Assembly: GCA_007694005.1 (NCBI GenBank)
Contig: RECN01000157.1
Location: 1 to 52,932 of the forward strand
Source of the DNA: Spirochaetaceae bacterium
Lineage (GTDB): Bacteria; Spirochaetota; Spirochaetia; DSM-27196; SKKC01
DNA length: 52,932 bases
Direction of reading: 5' to 3'
Position 1 is the stretch's first letter. Each line of letters starts with the position of its first letter. The notes under the pieces were generated by a model. It worked only from the letters and a program-made list of their open reading frames with translations. It made no database searches and was not told the origin of the DNA. This document shows, one piece after another, positions 1-52,932 of this stretch. The translations under genes were made by a program, and so were the position numbers.

Positions 1-2108
<2,108 letters not shown>

Positions 2109-2118
2109 TCGCGGTCTC

Positions 2119-5100
2119 CTAGAAATTGGTGCCCTGACGATTAATAAGCTCTTCGTCCCGCTCGGTAAGCGGTACCTGCTTGCCTTTACCGTCATATATC
2201 GAGATATCGAGCGCAAGACCTCGCAGCTCCTGCACCAATACGTTAAAACTCTCCGGCACGCCGGCGGCTGTAGAAGGCTCACCTTTCACGATACTCTCGT
2301 AAATCTTGGCGCGACCGTTCATATCGTCACTTTTTATTGTCAGAAGCTCCTGCAGCGTATTGGCAGCACCGTATGCCTCCAGAGCCCAGACCTCCATTTC
2401 GCCGAGTCGCTGTCCACCGAACTGCGCTTTTCCGCCGAGTGGCTGCTGTGTTACCAGCGAATATGGTCCTGTTGAACGAGCGTGCATCTTGTCGTCGACA
2501 AGGTGGTGCAGTTTAAGCAGGTACATCATCCCGACCATGACAGGGTTCTCAAACGGCTCCCCGGTGGCACCATCGTGCAGAGTCACCTTCGAGGTGCTGT
2601 CAAGACCTGCGGCCTTCAGCTTTTCGGCGATCTGCTCGTTTGTGGCGCTCTCGAACACGGGTGTCGAGTACCATTCATCGAGCACGTGAGCGGCCATTCC
2701 GAGTTCTGTCTCCAGGATCTGCCCGAGGTTCATTCGACTCGGTACGCCGAGAGGATTCAGACAGAGATCGAGAGACGTTCCATCGTCAAGGTACGGCATG
2801 TCTTCTTCGGGGAGGACACGGGCAATAACACCCTTGTTGCCGTGCCGCCCGGCCATTTTGTCGCCTTCCTGCAGCTTGCGCTTGGTCGCCACGAGAACCT
2901 TGACAACTTCGTCAACACCGGGCGGCAGATCATCTCCGTCGCTGCGTCTCAGTCGCTGCACATCAATGACGGTTCCGTCCACACCATGCGGGATCCGAAG
3001 ACTTGTGTCTCGAACCTCTTTGGCTTTCTCTCCAAAAATGGAGTTCAACAGCTTGAATTCAGGCGTCGTCTCAGTCTCGCTTTTTGGGGTGACCTTACCG
3101 ACCAGGATATACCCGCTCCCGACCTTCGCCCCGACCCGGACGATTCCGTCCTCGTCGAGCTGATCGAGCGTCTTTTCACTGGTGTTCGGTATATCCCGGG
3201 TGAGCTTCTCGGGCCCGAGTTTCGTTTCCCGAACGTCGATGGTGAACTCTTTAATGTGAACGCTGGTGAAGACGTCTTGCTTGACCACCCGCTCGCTTAT
3301 GAGGATCGCGTCTTCGAAGTTGTAACCGTTCCACGGGACAAAGCCCATCAGAATATTACGACCGAGCGCGAGTTCTCCCTTGAACGTTGCAGGACCGTCG
3401 GCAACTATATCGCCTGCTTTCAGCTTCTGTCCCTTCATGGCTACCGGCTTCTGATTGTAGCAGGTGTCCTGATTAGTCCGCTGGTATTTGATCATTTCGT
3501 ACACGTCGCGATCGTCTTTGTTCTTTGCGCCGTCGGGCTTGACGACCACTTTTGTCGCCGAAACGTACTCCACGGTCCCGGCACGCCGGGCTTTCTGAAG
3601 AACACCAGAATCGTACGCGGTCTTCGCTTCCATGCCGGTTCCGACGCGAGGCGGCTCAGGGAATACCAGAGGAACCGCCTGGCGCTGCATGTTACTGCCC
3701 ATCAGGGCACGGTTCGCATCATCGTGTTCAAGAAAGGGAATGAGCGAAGCACTCACCGAAATGATCTGCTTCGGCGAAACGTCCATGTAGTCGATGTCAG
3801 CCGGCGGCTTGGTCGTGTAGTCACCGTTCCGGCGAACAGAGATCATTTCCGTCTGGAATTTACCCTTGTCGTCGATCGGCGCATTCGCCTGAGCGATGAA
3901 GTACTTCTCCTCATCCATTGCGGAGAGATACTCGATATCCCGGCTCGCGACCCCGTCCTTTACGCGCCGATACGGTGTTTCCAGGAAGCCATAATCGTTT
4001 ACACGGGTATAGTTGGCGAGACTCACGATAAGCCCGATATTGGGCCCTTCAGGGGTCTCAATCGGACACATGCGACCGTAATGAGTGTAGTGTACGTCAC
4101 GAACCTCGAACCCTGCCCGGTCGCGACTCAAGCCCCCAGGCCCAAGCGCATTGAGGCGTCGCTTGTGGGTCAACTCACTCAAGGGGTTGACCTGGTCCAT
4201 GAACTGACTCAGCTGCGAAGACCCAAAGAACTCTTTGATGGCCGCCACGACGGGTTTAATCGAGATAAGATCCTGAGGCTTGATTGTATCGGTCTCCTTG
4301 AGACTCATACGCTCTTTCGCAATACGCTCCATACGACTGAAGGCAGTCTTGAGCGAGTTCGCGAGCAGTTCGCCGACACTTCTGACACGCCTGTTACCGA
4401 GATGGTCAATGTCGTCGACATTCGACTCACCGATATAGACCTTGATCAGAAAACGCATGGTATTCACGATGTCATCGCGGGTAAGGACGTGGTCTTCAGG
4501 ACCCTTCGCATAGTCGAACTTCTTGTTCAGTTTGTACCGTCCGACCCGACCGAGATCGTAGCGCCGTGCAGTAAAGAACATGGAGTTGAAATCTTTTTCC
4601 GCGCTTTCGAGCGTAATCGGCTCGCCGGGCATAATCACCGCGTACACGGCGGTCAGAGCGTCCTCTTTGGTCGGCTCGTCAAGGCCGGCGTCGTCGCGGG
4701 TGAACTTGCTCTCTTCGCGTTCAAAACAGTTCAGGAGTATCTGTGAGTGGAGACTCTCATTGCTCGAAAAGTCGATAACTTCAACTTCAGAGATACTACT
4801 GTGAATCAGTTCGTCGACGTCGTGGGGATGTATCTTGTCTCCGGCGCGATAGAGCTTACGGTCGCTGCCGTTTTCGTCCTTGATCCAGACAGCCCGCGCG
4901 AAAACTTCGCCGACGAGCGCCTCTTTATGATCCTGACTGTCACCAACGGCAAGTGTTGCTCGCTGGTAGAACAGATCGATGATCTTCTCCCGTGTTTCAA
5001 ACCCGAGAGCCCGCAAAAAGAGCGTGCCGAGAATTCGCTTCTTCCGGTCCACTTTTGCGTAGATCAGCTCTTTTTTCTGATCTATCTCAAACTCCAGCCA

Positions 5101-5622
5101 CGACCCGCGATACGGAATGATTCGCGAACTGTAGACACCTTTTTCATGACTGAAAATGACGCCGGGAGACCTGTGAATCTGACTGACCACGACACGCTCA
5201 GCGCCATTGACGATGAAGGTCCCGCGATCGGTCATAAGCGGCAAATCGCCCATGTAAATGTCTTTCTGACGGATTTCACCCGTCTCATTGAACATAAGGT
5301 TAATGCGAGCCTTGATGGGCACTGCGTAGGTATGCCCCTTCAGTTTGCATTCCTGCTCTGAGAGCTTGATATTCTCTTCGTCGAGGGTGTAGTGATCATA
5401 TTCGAGCCGCATATCACCCGCCTGGCTCTCGATCGGGAAAATCGCCTGAAAAACTTCTTCCAGACCCTGCTCGTTTATCGGTTCACCAGCAAGCATCCGT
5501 TTTCTCTGAAGAAATCGCTCATAACTGGCCAGTTGCACATCGACAAGGTCAGGAAGCTCCATCACTATGTCTTTTGCAGTGCCAACCTGTGTACGGGTGA
5601 TCGAGTTTCGACGATCAAACAT
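2119..5622 (-). CDS. rpoB: RNA polymerase beta subunit
   Basis: Core RNA polymerase subunit of 1167 aa, complete. It is shorter than the E. coli protein (about 1340 aa) because it lacks large lineage insertions; similar lengths are typical of spirochaetes. Rif cluster I is clear ([19 protein letters not shown], then [12 protein letters not shown]). The residue aligned with E. coli Ser531 is Asn491, a substitution associated with natural rifampicin resistance in treponemes. The start ATG is preceded by a strong GGGAGGG ribosome-binding site. The gene sits between rplL (152-bp gap containing a hairpin) and rpoC (10 bp). Confidence 0.98.
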
Positions 5623-5690
5623 ATAATACCCTCCCGGGATTCAGTAACCTGTTAAGAGAAAGAGAAACCGTAACGCACAGGAACCCCGGC

Positions 5691-5716
5691 TCGCGCATTG
5701 ATGAATCAATGCGCGA
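5691..5716 (-). promoter_or_regulatory. rplL-rpoB intergenic hairpin (candidate attenuator or processing site)
   Basis: A perfect 10-bp stem (5691-5700 with 5707-5716) with a 6-nt loop lies in the 152-bp rplL-rpoB gap. It is flanked by two direct copies of an 11-mer ending CCGTAACG (5665-5675 and 5721-5731). There is no T-run after it on the coding strand, so it is not a classical intrinsic terminator. In E. coli this gap holds an attenuator and an RNase III site that lower rpoBC output relative to the ribosomal genes; the same role is inferred here from position only. Confidence 0.5.
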
Positions 5717-5774
5717 TGGGGAACCGTAACGATACGGTGAGAAATCGAAGCTGATAGCTGTCGCAAAAAGAGGT

Positions 5775-6167
5775 TTACTGGACCTCAACAACGCCGCCGG
5801 CTGCCTCAAGCTTCTCCTTGAGCGATGCCGCCTCTGCCTTGTCGACTCCTTCCTTGACCGCCTTTCCTCCGGCTTCAACGAGCTCCTTCGCCTCCTTGAG
5901 ACCAAGACCCGTAATTGCACGGACTTCCTTGATGACGGGGATTTTCTGTCCGTCAGCAATGCCCTTGAGAATTACGTTGAACTCAGTCTGCTCCTCAGCT
6001 TCTGCACCACCTGCATCCGCCGCGCCAGCTCCCGCTGCCGCAACTGCCACAGGGGCCGCCGCTGTTACACCAAACTTCTCTTCCATTGCAGACACGAGCT
6101 CGCTTACCTCGAGCACGGTCATGTTTGCGATGGCTTCCAGAATGTCTTCTTTCGTCGGTGCTGCCAT
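5775..6167 (-). CDS. rplL: 50S ribosomal protein L7/L12
   Basis: Stalk protein that recruits translational GTPases. It is 130 aa with the normal layout: N-terminal dimerisation helices ([20 protein letters not shown]), an Ala/Gly-rich flexible hinge around residues 35-55, and a conserved C-terminal domain ending in [12 protein letters not shown] and an amphipathic helix. A ribosome-binding site rich in AAGGAG precedes the ATG. It follows rplJ by 93 bp, a gap that can fold into a 7-bp stem with a 28-nt loop (6188-6194 with 6223-6229). Confidence 0.97.
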
Positions 6168-6260
6168 ATTACCTTCTCCTTATGTGTACCGGCGATAGCA
6201 GACAACCCACTGTGAAGACTAACGCCGGTGATGTGATGTGTTATTCCGAGACCAGTGAGA

Positions 6261-6803
6261 TCAGCCTTCGGACTCTTTCTTCTCTTTCACTGCCTGCAGT
6301 GTGCGGACAAGTTTCTGCGGAATTGCATTGAGCACGAACACAAGATTCTGTGCAGTGCCGTTCATTGCGCTCATGAGCTTGGCGATCAGTTCGTCTCTCG
6401 ATGGCAGCCTGCTGTATGCCTCCACCTGTTCGAGGGAGAACACGGCTCCGCCTATGAGTCCACCTTTGAGCTCAACCGGCATTTCTTTCGCGAAATCGAT
6501 GAGCCTCTTGACAACCGAGCCGGACTCGCCACGCGCGAGCGCGACTGCAGTCGGTCCGACGAGTAACTCCGAAACGTCCGGGTACTCAAGCTCACTGAAC
6601 GCGATTTTCGCCGTTCTGTTCTTGATGACGCGAAAGTCCGCATCCTGCTCATGGAGGGCACGTCGGATTGCAGTGATCTGCTCAACGGTTAACCCACGGT
6701 AATTCGTGAAGACGTAGTCGTTGACACCGGCAAACCGCTCTTTTACCGCCTGTACCGCAGCCTGCTTCTGCTCATTTACTTTGGTCGTATATCCTTCAGG
6801 CAT
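6261..6803 (-). CDS. rplJ: 50S ribosomal protein L10
   Basis: Stalk base protein that binds 23S rRNA and anchors L12 dimers. It is 180 aa, normal length. The conserved [21 protein letters not shown] and [11 protein letters not shown] segments identify the family, and the C-terminal helix that holds L12 is present. The ATG has an AGGAG ribosome-binding site 7 nt upstream. That site lies inside rplA, because rplJ overlaps the end of rplA by 8 bp. The usual leader where L10 represses its own operon is therefore absent as an intergenic region. Confidence 0.97.
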
Positions 6804-7491
6804 TTCGTGCTCCTACATCCGGGCCAGAGGCGATCTTCACACCCGGTCCCATGGTCGAACTGATGGCTATGGACTGAACAAAGTCACCTTTCGTGTCAGC
6901 AGGACGACGCTTCGTCACCTCGCCGACCACAGCCGCGATATTCTCATGAATCTGAGCGCTGTCCATACTCACCTTACCAACCGGAAGATGAATCACGCCG
7001 GTTTTATCGCTCCTGAACTCTACGCGACCCTTGTTCAGTTCTCCGATAGCTTCTTTGATATCAAACGTAACCGTCTGGGTCTTCGGGTTCGGCATAAGGC
7101 CCCTGCGACCAAGAATTGGCCCGAGCCTTCCGACGTCTTTCATCATGTCAGGTGTCGCAACCGCAACGTCGAAGTCCATCCAACCGTCCCGGATCTTGTC
7201 GATAAGATCAGAGTCTCCAACATGGGTCGCGCCTGCCGCCCGTGCTTCATCCGCTTTGTCACCCTTGGCGAAAACCAGAATCTTCTTGTCTCCGCGGAAC
7301 TGGTGAGGCAGAACGAGCGTATCACGGACCGTTGAACTCTTCTTGAGGTTCAGGTTCATTGAGAGCTCGATTGTCTCGTCGAACTTGGCCTTTGCAAGCT
7401 TCTTCACCAGATCGACGGCTTCGGCGGTTTCATAGTTTTTTGTCTTGTCCACCGATTTTACGGCTTCCAGATATCGCTTTCCACGCTTCAT
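6796..7491 (-). CDS. rplA: 50S ribosomal protein L1
   Basis: L1-stalk protein and, in many bacteria, translational repressor of the rplK-rplA mRNA. It is 231 aa, normal length, beginning [20 protein letters not shown], with the conserved [21 protein letters not shown] segment and a C-terminal MGPGVKI motif. Its start overlaps the rplK stop (ATGA, 4 bp) and its end overlaps the rplJ start by 8 bp, so rplK, rplA and rplJ are translationally linked. Confidence 0.97.
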
Positions 7492-7925
7492 GATGCCGCC
7501 TCCACATTCACACCCATACTCCTGGCAGTACCGGCGACTATATTCATTGCAGCGGCAACATCGTTCGCGTTCAGATCAGGAAGCTTGGTTTCGGCGATCT
7601 CGCGAAGCTTTTCCTGCGAGAGCGTACCAACCTTCTTCTTGTTCGGCTCCCCTGATCCCTTATCCAGACCGACAGCCCGACGAATCAGCACAGCTGCCGG
7701 GGGAGTCTTCGTGATAAACGAAAAACTTCGATCCTGATAGATCGTAATGACGACGGGAATAACCAGTCCCGGCTCGAGGTTCTTGGTTGCATCATTGAAC
7801 TGCTGCACAAACTGTGGAGCACTCACACCGTGAGGTCCAAGTGCAGGCCCTACCGGAGGTGCCGGCGTCGCTTTACCGGCCGGTACCTGCAGCTTAACAA
7901 GCGCACTGACCTTTTTTTTGGCCAT
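7488..7925 (-). CDS. rplK: 50S ribosomal protein L11
   Basis: GTPase-centre protein that binds 23S rRNA and is the target surface for thiopeptides and RelA. It is 145 aa, the usual length. N-terminal [20 protein letters not shown] and C-terminal [11 protein letters not shown] are diagnostic. The ATG is preceded by an AAGGAGAAAG ribosome-binding site. The 99-bp gap to nusG upstream contains a very stable hairpin capped by UUCG, the expected place for an L1-responsive operator. Confidence 0.97.
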
Positions 7926-7994
7926 ATTCTTTCTCCTTTGCGTGGTTCATACGCGCACCGTCAGATTTCGCTGCGGCACGCTCCCAGACGCTCA

Positions 7995-8014
7995 GACCGG
8001 TCCGAAGACCGGTC
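7995..8014 (-). promoter_or_regulatory. UUCG-capped hairpin in the nusG-rplK gap
   Basis: GACCGGTC at 7995-8002 pairs perfectly with GACCGGTC at 8007-8014. On the transcribed (minus) strand the loop is UUCG closed by C-G, the exceptionally stable cUUCGg tetraloop. No T-run follows. Position (leader of rplK-rplA) suggests an RNA signal such as a processing site or part of the L1 translational operator; that role is inference. Confidence 0.55.
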
Positions 8015-8024
8015 ATCCGACTAC

Positions 8025-8579
8025 CTATACTTTTTCAACTTGCAGAAAATCAACTTCTACCGGCGTCGAACGGCCAAAAATGCCGACCATGACGCGCAAC
8101 TTGCCTTTTTCAAGGTTCACTTCTTCAACCGTGCCCGTAAACGAATCGAAAGGACCCTCGACGATTCGCACACCCTCGCCGACGATAAAACTGTCTTTCG
8201 GCTTAAGGTTCTTGTCGCCCTCGATTTCACCGCTTTTCTGAAGGATGCGCCGCGCTTCCTCCTGCGAAATGGGCTGCGGCTTCCCGCTTGCTGATGCCCC
8301 GACAAAACCGGTAACACCCTGTATTTTTTTAATCCGCGAACAGACGGTCTTCCAACCAAGATCCGGCAGATCCATTTCGAGCAGAATGTAACCAGGAAGA
8401 AACTTCTTGGTACTCACTTTCCTTTTGCCGTCTTTGACTTCAACAACTTCCTCAGAGGGCACCTTCACGTCGTGAAGGCTTTCGCCAAGCTCACCATCGT
8501 CATTGAGAATGCGCAGTGTTTTTTCGATCTTGTTTTCATACCCCGAATAGGTGTGAAGAACGTACCATGCTTTCGCCAT
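8025..8579 (-). CDS. nusG: Transcription elongation/termination factor NusG
   Basis: NusG binds RNA polymerase, increases processivity and links it to Rho or the ribosome. It is 184 aa, normal length. The NGN domain begins AKAWYVLHTYSGYENKIEK and includes PGYILLEMDL; a C-terminal KOW domain follows (GEGVRIVEGPFDSFTGTVEE). No extra insertion domain is seen. It sits in the conserved secE-nusG-rplK order, with a 65-bp gap to secE. Confidence 0.97.
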   Translation of the reverse strand: MAKAWYVLHTYSGYENKIEKTLRILNDDGELGESLHDVKVPSEEVVEVKDGKRKVSTKKFLPGYILLEMDLPDLGWKTVCSRIKKIQGVTGFVGASASGKPQPISQEEARRILQKSGEIEGDKNLKPKDSFIVGEGVRIVEGPFDSFTGTVEEVNLEKGKLRVMVGIFGRSTPVEVDFLQVEKV

Positions 8580-8644
8580 TATTCGCTGCCTGTACTCGTC
8601 TACGAGTGAGTCGGTCCAAAATCTACTCCATTAATGGAAATAGA

Positions 8645-8824
8645 CTAAAATAGAAAGAGAATCGCCTGCGTGAAAATCAGATCAAGAGCACCAAGTGCGA
8701 TACCAAAAAGCACGAGACTCACCAGCACGACCTGTGTAGAACTGATTACCTGCTCCCGCGTAGGCCACACAACCCTCTTAAGCTCTGCGTAACTGTCCTT
8801 GAAAAACTGGACGATCCTTTTCAT
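8645..8824 (-). CDS. secE: Protein translocase subunit SecE
   Basis: Essential single-spanning subunit of the SecYEG channel. It is 59 aa, the short form. It has the conserved amphipathic helix FFKDSYAELKRVVWPTREQ followed by one membrane segment (about residues 29-55). The start is ATG at 8824, with an AAGGGGAT ribosome-binding site; the frame stays open further upstream only by reading through the tRNA-Trp gene, so longer starts are rejected. The neighbours tRNA-Trp and nusG are the classical context. Confidence 0.95.
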   Translation of the reverse strand: MKRIVQFFKDSYAELKRVVWPTREQVISSTQVVLVSLVLFGIALGALDLIFTQAILFLF

Positions 8825-8847
8825 TCTATATCCCCTTACAATAGGAA

Positions 8848-8921
8848 CAGGCCAGGTAGGATTCGAACCTACAACATTCGGTTTTGGAGACCGACGCTCT
8901 ACCAATTGGAGCTACTGGCCT
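8848..8921 (-). tRNA. tRNA-Trp (CCA anticodon)
   Basis: A full cloverleaf is present. The acceptor stem AGGCCAG pairs with CTGGCCT, and the D stem is GCTC/GAGC. The anticodon stem TCGGT/ACCGA carries the loop CTCCAAA, giving anticodon CCA. The T arm is GTAGG TTCGAAT CCTAC, and the discriminator is G as expected for Trp. CCA is not encoded. The gene lies 23 bp before secE, a widely conserved linkage. Confidence 0.97.
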
Positions 8922-8989
8922 TCGCGACAGAATTGCCCCAACGGCAAGTCTCTCCCACTATATAGGCGAGATGCGATGGGGTCAACACG

Positions 8990-9062
8990 AGCCTCCAATC
9001 GGACTTGAACCGATGACCCCCACCTTACCATGGTGGTGCTCTACCAGCTGAGCTATAGAGGC
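8990..9062 (-). tRNA. tRNA-Thr (GGT anticodon)
   Basis: A full cloverleaf is present. The acceptor GCCTCTA pairs with TGGAGGC (one G-U), and the D stem is GCTC/GAGC. The anticodon stem CCACC/GGTGG carries the loop ATGGTAA, giving anticodon GGT. The T arm is ATCGG TTCAAGT CCGAT. The discriminator is T and CCA is not encoded. It is the first gene of the minus-strand tRNA-secE-nusG-ribosomal-rpoBC run, about 10 nt after the likely transcription start. Confidence 0.97.
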
Positions 9063-9079
9063 GTCCAAAGTGTCCGAGG

Positions 9080-9109
9080 AAAGTAGCAACAGAACGAGTA
9101 TTGTGTCAA
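9080..9109 (-). promoter_or_regulatory. Candidate sigma70 promoter for the tRNA-Thr to rpoBC operon
   Basis: On the minus strand, TTGACA (9109-9104) is followed after 18 bp by TACTTT (9085-9080). This would start transcription near 9073, about 10 nt before the tRNA-Thr 5' end. The -35 is perfect and the -10 is modest. A second TTGACAC on the plus strand (9119-9125) mirrors it, forming an inverted repeat with a 9-bp centre between the divergent units. Confidence 0.5.
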
Positions 9110-9203
9110 GACACCGCGTTGACACGAACGAGACTGCGTGGCACGTTCCGTCGGTATACTATCGGCCAAAGGAACAATGGGCCGAAGGGGAAGGACACCG
9201 CGA

Positions 9204-10547
9204 ATGCAGACAGAACGAACGCCTCTCAGCAGTGAACGGATTGTTACGCTTGAAACACAGTTCTTCGAGCGTCCCGAGAACAGAATCGCGATGAACGCGG
9301 TGACAAACGCCGGATACCTGGCCGCGGCTACCGACAGACGCGTCGCGAACACCCGTCATCACACCTTCAGTCACGTGATCCGCACACCGGGCGCGACAAA
9401 TCAGAAACAGAGCGGTCGCTGCTGGCTCTTTGCCGGCCTTAATCTCCTGCGTCTGGAAGTACGGGAAAGCCTGGGGCTTGACCAGTTCGAGCTGTCACAG
9501 ACCTTTCTGATGTTCTATGACAAGCTCGAGAAGGCGAATTACTTCCTCTCCAATATAGCCGATACGGCTGAAGAACCTGCGGACGGGCGTCTGGTGTCGT
9601 GGCTCCTCGCCGAACCCGCACCCGATGCAGGGCAATGGGACATGTTCGTCGCACTGGTGAACAAGTACGGCATTGTTCCGAAAGATGTCATGCCCGAAAC
9701 CTGGCATTCCGGAAGGACACGGAGCATGAATGAGCAGCTGGCCGAGCGACTCCGCCTCGCCGCTGCGCGGCTCCGCGAAAGCATAGTCATGAACGAGCCG
9801 ACCGAAAGGACAGGGACGATCAGAGACGAGGCCGTCGGCGATGTCTATCGCATCCTTGCTACCCACCTTGGCGTACCGCCGCGTACCTTTGTGTGGGAAT
9901 GGCGCGACGCGAAGGGGAGTTTCCGCAGGGATGGCACCATCACGCCTCTGGATTTCTTTCAGCGGCACTGTAAGCAGGATCTCGATGAGTTCGTGTGTCT
10001 GATCAACGCCCCGTCTCCGGATAAACCCCTCGGCAGGGCGTACACGGTAGAATACCTCGGTAACATGGACGGCAGTCGACCCGTCACGTATATCAATCTT
10101 GATATTGATGTACTCAAACAGGCGGCAATCGACAGCATCGTTTCAGGGCAGGCCGTCTGGTTCGGGTGCGATGTCGGAAAGGCGATACACCGGGAACTCG
10201 GTATTCTCGATCTTGATCTCTTCGATGAGTCTCTCCGGGCGAGCGACTACGCGGAGTTCACGAAGTCACTGCGACTGACCTACGGTCACGGTAAGATGAC
10301 GCACGCAATGCTCTTTACCGGGGTGGATCTGGACGGGCACGGAAAGCCTGTCAGGTGGAGAGTCGAAAACAGCTGGGGTGATAAAGGCGGCGACAAGGGC
10401 TACCTGCTCATGAGCGACGGGTGGTTCAGTGAGCACGTCTACGAGATCGCTGTCCACAGACGTCTGCTCGATCCGGAGATCTGCTCCATCTCAGAGCAGG
10501 ACCCTGTCGTACTCCCACCCTGGGATCCTATGGGCGCCCTTGCCTGA
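9204..10547 (+). CDS. pepC: Aminopeptidase C (bleomycin hydrolase family, C1B)
   Basis: Cytosolic papain-type cysteine aminopeptidase, normally a hexameric barrel, that trims peptides. It is 447 aa from the chosen ATG, the usual length. The catalytic residues are visible: Gln67 and Cys73 in NQKQSGRCWLFA, His367 in MTHAMLF, and Asn389 in VENSWGD. A GGAAGGA ribosome-binding site lies about 10 nt before this ATG; an in-frame upstream start at 9138 has no such site and adds no family sequence. TATACT at 9155-9160 is a possible -10 element. It is convergent with phrB, with a 17-bp gap. Confidence 0.93.
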   Translation: MQTERTPLSSERIVTLETQFFERPENRIAMNAVTNAGYLAAATDRRVANTRHHTFSHVIRTPGATNQKQSGRCWLFAGLNLLRLEVRESLGLDQFELSQTFLMFYDKLEKANYFLSNIADTAEEPADGRLVSWLLAEPAPDAGQWDMFVALVNKYGIVPKDVMPETWHSGRTRSMNEQLAERLRLAAARLRESIVMNEPTERTGTIRDEAVGDVYRILATHLGVPPRTFVWEWRDAKGSFRRDGTITPLDFFQRHCKQDLDEFVCLINAPSPDKPLGRAYTVEYLGNMDGSRPVTYINLDIDVLKQAAIDSIVSGQAVWFGCDVGKAIHRELGILDLDLFDESLRASDYAEFTKSLRLTYGHGKMTHAMLFTGVDLDGHGKPVRWRVENSWGDKGGDKGYLLMSDGWFSEHVYEIAVHRRLLDPEICSISEQDPVVLPPWDPMGALA

Positions 10548-10564
10548 TCGACCGGGCACACGAT

Positions 10565-12022
10565 CTACGCGGAAGTCTCGTGAATGAAACGCGAAAGCCT
10601 GTCGACCTTTTCGAGGTAGGCGGGCATGTTGCACTTGCGCTTCAGTCCCGCCGGAACCATGATGCGCACCTTGCCGAAAACCTCGCGTTCAGTCCAGGGA
10701 CGATCGTGGAGACCGAAAATCCAGGCGCAGTTGGCATAACTCGCAGGATTTCGACCGTCGAGAAAAAACCTGTTGTTCAGGTACAGAACCCGCGAGAACG
10801 CTTCTTCAGGCGTCGGTGACCACAGAATGATCTGTTTACCCCAGTACATGCGCATGTAATTGTGCATGTATCCAGTTTCCCGCATCTCGGTATTTGCCGC
10901 GTTCCAGTACTCGTCTTCGGTCTGCGAAGCCCGAAGTTCTTCGAGACTGTACAGGGGTTTTCGTTCATCGTGAGCGTGTGCCGACAGCGTCTGCTTCGCC
11001 CAGCCCGGCAATGCGTCGTAGGAATCGTAGTTCGGTTCATAGAAGCAGTAGTTATAGGCAAGTTCGCGTCGCACGAGAAGCTCTTCGAAGAAATCCTCAT
11101 ACTGCTCCTTCAGTGAGCCTCCACAACTGTCCAGATGCTTCTTTGCTTCCAGCAGCAGTCGCAGGGGTGACACCTGCCCGAACTGAAGATGCATGCTCAT
11201 GCCGCTCGAGTCGTCGGTGTGTGGCTGGTTCCGGTGGTCACTGTAATGAACGAAGCGGTCGTCGAGGAATGCTTCAAACCGCGACCGGGCGTGCTCCGGA
11301 CCTCCGGAGAAGAGCCTGCTGACCTCGTGCACCGATGTGTCCAGCGGCAGACGTGCACAGAGGGCCTGTACATCAGCAAGGTCGGCTTCGGTAACATGGT
11401 CGTTCGGCTTTGAGTCGCGCCGATACAGGCTGGCGTCTGCTTCCAGATCGGTCTGTTCGTTCCACGCGACAGTAATAGTCGGCTGAGGCTGCTCCTGAAG
11501 AAACTCGTCGACCTGTCGGTGCAGCTTCGGTCGTATCGTGCGTGCGGCGAACTCACGTTTGTCGGACGCACGTCGCACCGGCACGACGAGCTCGCTATCA
11601 ACCTCTACCACCGGGCACCCGGCATCCCGGGCGAGCTGTTCGCGCCACGCCCTGGTGTGCCTGAGGTACGCGCCATCGCTTACCACGAGTGCGGCGTAAG
11701 CAGCGAAGGCGGCAGCTACGGCCGGAGGGCTTCCGCTTCGCAGACGAAAGCCTATGCCATGCCGTTTCAGATGTGAGGCCGTCTGCGAAAGCCCTTCGAG
11801 CATGAAGCGGTAATGACGGACATTCGCCTCCGGATAATCGCTCATGAGGCCAAAGACCACGAGTAGCGGCAGACCGAGCTCGTTTGCCCGAGTGACGGCA
11901 TAATCAAGGGCTGCGTTGTCCCATGGACGCTGGGCAGATTGCATCCAGTACAGGACGTACCGCGCATTCCGGCGAGGCTCACCTTTGGCGTGAAAAACGA
12001 GTCGATCGGGGTGAACTGACAT
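10565..12022 (-). CDS. phrB: Class II CPD photolyase
   Basis: Light-dependent enzyme that splits cyclobutane pyrimidine dimers using FADH-. It is 485 aa from ATG 12022. Class II signatures are clear: the N-terminal YVLYWMQSAQRPWDNAAL and the C-terminal FAD-domain stretches NNRFFLDGRNPASYANCAW and IFGLHDRPWTEREVFG. The ATG starts one nucleotide after the stop of the aminopeptidase gene (TGA-T-ATG), so it is probably coupled to it. An in-frame extension upstream would overlap that gene and is rejected. Class II rather than class I enzymes are the less common bacterial form. Confidence 0.95.
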   Translation of the reverse strand: MSVHPDRLVFHAKGEPRRNARYVLYWMQSAQRPWDNAALDYAVTRANELGLPLLVVFGLMSDYPEANVRHYRFMLEGLSQTASHLKRHGIGFRLRSGSPPAVAAAFAAYAALVVSDGAYLRHTRAWREQLARDAGCPVVEVDSELVVPVRRASDKREFAARTIRPKLHRQVDEFLQEQPQPTITVAWNEQTDLEADASLYRRDSKPNDHVTEADLADVQALCARLPLDTSVHEVSRLFSGGPEHARSRFEAFLDDRFVHYSDHRNQPHTDDSSGMSMHLQFGQVSPLRLLLEAKKHLDSCGGSLKEQYEDFFEELLVRRELAYNYCFYEPNYDSYDALPGWAKQTLSAHAHDERKPLYSLEELRASQTEDEYWNAANTEMRETGYMHNYMRMYWGKQIILWSPTPEEAFSRVLYLNNRFFLDGRNPASYANCAWIFGLHDRPWTEREVFGKVRIMVPAGLKRKCNMPAYLEKVDRLSRFIHETSA

Positions 12023-12023
12023 A

Positions 12024-13253
12024 TCAGATGACGAACCTGCCGTCCCGCATGACCGGAAACGATCCGTCGTCATAGGTCTTTGCGTCGACGTTGAGGTCTG
12101 TACTGCCTATCATAAAATCGGTGTGCAGCGTCGACCGGTTGGCTCCGAGCTTCTCGTAGTCTTCTGCCGACAGGTCGACTCCACCGCGCACACAGGTTGG
12201 ATAGCTCGAACCGAGCGCCATGTGGCACGCGGCGTTTTCATCGTAGAGGATGTTGTAAAACACCGTACCCGACTCGAACACGGGACTGCTCGCATCGACG
12301 AGTGCGATTTCGCCGAGATACCGCGCGTTCGGGTCGATTTCGAAGTACTTCTCCAGGGTATCGGTTCCCTGCTCCGCGCCGAATGCATCCACCCTCCCGT
12401 CGACGAACTCGAACCACGCACCGCTTACGATGCGGCCGAGGACCATAACAGGCCGGGTAATGGCTGCACGGCCTTGTGTACCGTTTTTACGGGGTGTCGT
12501 AAACACTTCTTCAGTCGGTACATTCGGCAGAAACGGGCGCCCCGAAGGCTTTCGTGCACCACCTCCGACCCAGACGCTCTGTTCAAGCAGCGATACCCTC
12601 AGATCGGTCGAAGCGCTCTGAAAGTGCAACTCCCGTATTGAGCGGTCGGTAAGCAGCCGGGCCCTGGTCTGCAGCAGCGCTGCGTGCTGCTTCCACGCCG
12701 ACCCGGGGTCATCGGAATCGAGCCGTAGAATCGGCACCATGATGTCCCAAAGCTTTTCCACTGAATCGAGCCCTGACCCGCTACCGAAAATTTTCCCAGC
12801 CCAACCTTCGGTAGGAATCGCCGCAACACACCAGGCAAAGCGGTCGCTCTGCAAGGCTTCGCGGAAGGGCTTGAGAGCTTCTGCCTGAGCCTTACCGACT
12901 ATGGCGTTCCGGCCGGAGTCAATCTTTTCAAGGAGATCCGGATATTCGGGACCTACCAGGGACAGCAGACACCAGTTACCATCGGTAAAGCTCACGTACT
13001 CATCGCGAAGAAAATCGGGAACGTAGGACAGCGAATCCGATGTAGCGTACTCAACCCTGGCTTTGTGTATCCGCGGATCGTTTGCCATGACGTGCACGTA
13101 GGCCGCACCTGCCTGATACGCCCGCTGAACGACGGCGAGCACAAAATCCCCATGAGCGGGCTCGGAGCGTATTGCCAGTCTGTTGCCTGGTTCGAGATCA
13201 AGTGCGGTGAGCAGCAAATCAATGTAGCGTTGAGTTCTCGTTTCGTGATCCAT
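12024..13253 (-). CDS. M29-family metallo-aminopeptidase (AmpS/PepS/aminopeptidase T type)
   Basis: Dinuclear-metal aminopeptidase of about 409 aa, family length. Putative metal and catalytic residues are visible: Glu in NVPTEEVFTTP, Glu in YLGEIALVD, His and Tyr in CHMALGSSYP, and His-x-Asp in LHTDFMIG. ATG 13253 is chosen because GGAAAGG lies 5-6 nt upstream; a GTG 12 nt earlier would overlap that site. Its end is adjacent to the photolyase start. The pairing of a peptidase with DNA repair is unexplained and may only reflect shared transcription. The true substrate is not readable from sequence. Confidence 0.9.
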   Translation of the reverse strand: MDHETRTQRYIDLLLTALDLEPGNRLAIRSEPAHGDFVLAVVQRAYQAGAAYVHVMANDPRIHKARVEYATSDSLSYVPDFLRDEYVSFTDGNWCLLSLVGPEYPDLLEKIDSGRNAIVGKAQAEALKPFREALQSDRFAWCVAAIPTEGWAGKIFGSGSGLDSVEKLWDIMVPILRLDSDDPGSAWKQHAALLQTRARLLTDRSIRELHFQSASTDLRVSLLEQSVWVGGGARKPSGRPFLPNVPTEEVFTTPRKNGTQGRAAITRPVMVLGRIVSGAWFEFVDGRVDAFGAEQGTDTLEKYFEIDPNARYLGEIALVDASSPVFESGTVFYNILYDENAACHMALGSSYPTCVRGGVDLSAEDYEKLGANRSTLHTDFMIGSTDLNVDAKTYDDGSFPVMRDGRFVI

Positions 13254-13325
13254 AGACCTTTCCACCTTGTAGCTGGAGAATGTGATCTCCAGATACTACT
13301 ATCCGGGGAAGGGGTGGGCAACCAG

Positions 13326-13982
13326 ATGGATCAGACTTCAACAGCATGCCCGCTCTGCGGGAGCAGGACGGGGACATCCCGGTACCAGAAACGCATGAAC
13401 AGGCACTATCACTGGTGCGGTCACTGCGATCTGGTATCCGTGCCTGCAGCGGATCACATCAGTCCCGAAGCGGAACGCGACCGCTATCTGTCGCATAACA
13501 ACAGTCTTGATCAGACGGGCTATGTGGAAATGCTGGCTGAGGTTCTCGACACAGCCGAGAACGCAGCCGGGAGTGTACCCTTTGATCTGCTCGATTACGG
13601 CTGCGGATACGCCCCTGTACTCGGCCAAATCGCTGTACAACGGGGACACAGAATCATCAACTATGATCCGGTTTTTTTCCCTGATCCTGCTGCACTGGAA
13701 ACGAGCTATACAGTAGTCACCTGCTGTGAAGTCGTAGAGCACGCGAATAATCCGCGGAATTTCTGGATAACGCTTTCACGGGTCGTCAAACCCGGTGGCG
13801 TGCTCGTGGTACGAAGCAGCCTCCATCCAGTCGACTGGAACCGTTTTCTCAGGTTCTGGTACACGTACGACGAAACGCACGTCTCGTTCTACAGCGAGCT
13901 CTGTATTTCCTACGTATGCAGGACCTTCGGGTTTGAACCGGTAACTGTGCACGATCCTTTGTGGGTTCTTCGTAAAACGTGA
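13326..13982 (+). CDS. Class I SAM-dependent methyltransferase with N-terminal zinc ribbon
   Basis: It is a 218-aa protein. An N-terminal CPLC...CGHC cluster (Cys8, 11, 31, 34) should bind zinc. A Rossmann methyltransferase domain follows, with motif I DYGCG at 90-94 and a later CCEVVEHANNPRNFW segment and PGGVLVV strand typical of the Methyltransf_11/12/23 group. The substrate is unknown; ribbon-methyltransferase fusions often modify small molecules or glycans. ATG 13326 is preceded by GGGGAAGGGG; a GTG at 13314 is an alternative start. It converges on the outer-membrane protein gene with a 2-bp gap. Confidence 0.82.
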   Translation: MDQTSTACPLCGSRTGTSRYQKRMNRHYHWCGHCDLVSVPAADHISPEAERDRYLSHNNSLDQTGYVEMLAEVLDTAENAAGSVPFDLLDYGCGYAPVLGQIAVQRGHRIINYDPVFFPDPAALETSYTVVTCCEVVEHANNPRNFWITLSRVVKPGGVLVVRSSLHPVDWNRFLRFWYTYDETHVSFYSELCISYVCRTFGFEPVTVHDPLWVLRKT

Positions 13983-13984
13983 GC

Positions 13985-14491
13985 TCAGAACCGATACCGG
14001 ACTCCTATTCCCCCCGCGACCCCGAAGGTGGTCTCAGGAAAGATCCTGAGATGCGGAGCGAGCTCGAAAAACAGATCGAGCGGCAGCTCCACGGGAAGAA
14101 AGCTGATCCCCACAGGAACGCGTACGGCCGCTCGGAGCCGGGAATCCGGATCACCCTGGCCCGGTGCCTGGGACTGCACACGAAGCGATCCCCCAACGCC
14201 GACGTACACGGGCAAGCGATCCGGAGCCGTCGTGAACACGTCGAAAAAATGCGTCAGATAGTCAGCGTTCGCGTAGAAGGCTCCATTATCGGTGAAGGAC
14301 CACGCAAGGGCGATATCAATCGCCGAGACATCGGAAAGCCATAGTTTGATACTGAGACCGGTCGGTTCACCGACGATCACACCGATGCTGACCGAATCCA
14401 CGTCATCAGTTGACACCTGAGCAGCCAGTGCCGGCGTCATCAGAACCAGGAGAATAGTAAGCACATACAGGATCATATTCTGTCGTTTCAT
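13985..14491 (-). CDS. Small outer-membrane beta-barrel-like protein (hypothetical)
   Basis: It is a 168-aa protein with a classical signal peptide (Lys-Arg, a hydrophobic core ILYVLTILLVLM, and cleavage expected after ALA near residue 24). The mature part alternates hydrophobic and polar residues in short strands with Gly-rich turns. It ends in Phe (VRYRF), the usual signal for Bam-dependent barrels. It looks like an 8-stranded barrel of unknown function. It is 14 bp downstream of the DHH-like gene and has AGAGGAA before its ATG, so the two are probably co-transcribed. Confidence 0.75.
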   Translation of the reverse strand: MKRQNMILYVLTILLVLMTPALAAQVSTDDVDSVSIGVIVGEPTGLSIKLWLSDVSAIDIALAWSFTDNGAFYANADYLTHFFDVFTTAPDRLPVYVGVGGSLRVQSQAPGQGDPDSRLRAAVRVPVGISFLPVELPLDLFFELAPHLRIFPETTFGVAGGIGVRYRF

Positions 14492-14505
14492 CGTGTTCCT
14501 CTTTT

Positions 14506-15492
14506 CTATAGTATACGCTTCAGATCAGTGACAGGGACAGGCTCGGTCAGCAGACGCTCTATCAGTTCACGCCTGATCTCTCCGGCACGCTCCGGGGTAC
14601 CCTGGCAGGAGCCCGAATCAGCGCTGCCTCCGCCCCCGTACTGAAGCATCAAAGCCCCGACATTCAGCGAACAGGTCCGGTTAAAAATGCTCTTTCCCGC
14701 CGTGAACACGGCAGTCTGACGCTCAAAACCCCAGGAGAACTGCAGACTGGTGTTGACCTGCGGGTACAGCGCGTACTTAACGAAGCGGTTCCCGGCCGCT
14801 ACGGTCGGTTCCTCGGACCAGTCGATAAACAGGACGTTACCAACGATAGTGCTGCATCGGTGAATCTGTTCCTCAAAGCGACTTTTGTGACTCTTGTATA
14901 TATCCAGTCGCTCGCGAACGTCCGGGAGCGTAAGGACCTCGTCAACATCGCTTGATTCCGTCAGATGATCAACCAGATCAAGTATCAGTCGCTTGTTCGA
15001 AATTCGCAGGCCACCATGGCGGCCGAGTCCCGATCGTGGATCGAGCAGGAACGTCAGTAGTGTCCAGCCGGAGGGGTTCAGCACTTCATCCATCGTATAT
15101 GTTCGTGACCCGGCCTGATCGGCAGCCCGAACCATAGGCAAAATGGCGTCCGCATCGTCGAACCGTTCCCGGTAATACTGAAAAATAACGGACGCGTTAC
15201 TCGAAGCGGTTGAGTCAGTTACATGACGCTCGTGATCACCCGACATTAATCCGGCAACAAGCTCATGGTTGAACACAAGCCCTACATCGTCGCGAAAGGG
15301 AAACCCTACGAGTACATCGACAGGAGTCAGACTGATCAGATTCTCGGTGACATCCTGGGGGTGAACAAAACAGATTTCGCTTATGAGGCCGAGCCTCCGC
15401 AGAAGGACTGCACAGACAAGACCGTCGAAGTCCGCTTCAGAAATGAGCCGTGCCGTCTCCGGAGATGCTGTATCGGAGGTGTTTTCCGTCAC
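14506..15492 (-). CDS. DHH-family phosphoesterase-like protein with degenerate motifs
   Basis: It is a 328-aa protein laid out like DHH/DHHA1 phosphoesterases (exopolyphosphatase or oligonucleotidase types). An N-terminal DFDG lies at residues 21-24, a mid motif at 74-77 and a C-terminal Gly-rich motif near 290. Key residues differ from active enzymes: the first His is Glu19, DHH reads NHE (75-77), and GGGHxxAAG reads GGGGSADSG. It may be inactive or use altered chemistry. The start is GTG with AGGG about 8 nt upstream. It heads an operon with the small barrel protein and is divergent from glk. Confidence 0.7.
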   Translation of the reverse strand: MTENTSDTASPETARLISEADFDGLVCAVLLRRLGLISEICFVHPQDVTENLISLTPVDVLVGFPFRDDVGLVFNHELVAGLMSGDHERHVTDSTASSNASVIFQYYRERFDDADAILPMVRAADQAGSRTYTMDEVLNPSGWTLLTFLLDPRSGLGRHGGLRISNKRLILDLVDHLTESSDVDEVLTLPDVRERLDIYKSHKSRFEEQIHRCSTIVGNVLFIDWSEEPTVAAGNRFVKYALYPQVNTSLQFSWGFERQTAVFTAGKSIFNRTCSLNVGALMLQYGGGGSADSGSCQGTPERAGEIRRELIERLLTEPVPVTDLKRIL

Positions 15493-15575
15493 GAAACTAC
15501 CCTAACCGAAGGGTATGAGATGCGCAAGCGCACCCGCCCGGGCAGGGTTGTGAACCCTGGTGCAAGGTCGGTACC

Positions 15576-16646
15576 ATGGTCGCCATGGCCACTACACACG
15601 CACACTCATGGCTCGTCTGTGACGCTGGAGGAACAAACTGCAGCTTCGCACTGGTCGAGCAGACCGACCGCACATTCGACGTCGTCGCCCGAGCCCGTTA
15701 TGATTCTCAGACCATTACGGACTTTGCCATAACTATGGCTGAAGCCCGGAAGACCCTGCTGCAGCAAAGCGACTTCCGCTCGATCTCAGGAGCATGCGTG
15801 AGTGCCGCCGGACCGGTACACGACGGCACCGTAAAACTTACCAATACGAGCTGGTCCATCGACGAGCGGGAACTCTCGCAAGGCCTCGAAACGGGGGTCA
15901 GGATTATCAACGATCTTACCGCAATCGGATACGCCCTCCCCCTCGTGAACCTGTCCGACGGTGGCGAATGCGTGTCCGTATGGGAACCGGCGTCCGGCGG
16001 CTTTGGCACGCGACCGAGACGGAATGAGGCATCGGTTCAGGCAGTGGCGGCTGCCGGGACGGGTCTCGGTGTCGCTATTGTATGCGAAGCACATCCCGAT
16101 TCGTTGACGGTACTGCCGTCGGAAGGCGGCCATACGGACCTCGTGGGCTTTGACGCCGAGACCCGACAGTTCCAGCATTTCGTTGAGTCGGCCATACGCA
16201 ACAGTCCGGACGCCGAACTCTACGTGAGCGGGCAGGGGCTGAAACACGCGGCGGCATTCATCATGGCGGATGGTGGTTTCCGCGACGGGCCGGCTCAAGA
16301 GCTTCGTACGGCGGATCCGGCCGATTATCCGGCCCTGGTGTCGCGCTATGCATCGGACAGTCCCGACGCCGCGCGGGCAATGCGGCTGTTTGCAAAGATG
16401 TACGGTCGCTTCGTATCCGGACTCGCGCTTACCGTTCTCCCGTACGCGGGTCTCTTTCTGGCCGGAGGTGTCACGGCGCGTAATCTCGAGGCAATTATGA
16501 GCAGCGGATTTCTTGAAGGGTACTTCAGCCATCCACACGAGGGCATGCAGAGCGCGCTTCGCCGCGTTCCGGTCTACGCCCTTCGCAACTATGATGTATC
16601 GCTCATCGGCGCGGCACACGCCGCGTACCTGTCTATGGAGGCATAG
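15576..16646 (+). CDS. glk: Glucokinase (Glk family)
   Basis: ATP-dependent phosphorylation of glucose to glucose-6-phosphate. It is 356 aa of the bacterial Glk (PF02685) type. The phosphate loop DAGGTN is at 16-21, followed by SAAGPVHDG, LTNTSWSID, the catalytic INDLTAIGYAL, AAGTGLGVA and a C-terminal LAGGVTARN adenosine motif. The ROK zinc motif is absent. A 7-bp hairpin with a 3-nt loop (15543-15559) precedes AAGG and the ATG. It is followed after 3 bp by a uridylyltransferase gene, suggesting a glucose to UDP-glucose supply with phosphoglucomutase encoded elsewhere. Confidence 0.9.
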   Translation: MVAMATTHAHSWLVCDAGGTNCSFALVEQTDRTFDVVARARYDSQTITDFAITMAEARKTLLQQSDFRSISGACVSAAGPVHDGTVKLTNTSWSIDERELSQGLETGVRIINDLTAIGYALPLVNLSDGGECVSVWEPASGGFGTRPRRNEASVQAVAAAGTGLGVAIVCEAHPDSLTVLPSEGGHTDLVGFDAETRQFQHFVESAIRNSPDAELYVSGQGLKHAAAFIMADGGFRDGPAQELRTADPADYPALVSRYASDSPDAARAMRLFAKMYGRFVSGLALTVLPYAGLFLAGGVTARNLEAIMSSGFLEGYFSHPHEGMQSALRRVPVYALRNYDVSLIGAAHAAYLSMEA

Positions 16647-16649
16647 AAC

Positions 16650-18164
16650 GTGAAAATGACTGACGCCCTGCGCAGGGACATGGAAGAAAAGAAGATAGAC
16701 GTTGAGCTGAGCCTGACGCTTCTGGACCGCATCAACAGCGGGAAGGTCAGCATCGGCGAGACTGGAGAGGCCCGTGGCATCCCCGGAGTTGACGGAGACC
16801 GTATCGTCGATACCACATCCGCACCGACTTGGACAGGGGACGCTGAAGCGCTTTACGGACGCCTCGGCGAGCTCAACCTGGCACCTGACCGGCTCCGTTT
16901 TGATATTCCCGTCTCAGGGCCCGTCACCCTCGGAGCCGATCAGCTTCGGGAGATCGGGCTGCATCTGATTCCACGCGTCGCGTATGGTGTTCTCAACGGC
17001 GGTTCAGCCACAAGCTACGCGGATCACACAAAGAACCGGAGTTTCAACGAGACGCTGTACCGCCTGTACGAACCATTGCTGAACACGATCGGCGAGTCAG
17101 TCCGCGGCAAGGCGAAGGGACTGACCCCCGCTCTTTTCAGTTCCACGGGTATGCCAGGGGCCAGTTACCTTGAGCTCAAAATGCGACATCTCCTGCTGCT
17201 TCTATCGGAGAGCCGGGATGCGACCGGAACGGCACTGCCCGCGGGGCACGCACCGATGTTTCAGATGAGCAGCGTTCACAACAACGAAGAGCTTTCGCGC
17301 GCATACGAAGCGTACCGGAACTCACCGCTCCTGAAAGACCTGATAGCAGAAACCGGTGTCGACATAACTGAGGTCAGGACGGGTGTACAGCCCATGATCA
17401 GCGCCTACACACACTCCGAGCACGGTTCGCCTCGCGGTATATTCGACCGCGCGTACGGAGAGCAGGGACGCACGCTCGCGCTCCCCGGAGGTCACGGTCA
17501 GAGCTTCTCGGTTCTGAAATCCGTCTACCGGAGTCTACGCTCTGACGGGTTCCGCTTTGCCTATATCGGAAACGTGGATAATCTCGGATTTACCGTTGAT
17601 CCCGTGACAGTTGCGTTTTTTGCATTGACCGGCAGACCTGTGGCCTTCGAGTTCGCCTACAAGACACCCGTGGACGTAAAAGGCGGGATACTGATCGAAG
17701 ACATGAACAGGGGTCTGACCTGTGGCGATATCGGGCCGGCTGTCTCGAAGAGTTACGTCGAGCAGACCGAGAGGGCGGGAACGGCCATCCTCTTCAACTG
17801 CGCGACAGGGCTCTTTGACCTCGACTGGCTAGACGCACATATCGACCGCATCGAATCGGAACTTCCCCTGCGGCTTTCTGACCAGGATAAGGACGCCGGA
17901 CGCTATTCACAGGCCGAACAGGTGACCTGGGAAGTAATCGGCATGATTGACAATCCCATGATCTTTGCGGTCGACAAGTACCGCCGGTTTCTTGCCGCAA
18001 AACTCTTGAGCGAAAGCTTCATGACTAATGGCGTACATCTCGACGAACCGGACTTTCCGACTGACGAAAATCCAGAGAAAGATCTGAAAGGAACTGCTAA
18101 GAAGCTCAACGCGGGTCTCGGTCAGCTGTTGACTGAGGTCTACGGCTGGAGTCCTGGCGACTGA
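16650..18164 (+). CDS. UDPGP-family nucleotidyltransferase (UTP-glucose-1-phosphate uridylyltransferase-like)
   Basis: It is a 504-aa protein of the eukaryote-like UDPGP family (UGPase/USPase/UAP), not the GalU type. The nucleotide-binding loop reads LNGGSATSYADHTKN from residue 115, and a GNVDNLG motif supplies the sugar/metal site. A MFQMSS segment and a C-terminal helical region follow. The expected reaction is UTP plus hexose-1-phosphate to UDP-hexose; the exact sugar is not readable. GTG 16650 is chosen because GGAGG lies 8 nt upstream, against 14 nt for ATG 16656. It is co-transcribed with glk. Its last 59 bp overlap the 3' end of folB on the other strand. Confidence 0.82.
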   Translation: MKMTDALRRDMEEKKIDVELSLTLLDRINSGKVSIGETGEARGIPGVDGDRIVDTTSAPTWTGDAEALYGRLGELNLAPDRLRFDIPVSGPVTLGADQLREIGLHLIPRVAYGVLNGGSATSYADHTKNRSFNETLYRLYEPLLNTIGESVRGKAKGLTPALFSSTGMPGASYLELKMRHLLLLLSESRDATGTALPAGHAPMFQMSSVHNNEELSRAYEAYRNSPLLKDLIAETGVDITEVRTGVQPMISAYTHSEHGSPRGIFDRAYGEQGRTLALPGGHGQSFSVLKSVYRSLRSDGFRFAYIGNVDNLGFTVDPVTVAFFALTGRPVAFEFAYKTPVDVKGGILIEDMNRGLTCGDIGPAVSKSYVEQTERAGTAILFNCATGLFDLDWLDAHIDRIESELPLRLSDQDKDAGRYSQAEQVTWEVIGMIDNPMIFAVDKYRRFLAAKLLSESFMTNGVHLDEPDFPTDENPEKDLKGTAKKLNAGLGQLLTEVYGWSPGD

Positions 18165-18522
18165 CGGTAACCTCCACCCGAGCCCCGTCACAGCGGGGGA
18201 CTCGACCGGATTTGGTCAGGCTGATGGTAACGGTCGCAGCTGCCGGAAACACGTCTATTACATCCGTACCGAGGTCCCATGCGAGCCGCTCGAGAAGCTT
18301 CACTTCGGTCCTTGCCGCCACGGCGCGGATCCGCCTCGCAAGCTCGCCATAGTCGACCGTGTTTTTAATCGTATCGTGTTCCGGGCGGTAATCCGCCGGC
18401 AGAACTACCGTACAGGTACAAAGAAGGTTCTGAGGACGTTTTCGTTCCTCTTCGGTCAGCCCCACACAGGCCCGCACGCGCAACGCGTCAAGCGCTACGC
18501 GGACGGGAGAACCATGATTCAT
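18106..18522 (-). CDS. folB: Dihydroneopterin aldolase family protein (FolB)
   Basis: Folate-pathway enzyme that cleaves 7,8-dihydroneopterin to 6-hydroxymethyldihydropterin and glycolaldehyde. It is 138 aa. Residues matching the family active site are Glu24/25 (GLTEEERK), Tyr58 (NTVDYGEL) and Lys104 (LTKSGRVP). AAAGG precedes the ATG by 5 nt. The start overlaps the uxaE stop (ATGA), placing it at the end of the hexuronate operon, which is odd for a folate gene. A FolX-like epimerase role is possible. The last 59 bp are antisense to the end of the uridylyltransferase gene. Confidence 0.85.
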   Translation of the reverse strand: MNHGSPVRVALDALRVRACVGLTEEERKRPQNLLCTCTVVLPADYRPEHDTIKNTVDYGELARRIRAVAARTEVKLLERLAWDLGTDVIDVFPAAATVTISLTKSGRVPRCDGARVEVTVSRQDSSRRPQSTADRDPR

Positions 18523-20069
18523 CCAGCCTTTCGCGTCTCAACCCCGAGGCCGTCAATGTGAGCACGAAAGTGCTTTGCGATCGCGGCGAAGTACGCATCC
18601 TCGTTCTTGTGGAGCACCTGCATGATATCCTTTTTGATATCTTCATCCGAAAGTATGCCACCGTATGAGATATGCATGAGTTGTCGCCAGTGCGGATTGG
18701 ACAGAAGGTCCTTGAGCTGACGGTCACGGACCTTGTCGAGGGCCGGTACCTTGTTTATGTCCGCGTCGATCTCGTATCTGGCGAGCGCTTTCGGAAACTC
18801 CTCCATGGCCTTTTCGTGGATACGGCGGTACAGATCAGGGCTGATGTCGGCTATTGTCTCGACCGCGACGAGCCAGCTCGTACCCGAAGTCTTGAGATGA
18901 TAGGAGCCTCTCGAGAGCTTACCTATCCAGGGATACAGCGAGAACTTGTCGCTCCCCGAATGTATACCGACGCGGTGGGGAGACACCGAAGCGGCGACAG
19001 CGGCAAAACCTTCGAAGGTGCTCCGGAAGGCCCGGAGATCTCCCTTGTAGTCGATTCCCTTCTGCATTGCGCCCGGAAAACGGAAGGCAAGACTGTAGAA
19101 AGGTATGTCGCGGGCCTCGAGCTCTGAGGCTATGTAGAAGTGATCAACGAGTTCGGTGTCGACAGGGATTTCGTCCACCGTAAACTCGATGGTACAGTCT
19201 TCGCCCCGGATCTTGTGCAGGTACGCTGAAGCCTTCGCAGCAAACTCTATTCCGCTGTGGTACATGACCGCGCAGCGCTCCGCGTCACCCGGACGGAACC
19301 GTATCGAGGTTCCAGAGAGATTGAAGGACTTGCCCGAGTACGTACGCCTGATCCGCGACTGTTCCTTTTTGGGCAGCTTCCGGAATGCTTCCTGCAGGGA
19401 GCGATTGTCAAGCGAGTCCATATCGCCACGGACGAAATCGCTGATATCAAGCGTCATCATGGACGGTTCGGCCTTTGCGAAGTCGCGCACATCACGCATG
19501 GAGCGCATGTGATCGGCGTCGGCTCCGTAGCCATCCTGATAGCCTTCCTGAAAGACCGCAAACGCCGCATCCGCGACCGTCTGCTGATAGCTCCGACCTA
19601 GAGCAGACAGCTCACGTACACTCTGCTGGGCAAGAACCGGAAAGAGCTTGTACTGTTTTGCGACCCGTATATGTGCAGCCGTCGTAATACCGAGCCGATC
19701 GCCAAAACCGATGCCGGGAAGCGACGATTTCGTTGTAACCGGACGCGTAAACGGGAACATGTCCCAAAGCTTTTTCGCGTTCGGAAAGGTCATGGGAATC
19801 TCCAGAGCCCACACGCCCTGCATGCGCTGAGGTTTACCCGGGAAGGCAGAGCGGAACTGAGTCTTTGACAGCGCCAGCATCACTCTATCTGTTTCAGTAC
19901 GACCCACGAGATACAGAACACTGTCGCGGAATCGGCAGGACGTCCGATAAATTCCCGCCTTGCCCGCAGTGTACAGAGGCTCACGGGCACTCGCAGCGGC
20001 CTGGTCGAGTGACTCCTGCGACTGGTCGAGCAGCTTGTTTCGAACGGCAACCTGAATTATGTCTCGCAT
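18519..20069 (-). CDS. uxaE: Tagaturonate epimerase (UxaE family)
   Basis: It is a 516-aa protein matching my recollection of the UxaE family first described in Thermotoga maritima, which interconverts D-tagaturonate and D-fructuronate. It lets galacturonate enter the glucuronate branch without separate altronate enzymes. Visible landmarks are VEFTVDEIP-like strands, HSGSDKFSLYP and a C-terminal MHISYGG segment. The start ATG has AAGGGG 11 nt upstream, inside the end of uxaC (6-bp gap). Its place directly after uxaC supports the call strongly. No altronate dehydratase or dehydrogenase is present in the window. Confidence 0.85.
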   Translation of the reverse strand: MRDIIQVAVRNKLLDQSQESLDQAAASAREPLYTAGKAGIYRTSCRFRDSVLYLVGRTETDRVMLALSKTQFRSAFPGKPQRMQGVWALEIPMTFPNAKKLWDMFPFTRPVTTKSSLPGIGFGDRLGITTAAHIRVAKQYKLFPVLAQQSVRELSALGRSYQQTVADAAFAVFQEGYQDGYGADADHMRSMRDVRDFAKAEPSMMTLDISDFVRGDMDSLDNRSLQEAFRKLPKKEQSRIRRTYSGKSFNLSGTSIRFRPGDAERCAVMYHSGIEFAAKASAYLHKIRGEDCTIEFTVDEIPVDTELVDHFYIASELEARDIPFYSLAFRFPGAMQKGIDYKGDLRAFRSTFEGFAAVAASVSPHRVGIHSGSDKFSLYPWIGKLSRGSYHLKTSGTSWLVAVETIADISPDLYRRIHEKAMEEFPKALARYEIDADINKVPALDKVRDRQLKDLLSNPHWRQLMHISYGGILSDEDIKKDIMQVLHKNEDAYFAAIAKHFRAHIDGLGVETRKAG

Positions 20070-20075
20070 GTTTAT

Positions 20076-21494
20076 CTACCCCTTTATTGGAAGCTTGAAA
20101 TAGTCCCGAGCATTCTCCCAGCAGATCTCCCGGACCATGCTGCCGAGCAGTTCGACATCATCCGGAACCTCCCCTGATTGTACCCAATTTCCGAGCAAAT
20201 TACAGAGAATTCTTCGAAAATACTCGTGACGCGGAAAACTCAGAAAACTTCGGGAGTCGGTGAGCATCCCGACAAACCTTCGAAGCAGCCCCATGTTCGC
20301 CAGAGCGGTCATCTGGCGCTCCATTCCGTCCCTCTGGTCGTTAAACCACCATCCCGAACCAAACTGCATCTTTCCCGGGATTTCTCCATCCTGGAAATTA
20401 CCCGTCATGGTAGCCATCATTTCGTTAAAGATCGGATTGTTGGTGTAAAGAATCGTTTTCGGAAGCCCGCTGTGCGCTTCAATGGCGCTCAACATGGCGG
20501 CAAGCACACGCGCCATAGGCGTGTCATCCATCGAGTCGTAGCCGGTATCCGGGCCGAGCTTCTCGAACATGCGACGGTTGTTGTTCCGCATCGCCCCGAA
20601 ATGATACTGAGACGTCCATCCACGATCGTGATAACCGCGATTCAGTTCCAGCATGATTGCAGTCTGCAGTTTCGCTCCGGACTCAGAGTCAAGCGCGGCC
20701 CCACCGCGAAGCGCGGCGAAAAGTCGTCTGGCCTCATCATCGGTAAACTCTGCGTGAACGGGACCCGCGAGCCCGTGGTCGGCGATTCGTCCGCCGAGCT
20801 CGTGAAAATAGCTCATACGGTTGTCGATACCGTCGTAGAGATCCTGAAGGCTTCCGATCTCACGGCCCGCAGCCTCGCCAAGTCGATCAATGTAGGCGTT
20901 GAATGCCGCTGCGTCGTGAGTGACGAAGAGTTTATCGGGTCGAAATGCGGGGAACACCTGCACCTGGCAATCCGTGTCGGCTGCAATGCTTTTATGGGCG
21001 GCAAGATCGTCGGCCGGATCGTCGGTAGTACAGACAACCTTGACGTTCATCTGCTTCAGAATACCTCGCACCGAAAACGCCGGTTCAGCAAGCTTTTCGT
21101 TTGTGCGCTCCCAGACCGTTTCGGCGGTCTTTCCGTCGAGACGCAGATCGTCAATTCCGAAGGGGCGCTTCAGTTCCAGATGTGTCCACTGATACAGAGG
21201 ATTGCCGATGCAGTACGGAACCGTCTCGGCAAAGGCCTGAAACTTCTCACGATCGGTCGCGTCGCCGGTTATGAAGCGCTCGGCGACCCCATTGGAGCGC
21301 ATTGCCCGCCACTTGTAGTGATCTCCGGCAAGCCAGATTTCTGTGATAGTCCTGAACTGCCGGTCCTGCGCTATGTCTTCAGGAGACAGATGACAGTGGT
21401 AGTCGAGAATTGGCTGCGGTTCTGCGTACTCGAAATACAATTTCCGCGCAATATCCGTCTCAAGCAGGAAGTCTCGTGAAAGAAACTCACTCAT
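20076..21494 (-). CDS. uxaC: Uronate isomerase (glucuronate/galacturonate isomerase)
   Basis: Converts D-glucuronate to D-fructuronate and D-galacturonate to D-tagaturonate. It is 472 aa, the normal length, of the amidohydrolase-superfamily UxaC type. It has the metal motif DYHCHL near residue 33, then GDHYKWRAMR, GNPLYQWTHLEL and a C-terminal SFLSFPRHEYFRR. ATG 21494 is chosen over 21500 because AGGAG lies 7 nt before it but only 1 nt before the earlier ATG. It is the second gene of the uronate operon, 20 bp after the mannonate oxidoreductase. Confidence 0.96.
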   Translation of the reverse strand: MSEFLSRDFLLETDIARKLYFEYAEPQPILDYHCHLSPEDIAQDRQFRTITEIWLAGDHYKWRAMRSNGVAERFITGDATDREKFQAFAETVPYCIGNPLYQWTHLELKRPFGIDDLRLDGKTAETVWERTNEKLAEPAFSVRGILKQMNVKVVCTTDDPADDLAAHKSIAADTDCQVQVFPAFRPDKLFVTHDAAAFNAYIDRLGEAAGREIGSLQDLYDGIDNRMSYFHELGGRIADHGLAGPVHAEFTDDEARRLFAALRGGAALDSESGAKLQTAIMLELNRGYHDRGWTSQYHFGAMRNNNRRMFEKLGPDTGYDSMDDTPMARVLAAMLSAIEAHSGLPKTILYTNNPIFNEMMATMTGNFQDGEIPGKMQFGSGWWFNDQRDGMERQMTALANMGLLRRFVGMLTDSRSFLSFPRHEYFRRILCNLLGNWVQSGEVPDDVELLGSMVREICWENARDYFKLPIKG

Positions 21495-21514
21495 ATTCAT
21501 ACTCCTGTTCTGAA

Positions 21515-22336
21515 TCAGATATTGTGGGTCAGATATCCGCCGTCAACAGGAATCGTTACCCCGGTTATGAAACCCGAAGCCTGTTCCGAGGCGAGAAATA
21601 CCGTTGCACCTTCCATGTCAGAAAAATTCCCGAAACGACCAAACGGTGTATGGTCTATGACCTGCTGGCCGCGGTCGGTAAGCTCGCCGGTTTCATCATT
21701 CTTGATCAGCAGGGCCCTGTTCTGGTGGCCTATAAAGAACCCGGGGGCGATGCCGTTTACACGAATTCGATGTTCGGCGAACGCACGGGCAGTAGCAACC
21801 GTCAGATTCATGACCGCTGACTTCGCGGCGTTGTACGCCCACACGCCGCTTAACGGCAGGTAGCTGCTCATGGAAGCCAGGTTGATAATGGACCCGGCCA
21901 TCTTCTCCTGCTGCCACTTGGACGCAAAGATCTTGGTCGGCACGACAAGACCACCGACGAGATTCATGTCGACTATCTGACGGAACAATTCAACGTCGAT
22001 GTCGGTGAAGTCGCCCTTTCCCTTGTTCCCGCCGACTCCATTGACAAGGAGATTGGGTACAGGGGCATGAATGCAGGTTTCTTCGAAGGCCGCGCTGACA
22101 GCATCCTCGTCGGAGGTATCAACGGTCACACCGAAGATACGATCGTTGATGCCGGTTTCTTTCTTCAGGGCTTCAACCGCCTCGGCGACGGGATGACTCG
22201 TGCCCCGCCCCCAGAGCGTAACGGTCGCACCGGCATTCACCAGCGCCCGAGCCATAACACCGGGCAGGACCCCTGCCCCGCCGGTCACCACTGCGGACGT
22301 ATCCGGCAGAGAAAACATCTGTTCAACATATGACAT
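21515..22336 (-). CDS. uxuB: SDR-type D-mannonate oxidoreductase (fructuronate reductase)
   Basis: NAD(P)-dependent short-chain dehydrogenase of 273 aa. It has a TGGAGVLPG cofactor loop and catalytic YNAAK. The C-terminal part (GFFIGHQNRALL, then HTPFGRFG and VDGGYLTHNI) matches the Bacillus YjmF type of mannonate oxidoreductase, which reduces fructuronate to mannonate. AAGGA precedes the ATG by 9 nt. It is the first gene of the operon uxuB-uxaC-uxaE-folB and is divergent from the nickel-epimerase operon. Specificity is inferred from family resemblance and neighbours. Confidence 0.85.
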   Translation of the reverse strand: MSYVEQMFSLPDTSAVVTGGAGVLPGVMARALVNAGATVTLWGRGTSHPVAEAVEALKKETGINDRIFGVTVDTSDEDAVSAAFEETCIHAPVPNLLVNGVGGNKGKGDFTDIDVELFRQIVDMNLVGGLVVPTKIFASKWQQEKMAGSIINLASMSSYLPLSGVWAYNAAKSAVMNLTVATARAFAEHRIRVNGIAPGFFIGHQNRALLIKNDETGELTDRGQQVIDHTPFGRFGNFSDMEGATVFLASEQASGFITGVTIPVDGGYLTHNI

Positions 22337-22382
22337 TGCTGTCCATCCTTTATTGTGTAATCGTGTATTATTGACAGTTCAG

Positions 22383-22411
22383 ACCCTATTCCGAGTCGCA
22401 GTCGCTGTCAA
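22383..22411 (-). promoter_or_regulatory. Candidate promoter of the uxuB-uxaC-uxaE-folB operon
   Basis: TTGACA (22411-22406) is separated by 17 bp from TAGGGT (22388-22383) on the minus strand, in the 152-bp divergent gap. CTGTCAA here (22405-22411) also forms an inverted repeat with TTGACAG at 22371-22377, which could serve as an operator for a regulator encoded elsewhere. The regulatory role is inference. Confidence 0.4.
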
Positions 22412-22427
22412 ACCGATAATTCTTCAC

Positions 22428-22456
22428 TTGACCCTGCACACCGAGGGTGCTATCAA
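22428..22456 (+). promoter_or_regulatory. Candidate promoter of the epimerase-gnd-MFS operon
   Basis: TTGACC (22428-22433), a 17-bp spacer and TATCAA (22451-22456) on the plus strand give a plausible start near 22463, about 26 nt before the ATG. Matches to consensus are 5/6 and 4/6. It lies back-to-back with the uxuB promoter. Confidence 0.42.
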
Positions 22457-22488
22457 GACTACCACAATGCAGACAGAGGTCAAATGAC

Positions 22489-23769
22489 ATGACATATTTA
22501 CAGGTTCATAATCCTCCGAAAGATGGAGGCCTGCAGGCACAGGACTTAGCCGAGCATCTCGGAGTGCTTTTTTCGAAACTTGAATCCGACGGATACGAAC
22601 TTGACCGGGTTATGGCGGTGCCACCCGATATAACACGTCTTCACAGCGGATCGGGCGAGGTGCTTGCCGAAGTGTACCGCCACCTCGGCCAAAGGCTGAC
22701 CGACGTTCTTCCCGCCGTCGGTACCCACGTGCCGATGAGCAGCCGGGAGATCAGGCGCATGTATCCTGATATTCCGGAGTCTCTCTTTCGGCCTCACGAC
22801 TTTCGAAAGGATGTCGTGACCCTCGGCACGATAGAACCCTCGTTCATCGAGGAACAGAGTGAGGGAAAACTGTCTTTCGAGTGGCCTGCTCAGATCTCAA
22901 AACGGGTCGCCGCGCGCGAGCACGATCTTGTCCTGAGCATAGGGCAGGTTGTTCCGCATGAAGTCATCGGTATGGCCAACCACTCGAAAAACCTTTTTGT
23001 CGGAACCGGTGGCGCAGAGGCCATCGATAAGAGCCACTATCTCGGTGCGGTCTATGGAATGGAGCGCATTATGGGTCTCGCAGACACACCGGTTCGCCGG
23101 GTACTTGACCGTGCCGCGAACGAGTTCACCGGAGAAATGAACATTGTGTACATTCTGACCGTCGTAGCGCCCGGCAACGACGGGCACCCGGTCATAACGG
23201 GACTGTTCGCCGGAACCGGAACCGAGTGCTTCTACGAGGCGTCCCGGCTTGCCCGGACCTACAATGTTGTCAGACTCGATCGAGCGCCAGAAACGGTTGT
23301 CGTTTCGCTCGACCCGGAGACATACCATTCAACCTGGGTAGGAAACAAAGCCATTTACCGCACGCGAAAGGCTATCGCGAACGGCGGATCCCTGTACATT
23401 TACGCACCGGGGGTCGGGGTTTTCGGTGAAGATTCGGAAATCGACAGGCTGATCAGGAAGTACGGGTACTGCGGAACAGAGGCCGTACTCGACGCGGTTG
23501 CACGCAAGGGTGAGCTCGGAAATCAGCTGAGTGCGGCTGCGCATCTCATCCATGGGTCAAGCGATGGAAGGTTTTCGGTCACATGGGGTCCAGCCGGACT
23601 TGCGAAGGACGAGATTGAGTCGGTAGGCTACTCATACGCCTCTCCCGAGGCGCTCGCAGAACGGTTCAGGATTCCAGAGCTGACCGACGGCTGGAATCAG
23701 GTCGACGGCGAAGAGATCTTTTACGTGTCACAGCCCGGCTTGGGTTTGTGGGAAGCAGACCGCGGCTGA
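22489..23769 (+). CDS. LarA-family nickel-pincer epimerase, predicted D-mannonate/D-gluconate 2-epimerase
   Basis: It is a 426-aa member of the LarA (lactate racemase, DUF2088) superfamily. Residues equivalent to those of Lactiplantibacillus LarA are visible: Arg50 in DITR, His80 in GTH, His157 and Lys167 (pincer attachment) in PHEVIGMANHSKN, and Ni-ligand His183 in KSHYLG. The spacings His157-Lys167 (10) and Lys167-His183 (16) equal those of LarA. Such enzymes invert C2 of alpha-hydroxy acids, and D-gluconate 2-epimerases are known in this superfamily. Being next to gnd and opposite uxuB, it probably links mannonate to gluconate. GAGGT precedes ATG 22489. Cofactor genes larB/C/E are not in the window. 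Confidence 0.82.
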   Translation: MTYLQVHNPPKDGGLQAQDLAEHLGVLFSKLESDGYELDRVMAVPPDITRLHSGSGEVLAEVYRHLGQRLTDVLPAVGTHVPMSSREIRRMYPDIPESLFRPHDFRKDVVTLGTIEPSFIEEQSEGKLSFEWPAQISKRVAAREHDLVLSIGQVVPHEVIGMANHSKNLFVGTGGAEAIDKSHYLGAVYGMERIMGLADTPVRRVLDRAANEFTGEMNIVYILTVVAPGNDGHPVITGLFAGTGTECFYEASRLARTYNVVRLDRAPETVVVSLDPETYHSTWVGNKAIYRTRKAIANGGSLYIYAPGVGVFGEDSEIDRLIRKYGYCGTEAVLDAVARKGELGNQLSAAAHLIHGSSDGRFSVTWGPAGLAKDEIESVGYSYASPEALAERFRIPELTDGWNQVDGEEIFYVSQPGLGLWEADRG

Positions 23770-23800
23770 GGCCGCATACTTTGAAGAAGGATGGATTACC

Positions 23801-25267
23801 ATGGATAAGAAAGCAGATATCGGACTGATCGGCCTTGCCGTCATGGGACAGAATCTTGTTCTGAACATGAATGACAACGGATATACGGTCGCCGTGCATA
23901 ATCGAACGACTGCAAAGATGGAAGATTTTCTGGCAGGACCCGCAAAGGGCACGTCAGTAGTCGGGGCCGAAACGCTCGAAGACCTCACAGGAATGCTTGC
24001 GAGTCCTCGACGGGTTATGCTCATGGTCAAGGCCGGACCGGTCGTCGACAGTTATATTGAGCAACTCATACCTCTTCTGGATAAGGGTGACATCATTATC
24101 GACGGTGGTAACAGTCACTATCCCGACACCGAACGTCGGGTGAAGAAACTTGAGGAGCACGGTCTTCTCTTCATCGGTACAGGCGTCTCCGGCGGAGAAG
24201 AAGGCGCCCGCACCGGTCCGAGCATCATGCCAGGCGGCACGTCACAGGCGTGGCCTGCAGTCAAGCCGATCTTCCAGGCGATTGCGGCCCGGGCTTCGGA
24301 CGGGACTCCGTGCTGTGACTGGGTAGGCGACGGTGGAGCTGGTCACTACGTGAAAATGGTTCATAACGCCATCGAGTACGGTGACATGCAGCTGATCGCC
24401 GAGGCGTATCAGATCATGCACGAGCTGCTTGGCATGTCTCATACCGAGATGGCCGACGTTTTTGGTGCGTGGAATCAGGGCAGACTCGAGAGCTACCTCA
24501 TTGAGATTACCTCCGATATCCTGCGCACCGTCGATGAGGACGGCTCACCGCTCCTGGAAAAAATCCTTGATGCGGCGGGTCAGAAAGGCACCGGGAAGTG
24601 GACCGTTGTCGACGCAGCCAATCTCGGTATTCCCGTCACATTGATAGCCGAAGCGGTATTCGCACGCTCACTCAGCGCACTCAAGGAGGAGCGGGTAAAA
24701 GCTGCAGAGATTCTCGGCGATCCGAAGAACAACTCAGCCGTCCTCGGCAGCGGTGACCGCGACGCCATGCTCGCTGATCTCGAAGCTGCCGTCTTCGCGG
24801 CCAAGATTACGAGCTATGCGCAGGGATTCATGCTGATCCGCGAAGCGGCCCGGGAGAACAACTGGACTATCGATTTCGGTGCTGTTGCCGGCATGTGGCG
24901 CGGTGGTTGCATTATCCGCAGTGCATTCCTTGGCGACATAACTGAGGCCTATGACAAGAACCCCGAGCTGCAGAACCTGTTACTGGCACCGGTCTTCGCG
25001 GCCGCTACCAGGGACTCGGTTCCCGCATGGCGACGTGCGGTTACGCGCGCAATCGGTGCCGGAGTACCGGTGCCGGCGCTTGGTGCCGCGCTGAGCTTCT
25101 TTGACGGCTACCGGACACAGCGCCTTCCGGCGAACATGCTGCAGGCACAGCGTGACTACTTCGGTGCACACACGTATGAACGGACCGACAAGCCTCGCGG
25201 GGAGTACTTCCACACCAACTGGACCGGCAGCGGAGGCGCGGTATCAGCGGGAACGTACAACGCATAA
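23801..25267 (+). CDS. gnd: 6-phosphogluconate dehydrogenase, decarboxylating
   Basis: Oxidative decarboxylation of 6-phosphogluconate to ribulose-5-phosphate. It is 488 aa, the long form. It has the N-terminal dinucleotide loop GLAVMGQNLVLNM, GTGVSGGEEGARTGPSIMPGG, the catalytic-lysine region GHYVKMVHNAIEYGDMQ, and C-terminal AQRDYFGAHTYER. GAAGAAGGA lies before the ATG. It is 31 bp after the nickel epimerase in the same operon, which ties the pentose phosphate pathway to uronate use. No gluconokinase or glucose-6-phosphate dehydrogenase is nearby. Confidence 0.97.
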   Translation: MDKKADIGLIGLAVMGQNLVLNMNDNGYTVAVHNRTTAKMEDFLAGPAKGTSVVGAETLEDLTGMLASPRRVMLMVKAGPVVDSYIEQLIPLLDKGDIIIDGGNSHYPDTERRVKKLEEHGLLFIGTGVSGGEEGARTGPSIMPGGTSQAWPAVKPIFQAIAARASDGTPCCDWVGDGGAGHYVKMVHNAIEYGDMQLIAEAYQIMHELLGMSHTEMADVFGAWNQGRLESYLIEITSDILRTVDEDGSPLLEKILDAAGQKGTGKWTVVDAANLGIPVTLIAEAVFARSLSALKEERVKAAEILGDPKNNSAVLGSGDRDAMLADLEAAVFAAKITSYAQGFMLIREAARENNWTIDFGAVAGMWRGGCIIRSAFLGDITEAYDKNPELQNLLLAPVFAAATRDSVPAWRRAVTRAIGAGVPVPALGAALSFFDGYRTQRLPANMLQAQRDYFGAHTYERTDKPRGEYFHTNWTGSGGAVSAGTYNA

Positions 25268-25311
25268 ACCGCAGACGCCGCGCGCTCCTCGTTCCCACAG
25301 CGTTTGCCACC

Positions 25312-26451
25312 ATGGTCCTCTTCGGCACCTTCGATGCGGTCCGTGGGGCAACGCTTCCCGCGATTCGGGCTGAGTTCGGAGTTCTCTACAATCTCTTCGG
25401 ACTCAGTTTTTCGGTTGCCACCGTCGGCTTCATGATGACCATATACGCTTCCGGTCGACTCGCGGCTGTCCGGGGACTCAAACCCGTTCTTGTGACGGGT
25501 CTATCACTGGTTGCGCTCGCGCAGTTCGGAAGTATGCTCATTGCCGGCTTCGTGTCGTTCAGCCTGATCGTACTGCTGATGCAGACCGGGGGCGGCTTTC
25601 TGGAAATGGGGCTGAACGGCATTGGCGGCCGACTCTTCATTCGGCGTCCCGCCGTCGGCATGAGCCTCCTTCACCTGTTCTTCGGGGTCGGTTCGACGAT
25701 CGCAGGAGCGTTCGCAGGTAGAATGGCCATGACCGGGTTCGGCTGGCGGGCCGCTTTCGTGGCCCCCGTCGCGCTGACCCTGCCGTTGCTTGCGCTCTTC
25801 GCCTTTGTGTCGTTTCCGGATCAGAACTCCGGCAGCCCCGATGGCCACATCGTACACCACCAGCGCGACGAACGCCTGCGCGTCGCGCTTCGGCAGCCAC
25901 AGGTTCGCATGCTCGCGATCCTGCTCGGTGTCGGCATACTGCTGGAGATAGGCATAGGAAACTGGCTGGTAAACTATCTCGTCGTTGTCCGGCACTACAG
26001 CGAAGCACAGGCGGGCCTGTACCTCTCGCTATTTTTCGGTCTGTTTACGGCAGGGCGGCTCTTCTGCCCCTACGTGGCCGAATACTTCGGCTACATACGG
26101 ACAATAGGCTGGTTCGGAGTCGGGGCGCTTGTCTGTCTCATATCAGGGTTTCTGGTACCCGACTACCCTGCCCTCTTCTCGCTCGCCGGTTTATTCGTCA
26201 GCATCCTGTATCCGACCGTGATGGGCGAGCTCATGAAGACCTACGGTGACCGGGCAACGCGGCTCATGGGGCCCATGCTTGTGGCTGCAATAACCCTTGC
26301 AACCGCCGGCAACTGGCTTATAGCCGGCCTCCACGATCTCGCCGGTGTACAGGCTGGTTTCATGTCCGTGTCGCTGGTGGCCCTTGCGTTGACACTCAGC
26401 GCGCGCCGAGCCCTCAGTCGCTACTCTTTCTCTTCGAACTCGACGTCCTGA
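25312..26451 (+). CDS. Major facilitator superfamily transporter (start uncertain)
   Basis: Inner-membrane MFS carrier with about 12 hydrophobic segments, at least 379 aa from the first ATG. The open frame before this ATG encodes a basic stretch plus the first half of membrane segment 1 (RRRRALLVPTAFATM), which looks genuine but has no ATG, GTG or TTG start. The likeliest initiation is an ATA overlapping the gnd stop (ATAA at 25264), a substitution away from the usual ATGA overlap, or a rare start. The 3' end overlaps the next convergent gene by 31 bp. Context suggests uptake of gluconate or uronates; this is inference. Confidence 0.8.
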   Translation: MVLFGTFDAVRGATLPAIRAEFGVLYNLFGLSFSVATVGFMMTIYASGRLAAVRGLKPVLVTGLSLVALAQFGSMLIAGFVSFSLIVLLMQTGGGFLEMGLNGIGGRLFIRRPAVGMSLLHLFFGVGSTIAGAFAGRMAMTGFGWRAAFVAPVALTLPLLALFAFVSFPDQNSGSPDGHIVHHQRDERLRVALRQPQVRMLAILLGVGILLEIGIGNWLVNYLVVVRHYSEAQAGLYLSLFFGLFTAGRLFCPYVAEYFGYIRTIGWFGVGALVCLISGFLVPDYPALFSLAGLFVSILYPTVMGELMKTYGDRATRLMGPMLVAAITLATAGNWLIAGLHDLAGVQAGFMSVSLVALALTLSARRALSRYSFSSNSTS

Positions 26452-27092
26452 ACTTCGTCTTCGGTCGGTGTGCCGTCCGTGTCCTGCGTGTCCTGCGTGT
26501 CCGATGTCGTCGCTTCGTCGTCGGCACGCTCGCTGTGCTGCTCGCGCTGCCCGGCTGTCTGCTGGTTCAGCGACTCAAAAAAGCGTCCGAACTGCTCAAG
26601 CCCGTCCTTGATCGTATTCTCGGCGGCATTCATAAAGGTCTTCACGGACTCCGACGGGTCACCAGCTCTGAGATTATCTGCGGCTTCCTCGAAGCCGGTC
26701 CGCAGGTTTTCGGCGGTTTCCTCAAAGCCTTCCGCGATGGTCTTCCGACCTCCGGCCACATCACTCATTGTCCGGAAATTCCTGTACAGTCCGGTGGCGA
26801 AGTCTCCTTCGGAACGGTGTGCAAGTCGGAGCTGTTCGCGGTAGAGCGCACTGAGCCCGGGTACGTCGCGAAAAACCCACGAAAGCAGTGTCCGTAGATA
26901 TACGGCTCGCTCGCGGTCTTCGCGCTTCGTGCAACGCGAAAGCTCATCGACAATCTGAGCGACCATCGAGCCGGTCAGCTCCGTACGGTCAAGCTCGTCG
27001 AGACGGGATTCCTTGATGGCTGTATATGCCGCGACGTAGTTACTGTCGCGTATCATGCCTTTGATTCGTTCAATGCGTTCTTCGGTGGTCAT
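26421..27092 (-). CDS. Acidic, helical hypothetical protein
   Basis: It is a 223-aa soluble protein with no family that I recognise. The first 120 residues are helical and charged. Residues about 130-155 hold a repeated amphipathic pattern (GFEETAENLR then GFEEAADNLR, period 11). The last 40 residues are a disordered acidic tail with DTQDTQDTD. The tail repeat is also a DNA repeat: about 2.7 copies of a 9-mer at 26479-26502. ATG 27092 is chosen at MTTEERIERIK with GTAGGT upstream. It is the last gene of a WD40, metallophosphoesterase, acidic-protein run. Confidence 0.7.
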   Translation of the reverse strand: MTTEERIERIKGMIRDSNYVAAYTAIKESRLDELDRTELTGSMVAQIVDELSRCTKREDRERAVYLRTLLSWVFRDVPGLSALYREQLRLAHRSEGDFATGLYRNFRTMSDVAGGRKTIAEGFEETAENLRTGFEEAADNLRAGDPSESVKTFMNAAENTIKDGLEQFGRFFESLNQQTAGQREQHSERADDEATTSDTQDTQDTDGTPTEDEVQDVEFEEKE

Positions 27093-27167
27093 ACCTACAC
27101 AGTAGTGCCTGCGCCTTCCAATCGGCAAGCATCCGGCCGCCAATAGGCATCGATTTTACTCTGCAGT

Positions 27168-28235
27168 TCACGAAAGCAGCCGTATACGGGCGAAGATGTA
27201 GTCCAGAGAGTCTTCTTTTATGACGACCCGATAGAACGAGGTACCGTTGAGCTGTTCAGCGTGGAAGCGCCGGTAGCGAAGATATGTCTGGCTGCGTGTC
27301 GAGTCGAACCAGTATACAAGACGGATCGTCCTACCCTCGATTTCGATTCCGGTGATACCACGCTCACCGATCACCCCACCGGAGTTGAACATGCACGGAA
27401 CAACGAGATTAGCGTTGTACAGGCTCTCGTCGCTTTCCTCGAAGTGAGGGTCACCGCGCAGGGTTTCCAGCTCCGATTTGAGACTTGAGATCTGCCCTGC
27501 CAGGCGTTCACGGACCGGACCATCTGACTCGGTGTAACGTCGGCACATGAGCTCGATCTGGAACTTGATCGTATCAGCCTTACTGAGGCTCTCGAACAGG
27601 GGCCGGTGCGTATGCCCGATGACCGAGAGCACTTTTCGCACACTGGCGTAATGGTACACCCTTCGCTCGGTCTTAAAGCGTTTCCTGCTGTCGTGACTCA
27701 CCGTGACGTTCCCGATTCCGAGCGGATTGGCGAAATAGCGGAGGAAGAAGTTTATCCAGCGCTGCTTCTTCGGCGAAACATAGCGGGGATGTACCTGGTG
27801 CCCGTGAAAAATGAAGACATCTTCATCGTCGATGCGGTAGCGAAGCCCGTCGTGCAAAGGGAACGGCAGATCAGTGACGTCGGCCAGGGGATAGTCATGG
27901 TTCCCGATGATGCGATCCATCCCGACCTCTGCTCGATAGCGGTCAAAGATAGAGAACACTTCATGCCACTGGCGCTGTATGGAATGGAGCGAAAATCGCA
28001 ACAGTTCCTCTACGTCGCCGTTGAGAATGAGATGATGCTGTCGCGGGAGATACCAGTGTTCGAGCACTGAGGAGAACACCTCCGCGTTTTGCCTGAAGTC
28101 ATCGTTCTTTCCCCCATTACCCATGTGAAGGTCACTGAAGATGATGATGCGGCTCTCGGGTGTCAGACTGCGGATCGGCGCAGACGCGAAGATAGGATCA
28201 AGGTTACGAAAGCTGAAGTCTGCGTGTCGGTTCAT
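27168..28235 (-). CDS. Calcineurin-like metallophosphoesterase
   Basis: It is a 355-aa protein with all five family motifs: SDLHMG (Asp35, His37), NGDVEE (Asp74), GNHD (Asn112, His113), FHGHQ (about 144-147) and GHTHRP. It should bind two metals and cleave phosphoesters. The substrate cannot be read; the insertions between motifs do not match UDP-diacylglucosamine hydrolase or exonuclease SbcD as I know them. It begins 2 bp after the WD40 gene with no clear ribosome-binding site, so translation is probably coupled to it. Confidence 0.88.
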   Translation of the reverse strand: MNRHADFSFRNLDPIFASAPIRSLTPESRIIIFSDLHMGNGGKNDDFRQNAEVFSSVLEHWYLPRQHHLILNGDVEELLRFSLHSIQRQWHEVFSIFDRYRAEVGMDRIIGNHDYPLADVTDLPFPLHDGLRYRIDDEDVFIFHGHQVHPRYVSPKKQRWINFFLRYFANPLGIGNVTVSHDSRKRFKTERRVYHYASVRKVLSVIGHTHRPLFESLSKADTIKFQIELMCRRYTESDGPVRERLAGQISSLKSELETLRGDPHFEESDESLYNANLVVPCMFNSGGVIGERGITGIEIEGRTIRLVYWFDSTRSQTYLRYRRFHAEQLNGTSFYRVVIKEDSLDYIFARIRLLS

Positions 28236-28237
28236 AG

Positions 28238-29140
28238 TCAGATATTGCTGTATACGTTGAGTTCGCCGATATCCCAGATGTGCACACGCCGGTCGCCACT
28301 GCCTATCATGAGATATCGCCCGTCCGCGGAAAACTCAAGCGCGTACAGGGTTCGCGCCGGGAAGGGTATTTCGGCCACGCGGTTCATATCATCGGTGTCA
28401 AAAAGCAGTACGCTGCGATGGCCACCGACGGCCAGGAGCGAGCCATCGGGTGAATACGTCAAAGGATGCGTTGCGCTTCGTGGTAAAGACCGCTCGTACA
28501 GTACGGTCCAGTCCTCGACCGCACTGACGATGAGCCGTGAGTCAAAGCCTATGGTTACCAGAAACTCACCATCCCTGGAAAATGTCGGGGAGTACGCGGC
28601 GACTCTGTGATGCGGCAGCACTCTGAACGGCTCGAGGGACGGCACCGAAAGCAGTACGAGTTCACCGCCGTAGCCGGTCGTCACCACGTAGTCTCCCGTC
28701 GGAGAAAACGCAAGGCTGACAACAGAACGCTGCTCACCCCGCGCGCGAGCCAGTTCCCAACCGGTTTCCATGCTCCATAGAATGAGACGACTGTCGTGCC
28801 CGGTAGTAGCCAGAAGATAGCCATCCGGCGAAACCGCAAGATCGGACAAGGGTTTACGGTGTCCATCAAGCACAAACAGAGGCGCCATTTCCGGGAAGGT
28901 CCAGATAATGGCGGTTTTGTCGGCGCTGCCTGTGACGAGGCGGGTTCCTGTCTCGTTGAACGCCATACCAGTGATTCTGCGTTTATGCGCAGCAAACACC
29001 CCGCAGGGAAGCCATTGTCCGACGGTAAAGAGGTATATCTTAGCGTCCTTACCGCCCGCTGCGATGTATTCGTTATCGGGACTGGCGGCACAGGCATAGA
29101 ACGGGTTTTTTGGCAGTGAAAGTATTCCGCTCTCTCTCAT
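28238..29140 (-). CDS. Seven-bladed WD40-repeat protein
   Basis: It is a 300-aa protein built entirely of seven WD40-type repeats of about 40 residues, each with a hydrophobic-x-FSPDG-x-LL(A/V)T-x-G pattern. Only some end in the WD-like pair (the last reads VHIWDIG). It should fold as one closed beta-propeller used as a protein-binding platform. It has no signal peptide, so it is cytoplasmic. ATG 29140 is chosen because GAGAGGTGG lies about 10 nt upstream; a TTG farther upstream lacks one. It heads the operon with the metallophosphoesterase, which may be its partner. Confidence 0.87.
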   Translation of the reverse strand: MRESGILSLPKNPFYACAASPDNEYIAAGGKDAKIYLFTVGQWLPCGVFAAHKRRITGMAFNETGTRLVTGSADKTAIIWTFPEMAPLFVLDGHRKPLSDLAVSPDGYLLATTGHDSRLILWSMETGWELARARGEQRSVVSLAFSPTGDYVVTTGYGGELVLLSVPSLEPFRVLPHHRVAAYSPTFSRDGEFLVTIGFDSRLIVSAVEDWTVLYERSLPRSATHPLTYSPDGSLLAVGGHRSVLLFDTDDMNRVAEIPFPARTLYALEFSADGRYLMIGSGDRRVHIWDIGELNVYSNI

Positions 29141-29256
29141 ATCAAGGCCACCTCTCTCAAGGATACGCGCAGCGTCGAGGGAAGGCAAGTAATTCGCATG
29201 ACATCCGTGTTATCATCTGAAGAAGCGAAGCGACCGATACTGGAATTGGAGCAGTT

Positions 29257-31071
29257 GTGAGCAACGATACAATGGACATATTTCCCCCGGAGTACGTGAG
29301 TTTCAGTTCACGGGATCGAGATCAGTTTCTGAGCCAGCTTGGAACCTTTACAAGCGATGAAAGGGCTCTCTTTCACCGGATGTGCTCGGCATGGCAGCCG
29401 CTCATACCGGTTGAGCGTTTTGTCGCTCAGATGCCGGGAGACAGCGGCGACGTTCTGCGGACGAGTCTGAGCCTCATGGCCAAACTCTGGCGGTCCCGGG
29501 TAGCAGTACTTATTACGAAACCCGAAGGCGATGACCGCACACCTGTGTCCATCGCTCTGACCGACGAGCGGGCACCGCGGTACTATGAACTTTCGCTCGA
29601 AGAGCTGCTTGACCGTTTTCGCGCGCACGTATCGCTCAGGCTTCCCCTCGAAGCAGCATTGCAGGAGGAAGGCCTTGAGATTCCGGAGGAGTTCTACACC
29701 AATATTACAACCGTCGAACTCACGAGCCTTGTTGCCGGCGACACCTCGCCACCCGCCATATGCCGCATCAGCACCCCGGGTGGGGCCCACATCATGGTCC
29801 CGGGATCGCGTCTGAGGAGCTTTCCGGGCTTCGCCATACAGCGCATTCGCTATGATCTGACGAACAGTAATCTTGCCGCCGCCGTTTCACGCATACTTCA
29901 CTCGAGCATCACAGAGCTCCGACAGGGTATTACCAACAAGGATCCCCGGTTCTGGTTTTCGCTCACCGGAACGGTTCTCTCAAATCGGGATGCTCTGGAA
30001 GCTCAACGCTCGATTCCCGTATCGCGAGATTTTTTTGTCGCCTCCGAGTTCCTCCATGCCTACGTCGATGGTCAGCTCACGAATCTGAGGCGAAAGAAAG
30101 AACTCGACACGCGCATACGCGAAGACTGCAAGACGGTACTCACGAGCATCGCCTCTCGAAGCGAAGGATACATAGGTCGTGACGAGCTTGAGCAGCTCCT
30201 TGACGGCTTCAAAGAGGAGTACGATGAGCAGTTTCCCCAGTTTCGGAGCCGTTTTCTCGATACCGCGCTTACCGCACCTTCGCGGAAGGTCGTCGGCGAA
30301 CTCGTCGAGCTGACCGATGGATTTTTTCATCGGCAATCGATTTACCGTTTCTTTATCGATGAACTCGAACAGACCGCGCGGGTCTACAGCGAAACGTATC
30401 GCTCCATGCTGTCGCAGCATATACGAAGCGGTTCACGCGAACACAGAGACGTGTTCTTCAGTCGCGAGGGGCTCGTCACCGACATTCGCGATCGCCTGAA
30501 ACTGGATAACCCCCGACTTTTCGAACTCCTGAACAGTCCCGATGTGGTTGCTGAAGCGATAGTAATCTGGGCACGGGAGCAGGGTCCTATTAAGGACGTC
30601 GAGGAGCTGAAACGCATCATGCAGCGTCATTTCATGCCGGGAACGACGCAGTTCTACGATCTGGCAGTACTGTTTGATCTGAACCTGCTCGAGCTTTTCG
30701 ACCGTTCGTTCCGCAGCCTTTCACCGCTGCGTCAGATCTTTTACCGGCTCTTCGGCAGACACGAAGCACTACGCAACCGTTTCGTCGAAGAGGCGTCAAA
30801 GGCGACTCTGCCACCGAAAGCCTCCCGGGAACCGTCATCCGCAGCGAAGCCGCCGAAGCAGCGGGATCAACGGGAGTCTGTCCGACCCGGCCGCAGGAAT
30901 CAGGCGCCAGGCGGCGGCGCCGCGTCACAATCGGGTCGGCCCGCCCCGCCTGCAACATCCCCCGCACAGCAGCGCGACAAAGCGGGCACCAGGCCCTCAC
31001 CGTCAAAACAGTACACGCGTCGCGATCAGGACAAGGCCTGGGACGAGTTCAAGAAACGAATCGGCGACTGA
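29257..31071 (+). CDS. Large hypothetical protein with disordered basic C-terminal region
   Basis: It is a 604-aa protein with no domain that I recognise. Residues 1 to about 515 are mixed alpha/beta and mostly helical in the second half. Residues about 519-590 are a Pro/Ala/Arg/Ser-rich disordered tail, ending in a short charged helix (DKAWDEFKKRIGD). It has no signal peptide or membrane segment. GTG 29257 is chosen because GGAG lies 5 nt upstream, while ATG 29272 is 20 nt away. It is divergent from the WD40 operon (116-bp gap). It is probably lineage-restricted. Confidence 0.7.
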   Translation: MSNDTMDIFPPEYVSFSSRDRDQFLSQLGTFTSDERALFHRMCSAWQPLIPVERFVAQMPGDSGDVLRTSLSLMAKLWRSRVAVLITKPEGDDRTPVSIALTDERAPRYYELSLEELLDRFRAHVSLRLPLEAALQEEGLEIPEEFYTNITTVELTSLVAGDTSPPAICRISTPGGAHIMVPGSRLRSFPGFAIQRIRYDLTNSNLAAAVSRILHSSITELRQGITNKDPRFWFSLTGTVLSNRDALEAQRSIPVSRDFFVASEFLHAYVDGQLTNLRRKKELDTRIREDCKTVLTSIASRSEGYIGRDELEQLLDGFKEEYDEQFPQFRSRFLDTALTAPSRKVVGELVELTDGFFHRQSIYRFFIDELEQTARVYSETYRSMLSQHIRSGSREHRDVFFSREGLVTDIRDRLKLDNPRLFELLNSPDVVAEAIVIWAREQGPIKDVEELKRIMQRHFMPGTTQFYDLAVLFDLNLLELFDRSFRSLSPLRQIFYRLFGRHEALRNRFVEEASKATLPPKASREPSSAAKPPKQRDQRESVRPGRRNQAPGGGAASQSGRPAPPATSPAQQRDKAGTRPSPSKQYTRRDQDKAWDEFKKRIGD

Positions 31072-31076
31072 GCAGC

Positions 31077-31113
31077 GACGCCGTAGATCATGCGTCAATT
31101 GATCAACGGCGTC
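31077..31113. terminator. Strong hairpin between convergent genes (no U-tract)
   Basis: GACGCCGT (31077-31084) pairs with ACGGCGTC (31106-31113). An inner GATCA/TGATC stem extends it across a single A.A mismatch, closing a 9-nt loop. It covers the whole 31-bp gap between the 604-aa gene and the flavoprotein gene and enters the latter's last codons. No T-run occurs on either strand. It probably marks a bidirectional transcript end. Confidence 0.45.
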
Positions 31114-32659
31114 GTCGGAGGTCCTTCTTCAGCGTATGGGCACACGCGTACCCGGGGGCACCGAAGATACCACCGCCCGGATGCATGCCGGCGTTCGCCA
31201 TGAAAAGCCCCCGAAGTGGTGTCTTGTAGCGGGAGAGCTCCGGCAAGGGGCGAAACATGAACATCTGATCGGTCGTCATTTCTACGTGCATCACGTTCGC
31301 ATTCGGCATGTTGTGTTTTGCTTCAATGTCCAGAGGGCTCTGTATATACCAGTCGATAAGCTCATCCGATGCTCCCGGTGCGAATCGGTCTACGACCTTG
31401 AGAAGTTTTTTCGCTTCCCGTTCCCGTATGTCCGGCCATTTCAGGCCATCGCGCAGCTTGTACGGGTAGTACTGCCCCCAGACAAAGAGAGTGTGTTTCC
31501 CCGCAGGGGCAAGGGTCGGGTCGATGCGGCTGAAGGTCATCGCGATTGCAGCCGGATTCTCCGATGGCAGACCTTTCAGGTAGTCAGCGTAGGAATCGAT
31601 GAGGTACTGCTCAGTGGGACAGAGGAGCTGCATCCCCTTGAGAATTTCGTCTTCATTGCCGTCTGAAAGGCGATACTTTGGAAGCTCATTGACGGCGCAT
31701 CTGAGCACCATGCCAAACCCGTTTCCAACACGGATCGTATCGAGGCGACGATTAAGATCCGGGGGGGTCCAGTCTGCTAACAGCTGCTTGAAGGTCACCC
31801 AGATGTGGGCGTTACTCACAACGCGCCTCGCGGTGTACTTATTTCCGTTCTCAAGCTCTATCCCGGCAGCGCGGCCCTGCTCCACCAGAATGCGGGATAC
31901 AGGGACTCCGGCATGCACCTCGCCACCGTGATCCCGAATGTAGGCGGCAAGCGCCTGCGTCAGCATGCCACTGCCACCTCGCGGCCGGGCGGGGCCTTTC
32001 TTGTGCACAACCGAGTGCCAGGCGACAAACTCACTGGTAACCGTATCCGTCGGTGGCGGTCCGCTTTGCGCTCCCCACCACGCCAGCGCTGCCCGCATCT
32101 TCTCGCTCTCGAAGGTATCACTCAGCAGCTTTCCGTAACTCTGAAATATCTTTCGGAGCATATCGATCTTGTCGGCGCCGCGCTCGTTTATCCGGCGGAA
32201 CATAAAGGTCTTACCGATGTTGCTGAATGTCGGTTCTTTCTGGAAGAACTCGAAAATACCTTCGTTCAGCGGTTGCCATTGGCGAATAAATGCACGGTAC
32301 GCTTCCGCGTCGTGATCGCTGACCCGTGCGATGCTCTCACAGGTCCGGTCAAGATCCTGATAAAACGAGATCGATGTACCGTCTTCAAAAGGGGCAGACA
32401 TGAACGGGTCGAGCGGAATGTAATCAAGCCCGTAGCGGTCGAGTTCGAGGTCGGACACGATCGGCGTGTGATGTATCATAAAGTGCGCTGAACCTCCAAC
32501 GTCCATCTGGAAGCCACCGAACATTTCTTCGGTGCACACCGCGCCTCCAATAGTATCGCGACGTTCGAAGACCACTACCTTGTAGCCCCATTTTGCGAGG
32601 TAGGCAGCGGTGACAAGACCGTTATGCCCACTGCCGACAACAATTACATCTGCATCCAT
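31103..32659 (-). CDS. FAD-dependent oxidoreductase, phytoene desaturase-like (COG1233 type)
   Basis: It is a 518-aa flavoprotein. It has an N-terminal FAD motif VIVVGSGHNGLVTAAYLA and FERRDTIGGAV, and the C-terminal GGGIFGAPGYACAHTL signature of the CrtI/PYROXD2-like group. It could act on a carotenoid or another unsaturated lipid-like substrate. No phytoene synthase or other carotenoid gene is present here, so carotenoid biosynthesis is not established. ATG 32659 (MDADVIVV) is preferred over in-frame upstream starts at 32677 and 32698, which add residues absent from the family core; ribosome-binding sites are weak for all. Confidence 0.82.
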   Translation of the reverse strand: MDADVIVVGSGHNGLVTAAYLAKWGYKVVVFERRDTIGGAVCTEEMFGGFQMDVGGSAHFMIHHTPIVSDLELDRYGLDYIPLDPFMSAPFEDGTSISFYQDLDRTCESIARVSDHDAEAYRAFIRQWQPLNEGIFEFFQKEPTFSNIGKTFMFRRINERGADKIDMLRKIFQSYGKLLSDTFESEKMRAALAWWGAQSGPPPTDTVTSEFVAWHSVVHKKGPARPRGGSGMLTQALAAYIRDHGGEVHAGVPVSRILVEQGRAAGIELENGNKYTARRVVSNAHIWVTFKQLLADWTPPDLNRRLDTIRVGNGFGMVLRCAVNELPKYRLSDGNEDEILKGMQLLCPTEQYLIDSYADYLKGLPSENPAAIAMTFSRIDPTLAPAGKHTLFVWGQYYPYKLRDGLKWPDIREREAKKLLKVVDRFAPGASDELIDWYIQSPLDIEAKHNMPNANVMHVEMTTDQMFMFRPLPELSRYKTPLRGLFMANAGMHPGGGIFGAPGYACAHTLKKDLRRRR

Positions 32660-32761
32660 AGTCCCCGTAATATGCATTGAAGGCGACCGGTCGGACAAGT
32701 CTGCATGTCGTGGCCGTGCATCGCCTTGCCGAGACGGAGAAGCTTGTGCACACTAACGGAC

Positions 32762-33913
32762 ATGGTCGCAACGCGTTTACTCATCGTTGGTGGGGGGATA
32801 CACGGCACTTTTTTTGCCCGCGCCCTGACGCAGGAAGCCGGGTTCGCGGCCGACGATCTGATCGTCCTCGACCCGTGGAACAAGCCCGCGCAGGCCTGGC
32901 GACGTCGCTGCCATACCGTCGGCATGACACATCTGCGAAGCACATCGAGCCATAACATGGGAACGGATTTTCGTTCCCTGCGACGATGGGCCGCTGAACG
33001 GGGGTACGACCCCGAGGTGCATTTTCGGGAACCGTATGCACGACCGAGTCTTGAGGTCTTTCACGCTCATCTTGACCATCTCATAGACACAACGGGTATC
33101 GATGCACGATACAGGACGGGTACGGCGCAGAGGCTGCGTAGAAACGGCCGGTCGTGGATGGTCGATACCGAAACAGAAACGATTGCGGCCGAATCCGTCC
33201 TTCTCGCCACCGGCCCTGGAAAGCCGAAACTTCCCGCATGGGCGCATAGACCACAGATCCGTCACGTGTACGATGCCGACATTGAAGACGCTGAAGCAGA
33301 CGACCGGAATATCGCGGTAATCGGAGGCGGAATCAGCGCCTGGCAGTACGCCTGTCGTCGCTCGGTACGGAACACGGTCACCGTCCTGAGTCCGCACGAG
33401 ATACGCCGTTCCATGTTCGATTCGGATCCAGGTTATATGGGGCCGAAGAAACTACGCGGTTTCCTGCAGAAGACAGTGCCTGATCGTGAGACCGAACTCA
33501 TCGACGCCCGGCGTCCGGGTTCGATCCCTCCGGATCTGGAAACGAAAGTTCGCGCGCGTATCGCTGACAAATCGCTCCGGTTTCTGGTCTGTAACATTCG
33601 ATCCATGGTCAGCGACACCTCGGGGATCACGCTTACGACTACTGCTTCCGCCACGCTCGGCCCGTTTGACGAGGTTATCTGTGCGACCGGATTCTGCGGA
33701 CAACACGCTGCAGACAGTCTGATCGCGTCAACGGCGGTCGATGCGGGGTTTCCGTGTTCCGATAGCGGCTACCCCCTGCTACAGCCGGATCTCAGCTGGA
33801 GCGAAGGCCTGTACGTGAGCGGGGGGGCGGCAGCACTGACGCTCGGACCGACTGCCGGAAACATTATCGGAGCGCACAAAGCCTTCGCCATGCTCCGGGA
33901 TACCCTGACTTAG
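32762..33913 (+). CDS. FAD/NAD(P)-binding oxidoreductase, N-hydroxylase/flavin-monooxygenase-like
   Basis: It is a 383-aa protein with two dinucleotide-binding loops: LLIVGGGIHGTFFARAL at the N-terminus for FAD, and IAVIGGGISAWQYA near residue 180 for NAD(P)H. A late ATGFCG segment fits the flavin-monooxygenase or SidA/PvdA-like fold. The substrate is unknown. It is divergent from the CrtI-like gene (102-bp gap) and may work with it. Its stop overlaps the stop of the convergent J-protein gene by 4 bp. ATG 32762 lacks a good ribosome-binding site. Confidence 0.75.
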   Translation: MVATRLLIVGGGIHGTFFARALTQEAGFAADDLIVLDPWNKPAQAWRRRCHTVGMTHLRSTSSHNMGTDFRSLRRWAAERGYDPEVHFREPYARPSLEVFHAHLDHLIDTTGIDARYRTGTAQRLRRNGRSWMVDTETETIAAESVLLATGPGKPKLPAWAHRPQIRHVYDADIEDAEADDRNIAVIGGGISAWQYACRRSVRNTVTVLSPHEIRRSMFDSDPGYMGPKKLRGFLQKTVPDRETELIDARRPGSIPPDLETKVRARIADKSLRFLVCNIRSMVSDTSGITLTTTASATLGPFDEVICATGFCGQHAADSLIASTAVDAGFPCSDSGYPLLQPDLSWSEGLYVSGGAAALTLGPTAGNIIGAHKAFAMLRDTLT

Positions 33914-34608
33914 CCGAGAAAGCTGTCTGTGGCGTTCTGTTTCAGGGTGAAGTGAGCGTAAAGCAGCTCGTAGGCGTCGTAGAGTTCTCTGAACCGGCGC
34001 GGGTCGCCGCCGACGTCAGGATGCTCGATTTTTACAAGATGCCGGAAGCGCTCCTGTAGTCTGCGCAGGCTCGCATCCTGTGGAAGTCCAAGCCTTCGCG
34101 CCGCCTCAAGCAGCTGCTCGTGATTCCGGGCCGCATCGAGCACACCATCGAGAATCAGCCGGAGACCCGAAGCGTCCATTCGCTTCAGATTCCGTCGGTC
34201 AAGATAGTATGACCTCATGTCGCCGTGGCGAACGCTACCATCGCGTTCGGCGGCAGCAACAAGCGTTTTATGAGTCACGCAGTACGTCCCTGCCGCGGGT
34301 CTGTTGCAGAACCGTTCATGCTCCTCATCAAACCACGCACAGCGTCCCTCACCCGGCACCGATACCACGCTGACATGTGCCATTCCGACGTGTAGGTACT
34401 TTCCGGGAAGTCCGCTTTCAGCGAGCAGATAGAGCGCATGATAGAGCTCGAAGTGCTCCCGAAAGAGTCTGAGGTCATCGGACTCGGGTTCGTCCGGCTG
34501 CCGAAGCGAAACGAAGCGCAGGAGGTGGATTTCGTCGATGCGACCCTCTGTTTCGCTCAGGCAATGAACGAGTCCGTTTATGTCAACGACGCCTGCGGAG
34601 TCCGACAC
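33910..34608 (-). CDS. J-domain protein with C-terminal J domain and CCCH cluster
   Basis: It is a 232-aa protein. A J domain occupies about residues 178-222, with the Hsp70-activating HPD at 196-198. The Gly/Phe region, the DnaJ zinc domain and the substrate-binding domain are missing, so it is a specialised class III co-chaperone. The N-terminal two thirds are unfamiliar but hold Cys90, Cys101, Cys110 and His113, a possible zinc site. The start GTG 34608 lies 7 nt after the SDR stop with AAGG adjacent; start confidence is moderate. It is the last gene of the cyclase-SDR-J operon. Confidence 0.75.
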   Translation of the reverse strand: MSDSAGVVDINGLVHCLSETEGRIDEIHLLRFVSLRQPDEPESDDLRLFREHFELYHALYLLAESGLPGKYLHVGMAHVSVVSVPGEGRCAWFDEEHERFCNRPAAGTYCVTHKTLVAAAERDGSVRHGDMRSYYLDRRNLKRMDASGLRLILDGVLDAARNHEQLLEAARRLGLPQDASLRRLQERFRHLVKIEHPDVGGDPRRFRELYDAYELLYAHFTLKQNATDSFLG

Positions 34609-34615
34609 CTTAAGT

Positions 34616-35317
34616 CTACAGTCCGCTGATCCGGGACATACCCCCGTCGACACCGAGCACCTGTGCGGTAACCCAGCCCGATCGTGGGGTGAGCAGATAG
34701 GTGACCGCCTCGGCCATGTCGTCAACCGTGCCGACTCGTTTCAGCGGATGTCTTTCAGCCGACCGTTCCCGTTTTTTGTCGTTGTCCAGAAGCTTCGCAG
34801 CCAGCGGCGTATCGGTCAGCGACGGAGCGATGACGTTGACCCGGACGTTTTTCGGCGCCAGCTCGGCGGCTAGTGATCGGGCAAGCCCCTCGACTCCTGC
34901 TTTCGCCGCTGCGATTGACGTGTGAAAGTTCATCCCCGTGGTCGCAGCAACCGTGGACACGAGCACCACCGACGCTCCGTGTCCGTCGGCAATACGGGGA
35001 AGCACCGCCTGTAGAACTCTCACCGCTCCCAATACGTTTACGTTGTAATCGTGTGCGAATGCTTCAGCTTTCAGCCCGCGAAACGGTGCAAGCTGTATGT
35101 TCCCGGGCGCGTAAAATACACCGTCCAAAGCGTCCGGAACCGGCAGATCGTCCGGCAGGTCCTCAGTCACATCGACCTGTGCGTATTCCGGATCGCCGGA
35201 CTCGTAGGAGGGTTTTTCGCGACGCGCCCATACGGTAACAGCGTGTCCGTCGGCGAGAAGTCTCTCGACAACAGCCTTTCCGATGCCACTTGAACCACCA
35301 ACAACTAAGTATGTCAT
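34616..35317 (-). CDS. Short-chain dehydrogenase/reductase family protein lacking the catalytic Tyr
   Basis: It is a 233-aa Rossmann SDR. It has the cofactor loop VVGGSSGIGKAVVE, an APG motif in place of NNAG, and a conserved NVRVNVIAPSLTDTPLA followed by a VDGG end. The YxxxK motif reads IAAAK (within HTSIAAAKAG), so the Tyr is absent while Lys remains. This is not a frame error, as flanking sequence is intact; I recall a subgroup of SDRs with this pattern. ATG 35317 is chosen; a TTG 36 nt upstream is unlikely. It lies between the cyclase and J-protein genes. Confidence 0.82.
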   Translation of the reverse strand: MTYLVVGGSSGIGKAVVERLLADGHAVTVWARREKPSYESGDPEYAQVDVTEDLPDDLPVPDALDGVFYAPGNIQLAPFRGLKAEAFAHDYNVNVLGAVRVLQAVLPRIADGHGASVVLVSTVAATTGMNFHTSIAAAKAGVEGLARSLAAELAPKNVRVNVIAPSLTDTPLAAKLLDNDKKRERSAERHPLKRVGTVDDMAEAVTYLLTPRSGWVTAQVLGVDGGMSRISGL

Positions 35318-35358
35318 GTCCGAAAGATAGGCAGGAAATGAGGGAACAGGCAAACGCT

Positions 35359-35397
35359 CGCTCAGGCCGTCTCGATGAGGCGCTCAGGCCGTCTCGA
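35359..35397. repeat. 22-bp tandem duplication across the cyclase stop codon
   Basis: The 17-mer CGCTCAGGCCGTCTCGA occurs at 35359-35375 and again at 35381-35397, a 22-bp period. The second copy contains the cyclase stop codon and last codons, so the 3' end of that gene has been duplicated just downstream. It looks like a slippage event. Confidence 0.8.
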
Positions 35398-36835
35398 CGG
35401 CGGGGAGCTCCTTGGTCCGATAATGATACTCGAGGATGCCCGCCCGCATGCTTTCGAACACAAGCGGATAGACCACGTTGAAGAAATAGGCCCGCTGTAT
35501 GGCAATCCGCTTCGTTCGGGCGTACTGCTGTTCTATCGCTTTGCGACACTGGTCTATGTACTGCTCGTAGGAAGAAAATGCCGTGTCTATCTCCAACTGT
35601 TGATCCGGATCCTTGAGGGCGTCCTGATACTCACCGAGTTTGCCGAAAATTTCCACGAGGCTGAAGGTCGAGTTGAGCTCCTGGTCAAGCTCATCGGATG
35701 AGTATCCGCGTTTGACAATCGACGTATAGGTTGACGGGAAGATCGCGCGTATCATCGGGGCTTTTCTGAGGCCGACACCGATACGCAACAGGGTGTTTTC
35801 CACTGCATCGACCACGTACTTATTGCCGCGGTAATATTTGAGAAGTTCGAGGATGCGGTCGGCTCCCTGTTCTCCGTTCAGAAGCAGCACCGTCACCTGC
35901 TCGGAAATCGTTTCCGGAAGGTCTGGATGCACCTGTACGCTGATGGTCTTGAACGCCACGTTCTTCTTTTCGCGTATCGTGACAACCTGCTCGCGGAAAA
36001 GCTCTGAGGGCTGAATATTCTGATACGTGCTGTTGTGCTCGCGGGCCTCAAAGCGGAACTTCCTCAGATACTCCTCGACGATGCCGGTCTCCTGAAGGGT
36101 GTTAAACATATCGGCGGACATGCGGAAGCCGCCAACAGGCGCTGTCGTCTCCATGCGTTTCGCCTTTATGACAGGCTCACCGACGACGTCCCACTGCCGG
36201 GCACCGGCCGGACCGAAGTTCCCGACGGTAACTGTTCCTATGTGAGCACCGATGCGAATGCGAATCTGAAAGAAGGCCTTGAGACTCTCGGAGATCCCCA
36301 TGTCACCCCGCATGCGCTCCATGATGTCAAAGGCACGACGCAGCATCTCAGCATCCTGCGGGCTGCGGTGCTCTTCGAGAAAACGGTCGTCGGCGCGGTT
36401 AAACAGCAGGCAGACCCGCTGCATTTCGATACAGGAATAGAAGAGCCGCGCTGCTATTGAGTATACCGCCTCATCTTCGCTCATTTGCCGCACCGAGGCG
36501 TCGACAAGCCCTCCGTAGTGAAACATGAGGCTGTCACCCTCTATCTTGTTCAGGTACCCGCCGTAGCGTCGCAGCACAGCGTTGAAGGCCGCATACAGGC
36601 CGTTGAGAAGCGCCTGGTTTTCGTCGGGACTCAGGAACCGGGACAGGTACGAGTAGTCGGCGATATCAATAAAACCAATGCCGACGGTCTGTACCACCGA
36701 TCGGTTCGGAATCTCACCGTTCTCGAATATTGCCTCGACAAGCTGTCGCGGAAGATAGTATTCCTCTATCTGACGGCGGAGGTCCTGTTCGGAAAGGGCG
36801 CTGTTTTCTACCGGTAACCCGGTTTCTGGAACCAT
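35384..36835 (-). CDS. Class III adenylate/guanylate cyclase-domain protein
   Basis: It is a 483-aa soluble protein with a class III nucleotide cyclase domain at about residues 45-250. Metal-binding Asp57 (FIDIADYS) and Asp101 (KIEGDS), purine-site Lys97 and Asp216 (QWDVVGE) and transition-state Arg227 are present. The transition-state Asn is replaced by Ile223. A long segment (about 140-190) is inserted before the RIGAHIG strand. The C-terminal 230 residues are helical and unfamiliar. It has no membrane segment. A perfect minus-strand TATAAT lies at 36944-36939, but without a clear -35. It heads the operon with the SDR and J-protein genes. Confidence 0.87.
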   Translation of the reverse strand: MVPETGLPVENSALSEQDLRRQIEEYYLPRQLVEAIFENGEIPNRSVVQTVGIGFIDIADYSYLSRFLSPDENQALLNGLYAAFNAVLRRYGGYLNKIEGDSLMFHYGGLVDASVRQMSEDEAVYSIAARLFYSCIEMQRVCLLFNRADDRFLEEHRSPQDAEMLRRAFDIMERMRGDMGISESLKAFFQIRIRIGAHIGTVTVGNFGPAGARQWDVVGEPVIKAKRMETTAPVGGFRMSADMFNTLQETGIVEEYLRKFRFEAREHNSTYQNIQPSELFREQVVTIREKKNVAFKTISVQVHPDLPETISEQVTVLLLNGEQGADRILELLKYYRGNKYVVDAVENTLLRIGVGLRKAPMIRAIFPSTYTSIVKRGYSSDELDQELNSTFSLVEIFGKLGEYQDALKDPDQQLEIDTAFSSYEQYIDQCRKAIEQQYARTKRIAIQRAYFFNVVYPLVFESMRAGILEYHYRTKELPAVETA

Positions 36836-36973
36836 GTGAATTCCTTGACTTTTTCTGATCTCGGACCAGGATACTTTTTATACATATAGCGTAGTCCCTT
36901 GCAGGACCGAACGCAAGACGAACCGGGCCTCTTCGTGCATTATACACGAAAATATCTGCAACACACAGGGTTG

Positions 36974-37002
36974 TTGATTGTATAGTAATATTAATATATA
37001 TT
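36974..37002 (+). promoter_or_regulatory. Candidate trxB promoter
   Basis: TTGATT (36974-36979), a 17-bp AT-rich spacer and TATATT (36997-37002) lie just before trxB, giving a leader of only about 12-14 nt that includes the AAGGAG ribosome-binding site. The 185-bp gap also holds divergent signals for the cyclase gene. Confidence 0.5.
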
Positions 37003-37020
37003 GAATGAAGGAGAACACTG

Positions 37021-37974
37021 ATGAGTACAGACACACATGAACGGATTATTATCATAGGAAGCGGCCCCGCAGCGCATACGGCGGCGGTCTACGCGGCCAG
37101 AGCTGAGCTATCGCCACTGCTGTTCGAAGGGTTCATGGCCGGAGGTGTTGCCGCAGGCGGGCAATTGACGACTACAACCGAAGTGGAAAACTACCCTGGA
37201 TTCCCCGAAGGCATACAGGGCCCCGAACTCATGGACAGAATGCGCGCGCAGAGCGTCCATCACGGCACAAGGATCAAGACAGAAACAGTTGCGAAGGTAG
37301 AGCTTGATTCGCGCCCTTTCAGGATACACGCACCGAGTGGAACCTACACGGCTGACGCGCTCGTTATTTCGACCGGAGCCACCGCTAAACGCATGCATCT
37401 GCCGGGTGAGGAACGATTGTGGCAAAAAGGTATTTCGGCCTGTGCGGTCTGCGACGGTGCTCTTCCTATTTTCCGCAACGCACCGCTTGTGGTTATCGGT
37501 GGCGGAGACAGTGCCTGCGAAGAAGCGAGCTATCTGACCAAGTTCGGCAGCTCGGTGACAATGCTCGTCCGTCGCGATGAGCTGCGTGCCAGCAAGGCAA
37601 TGCAGAAGCGCGTTCTGACCAATGAGAAAATACACGTACTCTGGAACACCGAGGCGACCGAAGTGTCAGGCGAGGACAAACTGCAGTTCGTTCACGTAAA
37701 GAACAACAGGAGTGGTGAGGAGCAGAAGCTTGAGGCGGCAGGTCTGTTTTACGCCATCGGGCATACGCCGAACACCGCGTTTCTCGAAGGACAGCTTGAA
37801 ACCGACGACACCGGCTATCTGATTACGAAGCCCGATTCGACGGCAACCGCAATACCCGGTGTCTTTGCCGCCGGCGACGTAAAAGACAAGGTCTGGCGGC
37901 AGGCAGTCACCGCCGCCGGTATGGGCTGCATGGCGGCTCTGGAAGCGGAACGCTTTCTCGCAGAGCAGGAGTAG
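37021..37974 (+). CDS. trxB: Thioredoxin reductase
   Basis: NADPH-dependent flavoenzyme that reduces thioredoxin. It is 317 aa. It has the FAD loop [19 protein letters not shown], the redox-active disulfide Cys141-Ala-Val-Cys144-Asp, the NADPH loop [16 protein letters not shown] and a C-terminal [11 protein letters not shown] motif. AAGGAG lies 6-7 nt before the ATG. It is a single-gene unit, convergent with the ABC exporter. It is probably one of the main thiol-redox enzymes in a cell exposed to oxygen. Confidence 0.96.
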
Positions 37975-37985
37975 GCAGGTCAGGT

Positions 37986-38010
37986 GGCGGACTCTGACCA
38001 CGAGTCCGCC
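37986..38010. terminator. Hairpin between convergent trxB and ABC exporter genes (no U-tract)
   Basis: GGCGGACTC (37986-37994) pairs perfectly with GAGTCCGCC (38002-38010) around a 7-nt loop. It fills most of the 41-bp gap between the two stop codons. No T-run follows on either strand. It is probably a bidirectional transcript end or 3' stabiliser. Confidence 0.5.
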
Positions 38011-38015
38011 GACCA

Positions 38016-39857
38016 TTAGCGGCCTGTCGTTTCACCCCAGACGGGAATGCTTTCCTCCTGAGCGGCAAACTGGTTCATATAGAGGTTGTAGTACATCCCC
38101 CGCTGTGCAATCAGCGTCTCATGGTTGCCGTCTTCGGCAATCTCACCGTCGGCGATCACGAGTATACGGTCCGCTTCACGGATCGTTGAAAGCCTGTGGG
38201 CAATAATGAAACTCGTTCGTCCCTGCAGAATCTTCCGGATCGCGTTCTGAATCAGGCGCTCCGCTTCCGTGTCTATTGAACTCGTCGCCTCGTCGAATAC
38301 GAAGAACACCGGGTCTGCGAGGATGGCCCGTGCGAAGCTTACGAGCTGCTTCTCGCCTACGCTCAATAGACTTCCGCCCTCGCCGACTTCCGACTCGAAA
38401 CCATTCTCGAGCCTCTGTATGAACGTGGTCGCCCCGACAAGAGCGGCCGCTGCCTCGACCTCCGTGTCGGAAGCGTCGAGACGTCCGTACCGGATGTTCT
38501 CACGTACCGAGCCACTGAACAGATGTGGCTGCTGTAGTACGTAACCCAGGTTCGAGTAGTGCTGAAGCAGACCTCTGTCCCGATAGTCTACGCCATCGAC
38601 CAGAATCTGTCCCGAAGACGGTTCATAGAAGCGACACAGAAGATTCACGATCGTACTCTTGCCGCTCCCTGTTTCACCTACGAGTGCAATGCTCTGCCCT
38701 GCGTCTACCTGCAGATTGAAGTTCCGAAGTACCTCTTCGCCGCCGGTATAGGTAAACGTGACATCCCGGAACGTAACTTCACCGCTGGCACGAGTCCAGT
38801 TTTCGCGCTTCGGGTCAAACACATCGCCAAACCTGGCGACTATCTCCGGATCGTCGACGATCTCAGCTTCGGTCTCGATCATATCCATGACCCGCTCAGC
38901 GGCGGCCTGAGCGCTCTGGAACTCCGTCAGGACCCGGGCCATTTCCCGGACCGGATCGAAGAACTGGACCGTGTAGCTGACAAACGCGACCAGCACGCCG
39001 AAACTGACCGCTCCACTGAGAACACCCTGACCACCGAAGACCAGAGCCAGTCCAGTACCGACGCTCCCCAGCGTCAGGACAATAGGAACATAGAGGCTCT
39101 GGACAACTGCGGTTCGAATCGAATATCGCCGCATGTCACCGGTGATTTCCTGAAACTCTGCCAGGTTTGCGTCCTCGCGGACGAGCGTTTTTGTCGTCTT
39201 CGCACCCATTATCCCCTCATTGAGGGCACCGGTAATCCGCGAGTTGGTCCTTCGGACGATACGCTGGTTCTTGAGAATCTTCTGCTGAAAGACGTAACTC
39301 AGGATTGCCAGCGGTGGTACCACCGATAGAACAATCAGAGCGAGTCTCCAGTCCATGACGAGCATGAACACCCCGAAGGCGGTCATGGACGTGAGTCCCC
39401 ACATTATGTCCACGATCCCCCAGGAAATCGTCTCACCGAGCCGTTCGGAGTCGCTGGTCATGCGCGTCATGATCCAGCCCGTCGGCGTCGTGTCGTAATA
39501 GTGGAGTGAGAGCTCCTGCAACCGCCGATACCCGCGCTGACGCAGGTCATAACACACGCCCGTTTCAACCGCACCCGCCAGCGATATGAACATCCAGATA
39601 AGAAAAGCCTGCGTGACTACAAGCGCGGCGTACCCGACGGCAAACAGACCTATCCCGCTTGCATCACCAGGGACAATAAACTCGTCCACCGCGTATCTCG
39701 TCATGACCGGAAAGCTCGCGTCTATGACTGCGACAAGTACCATGACCATACTAATGCCAAGCAGATGCCGCCGGTAGGCCTTCGCGTACCCGAGCAACTT
39801 CCGCCAGAGACCCAGGTCGATTTTCTTTGAGTAATCCTTTTCTTCGAACGCATGCAT
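38016..39857 (-). CDS. ABC exporter half-transporter B (catalytic-site subunit)
   Basis: It is a 613-aa fused membrane-ATPase protein with six membrane helices (about 30-310) and a nucleotide-binding domain. Walker A GETGSGKST starts at residue 394. The signature is atypical (LLSVGEKQ, 498-504). Walker B FVFDEATSS has the catalytic Glu523, and the H-loop His is in IIAHRLSTI. Its start overlaps the partner gene's stop by one base (TAATG). Together the two resemble heterodimeric multidrug or lipid exporters such as TM287/TM288: this subunit brings the intact Walker B and the degenerate signature. Confidence 0.92.
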   Translation of the reverse strand: MHAFEEKDYSKKIDLGLWRKLLGYAKAYRRHLLGISMVMVLVAVIDASFPVMTRYAVDEFIVPGDASGIGLFAVGYAALVVTQAFLIWMFISLAGAVETGVCYDLRQRGYRRLQELSLHYYDTTPTGWIMTRMTSDSERLGETISWGIVDIMWGLTSMTAFGVFMLVMDWRLALIVLSVVPPLAILSYVFQQKILKNQRIVRRTNSRITGALNEGIMGAKTTKTLVREDANLAEFQEITGDMRRYSIRTAVVQSLYVPIVLTLGSVGTGLALVFGGQGVLSGAVSFGVLVAFVSYTVQFFDPVREMARVLTEFQSAQAAAERVMDMIETEAEIVDDPEIVARFGDVFDPKRENWTRASGEVTFRDVTFTYTGGEEVLRNFNLQVDAGQSIALVGETGSGKSTIVNLLCRFYEPSSGQILVDGVDYRDRGLLQHYSNLGYVLQQPHLFSGSVRENIRYGRLDASDTEVEAAAALVGATTFIQRLENGFESEVGEGGSLLSVGEKQLVSFARAILADPVFFVFDEATSSIDTEAERLIQNAIRKILQGRTSFIIAHRLSTIREADRILVIADGEIAEDGNHETLIAQRGMYYNLYMNQFAAQEESIPVWGETTGR

Positions 39858-41674
39858 TATGTTCGTTCCCCCTGAGCGAGCAGCTCCTGCTCGAACTCGT
39901 CATGCCGTTTACGTTGCATGTTCCATAATCGTGAATACATACCCGTCTCAGCGAGCAGGGTTTCGTGCGTGCCCGACTGCACGATCCGGCCTTCGTCGAG
40001 AACCAGGATGAGATCCGCCTGCGCGAGCGTCGTCAGCCGGTGGCTTATGATGAACGTCGTAGCGCCGTGTCGGGCCGTCGACAAGGCCTTCCTGATTCGC
40101 GCATCGGTTTCCGTATCGACTGCACTGAGGCTGTCATCGAAAATCAGTATTGGAGGCTTCATCAGAAGAGCCCGTGCAATTGCAACCCGCTGCTTCTGCC
40201 CGCCGGAGAGCGTCACCCCGCGTTCACCGACCGGGGTCTCGTAGCCTCGGTCAAAGCTCTCGATGACATCGTGCACCGCCGCTGTTTCGGCAACCCGATA
40301 CACGTCTGTCTCTGACGATTTCGAGCGCGCGAGGCTGATGTTCTCCCTGATCGTCTTTGCAAACAGGAAGGGTTCCTGTAGCACAAACCCGACGTGTCGC
40401 CGCATCCATCGCTTTCTGATCGTCCGGAGTTCGATACCGTCTATGCGGATCGAACCGCGGTCATAGTCGTACAGGCGCGACAGGAGCTGCACGAGTGTCG
40501 ACTTACCCGATCCGGTCGGTCCGAGCAGAGCAACTGTCATACCCGGCGATGCTTCAAAGGAGACATCCCTGAGCACTTCCCTGCCCGCGTAGGCAAAGGA
40601 CACATTATCGAACACAACGTGTCCACGGATCGGTGGTTCTACCGCCGTTTCTTCATCCTGTTCAACATTCACCGCCAGGATCTCACCGATTCGCTTCAGC
40701 GCTACGGACATGCGTCCCATATCCGCGAGAATTCTGCCCATCTGCCGGATCGGAAACAGAAGCATCGTTACTGCAGTCACAAACAGAAGCAGCGTGCCGA
40801 TGGTGATCTGACCGGCCACCGCGAGCGTCGTCCCGTACACTACGATGACGCCGATCTGTGCGAGACACAGCAGATCGCTGATGCTCCAGTACGCAGCCAT
40901 CTGTCTGATTAGCTTGTAGACCAGATCGCGATACAGCTGGCTACACTCGTCGAAGCGGTCGGCCTCAAATCTCTGCCGCCCGAATGCCCGCACGACACGA
41001 ACGCCGGTGAGCCCTTCCTGAAGCACCGTCGACAGACGCCCGTCGGATTCGTCTACCATCTGGAAGGTGCGCTGTATTCGGCGAAAAAACACGAGCGAGA
41101 ACATGAATACCACGGGAATGGCGCTGATGCTGACCAGGGCAAAGCGCGTATTGACCGAAAAGAGGATCGGGAGGGCCGCAAGAACCATGAACAGCGCACG
41201 ACCGACCTCGACAAACTGTATGGCCATGAAACGCCGAACCGTCTCGACGTCCGACGTAGACCTCTGAACGAGGTCCCCGGTCGATGCGTGTACGTGATAG
41301 TCGTAGCTCAGGTTCTGTATGTGGTCGTACAGGCGGTTTCTGAGCCGCTCGGCGAGTGATTCGCTCGCTCCTGCGGCAAAACGTCCCTGAAGAAAACTGA
41401 AGACCCCGGAGAAGACGGTGACGATCACGATCGCGAAGACCACCGACCAGAGATTGGCCCTGAAGCTCTCAACACCGCCGATGCGCTCGATCGTATCGAC
41501 GATGATCGCCGGCCCCGCCACCGGCTCATTCCCAATGACACTGTCTATGGCGAATCGAACCATAAGGGGAGCTGCATAGCTGAGAAGGGCCGCGAGCCCT
41601 ACACAAATAATCGCCGCAAGATACACGGCTCGGCTGCCCCGCAGGGCGTCAAAAAGTACACGACTGGCACGCAT
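39857..41674 (-). CDS. ABC exporter half-transporter A (degenerate-site subunit)
   Basis: It is a 605-aa half-transporter with six membrane helices (about 15-310). Walker A GPTGSGKST starts at residue 385 and the signature LSGGQ (489-493) is canonical. Walker B IFDDSLSAVD has Asp514 in place of the catalytic Glu. This is the TM287-like partner: its signature completes the active site of subunit B, while its own Walker B forms the non-hydrolytic site. ATG 41674 is chosen (AGGA 8-9 nt upstream) over an in-frame start 66 nt earlier. The substrate is unknown. Confidence 0.92.
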   Translation of the reverse strand: MRASRVLFDALRGSRAVYLAAIICVGLAALLSYAAPLMVRFAIDSVIGNEPVAGPAIIVDTIERIGGVESFRANLWSVVFAIVIVTVFSGVFSFLQGRFAAGASESLAERLRNRLYDHIQNLSYDYHVHASTGDLVQRSTSDVETVRRFMAIQFVEVGRALFMVLAALPILFSVNTRFALVSISAIPVVFMFSLVFFRRIQRTFQMVDESDGRLSTVLQEGLTGVRVVRAFGRQRFEADRFDECSQLYRDLVYKLIRQMAAYWSISDLLCLAQIGVIVVYGTTLAVAGQITIGTLLLFVTAVTMLLFPIRQMGRILADMGRMSVALKRIGEILAVNVEQDEETAVEPPIRGHVVFDNVSFAYAGREVLRDVSFEASPGMTVALLGPTGSGKSTLVQLLSRLYDYDRGSIRIDGIELRTIRKRWMRRHVGFVLQEPFLFAKTIRENISLARSKSSETDVYRVAETAAVHDVIESFDRGYETPVGERGVTLSGGQKQRVAIARALLMKPPILIFDDSLSAVDTETDARIRKALSTARHGATTFIISHRLTTLAQADLILVLDEGRIVQSGTHETLLAETGMYSRLWNMQRKRHDEFEQELLAQGERT

Positions 41675-41989
41675 AATCAAAATTCCTGATACGCAACAGA
41701 AAGGGTGAGACCGCAAAACAGAACAATAGTTCCGTTGCAACAGAGCTGTAATACCTGTGAAGTACGATTGGAAAGGTCGACTGACGAAACGTCAGCTACA
41801 GTCCAGGCAAGCCCCGATATGCGGTACGACGAAAAGCCGCAACGAGCGGCAGGTGATATGTTCTGAATTCTCGTATTTTCATAGTACCGCTCCACTATCG
41901 GGTAAAGATTTCCGTAACTTTATTCCAGCAGTATCCGGCTGTCAAGTTCCGTAAACGGAATTTTCAGAGAAAGAACCCGCGGCGTATTG
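41675..41989. other. Gene-free 315-bp region between trkH and the ABC exporter
   Basis: I see no convincing coding frame here. It contains three palindromes. One is at 41781-41795 (6-bp stem, 3-nt loop). One is at 41836-41850, GCCGC/GCGGC followed by TTTT on the minus strand, a possible weak terminator for trkH. One is at 41950-41965, TTCCG/CGGAA. The ABC exporter promoter must lie here, but I found no convincing -35/-10 pair. Confidence 0.5.
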
Positions 41990-43438
41990 TCATGATCGCC
42001 AGAACCCTGGAGAGAACAGCACGAGAACCGTGTATATCTCGAGTCGCCCGGCCATCATGAGAAAGCTGAGAAACCACTTCGTCGGTTCGGAGAAAAACGA
42101 GTAGTTTGCTGTCGGACCGACTGCGTCGAATCCCGGTCCTATGTTTCCGAGGGTAGCGAGCGCAGTCGAGAGGGCCGACATTATTGAAATGTCTTCGAGT
42201 GATAGAATCAGCGTCGACACGAGAACGATGACGATATACAGGAACACGAATGAAGTAATGGCAATGACCATGCGCCGCGCCATTGGCGCTCTGTTGAAAC
42301 TGATAGGGAAGACCCCGCGCGGATGGGAGAGGTGTCTGAACTCATTCAGCGACTGCTTGAAAACCGTAACGATGCGAGCGACCTTAATGCCACCACCGGT
42401 CGACCCCGCCGATCCCCCGACGAACATGAGACAGAACAGGACAACCCGTGCAGCCTGCGGCCACACATCGTAATCGGCGGTAACAAAGCCGGTCGTCGTG
42501 AGGATGGACGCTGCCTGAAACGAGGCAAAGCGGATACCTGCCCCCCCTTCGTAAGCGCCGTTTAACGATAGAAACAGGGTCAGCAGCGCAGTTGACCCGA
42601 AAAAGATCGCCAGATACACCTTGAACTCGGTGTCGGCGACGAGCTTGTCAAAGCGCCGGGTGATCGCCGCGTAATGCAGAAGAAAGTTCGTTCCGGCAAG
42701 CACCATGAACACCGTAATCACAGTGTCGACGTAAACAGAGTCAAAGTGCGCAACGCTTGTGTTCTTCGGTGAAAAACCACCGGTCGCCATGGTGCCGAAT
42801 GCATGCGTGACCGAATCGAACAGGTTCAACCCCCCGAAAAGCAGCAACACGATCTGAAGAAGGGTCAGACCGATATACACGAGCCAGAGTATCTTCGCGG
42901 TCGACGTGATCTTGGGAGTGATCTTGTCAACAGTCGGCCACGGTGCCTCGGCTTTTACCAGCTGCCCACCCTGTATACCCAGCAGGGGAAGCACGGCGAC
43001 GGAAAGCACGATGATTCCCATACCGCCGAGCCAATGTGTGGTCGATCGCCACAAGAGCAGTGCCCTCGGCATTGCTTCAATATCATCAAGAATTGAGGCT
43101 CCTGTCGTGGTGAACCCGGACATTGACTCGAAAAAGGCGTCGGTGAAGGAAGGGACAGCTCCGGAAAAGTAAAACGGGAGCGCTCCAAGAAGCGCACACC
43201 CTGCCCATGAGAGGCTTACAACCAGAAACCCGCCCCGGACGCCAAGCTCACCGCCCCGTCCTCGCGTCAGAAAGAACGTGACACCCGCGGCGGCGAGCAC
43301 TGCAATCATGGGTCCTGCGAACGCCCCCGTAACGACCGTCTCCCCGTCTATCGCTGAAAGCACCAGACCCGGCAGAAAAAACAGTGCCACAATGCCGAGA
43401 ACTGCGGAAAACATCCGGGCAATAACTATAATGCGCAT
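41990..43438 (-). CDS. trkH: TrkH-type potassium uptake membrane subunit
   Basis: It is a 482-aa polytopic membrane protein of the TrkH/KtrB superfamily with four pore repeats. The selectivity-filter segments are visible in order: SGFTTTGAS, TMATGGFS, ILTTTGFVTAD and TLGNIGPGF. A GSAGSTGGGIK intramembrane loop lies before the fourth repeat. ATG 43438 begins 8 nt after the trkA stop; an upstream extension would overlap trkA. It forms the K+ uptake system with TrkA and is probably important in osmoadaptation. Confidence 0.95.
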   Translation of the reverse strand: MRIIVIARMFSAVLGIVALFFLPGLVLSAIDGETVVTGAFAGPMIAVLAAAGVTFFLTRGRGGELGVRGGFLVVSLSWAGCALLGALPFYFSGAVPSFTDAFFESMSGFTTTGASILDDIEAMPRALLLWRSTTHWLGGMGIIVLSVAVLPLLGIQGGQLVKAEAPWPTVDKITPKITSTAKILWLVYIGLTLLQIVLLLFGGLNLFDSVTHAFGTMATGGFSPKNTSVAHFDSVYVDTVITVFMVLAGTNFLLHYAAITRRFDKLVADTEFKVYLAIFFGSTALLTLFLSLNGAYEGGAGIRFASFQAASILTTTGFVTADYDVWPQAARVVLFCLMFVGGSAGSTGGGIKVARIVTVFKQSLNEFRHLSHPRGVFPISFNRAPMARRMVIAITSFVFLYIVIVLVSTLILSLEDISIMSALSTALATLGNIGPGFDAVGPTANYSFFSEPTKWFLSFLMMAGRLEIYTVLVLFSPGFWRS

Positions 43439-43445
43439 ATCAGTC

Positions 43446-44855
43446 TCATGTCTGTTCGGGGGAAAACAGTTCGACGACCCGGTCGGAATGCTCCTGCCTG
43501 AGCATGACGACAATACCATCGCCGGCGTTCAGCACCGTCCGACCGTCGGGAATGATCGCCGTTCCCTGACTCGTCACCGATACGATAAGCGTTCCGGCCG
43601 GAAGCGAAACATCCTGTAGAGGACGTCCAATCATGCTGCTGTCCGAGGAAATCTGAAGTTCCAGCAGCTCGATCTGACCATCGAAGAGTGAACGGACATT
43701 ACGTACACTTCCGCGACGGATGATTTTCAGAATGGCATCCACCATGGATTTTTTGAGACTTACCGGAACGTCGATCCCCAGACGCGCCGCGATGTCTGCA
43801 TACCCGGAGTTATTCACGAGACATACCGTGCGCGGAATGCCGACACTCCGCGCATACAGAGCAGTCACCATGTTCAACTCCTGATTATCGGTGACCGCGA
43901 CCACCAGATCGGACTCACCGAACTGCTCCTCTTCGAACAGCGACTCGTCGGCGATATCGGCGTGTATCGTCGTCGCGGCTTTGTAACGATTCGCGAGTTC
44001 CTTGCATTTCTGATAGTCGCGCTCGACGATCTTGAGGTTCACCGTACGTTTGCGCCACGCGGCCTTCAGTCGATCATATCCGCTATGACTACCCGAACGC
44101 ACACCGAGAAAGTGCTCCGCGATCCGGTTGCCAATCTTACCACCGCCACCGACGAGAACAACCTTGTTCAACGCCCGTCGCGGCTTCCCGAAGCGCGCAA
44201 AAACGGCTTCGGTATCACGCGCGGTTGCAACGACGTATATCTGGTCACCTTCCTGCACCCGATTATCTCCCGACGGAATAATGTAGGTGCCGTCGCGGAC
44301 AATGAGGGCTATGAGAAAACGGGCGTTTATGTGCTGACCGAGATCGCGAAGCCTGGACCCGATGACCGGCGTATGGGCTGTAACGTTCAGAGTCTGAATC
44401 TGGAGATCTGTCGCCTCGAAGGCTATGACGTCGCTGAGGGCTCCCTGCTCTATGCTGGTAATGATCTCTTTCGCCGTCTCCGTCTCCGGGTTCACGACAT
44501 GGTCAATGCCGAGGACCCCCGCCTCGGCGAGCCTGCTCCCGGAATACTCGATGTTCCTGACACGCGCGATCTTACGCGGCACGTCAAACTCGCTCGAGAC
44601 AAGCGCGCACGCGATCATATTCACTTCGTCCGACGTCGTCACTGCGATAAAACAGTCAGCGTTCCCGGTGCCGGCCTCCCGGAGAACATCGACGTTGTTA
44701 CCGGGACCATTGACGATCATGCAGTCGAGTCTGTTTCCGAGCATGCGCGCCTGCTCGGGATCACGCTCAATTATCACGACATCGCGATTCTCACGTATGA
44801 GCTGTTGCGCGAGCTGGAACCCGACCGCACCGCCACCGACTATCACTACCTTCAT
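43446..44855 (-). CDS. trkA: Trk system potassium uptake regulatory protein TrkA
   Basis: Cytoplasmic nucleotide-binding gating ring for TrkH. It is 469 aa with two RCK units, each with a Rossmann RCK-N domain (VVIVGGGAVGFQLA at residue 3; VVLVGGGGKIGNRIA near 232) and a following RCK-C domain (about 140-225 and 385-465). The two-unit form is the TrkA type rather than the single-unit KtrA type. It precedes trkH by 7 bp and lies 58 bp after the chemotaxis receptor gene. Confidence 0.96.
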   Translation of the reverse strand: MKVVIVGGGAVGFQLAQQLIRENRDVVIIERDPEQARMLGNRLDCMIVNGPGNNVDVLREAGTGNADCFIAVTTSDEVNMIACALVSSEFDVPRKIARVRNIEYSGSRLAEAGVLGIDHVVNPETETAKEIITSIEQGALSDVIAFEATDLQIQTLNVTAHTPVIGSRLRDLGQHINARFLIALIVRDGTYIIPSGDNRVQEGDQIYVVATARDTEAVFARFGKPRRALNKVVLVGGGGKIGNRIAEHFLGVRSGSHSGYDRLKAAWRKRTVNLKIVERDYQKCKELANRYKAATTIHADIADESLFEEEQFGESDLVVAVTDNQELNMVTALYARSVGIPRTVCLVNNSGYADIAARLGIDVPVSLKKSMVDAILKIIRRGSVRNVRSLFDGQIELLELQISSDSSMIGRPLQDVSLPAGTLIVSVTSQGTAIIPDGRTVLNAGDGIVVMLRQEHSDRVVELFSPEQT

Positions 44856-44913
44856 GGTGTCGGAACGGTATCAGAAAACACGCTGTGCGTCACAGTACCG
44901 AAAACCGGTAGTC

Positions 44914-47004
44914 TCAGAACTCCTCAAAGTCGCTGTCGTCCACGTCGGATTCTATCAGCGTGATACCGGTCGATTCAGAGCCCGCTCGCGGCGTCGGTTT
45001 GTGTGCAGGCGTTCTGTTCGCCGGTTTCGTGTTCTGAGTCGGTGCTTTCGAGTGAGATCCCGTTGCAGTGCCATGCTGTTTTGTCGCTGCCGGCAGTGCG
45101 CGCTGTTGCTTCATACCCTTACGGTCGACCTTGAAAAACCCCACGGTCTGTTCGAGCTGTTCGGCCTGACTGTTGAGCTCCTCGGCCATGGAAGCCATTT
45201 CCTCGGCGGCGGAGGCGTTCTGCTGCACGACCTGATCAAGCTGCATGAGTGCCTGGTTGATCTGTGACGCACCGGAACTCTGTTCCTTGCTCGCCGCACT
45301 GATTTCCTGCACGAGATCGGCGGTCTTGCGAATTTCGGGAATAATCCCGCTGATCATGGTGCCCGCCTTTTCGGCGACCTCCACACTACGTCCCGATAAT
45401 TCTGCGATTTCTCCTGCGGCGGTCTGGCTCCGCTCGGCGAGTTTGCGCACCTCGCTCGCGACGACCGCAAAGCCTTTGCCCTGTTCTCCCGCACGAGCGG
45501 CCTCAATTGCCGCATTCAACGCCAGCAGATTCGTGTTTCGGGCGATCTCATCGATGATGCCGATCTTCTCTGAAATCTCGCGCATGGCCCGGACGGTCTG
45601 TTCAACCGCCTGTCCGCCCTCTTCGGCGCTGTCGGCGGCCTTCTGCGAGATCTTCTCCGCTTCCTGGGCATTGTCGGTATTCTGGCTGATGTTCGATCCC
45701 ATCTCTTCCATCGATGAGGACACCTCTTCGGCAGATGCTGCCTGTTCAGTTGCTCCCTGCGAGAGCTCCTGAGCACTGCCACTCATTTCGGCGCTACCCG
45801 ACGAAACGTTCGTAGAAGCCGACATGACGTCCTGTACGACCGACACCAGTTTCTCCTGCATGTCCTGCAGTGCCCGGGCGAGAACACCGATCTCGTCCTT
45901 CTGATCGATGTCGAGCCTGGCCGTGAGATTTCCACTGGCGAGCTCCTGGGCAAAGGCAACGCCTCTTGCGACTGGACCGGTGATCGCCCGCGTCAGTACA
46001 ATACCGAGCAGCAGGGCAATCAGAAAACCGGCGATCATGCCGATGATGACCGCCGTGATTACGGTATCAGTCGCTGCCTCGGCCCGCGCTATCTCATCGG
46101 CGGCGATCTGCTGGTTGATTGCGATGAGCTCGTCGAGCAGTTCCATGGCATCGAGAGCTTCGTCGTAGAGCACGCCCATGGCGAGCTCGTTGGTAGTATC
46201 CCGCCATTCGTTGACGTCTTCAGCATACGCGATGGCAACGTAGAGCAAATCGAATAACTCTTCTTCTGCAGGTAAAAGTCGAGTGCGGTAGACGTTCTCT
46301 GCTTCCGCCACCGAGCCTGTGGCCATGAAGGCCTTGATGTCGGTGACCGCTTCGTGAAAAGACTCCTGCGGAGTCTGCATTTCATCGATGGCACGTGCGA
46401 GTACCTGGTTCTCCGTGCGAAAGCCGTCACGCCACTGTCCCAGTGTCGTGGCAGACGCGTCCTCGCCTCCCGGGAAGGAGATACCACGCTGAATATACTC
46501 AAGCACCTGAAGTTGCAGCTCGTAATAGTCCCCGCGAGCCTCGTATAGTGTTGCAATAAGGTCGCCGGGATCAAGGAGACCTCGGGCGTCGAACTGCCGC
46601 GTGAGGTTAAGCCAGCGGTCGTTCTCGATCTGCCACTCGGCGTACTCCCTGTCGAACTGATCGCTCAGACGCATCTCTTCGGCGGTCGCTGGCAGGGTCT
46701 TGAAGAACTCCCACGTGGCATCGAGCTCCGCCCTCGCATCAGCGAACACGCGAAGGTAGTATTCCCGTTCATCTGCCGTCAGGAACTCGGCCATGAGAGT
46801 CCTCTGAGCGACGAGCATCTCTTCAATGAAGATCTCGCTTTCCAGAAGCGCTTCCACACTCGGTAACCTGACCTGACCGATCTCGTCGATGGCCGAGTCA
46901 AGCTGCCGGGCTCCGTTCCACCCGACCAGTCCTACGATCAGCACGATGGTGGCGACAGCGGTGAACCCACCAATGAGTTTCACGCCCAGACGTATGTTTT
47001 TCAT
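44914..47004 (-). CDS. Methyl-accepting chemotaxis protein
   Basis: It is a 696-aa receptor. Membrane segment 1 is at about 11-29, the all-helical periplasmic sensor at about 32-312 and membrane segment 2 at about 316-337. HAMP follows at about 337-390, then the long signalling coiled coil, whose tip carries [19 protein letters not shown] and [19 protein letters not shown]. The C-terminal tail after residue 625 is flexible and ends DSDFEEF, which fits the x-aromatic-x-x-aromatic CheR tether. The ligand is unknown. No che gene is adjacent. The 106-bp upstream gap is AT-rich with a weak TTGAAA/TATGGA pair; no sigma28 site is evident. Confidence 0.96.
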
Positions 47005-47110
47005 GAATGTCTCCCCAATACGGGAAGTTTACTACCTTATCTCCATAAATCACAAATAGAACTTTTCAATTATTTGGTTTTCTTTATCTAATAGGTCATA
47101 TATCAGGGAC

Positions 47111-48142
47111 TCACCCCGCATTACTCGACTGAGCCCAGAGATTGATCCCCGACTCGGTCGCGTAGCGGTCGATCTCTGCCAGCTCATCCGCGGAAAAATC
47201 CGTGTTCTCGAGGGCAGCCAGGTTTTCCTCGATCTGTTCGACCCTGCTCGCTCCGATCAGTGCCGAGGTAACCCGTGAATCGCGCAGCACCCACGCTATC
47301 GCCATCTGTGAGAGCGACTGCCCTCGCCTTTTTGCGATCTCATTGAGTGAGCGAACCTTGGCCAGGTTCTCGTCGGTCAGAAATGACGGCTTGAAGGACG
47401 GCGCCGTATTGACGCGTGCGTCATCGGGCACTTCTTTCAGGTACTTGTCGGACAGCAGGCCCTGCGCGAGTGGTGAGAACGCTATACATCCCACACCCTG
47501 CTTTTCGAGTTCATCGAGCAGGTCATCTTCTACCCAGCGGTTAAGCATGGAGTAGCTCGGCTGATGGATGAGACACCTCACGCCCATGTCCTTGAGAATA
47601 GTGGCTGCCTCTGCTGTTTTCTTTGCCGAATACGAAGATATACCGACGTAGAGCGCTTTTCCCTGGGCAACGGCACTCGCAAGTGCGCCCATGGTTTCTT
47701 CGAGCGGAGTATCAGGATCAAAGCGATGGGAGTAGAAAATGTCTACGTAGTCAAGACCCATGCGGGCGAGACTCTGGTCAAGGCTTGCCAGCAGGTACTT
47801 GCGCGACCCCCACGCGCCGTAGGGTCCCGGCCACATATCGTACCCGGCTTTGGTCGATATAATGAGCTCGTCACGATAGGGTTTCAGGTCTTGTGCGAGC
47901 ATACGTCCGAAATTCGCCTCGGCCGAACCAGCCGGAGGTCCGTAGTTGTTCGCAAGGTCAAAGTGGGTTACGCCAAGATCAAATGCGCGGAGAACCATGC
48001 TGCGGCCCGTTTCGTAAGGACGGTTATTCCCGAAATTGTTCCAGAGTCCAAGCGATATCGGCGGTAGCTGCAGTCCGCTCGCGCCGCAACGATTGTAGGA
48101 AAGGTGCTCGTATCTGTTTTCTGCTGCTTCGTACGTATACAT
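47111..48142 (-). CDS. Aldo/keto reductase (AKR14, YghZ/GAP-reductase-like)
   Basis: NADPH-dependent carbonyl reductase of 343 aa. The AKR tetrad is visible: Asp62 and Tyr67 in FDLANNYG, Lys98 in ISTKAG and His139 in YSHRFD. The NYGPPAGSAE segment and overall length resemble E. coli YghZ, which reduces L-glyceraldehyde-3-phosphate and methylglyoxal-type aldehydes; the actual substrate is uncertain. It lies 7 bp after the inositol-phosphatase-family gene and is probably co-transcribed with it. Confidence 0.9.
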   Translation of the reverse strand: MYTYEAAENRYEHLSYNRCGASGLQLPPISLGLWNNFGNNRPYETGRSMVLRAFDLGVTHFDLANNYGPPAGSAEANFGRMLAQDLKPYRDELIISTKAGYDMWPGPYGAWGSRKYLLASLDQSLARMGLDYVDIFYSHRFDPDTPLEETMGALASAVAQGKALYVGISSYSAKKTAEAATILKDMGVRCLIHQPSYSMLNRWVEDDLLDELEKQGVGCIAFSPLAQGLLSDKYLKEVPDDARVNTAPSFKPSFLTDENLAKVRSLNEIAKRRGQSLSQMAIAWVLRDSRVTSALIGASRVEQIEENLAALENTDFSADELAEIDRYATESGINLWAQSSNAG

Positions 48143-48149
48143 GTCTCTA

Positions 48150-49001
48150 TTATACGTCCCGATCGGTGATCCGTCGAAGGGGTACGAGCGCGCTCTGCAA
48201 AGCCGGAAAATCCTCGGGCCGGCAGATTATTGCGCGGTCGCGCAGACAGTCGTTTTCCGGATGATAGTCAGCGGTATCGTAGGCCCTGATCGTTGTCCCG
48301 TCGTTGAGACGGTGCATGTACAGTCCGAAGTGCTCGAGGATGGGCCACGCCCCGGCAATGTCCCAGATATGCGCTCCGAAGATTGAACCTGCCCCGTGTC
48401 CGAGAGCTGCCCACGCCGACTCGACGACTGAAGAGCCAATCATCATGATGCGGCAGACCGAGGTTGCCCAGGTATGACGGCTCAGGATTCCGTCGCTCGT
48501 GAAGACCAGCGACTGGACATTGAGTGTGGTTTCGGGTCGGACAACAGCCTCAGACGCGTGCTCAGCATCGTCGAGAGAGTGCTTCCATACCGTCTCCCCG
48601 TCACAGGTAATCATGTACCCGAAGCCGGGAAAGGCCAGACCTCCGAGCCACGGCCTCCGGTTCTTCAGTACACCGACCGATACGGCGTAGAGCGGAAGCC
48701 CGTGAACGTAGTTTCTCGTCCCGTCTATCGGATCAACGACGACGAGAATCTCGTCCTCTTTCGCTTCCCGGCCGCCTCGTATTTCGGGTAGAACGCCCGG
48801 ATGCTCTTCGGTAATGACCGCGTCTGATCCCACAATGGGGGAAAAGAGTTCGATTGCCTGTTGTGAGAGCGCGAGATCAACTTCAGTTACGTAAGAGAAA
48901 TCGGCTTTCAGCTCGGCAACGGCCAGGGTCTGGCGTTCGCCTGCTTCCCGCCCGGCAGACCGCAGATATGTGAGTATTGCCTGATTCAGTTCAGTTTTCA
49001 T
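48150..49001 (-). CDS. Inositol monophosphatase superfamily protein
   Basis: It is a 283-aa Mg-dependent phosphatase of the IMPase/CysQ/FBPase-IV superfamily. Metal ligands are visible: Asp42 (VTEVD), Glu65/66 (ITEEH), Asp90 and Asp93 in DPIDGTRNYVHG, and a C-terminal WDIAGA. Candidate substrates are myo-inositol phosphates, 3'-phosphoadenosine phosphate or fructose-1,6-bisphosphate; sequence alone does not decide. It is the first gene of a two-gene unit with the aldo/keto reductase, 57 bp after the GH130 gene. Confidence 0.88.
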   Translation of the reverse strand: MKTELNQAILTYLRSAGREAGERQTLAVAELKADFSYVTEVDLALSQQAIELFSPIVGSDAVITEEHPGVLPEIRGGREAKEDEILVVVDPIDGTRNYVHGLPLYAVSVGVLKNRRPWLGGLAFPGFGYMITCDGETVWKHSLDDAEHASEAVVRPETTLNVQSLVFTSDGILSRHTWATSVCRIMMIGSSVVESAWAALGHGAGSIFGAHIWDIAGAWPILEHFGLYMHRLNDGTTIRAYDTADYHPENDCLRDRAIICRPEDFPALQSALVPLRRITDRDV

Positions 49002-49022
49002 GGTGCGGCACTATAGCACATC

Positions 49023-49042
49023 TGCCCGGTTTCGGCCGGGCA
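49023..49042. terminator. Hairpin between the GH130 and IMPase genes (no U-tract)
   Basis: TGCCCGG (49023-49029) pairs with CCGGGCA (49036-49042) around a 6-nt loop in the 57-bp gap. No T-run follows on the minus strand. It could end the GH130 operon; the GC-rich stem is its only support. Confidence 0.4.
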
Positions 49043-49058
49043 CACGTGCGGGGCCGTT

Positions 49059-50072
49059 CTATGTGTGATTGCTCCTCACGTAGTCCAGAATCTCATCCGT
49101 AGAGGCGTACGCAAGTGCCGTGAAGGTGTCGGATGCTCCGTAGTAGATGGCGAGCCGACCCGTCGCACCGTCGGTGAGAACCGACGTCGGGAACACGACG
49201 TTGTCCACACTGCCGGTTGTCTCGTACGATGCCTCAGGCGTCATGATAGGGAAACGACATCGATAGATGACTTTCGAAGGATCGTCGAGATCAAGGAGCG
49301 CCGCGCCAATGCTGTAGATAAAGCCGGAACAGGTATCCGCGACCCCGTGGTAGAAAAGCAACCAGCCTTCAGTTGTTTCGATGGGAGTTGGTCCGGGACC
49401 TATCTTCACGCGTTCCCACTTTTTTGGTCCGCGCGTAAAAACGATCCGATGCTTACCCCAGTAGGTCAGGTCTTTACTCTCACTGCACAGGATATCCCCG
49501 TAGTCAACGGCCATCCCCAGACCCATCGGTCTGCTCAACATCACGTACCTGTCGCCGATCATTCGAGGGATGAGCACTCCGTTCCGATTGTACGGGAGGA
49601 ACGGATTCTCCAGTTGATGAAACGACTTGAAGTCTTTCGTCCATGCAACCCCTATCGTGGGACCGTTAAAGTTGTAACACCAGGTGACGTAGTACTTATC
49701 ATCTATCTTGCAGATTCTCGGATCATAGGCGAAGTTCACCTCATCCAGAGCCGGATCGGGGCTTATGAAGCTGATCGGCTCCTCATCGAACGACCAGTCG
49801 ATCCCGTCCGGGCTGGTACCAAGGTGAAGGTACGGTGTCATACAGTGCCAGTCGGCCCGGAATATGCCGATGTAGCCGTCCTTCCACGGCACAACACAGC
49901 TGTTGTACACGCCCCTCGCCTTAGGAAAGGGGTTGATATCGACGATCGGATTGGTGCTGTGCCGCCACACGAGCCCACGGAAGCCCGCTGGTTTCTCTTC
50001 CCAGGGGATGTTCGGAAGCGGCTCGCTGACGAGTGCTGTTGTACCTCCGGGCGTACCTGTGTTCATGCTCAT
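49059..50072 (-). CDS. GH130-family beta-mannoside phosphorylase-like protein
   Basis: It is a 337-aa five-bladed propeller enzyme of family GH130, whose members phosphorolyse beta-1,4- or beta-1,2-linked mannosides to release alpha-mannose-1-phosphate. Recognisable family features are RHSTNPIVDI near residue 37, Asp117 in YDPRI (candidate general acid), and the C-terminal GSVDNVVFPT and IYYGASDT segments. It has no signal peptide, so it acts in the cytoplasm on imported oligosaccharides. Its ATG overlaps the stop of the TIM-barrel gene (ATGA). The subfamily and linkage cannot be fixed by eye. Confidence 0.88.
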   Translation of the reverse strand: MSMNTGTPGGTTALVSEPLPNIPWEEKPAGFRGLVWRHSTNPIVDINPFPKARGVYNSCVVPWKDGYIGIFRADWHCMTPYLHLGTSPDGIDWSFDEEPISFISPDPALDEVNFAYDPRICKIDDKYYVTWCYNFNGPTIGVAWTKDFKSFHQLENPFLPYNRNGVLIPRMIGDRYVMLSRPMGLGMAVDYGDILCSESKDLTYWGKHRIVFTRGPKKWERVKIGPGPTPIETTEGWLLFYHGVADTCSGFIYSIGAALLDLDDPSKVIYRCRFPIMTPEASYETTGSVDNVVFPTSVLTDGATGRLAIYYGASDTFTALAYASTDEILDYVRSNHT

Positions 50073-50914
50073 GAGTGATTCCTCGGCCCAAGTTCAGCCT
50101 CAAACTGTCGCAGCGTCGCGATTTCCCGCGGCAGGTGAATCTCGTAGGGTTCCCACTTAATCCATTCACCGCTGAGATAGCCGGCGTAATCGATCCCGTG
50201 AAGCAACTCGAGAGCACGTTTGTGATCGATTCCACCAGTTCCAATCGGCATCATGTCATCAATATCTCCGGTTCCGATCGCATCGAAGGTTGCCTGTTCG
50301 GGGCCCCGTCCATCGTGTACGTGTACGTGTCGGATCCACGGCTTTAGTAGCTCAAACGCTTCATCCATGGTGTAGCGACACACACGAACCGGGTGCATGA
50401 TGTCCCAGTTGGTAGCCACTGCCGGGTGATCGACCTGGCGGAGAACAGCAGCGACATGCTTCGGATCGCACCAGTCGTCGTGCGTCTCTATGCACAGCGT
50501 AACGCCGCGCTCGTGCGCGTGATCGGCGACTGATGCAAGAAGACCCGCCATGCTATCGATTGCGGCTTCACGGTCAAGGCCATCAGGAATCTTGCCACCG
50601 AACACGCGCAGCGTCGGCACGCCAAGATCGCCGGCAAGATCAATGCGCTCGTGAGACTCACGGACCACAGTGTCCGCCACTGAAGGATCTGCGTAACGAA
50701 GCGAGGTCGCAAGACAGCACAACTCAATCGAGCCGGCTTCCGCCTGATCGGCGATTGCACGGCGGGCATCCGCGTCTGCGGTTACTTCGATCCCGTGCGC
50801 GTGGTCGGCGTCCATTCGGGGTTCAAGGCCGTCATATCCGAATCGCTGCGCAAGACTGATCATTTCGCTGAGCGTACTGTCAGGTGTGGAAAAACTCATA
50901 AATGCATACTTCAT
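50069..50914 (-). CDS. Sugar isomerase/epimerase, xylose-isomerase-like TIM barrel
   Basis: It is a 281-aa AP_endonuc_2-type TIM barrel. The metal-site residues expected for this fold are visible: Glu143 (IETHDDW), Asp171 (NWDIMHP), His198/200 (HVHVHDG) and Glu250 (GEWIKWEP). A loop near residues 213-232 contains an 11-residue tandem duplication (IGTGDID then IGTGGID). The substrate is probably a free or keto sugar derived from the glycoside handled by its neighbours. It lies 34 bp after the fused dehydrogenase gene and overlaps GH130 by 4 bp. Confidence 0.87.
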   Translation of the reverse strand: MKYAFMSFSTPDSTLSEMISLAQRFGYDGLEPRMDADHAHGIEVTADADARRAIADQAEAGSIELCCLATSLRYADPSVADTVVRESHERIDLAGDLGVPTLRVFGGKIPDGLDREAAIDSMAGLLASVADHAHERGVTLCIETHDDWCDPKHVAAVLRQVDHPAVATNWDIMHPVRVCRYTMDEAFELLKPWIRHVHVHDGRGPEQATFDAIGTGDIDDMMPIGTGGIDHKRALELLHGIDYAGYLSGEWIKWEPYEIHLPREIATLRQFEAELGPRNHS

Positions 50915-50948
50915 AATCTATACCTCTGTTATTCCTGTTGTGGCCGCA

Positions 50949-52790
50949 CTATCGTTCAATTTCTACCCACGCGCCGTCTTTCTTCGCGGACTCGTACATT
51001 CGGTCAAGAACAAGTCGGCTGCGTCGGCCGTCACGTCCCGTGCACATCAGATCCACACCGGTACGGACAGCAGCGGCAAGGTTCTGGGCCGAGTTGGTCC
51101 AGCGGGGCATTTCCGGCTCCGGCGAGATGTTTTCCCAAGCGTCGCCGACGTGCCAGCGTTCGACCTCCGTAGCGAAGGGGCCGCCGAAGCTGTACGTACA
51201 CGCGCCTCGGGTCCCGTGCAGCTCCAGATTGCTGTACCAGGTATCGACCGGATAGGACGTGGTTGCCAGAAGTTGCAACACTGCTCCGTTCTCAAGCTCC
51301 CAGGTAGCGGACCCAAGATCCTCGGCCTCTATTTCATGCGTCTGGGTCCACGTACGCATGGACACGCGTCTTGGCATGCCAAGGCAATACACCAGCTGGT
51401 CAATGTTGTGGATGGTCTGATTGCTCATGACCCCTCCACCGTCAAGACGATGCGTGCCGCGCCATCCACCGTTGGCCCGGTAGTAATCCATGTCTCTGAG
51501 AATCCGCACCAGTAATGTCCCGCCAACCAGCTCACCGAGATCGCCCGCGGCTATGCGCTGCCTGATGCGCTGTGTTGGAATCGCCAGCCGCTGCTCGAAG
51601 TCCACGGCGAGCAGTTTGCCGGCTTTATCGGCTGCCTCGATCATACGGTCGCAGCCGGCCAGATTGGCTTCCATTGGCTTCGTAGTGAGCACGTGTTTCC
51701 CCGCGTTCAGGGCCGCAACACCGATGTCTGCGTGTATACCGGTCGGCGTCATCACGAAGACTGCTTCGCAGTCATCGCGTTCAAGCCAGGGATCAAGCTC
51801 GGCGGTCCATTCACAACCGAGCTCGGCGCCTGCTTTCTCTGCCCTCTCGGATACAATATCGACGACACCAATGACTTCCGTTCCTGGCTCAGCCGCCAGC
51901 TGTCGTGCACGTACGAGCCCCATACCCAGCCCTACAACGACAAACTTGAGAGGCTCAAAATCAAGCTGTGCCCGACGCTTTACAGCCGGCGAGCCGCCGG
52001 GCCAAACCCGGCGAATCCGGTCGACAACCTCTTTTGACACGTCGAGACTATTCAGTGACGAGTCCGGGTTGTGCGTCTCTACGGAGACGGGACCATTGAA
52101 GCCGTTGGTCGTAGCCATCATGAGAATCTTGTCCCACGGTACAGTCACGTCTGCCAGTCCGGGCACGATGCCCTCCGACTTTACGTGGATGTTCCGGCTG
52201 CGACGTATGCGCAGAGCTATACCTTCGTCATCGGGAGGATTGTCGTCGAGCCACTCGTTTGCACAGTCCCATGCAAGACCCCACTCAGGAACGGCGAGCG
52301 CATCGAGGACAGTAAGACACTCAGGTACCGTCACGTCGCAGTTCTCAAACACCAGGGTCAAACCGGCCTCCTTCGCACGCTCGGCGAGCGGGCCAAAGCG
52401 GTCGAGCACCTTCTGGAGTTCATCTGGACGCATGACAAGCGCCCCCTGCTGGTCCTTTTCCGGCTGCCAGTAGAAGAACGAGCGAACGAGCCGGCAGTTG
52501 AACGTATCGGCCGCCCGAATGATGCCTTCGAGTTTCGTTTTCTCGGCTTCGAGTCGCTCCGACTCAGGCAGATGGGCCTTGGCCAACGACGATTGCAGAC
52601 AGGCGACCTGCAGATTGCCGTCGCTGAGCAGTCTGGCGACGTCGTTCATCTCCTCGGCGTCGAGCATACAGAACTCCCTGCCCATGACCCGTCCGCGCAG
52701 GTCGATCCATTCGAGACCCCAGTCCTGGAAATGGCTGATGGCCCTGGTGATGTCAAGACCGATTTCGTCGTTGAATATCGATAAGCGCAT
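50949..52790 (-). CDS. Fusion of TIM-barrel sugar isomerase/epimerase with Gfo/Idh/MocA dehydrogenase
   Basis: It is a single 613-aa frame with two complete domains. Residues 1 to about 265 form a xylose-isomerase-like TIM barrel with metal candidates Glu149, Asp175, His202 and Glu238. After a short linker, residues about 280-613 form a Gfo/Idh/MocA oxidoreductase: Rossmann loop VVVGLGMG (284-291), TTKPMEANL with Lys371 (the EKP-motif lysine), and GGGVMSNQTIHNIDQ with His461 and Asp464. The ATG has GGAGGAA 7 nt before it; frame upstream of that is spurious. It should oxidise a sugar with NAD(P) and isomerise or eliminate at a metal site. It is the first gene of the GH130 operon. Confidence 0.9.
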   Translation of the reverse strand: MRLSIFNDEIGLDITRAISHFQDWGLEWIDLRGRVMGREFCMLDAEEMNDVARLLSDGNLQVACLQSSLAKAHLPESERLEAEKTKLEGIIRAADTFNCRLVRSFFYWQPEKDQQGALVMRPDELQKVLDRFGPLAERAKEAGLTLVFENCDVTVPECLTVLDALAVPEWGLAWDCANEWLDDNPPDDEGIALRIRRSRNIHVKSEGIVPGLADVTVPWDKILMMATTNGFNGPVSVETHNPDSSLNSLDVSKEVVDRIRRVWPGGSPAVKRRAQLDFEPLKFVVVGLGMGLVRARQLAAEPGTEVIGVVDIVSERAEKAGAELGCEWTAELDPWLERDDCEAVFVMTPTGIHADIGVAALNAGKHVLTTKPMEANLAGCDRMIEAADKAGKLLAVDFEQRLAIPTQRIRQRIAAGDLGELVGGTLLVRILRDMDYYRANGGWRGTHRLDGGGVMSNQTIHNIDQLVYCLGMPRRVSMRTWTQTHEIEAEDLGSATWELENGAVLQLLATTSYPVDTWYSNLELHGTRGACTYSFGGPFATEVERWHVGDAWENISPEPEMPRWTNSAQNLAAAVRTGVDLMCTGRDGRRSRLVLDRMYESAKKDGAWVEIER

Positions 52791-52932
52791 TCGTTCCTCC
52801 GTATTATCAGCGAACTCTACCACGCGCTCTGGAGATGGCTCTTGTTTTGATATGACGAGATCTTTACGCTGCGTTGATAAAAATATTACTGTCCGCGACC
52901 GTGGTGATTTTCTCTTCATTTCCGACAATCAA

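Follow-up and report, generated by a model that had tools for sequence, protein, structure and literature searches.

The window (the whole stretch of DNA that was analysed, 52,932 nucleotides) is an entire contig, which ends 142 bases upstream of a gene encoding a TIM barrel joined to a Gfo/Idh/MocA dehydrogenase. This fusion gene is the first of an operon on the minus strand, in which it is followed by genes for a second TIM barrel (TIM2), a GH130 enzyme, a phosphatase of the inositol-monophosphatase (IMPase) family and an aldo/keto reductase (AKR), as listed below.

52795-52800, minus strand: Shine-Dalgarno-like GGAGGA, with GGAGG five bases 5' of the fusion ATG
50949-52790, minus strand: TIM barrel-Gfo/Idh/MocA fusion gene, 613 aa, one open frame
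52005-52790, minus strand: TIM-barrel domain (PF01261), residues 1-262
51951-52004, minus strand: interdomain linker of ~18 residues, residues 263-280, 65-82% identity
50952-51950, minus strand: Gfo/Idh/MocA dehydrogenase domain, residues 281-613
50069-50914, minus strand: TIM2, 281 aa, with E143-T-H145, 34 bases past the fusion
49059-50072, minus strand: GH130 mannoside phosphorylase-like protein, 337 aa, its start overlapping the TIM2 stop by 4 bases
48150-49001, minus strand: IMPase-family phosphatase, 283 aa
47111-48142, minus strand: AKR, 343 aa, L-glyceraldehyde-3-phosphate reductase subfamily (505 bits vs a cut-off of 448)

The fusion ORF starts with ATG and contains no internal stops. 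Residues 23-260 match AP_endonuc_2 (PF01261; 64.7 bits, Pfam cut-off 31.1), and the remainder carries both the N-terminal Rossmann and the C-terminal alpha/beta domains of the Gfo/Idh/MocA family, as matches to GFO_IDH_MocA (PF01408; residues 281-398, 83.4 bits, cut-off 24), GFO_IDH_MocA_C3 (PF22725; residues 407-530, 75.4 bits, cut-off 27) and GFO_IDH_MocA_C (PF02894; residues 410-611, 60.3 bits, cut-off 22.9). The architecture of a full TIM barrel, a linker and then a full dehydrogenase in one polypeptide is confirmed. The first-pass annotation had described two full-length domains in one uninterrupted frame, which the ORF and the Pfam matches bear out with exact coordinates, and a second TIM barrel and GH130 alongside, both of which lie in the operon of the fusion.

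Integrity and distribution of the fusion

Full-length fused homologues are found, among 84,980 species scanned, in two Spirochaetaceae MAGs: one is 94% identical (L038, SKXQ01000127.1; also recovered as G001, which is congeneric with the window genome), and the other is 75% identical (L039, JARGFR010000016.1). The alignment of the three fused proteins has no gaps across the junction. The dN/dS values of the TIM and dehydrogenase portions are 0.056 and 0.047 against L038, and 0.145 and 0.084 against L039; both halves are under purifying selection. An assembly frameshift is rejected, because the identical frame is kept in independent MAGs and both halves are selected, which excludes sequencing or assembly error for practical purposes and upholds the earlier view of a genuine fusion rather than an artefact. 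Two genes expressed via an internal start are likewise rejected: from residue 225 to residue 290, ATG, GTG or TTG occurs solely at M225, V251 and M290, none of which is a sensible start for a separate dehydrogenase, and V251 is without a Shine-Dalgarno sequence.

The fusion is rare in the genomes searched. Among 296 Spirochaetota genomes, the TIM domain is fused in the genome of the window only, and G001 is the sole other full-length fusion among 100 nearer relatives. No further fusions are found in ~350 Spirochaetota genomes or among the inspected best matches from 72,556 plasmids, in searches that reach moderate divergence only and leave out Clostridia genomes, and viral contigs scanned with the dehydrogenase alignment contain no relatives. 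An apparent fusion in Paenibacillus cellulosilyticus, seen as one tblastn piece across the query, consists of two same-frame genes with one stop between them, and in G024, G016, G047 and G061 the long open frames near Gfo matches do not join a Gfo protein to this TIM.

The unfused pair, by comparison, is common. With the TIM domain as the only query, a Gfo/Idh/MocA gene adjoins five of the six nearest unfused TIM relatives in Spirochaetota, and 17 plasmid records are recovered, of which 14 loci were inspected. In 13 of these a Gfo gene lies no more than two genes from the TIM gene (as the immediate neighbour in nine), in haloarchaea, Bacillota, Actinomycetota, Pseudomonadota and Fusobacteriota. 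Chance adjacency would amount to a few per cent, on the basis of some 10-50 Gfo-like matches per ~3,500 genes, the gene number being an estimate. The exception is a plasmid of Haladaptatus halobius, on which the relative of the fused TIM adjoins a GH4 glycosidase gene (L105, 4971-7631); the GH4 family itself works by NAD+-dependent oxidation and elimination, as discussed in PMC7676230.

Both gene orders occur among the unfused pairs, and the order of the fusion, TIM then Gfo, is found at five loci (L046, L073, L076, L077 and L099). In trees, the fused TIM clusters with L046 and L099 and the fused dehydrogenase clusters with L010; the halves therefore point to no one obvious ancestral pair. In another spirochaete family (G237; L063, 7742-12683, contig C97), AraC and GH130 genes are divergent from a TIM2-Gfo-TIM series, and this cluster is an unfused counterpart of the window operon with an equivalent set of functions. 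Plasmid p2 of Cetobacterium somerae (L077, 4625-13155) carries AraC, TIM, Gfo, Gfo, TIM, an MFS transporter and the uidA beta-glucuronidase, which suggests a glucuronide pathway of like kind. The system had been called an unusual one for degradation, which holds for the covalent join but not for the TIM/Gfo pairing, which is ordinary; the fusion is the joined form of a known, widespread enzyme pair and not a new kind of system.

The joining may be of little mechanistic consequence, with two independent pathway enzymes and no channelling between them. This explanation, which is compatible with either of the catalytic readings discussed below, is a substantial possibility, although short of an even one. 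Conservation within the protein is lowest in the linker, and the unfused pair works in many phyla and in both gene orders; however, the fusion has persisted to a divergence of 75% identity under strong purifying selection on both halves.

Active sites of the dehydrogenase and the TIM barrels

The catalytic residues, described as plausible in the first-pass annotation, occupy the expected positions in both domains and do not vary among the three fused proteins.

52344-52346, minus strand: E149, predicted metal ligand of the fused TIM
52266-52268, minus strand: D175, predicted metal ligand of the fused TIM
52185-52187, minus strand: H202, predicted metal ligand of the fused TIM
52077-52079, minus strand: E238, predicted metal ligand of the fused TIM
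51678-51680, minus strand: K371 of the KP motif, dehydrogenase domain
51420-51422, minus strand: N457 of N457-Q-x-x-H461, dehydrogenase domain
51408-51410, minus strand: H461 of N457-Q-x-x-H461, dehydrogenase domain

In the dehydrogenase domain, K371, N457 and H461 are mostly conserved in unfused relatives, and the canonical Asp of D-x-x-x-H is N457, as is likewise the case in 3q2i and in most TIM-adjacent relatives. The best PDB match is 3q2i, which has the Y-Y...W-R-G and N-Q-x-x-H motifs in common with the fused domain; we take 3q2i and 3q2k to be the WlbA-type UDP-sugar 3-dehydrogenase, and WlbA is a biosynthetic enzyme with a nucleotide sugar as its substrate. The fused dehydrogenase alone matches WlbA at 1e-25 and the glucuronide-3-dehydrogenase 8tdi at 2.8e-15. 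Profile A4, built from the fused dehydrogenase together with those encoded beside TIM barrels and composed mostly of unfused relatives, matches 8tdi at 4e-104 and 3q2k/3q2i at ~1e-61. Because the match of the fused domain alone is weak, the substrate of 8tdi should not be transferred to it. The presence of the solved 8tdi among the relatives agrees with the earlier proposal of C3 oxidation. The dehydrogenase probably oxidises a sugar, on which, once oxidised, the TIM barrel probably acts.

In the fused TIM, E149, D175, H202 and E238 lie at the aligned predicted metal-site positions of PF01261 and are kept in nearly all relatives. The C- and O-glycoside eliminases carry E/H-x-H at beta5, of which the His is essential in AtOGE (PMC10628242). 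The fused TIM has E149-N150-C151 at beta5, with no His two residues past the predicted metal ligand, and thereby departs from the 3-keto-glycoside beta-eliminases of the CGE/OGE type; TIM2 carries E143-T-H145 at beta5, which is conserved among TIM2 relatives, and its best solved match, AsbF, has E-T-H at the equivalent place. Elimination had been assigned to the TIM partner of the dehydrogenase, and it is not indicated by sequence for the fused TIM because the eliminase His is absent. The solved profile relatives of the fused TIM are mixed, comprising Art22, AsbF, D-tagatose 3-epimerases, IolI and IolE; Art22 is the best PDB match, and the 2-hydroxy-3-keto-glucal hydratase 8ro4 is matched at 3.7e-5 only. 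Hydration, or epimerisation of the kind carried out by E. coli YcjR, is as possible for the fused TIM as elimination, and its sequence does not choose among the three.

One reading that draws on these residues is a redox-neutral glycoside epimerase, in which C3 is oxidised, the TIM barrel inverts C2 or C4 and the ketone is re-reduced, so that a glucoside or taloside becomes a mannoside for GH130; we regard it as a somewhat doubtful candidate. Both metal-site Glu residues on which epimerases of this fold rely (E149 and E238) are present in the fused TIM, without the eliminase His, ribulose-phosphate 3-epimerases and D-tagatose 3-epimerases are among the best family matches for its relatives, and the ycj cluster of E. 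coli has like parts (a CUT1 ABC transporter, glycoside phosphorylases, a TIM 4-epimerase and a Gfo 3-dehydrogenase). However, in a local comparison YcjR did not emerge as close to the TIM proteins, the operon also holds TIM2 with its lyase-like E-T-H motif, and several relatives lie beside uronide genes (GH115, GH2 glucuronidase and mannonate dehydratase), which are a better fit to cleavage.

An inositol-type enzyme, in which an IolG-like dehydrogenase is joined to an inosose isomerase or dehydratase resembling IolI or IolE and the IMPase-family gene of the operon supplies inositol, is very improbable: inositol 2-dehydrogenase is the top NCBIfam match of the dehydrogenase (TIGR04380, 95.5 bits) and the TIM profile matches IolI and IolE weakly in the PDB, but that score is far under the equivalog cut-off of 355 bits and equally weak for every Gfo protein tested, the active site carries the WlbA motif N-Q-x-x-H in place of D-x-x-x-H, and the operon context includes GH130 and a CUT1-type sugar importer, which to our knowledge lie outside known inositol pathways.

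Genomic surroundings and a proposed pathway

The closest solved relatives of the GH130 protein are the beta-1,4-mannoside phosphorylases TM1225 (1.3e-120), UhgbMP and RaMP2. It matches PF04041 at 208 bits (cut-off 26), and its catalytic D117 aligns with D104 of UhgbMP. GH130 phosphorylases have three basic phosphate-binding residues that are absent in GH130 hydrolases. From its close alignment with TM1225, UhgbMP and RaMP2, the protein of the window is predicted to be beta-mannoside phosphorylase-like.

At L038, the genes ahead of the fusion encode two ABC sugar permeases and an AraC regulator. Counterparts of the permeases and of AraC, together with a solute-binding protein, are located on another contig of the window genome (C147), with the AraC gene next to its end. 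An identical sequence of 24 bases is present at both contig ends, as well as at several other contig ends of the genome, and is absent from L038:

52887-52910, minus strand (window), and G000:C147:262-285 (L049): 24-base end repeat of a probable insertion element

Since this sequence is common to several contig ends, the AraC gene and the fusion are probably separated by an insertion element, and it may alter the expression of the operon. Further up C147, upstream of the importer (L049, 5173-10437), are genes for a ManD-like dehydratase, a lactonase and an SDR, and then a gamma-glutamyltranspeptidase. On a plasmid of the haloarchaeon Halomicrobium (L095), a mannonate dehydratase, an SDR, a lactonase and an ABC transporter surround a Gfo gene, a fused-type TIM and a TIM2 relative. 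The like kinds of genes on C147 and L095 suggest an oxidative route, which the released sugar may enter. The genes around the fusion look like a set for the import and breakdown of mannose-containing sugars.

Elsewhere in the window, positions 28238-29188 encode a 316-aa WD40 beta-propeller-repeat protein beside a weakly metallophosphatase-like gene, which looks unusual for a spirochaete.

The reading that we favour, and hold to be rather probable, is that the fusion is a bifunctional enzyme of 3-keto-glycosides, encoded in an operon for sugar uptake. The dehydrogenase domain would oxidise C3 of an imported oligosaccharide of the beta-mannoside or glucuronide type and transfer the hydride to NAD+, and the fused TIM, with a divalent metal, would then work on the C-H adjoining the ketone. 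Re-reduction of the 3-keto sugar, perhaps by the same dehydrogenase domain, would allow a redox-neutral cycle. DgpA works in this way, its bound NADH being oxidised again by 3-oxo-glucose (PMC11239390). The mannosidic bond would be phosphorolysed by GH130. As the eliminase His is present in TIM2 and absent from the fused TIM, a division of labour may be proposed, although weakly held, in which TIM2 performs the elimination and the fused TIM performs hydration or isomerisation beside the re-reducing dehydrogenase. With the two domains covalently linked, the unstable 3-keto intermediate would stay local, and channelling between the fused domains is a reasonable though tentative idea. Structure prediction with AlphaFold2 on the three-sequence alignment gave a pLDDT of 46, which is too poor to use because the sequences are too few.

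The most complete version of the bifunctional 3-keto-glycoside reading is a single-chain, redox-neutral machine that would oxidise, transform and re-reduce a mannoside or mannosyl-glucuronide with a channelled 3-keto intermediate, by a GH4-like mechanism from unrelated folds, and feed GH130; taken as a whole, it is unlikely. Glycoside breakdown by a dehydrogenase paired with a TIM barrel is a non-hydrolytic route that is now emerging, and a natural fusion fixes which dehydrogenase partners which TIM barrel, providing a single protein in which the role of each TIM barrel, and any channelling of the unstable 3-keto sugar, are measurable. Additionally, GH130 links the pair to mannose-containing substrates, for which we know of no such dehydrogenase/TIM pathway.

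Comparison with known systems

The domain combination is not claimed as unrecorded, because an architecture of AP_endonuc_2, GFO_IDH_MocA and GFO_IDH_MocA_C has been described for 500 proteins of gut polyphenol gene clusters (PMC8824206). Those proteins have three Pfam domains as in the fusion, called one architecture, whereas no GH130 context is described; the comparison is by description only, and the wording is ambiguous on single chains.

The glucuronide-3-dehydrogenase P2B11 (8tdi) resembles the fusion in being a Gfo/Idh/MocA enzyme with KP and N-Q-x-x-H motifs, the relatives of which adjoin a PF01261 TIM barrel; in contrast to the fusion, these are separate proteins, and the fused dehydrogenase is distant from P2B11. 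WlbA (3q2i/3q2k) is the closest in sequence to the fused dehydrogenase but is itself unfused. In the levoglucosan pathway of Bacillus smithii (LgdA/LgdB1/LgdB2/LgdC), Gfo-type oxidation at C3 is followed by elimination and hydration (PMC7676230). The elimination and hydration are the work of two TIM-barrel "sugar phosphate isomerases", and a sugar ABC transporter lies alongside; two TIM barrels and, across the contig break, a sugar ABC importer likewise accompany the dehydrogenase of the fusion, whereas that pathway comprises four separate proteins with two dehydrogenases and has no GH130.

Like the levoglucosan pathway, AtOGE/AtHYD (PMC10628242) and DgpA (PMC11239390) are biochemical precedents for one or two dehydrogenases acting with TIM barrels. 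The TIM metal site of the 3-keto-glycoside eliminases AtOGE/AtHYD and PuCGE consists of Glu/His, Asp, His and Glu. Their E-x-H motif at beta5 recurs in TIM2, and the fused TIM differs by the lack of the catalytic His. The E. coli YcjQRS proteins with YcjM/YcjT differ from the window operon in that they are unfused and use other phosphorylase families, with no GH130 and with YcjR not close in sequence; like the fusion operon taken with the importer genes on C147, they unite a CUT1 ABC transporter, a Gfo 3-dehydrogenase, a TIM-barrel protein (there an epimerase) and glycoside phosphorylases in one cluster.
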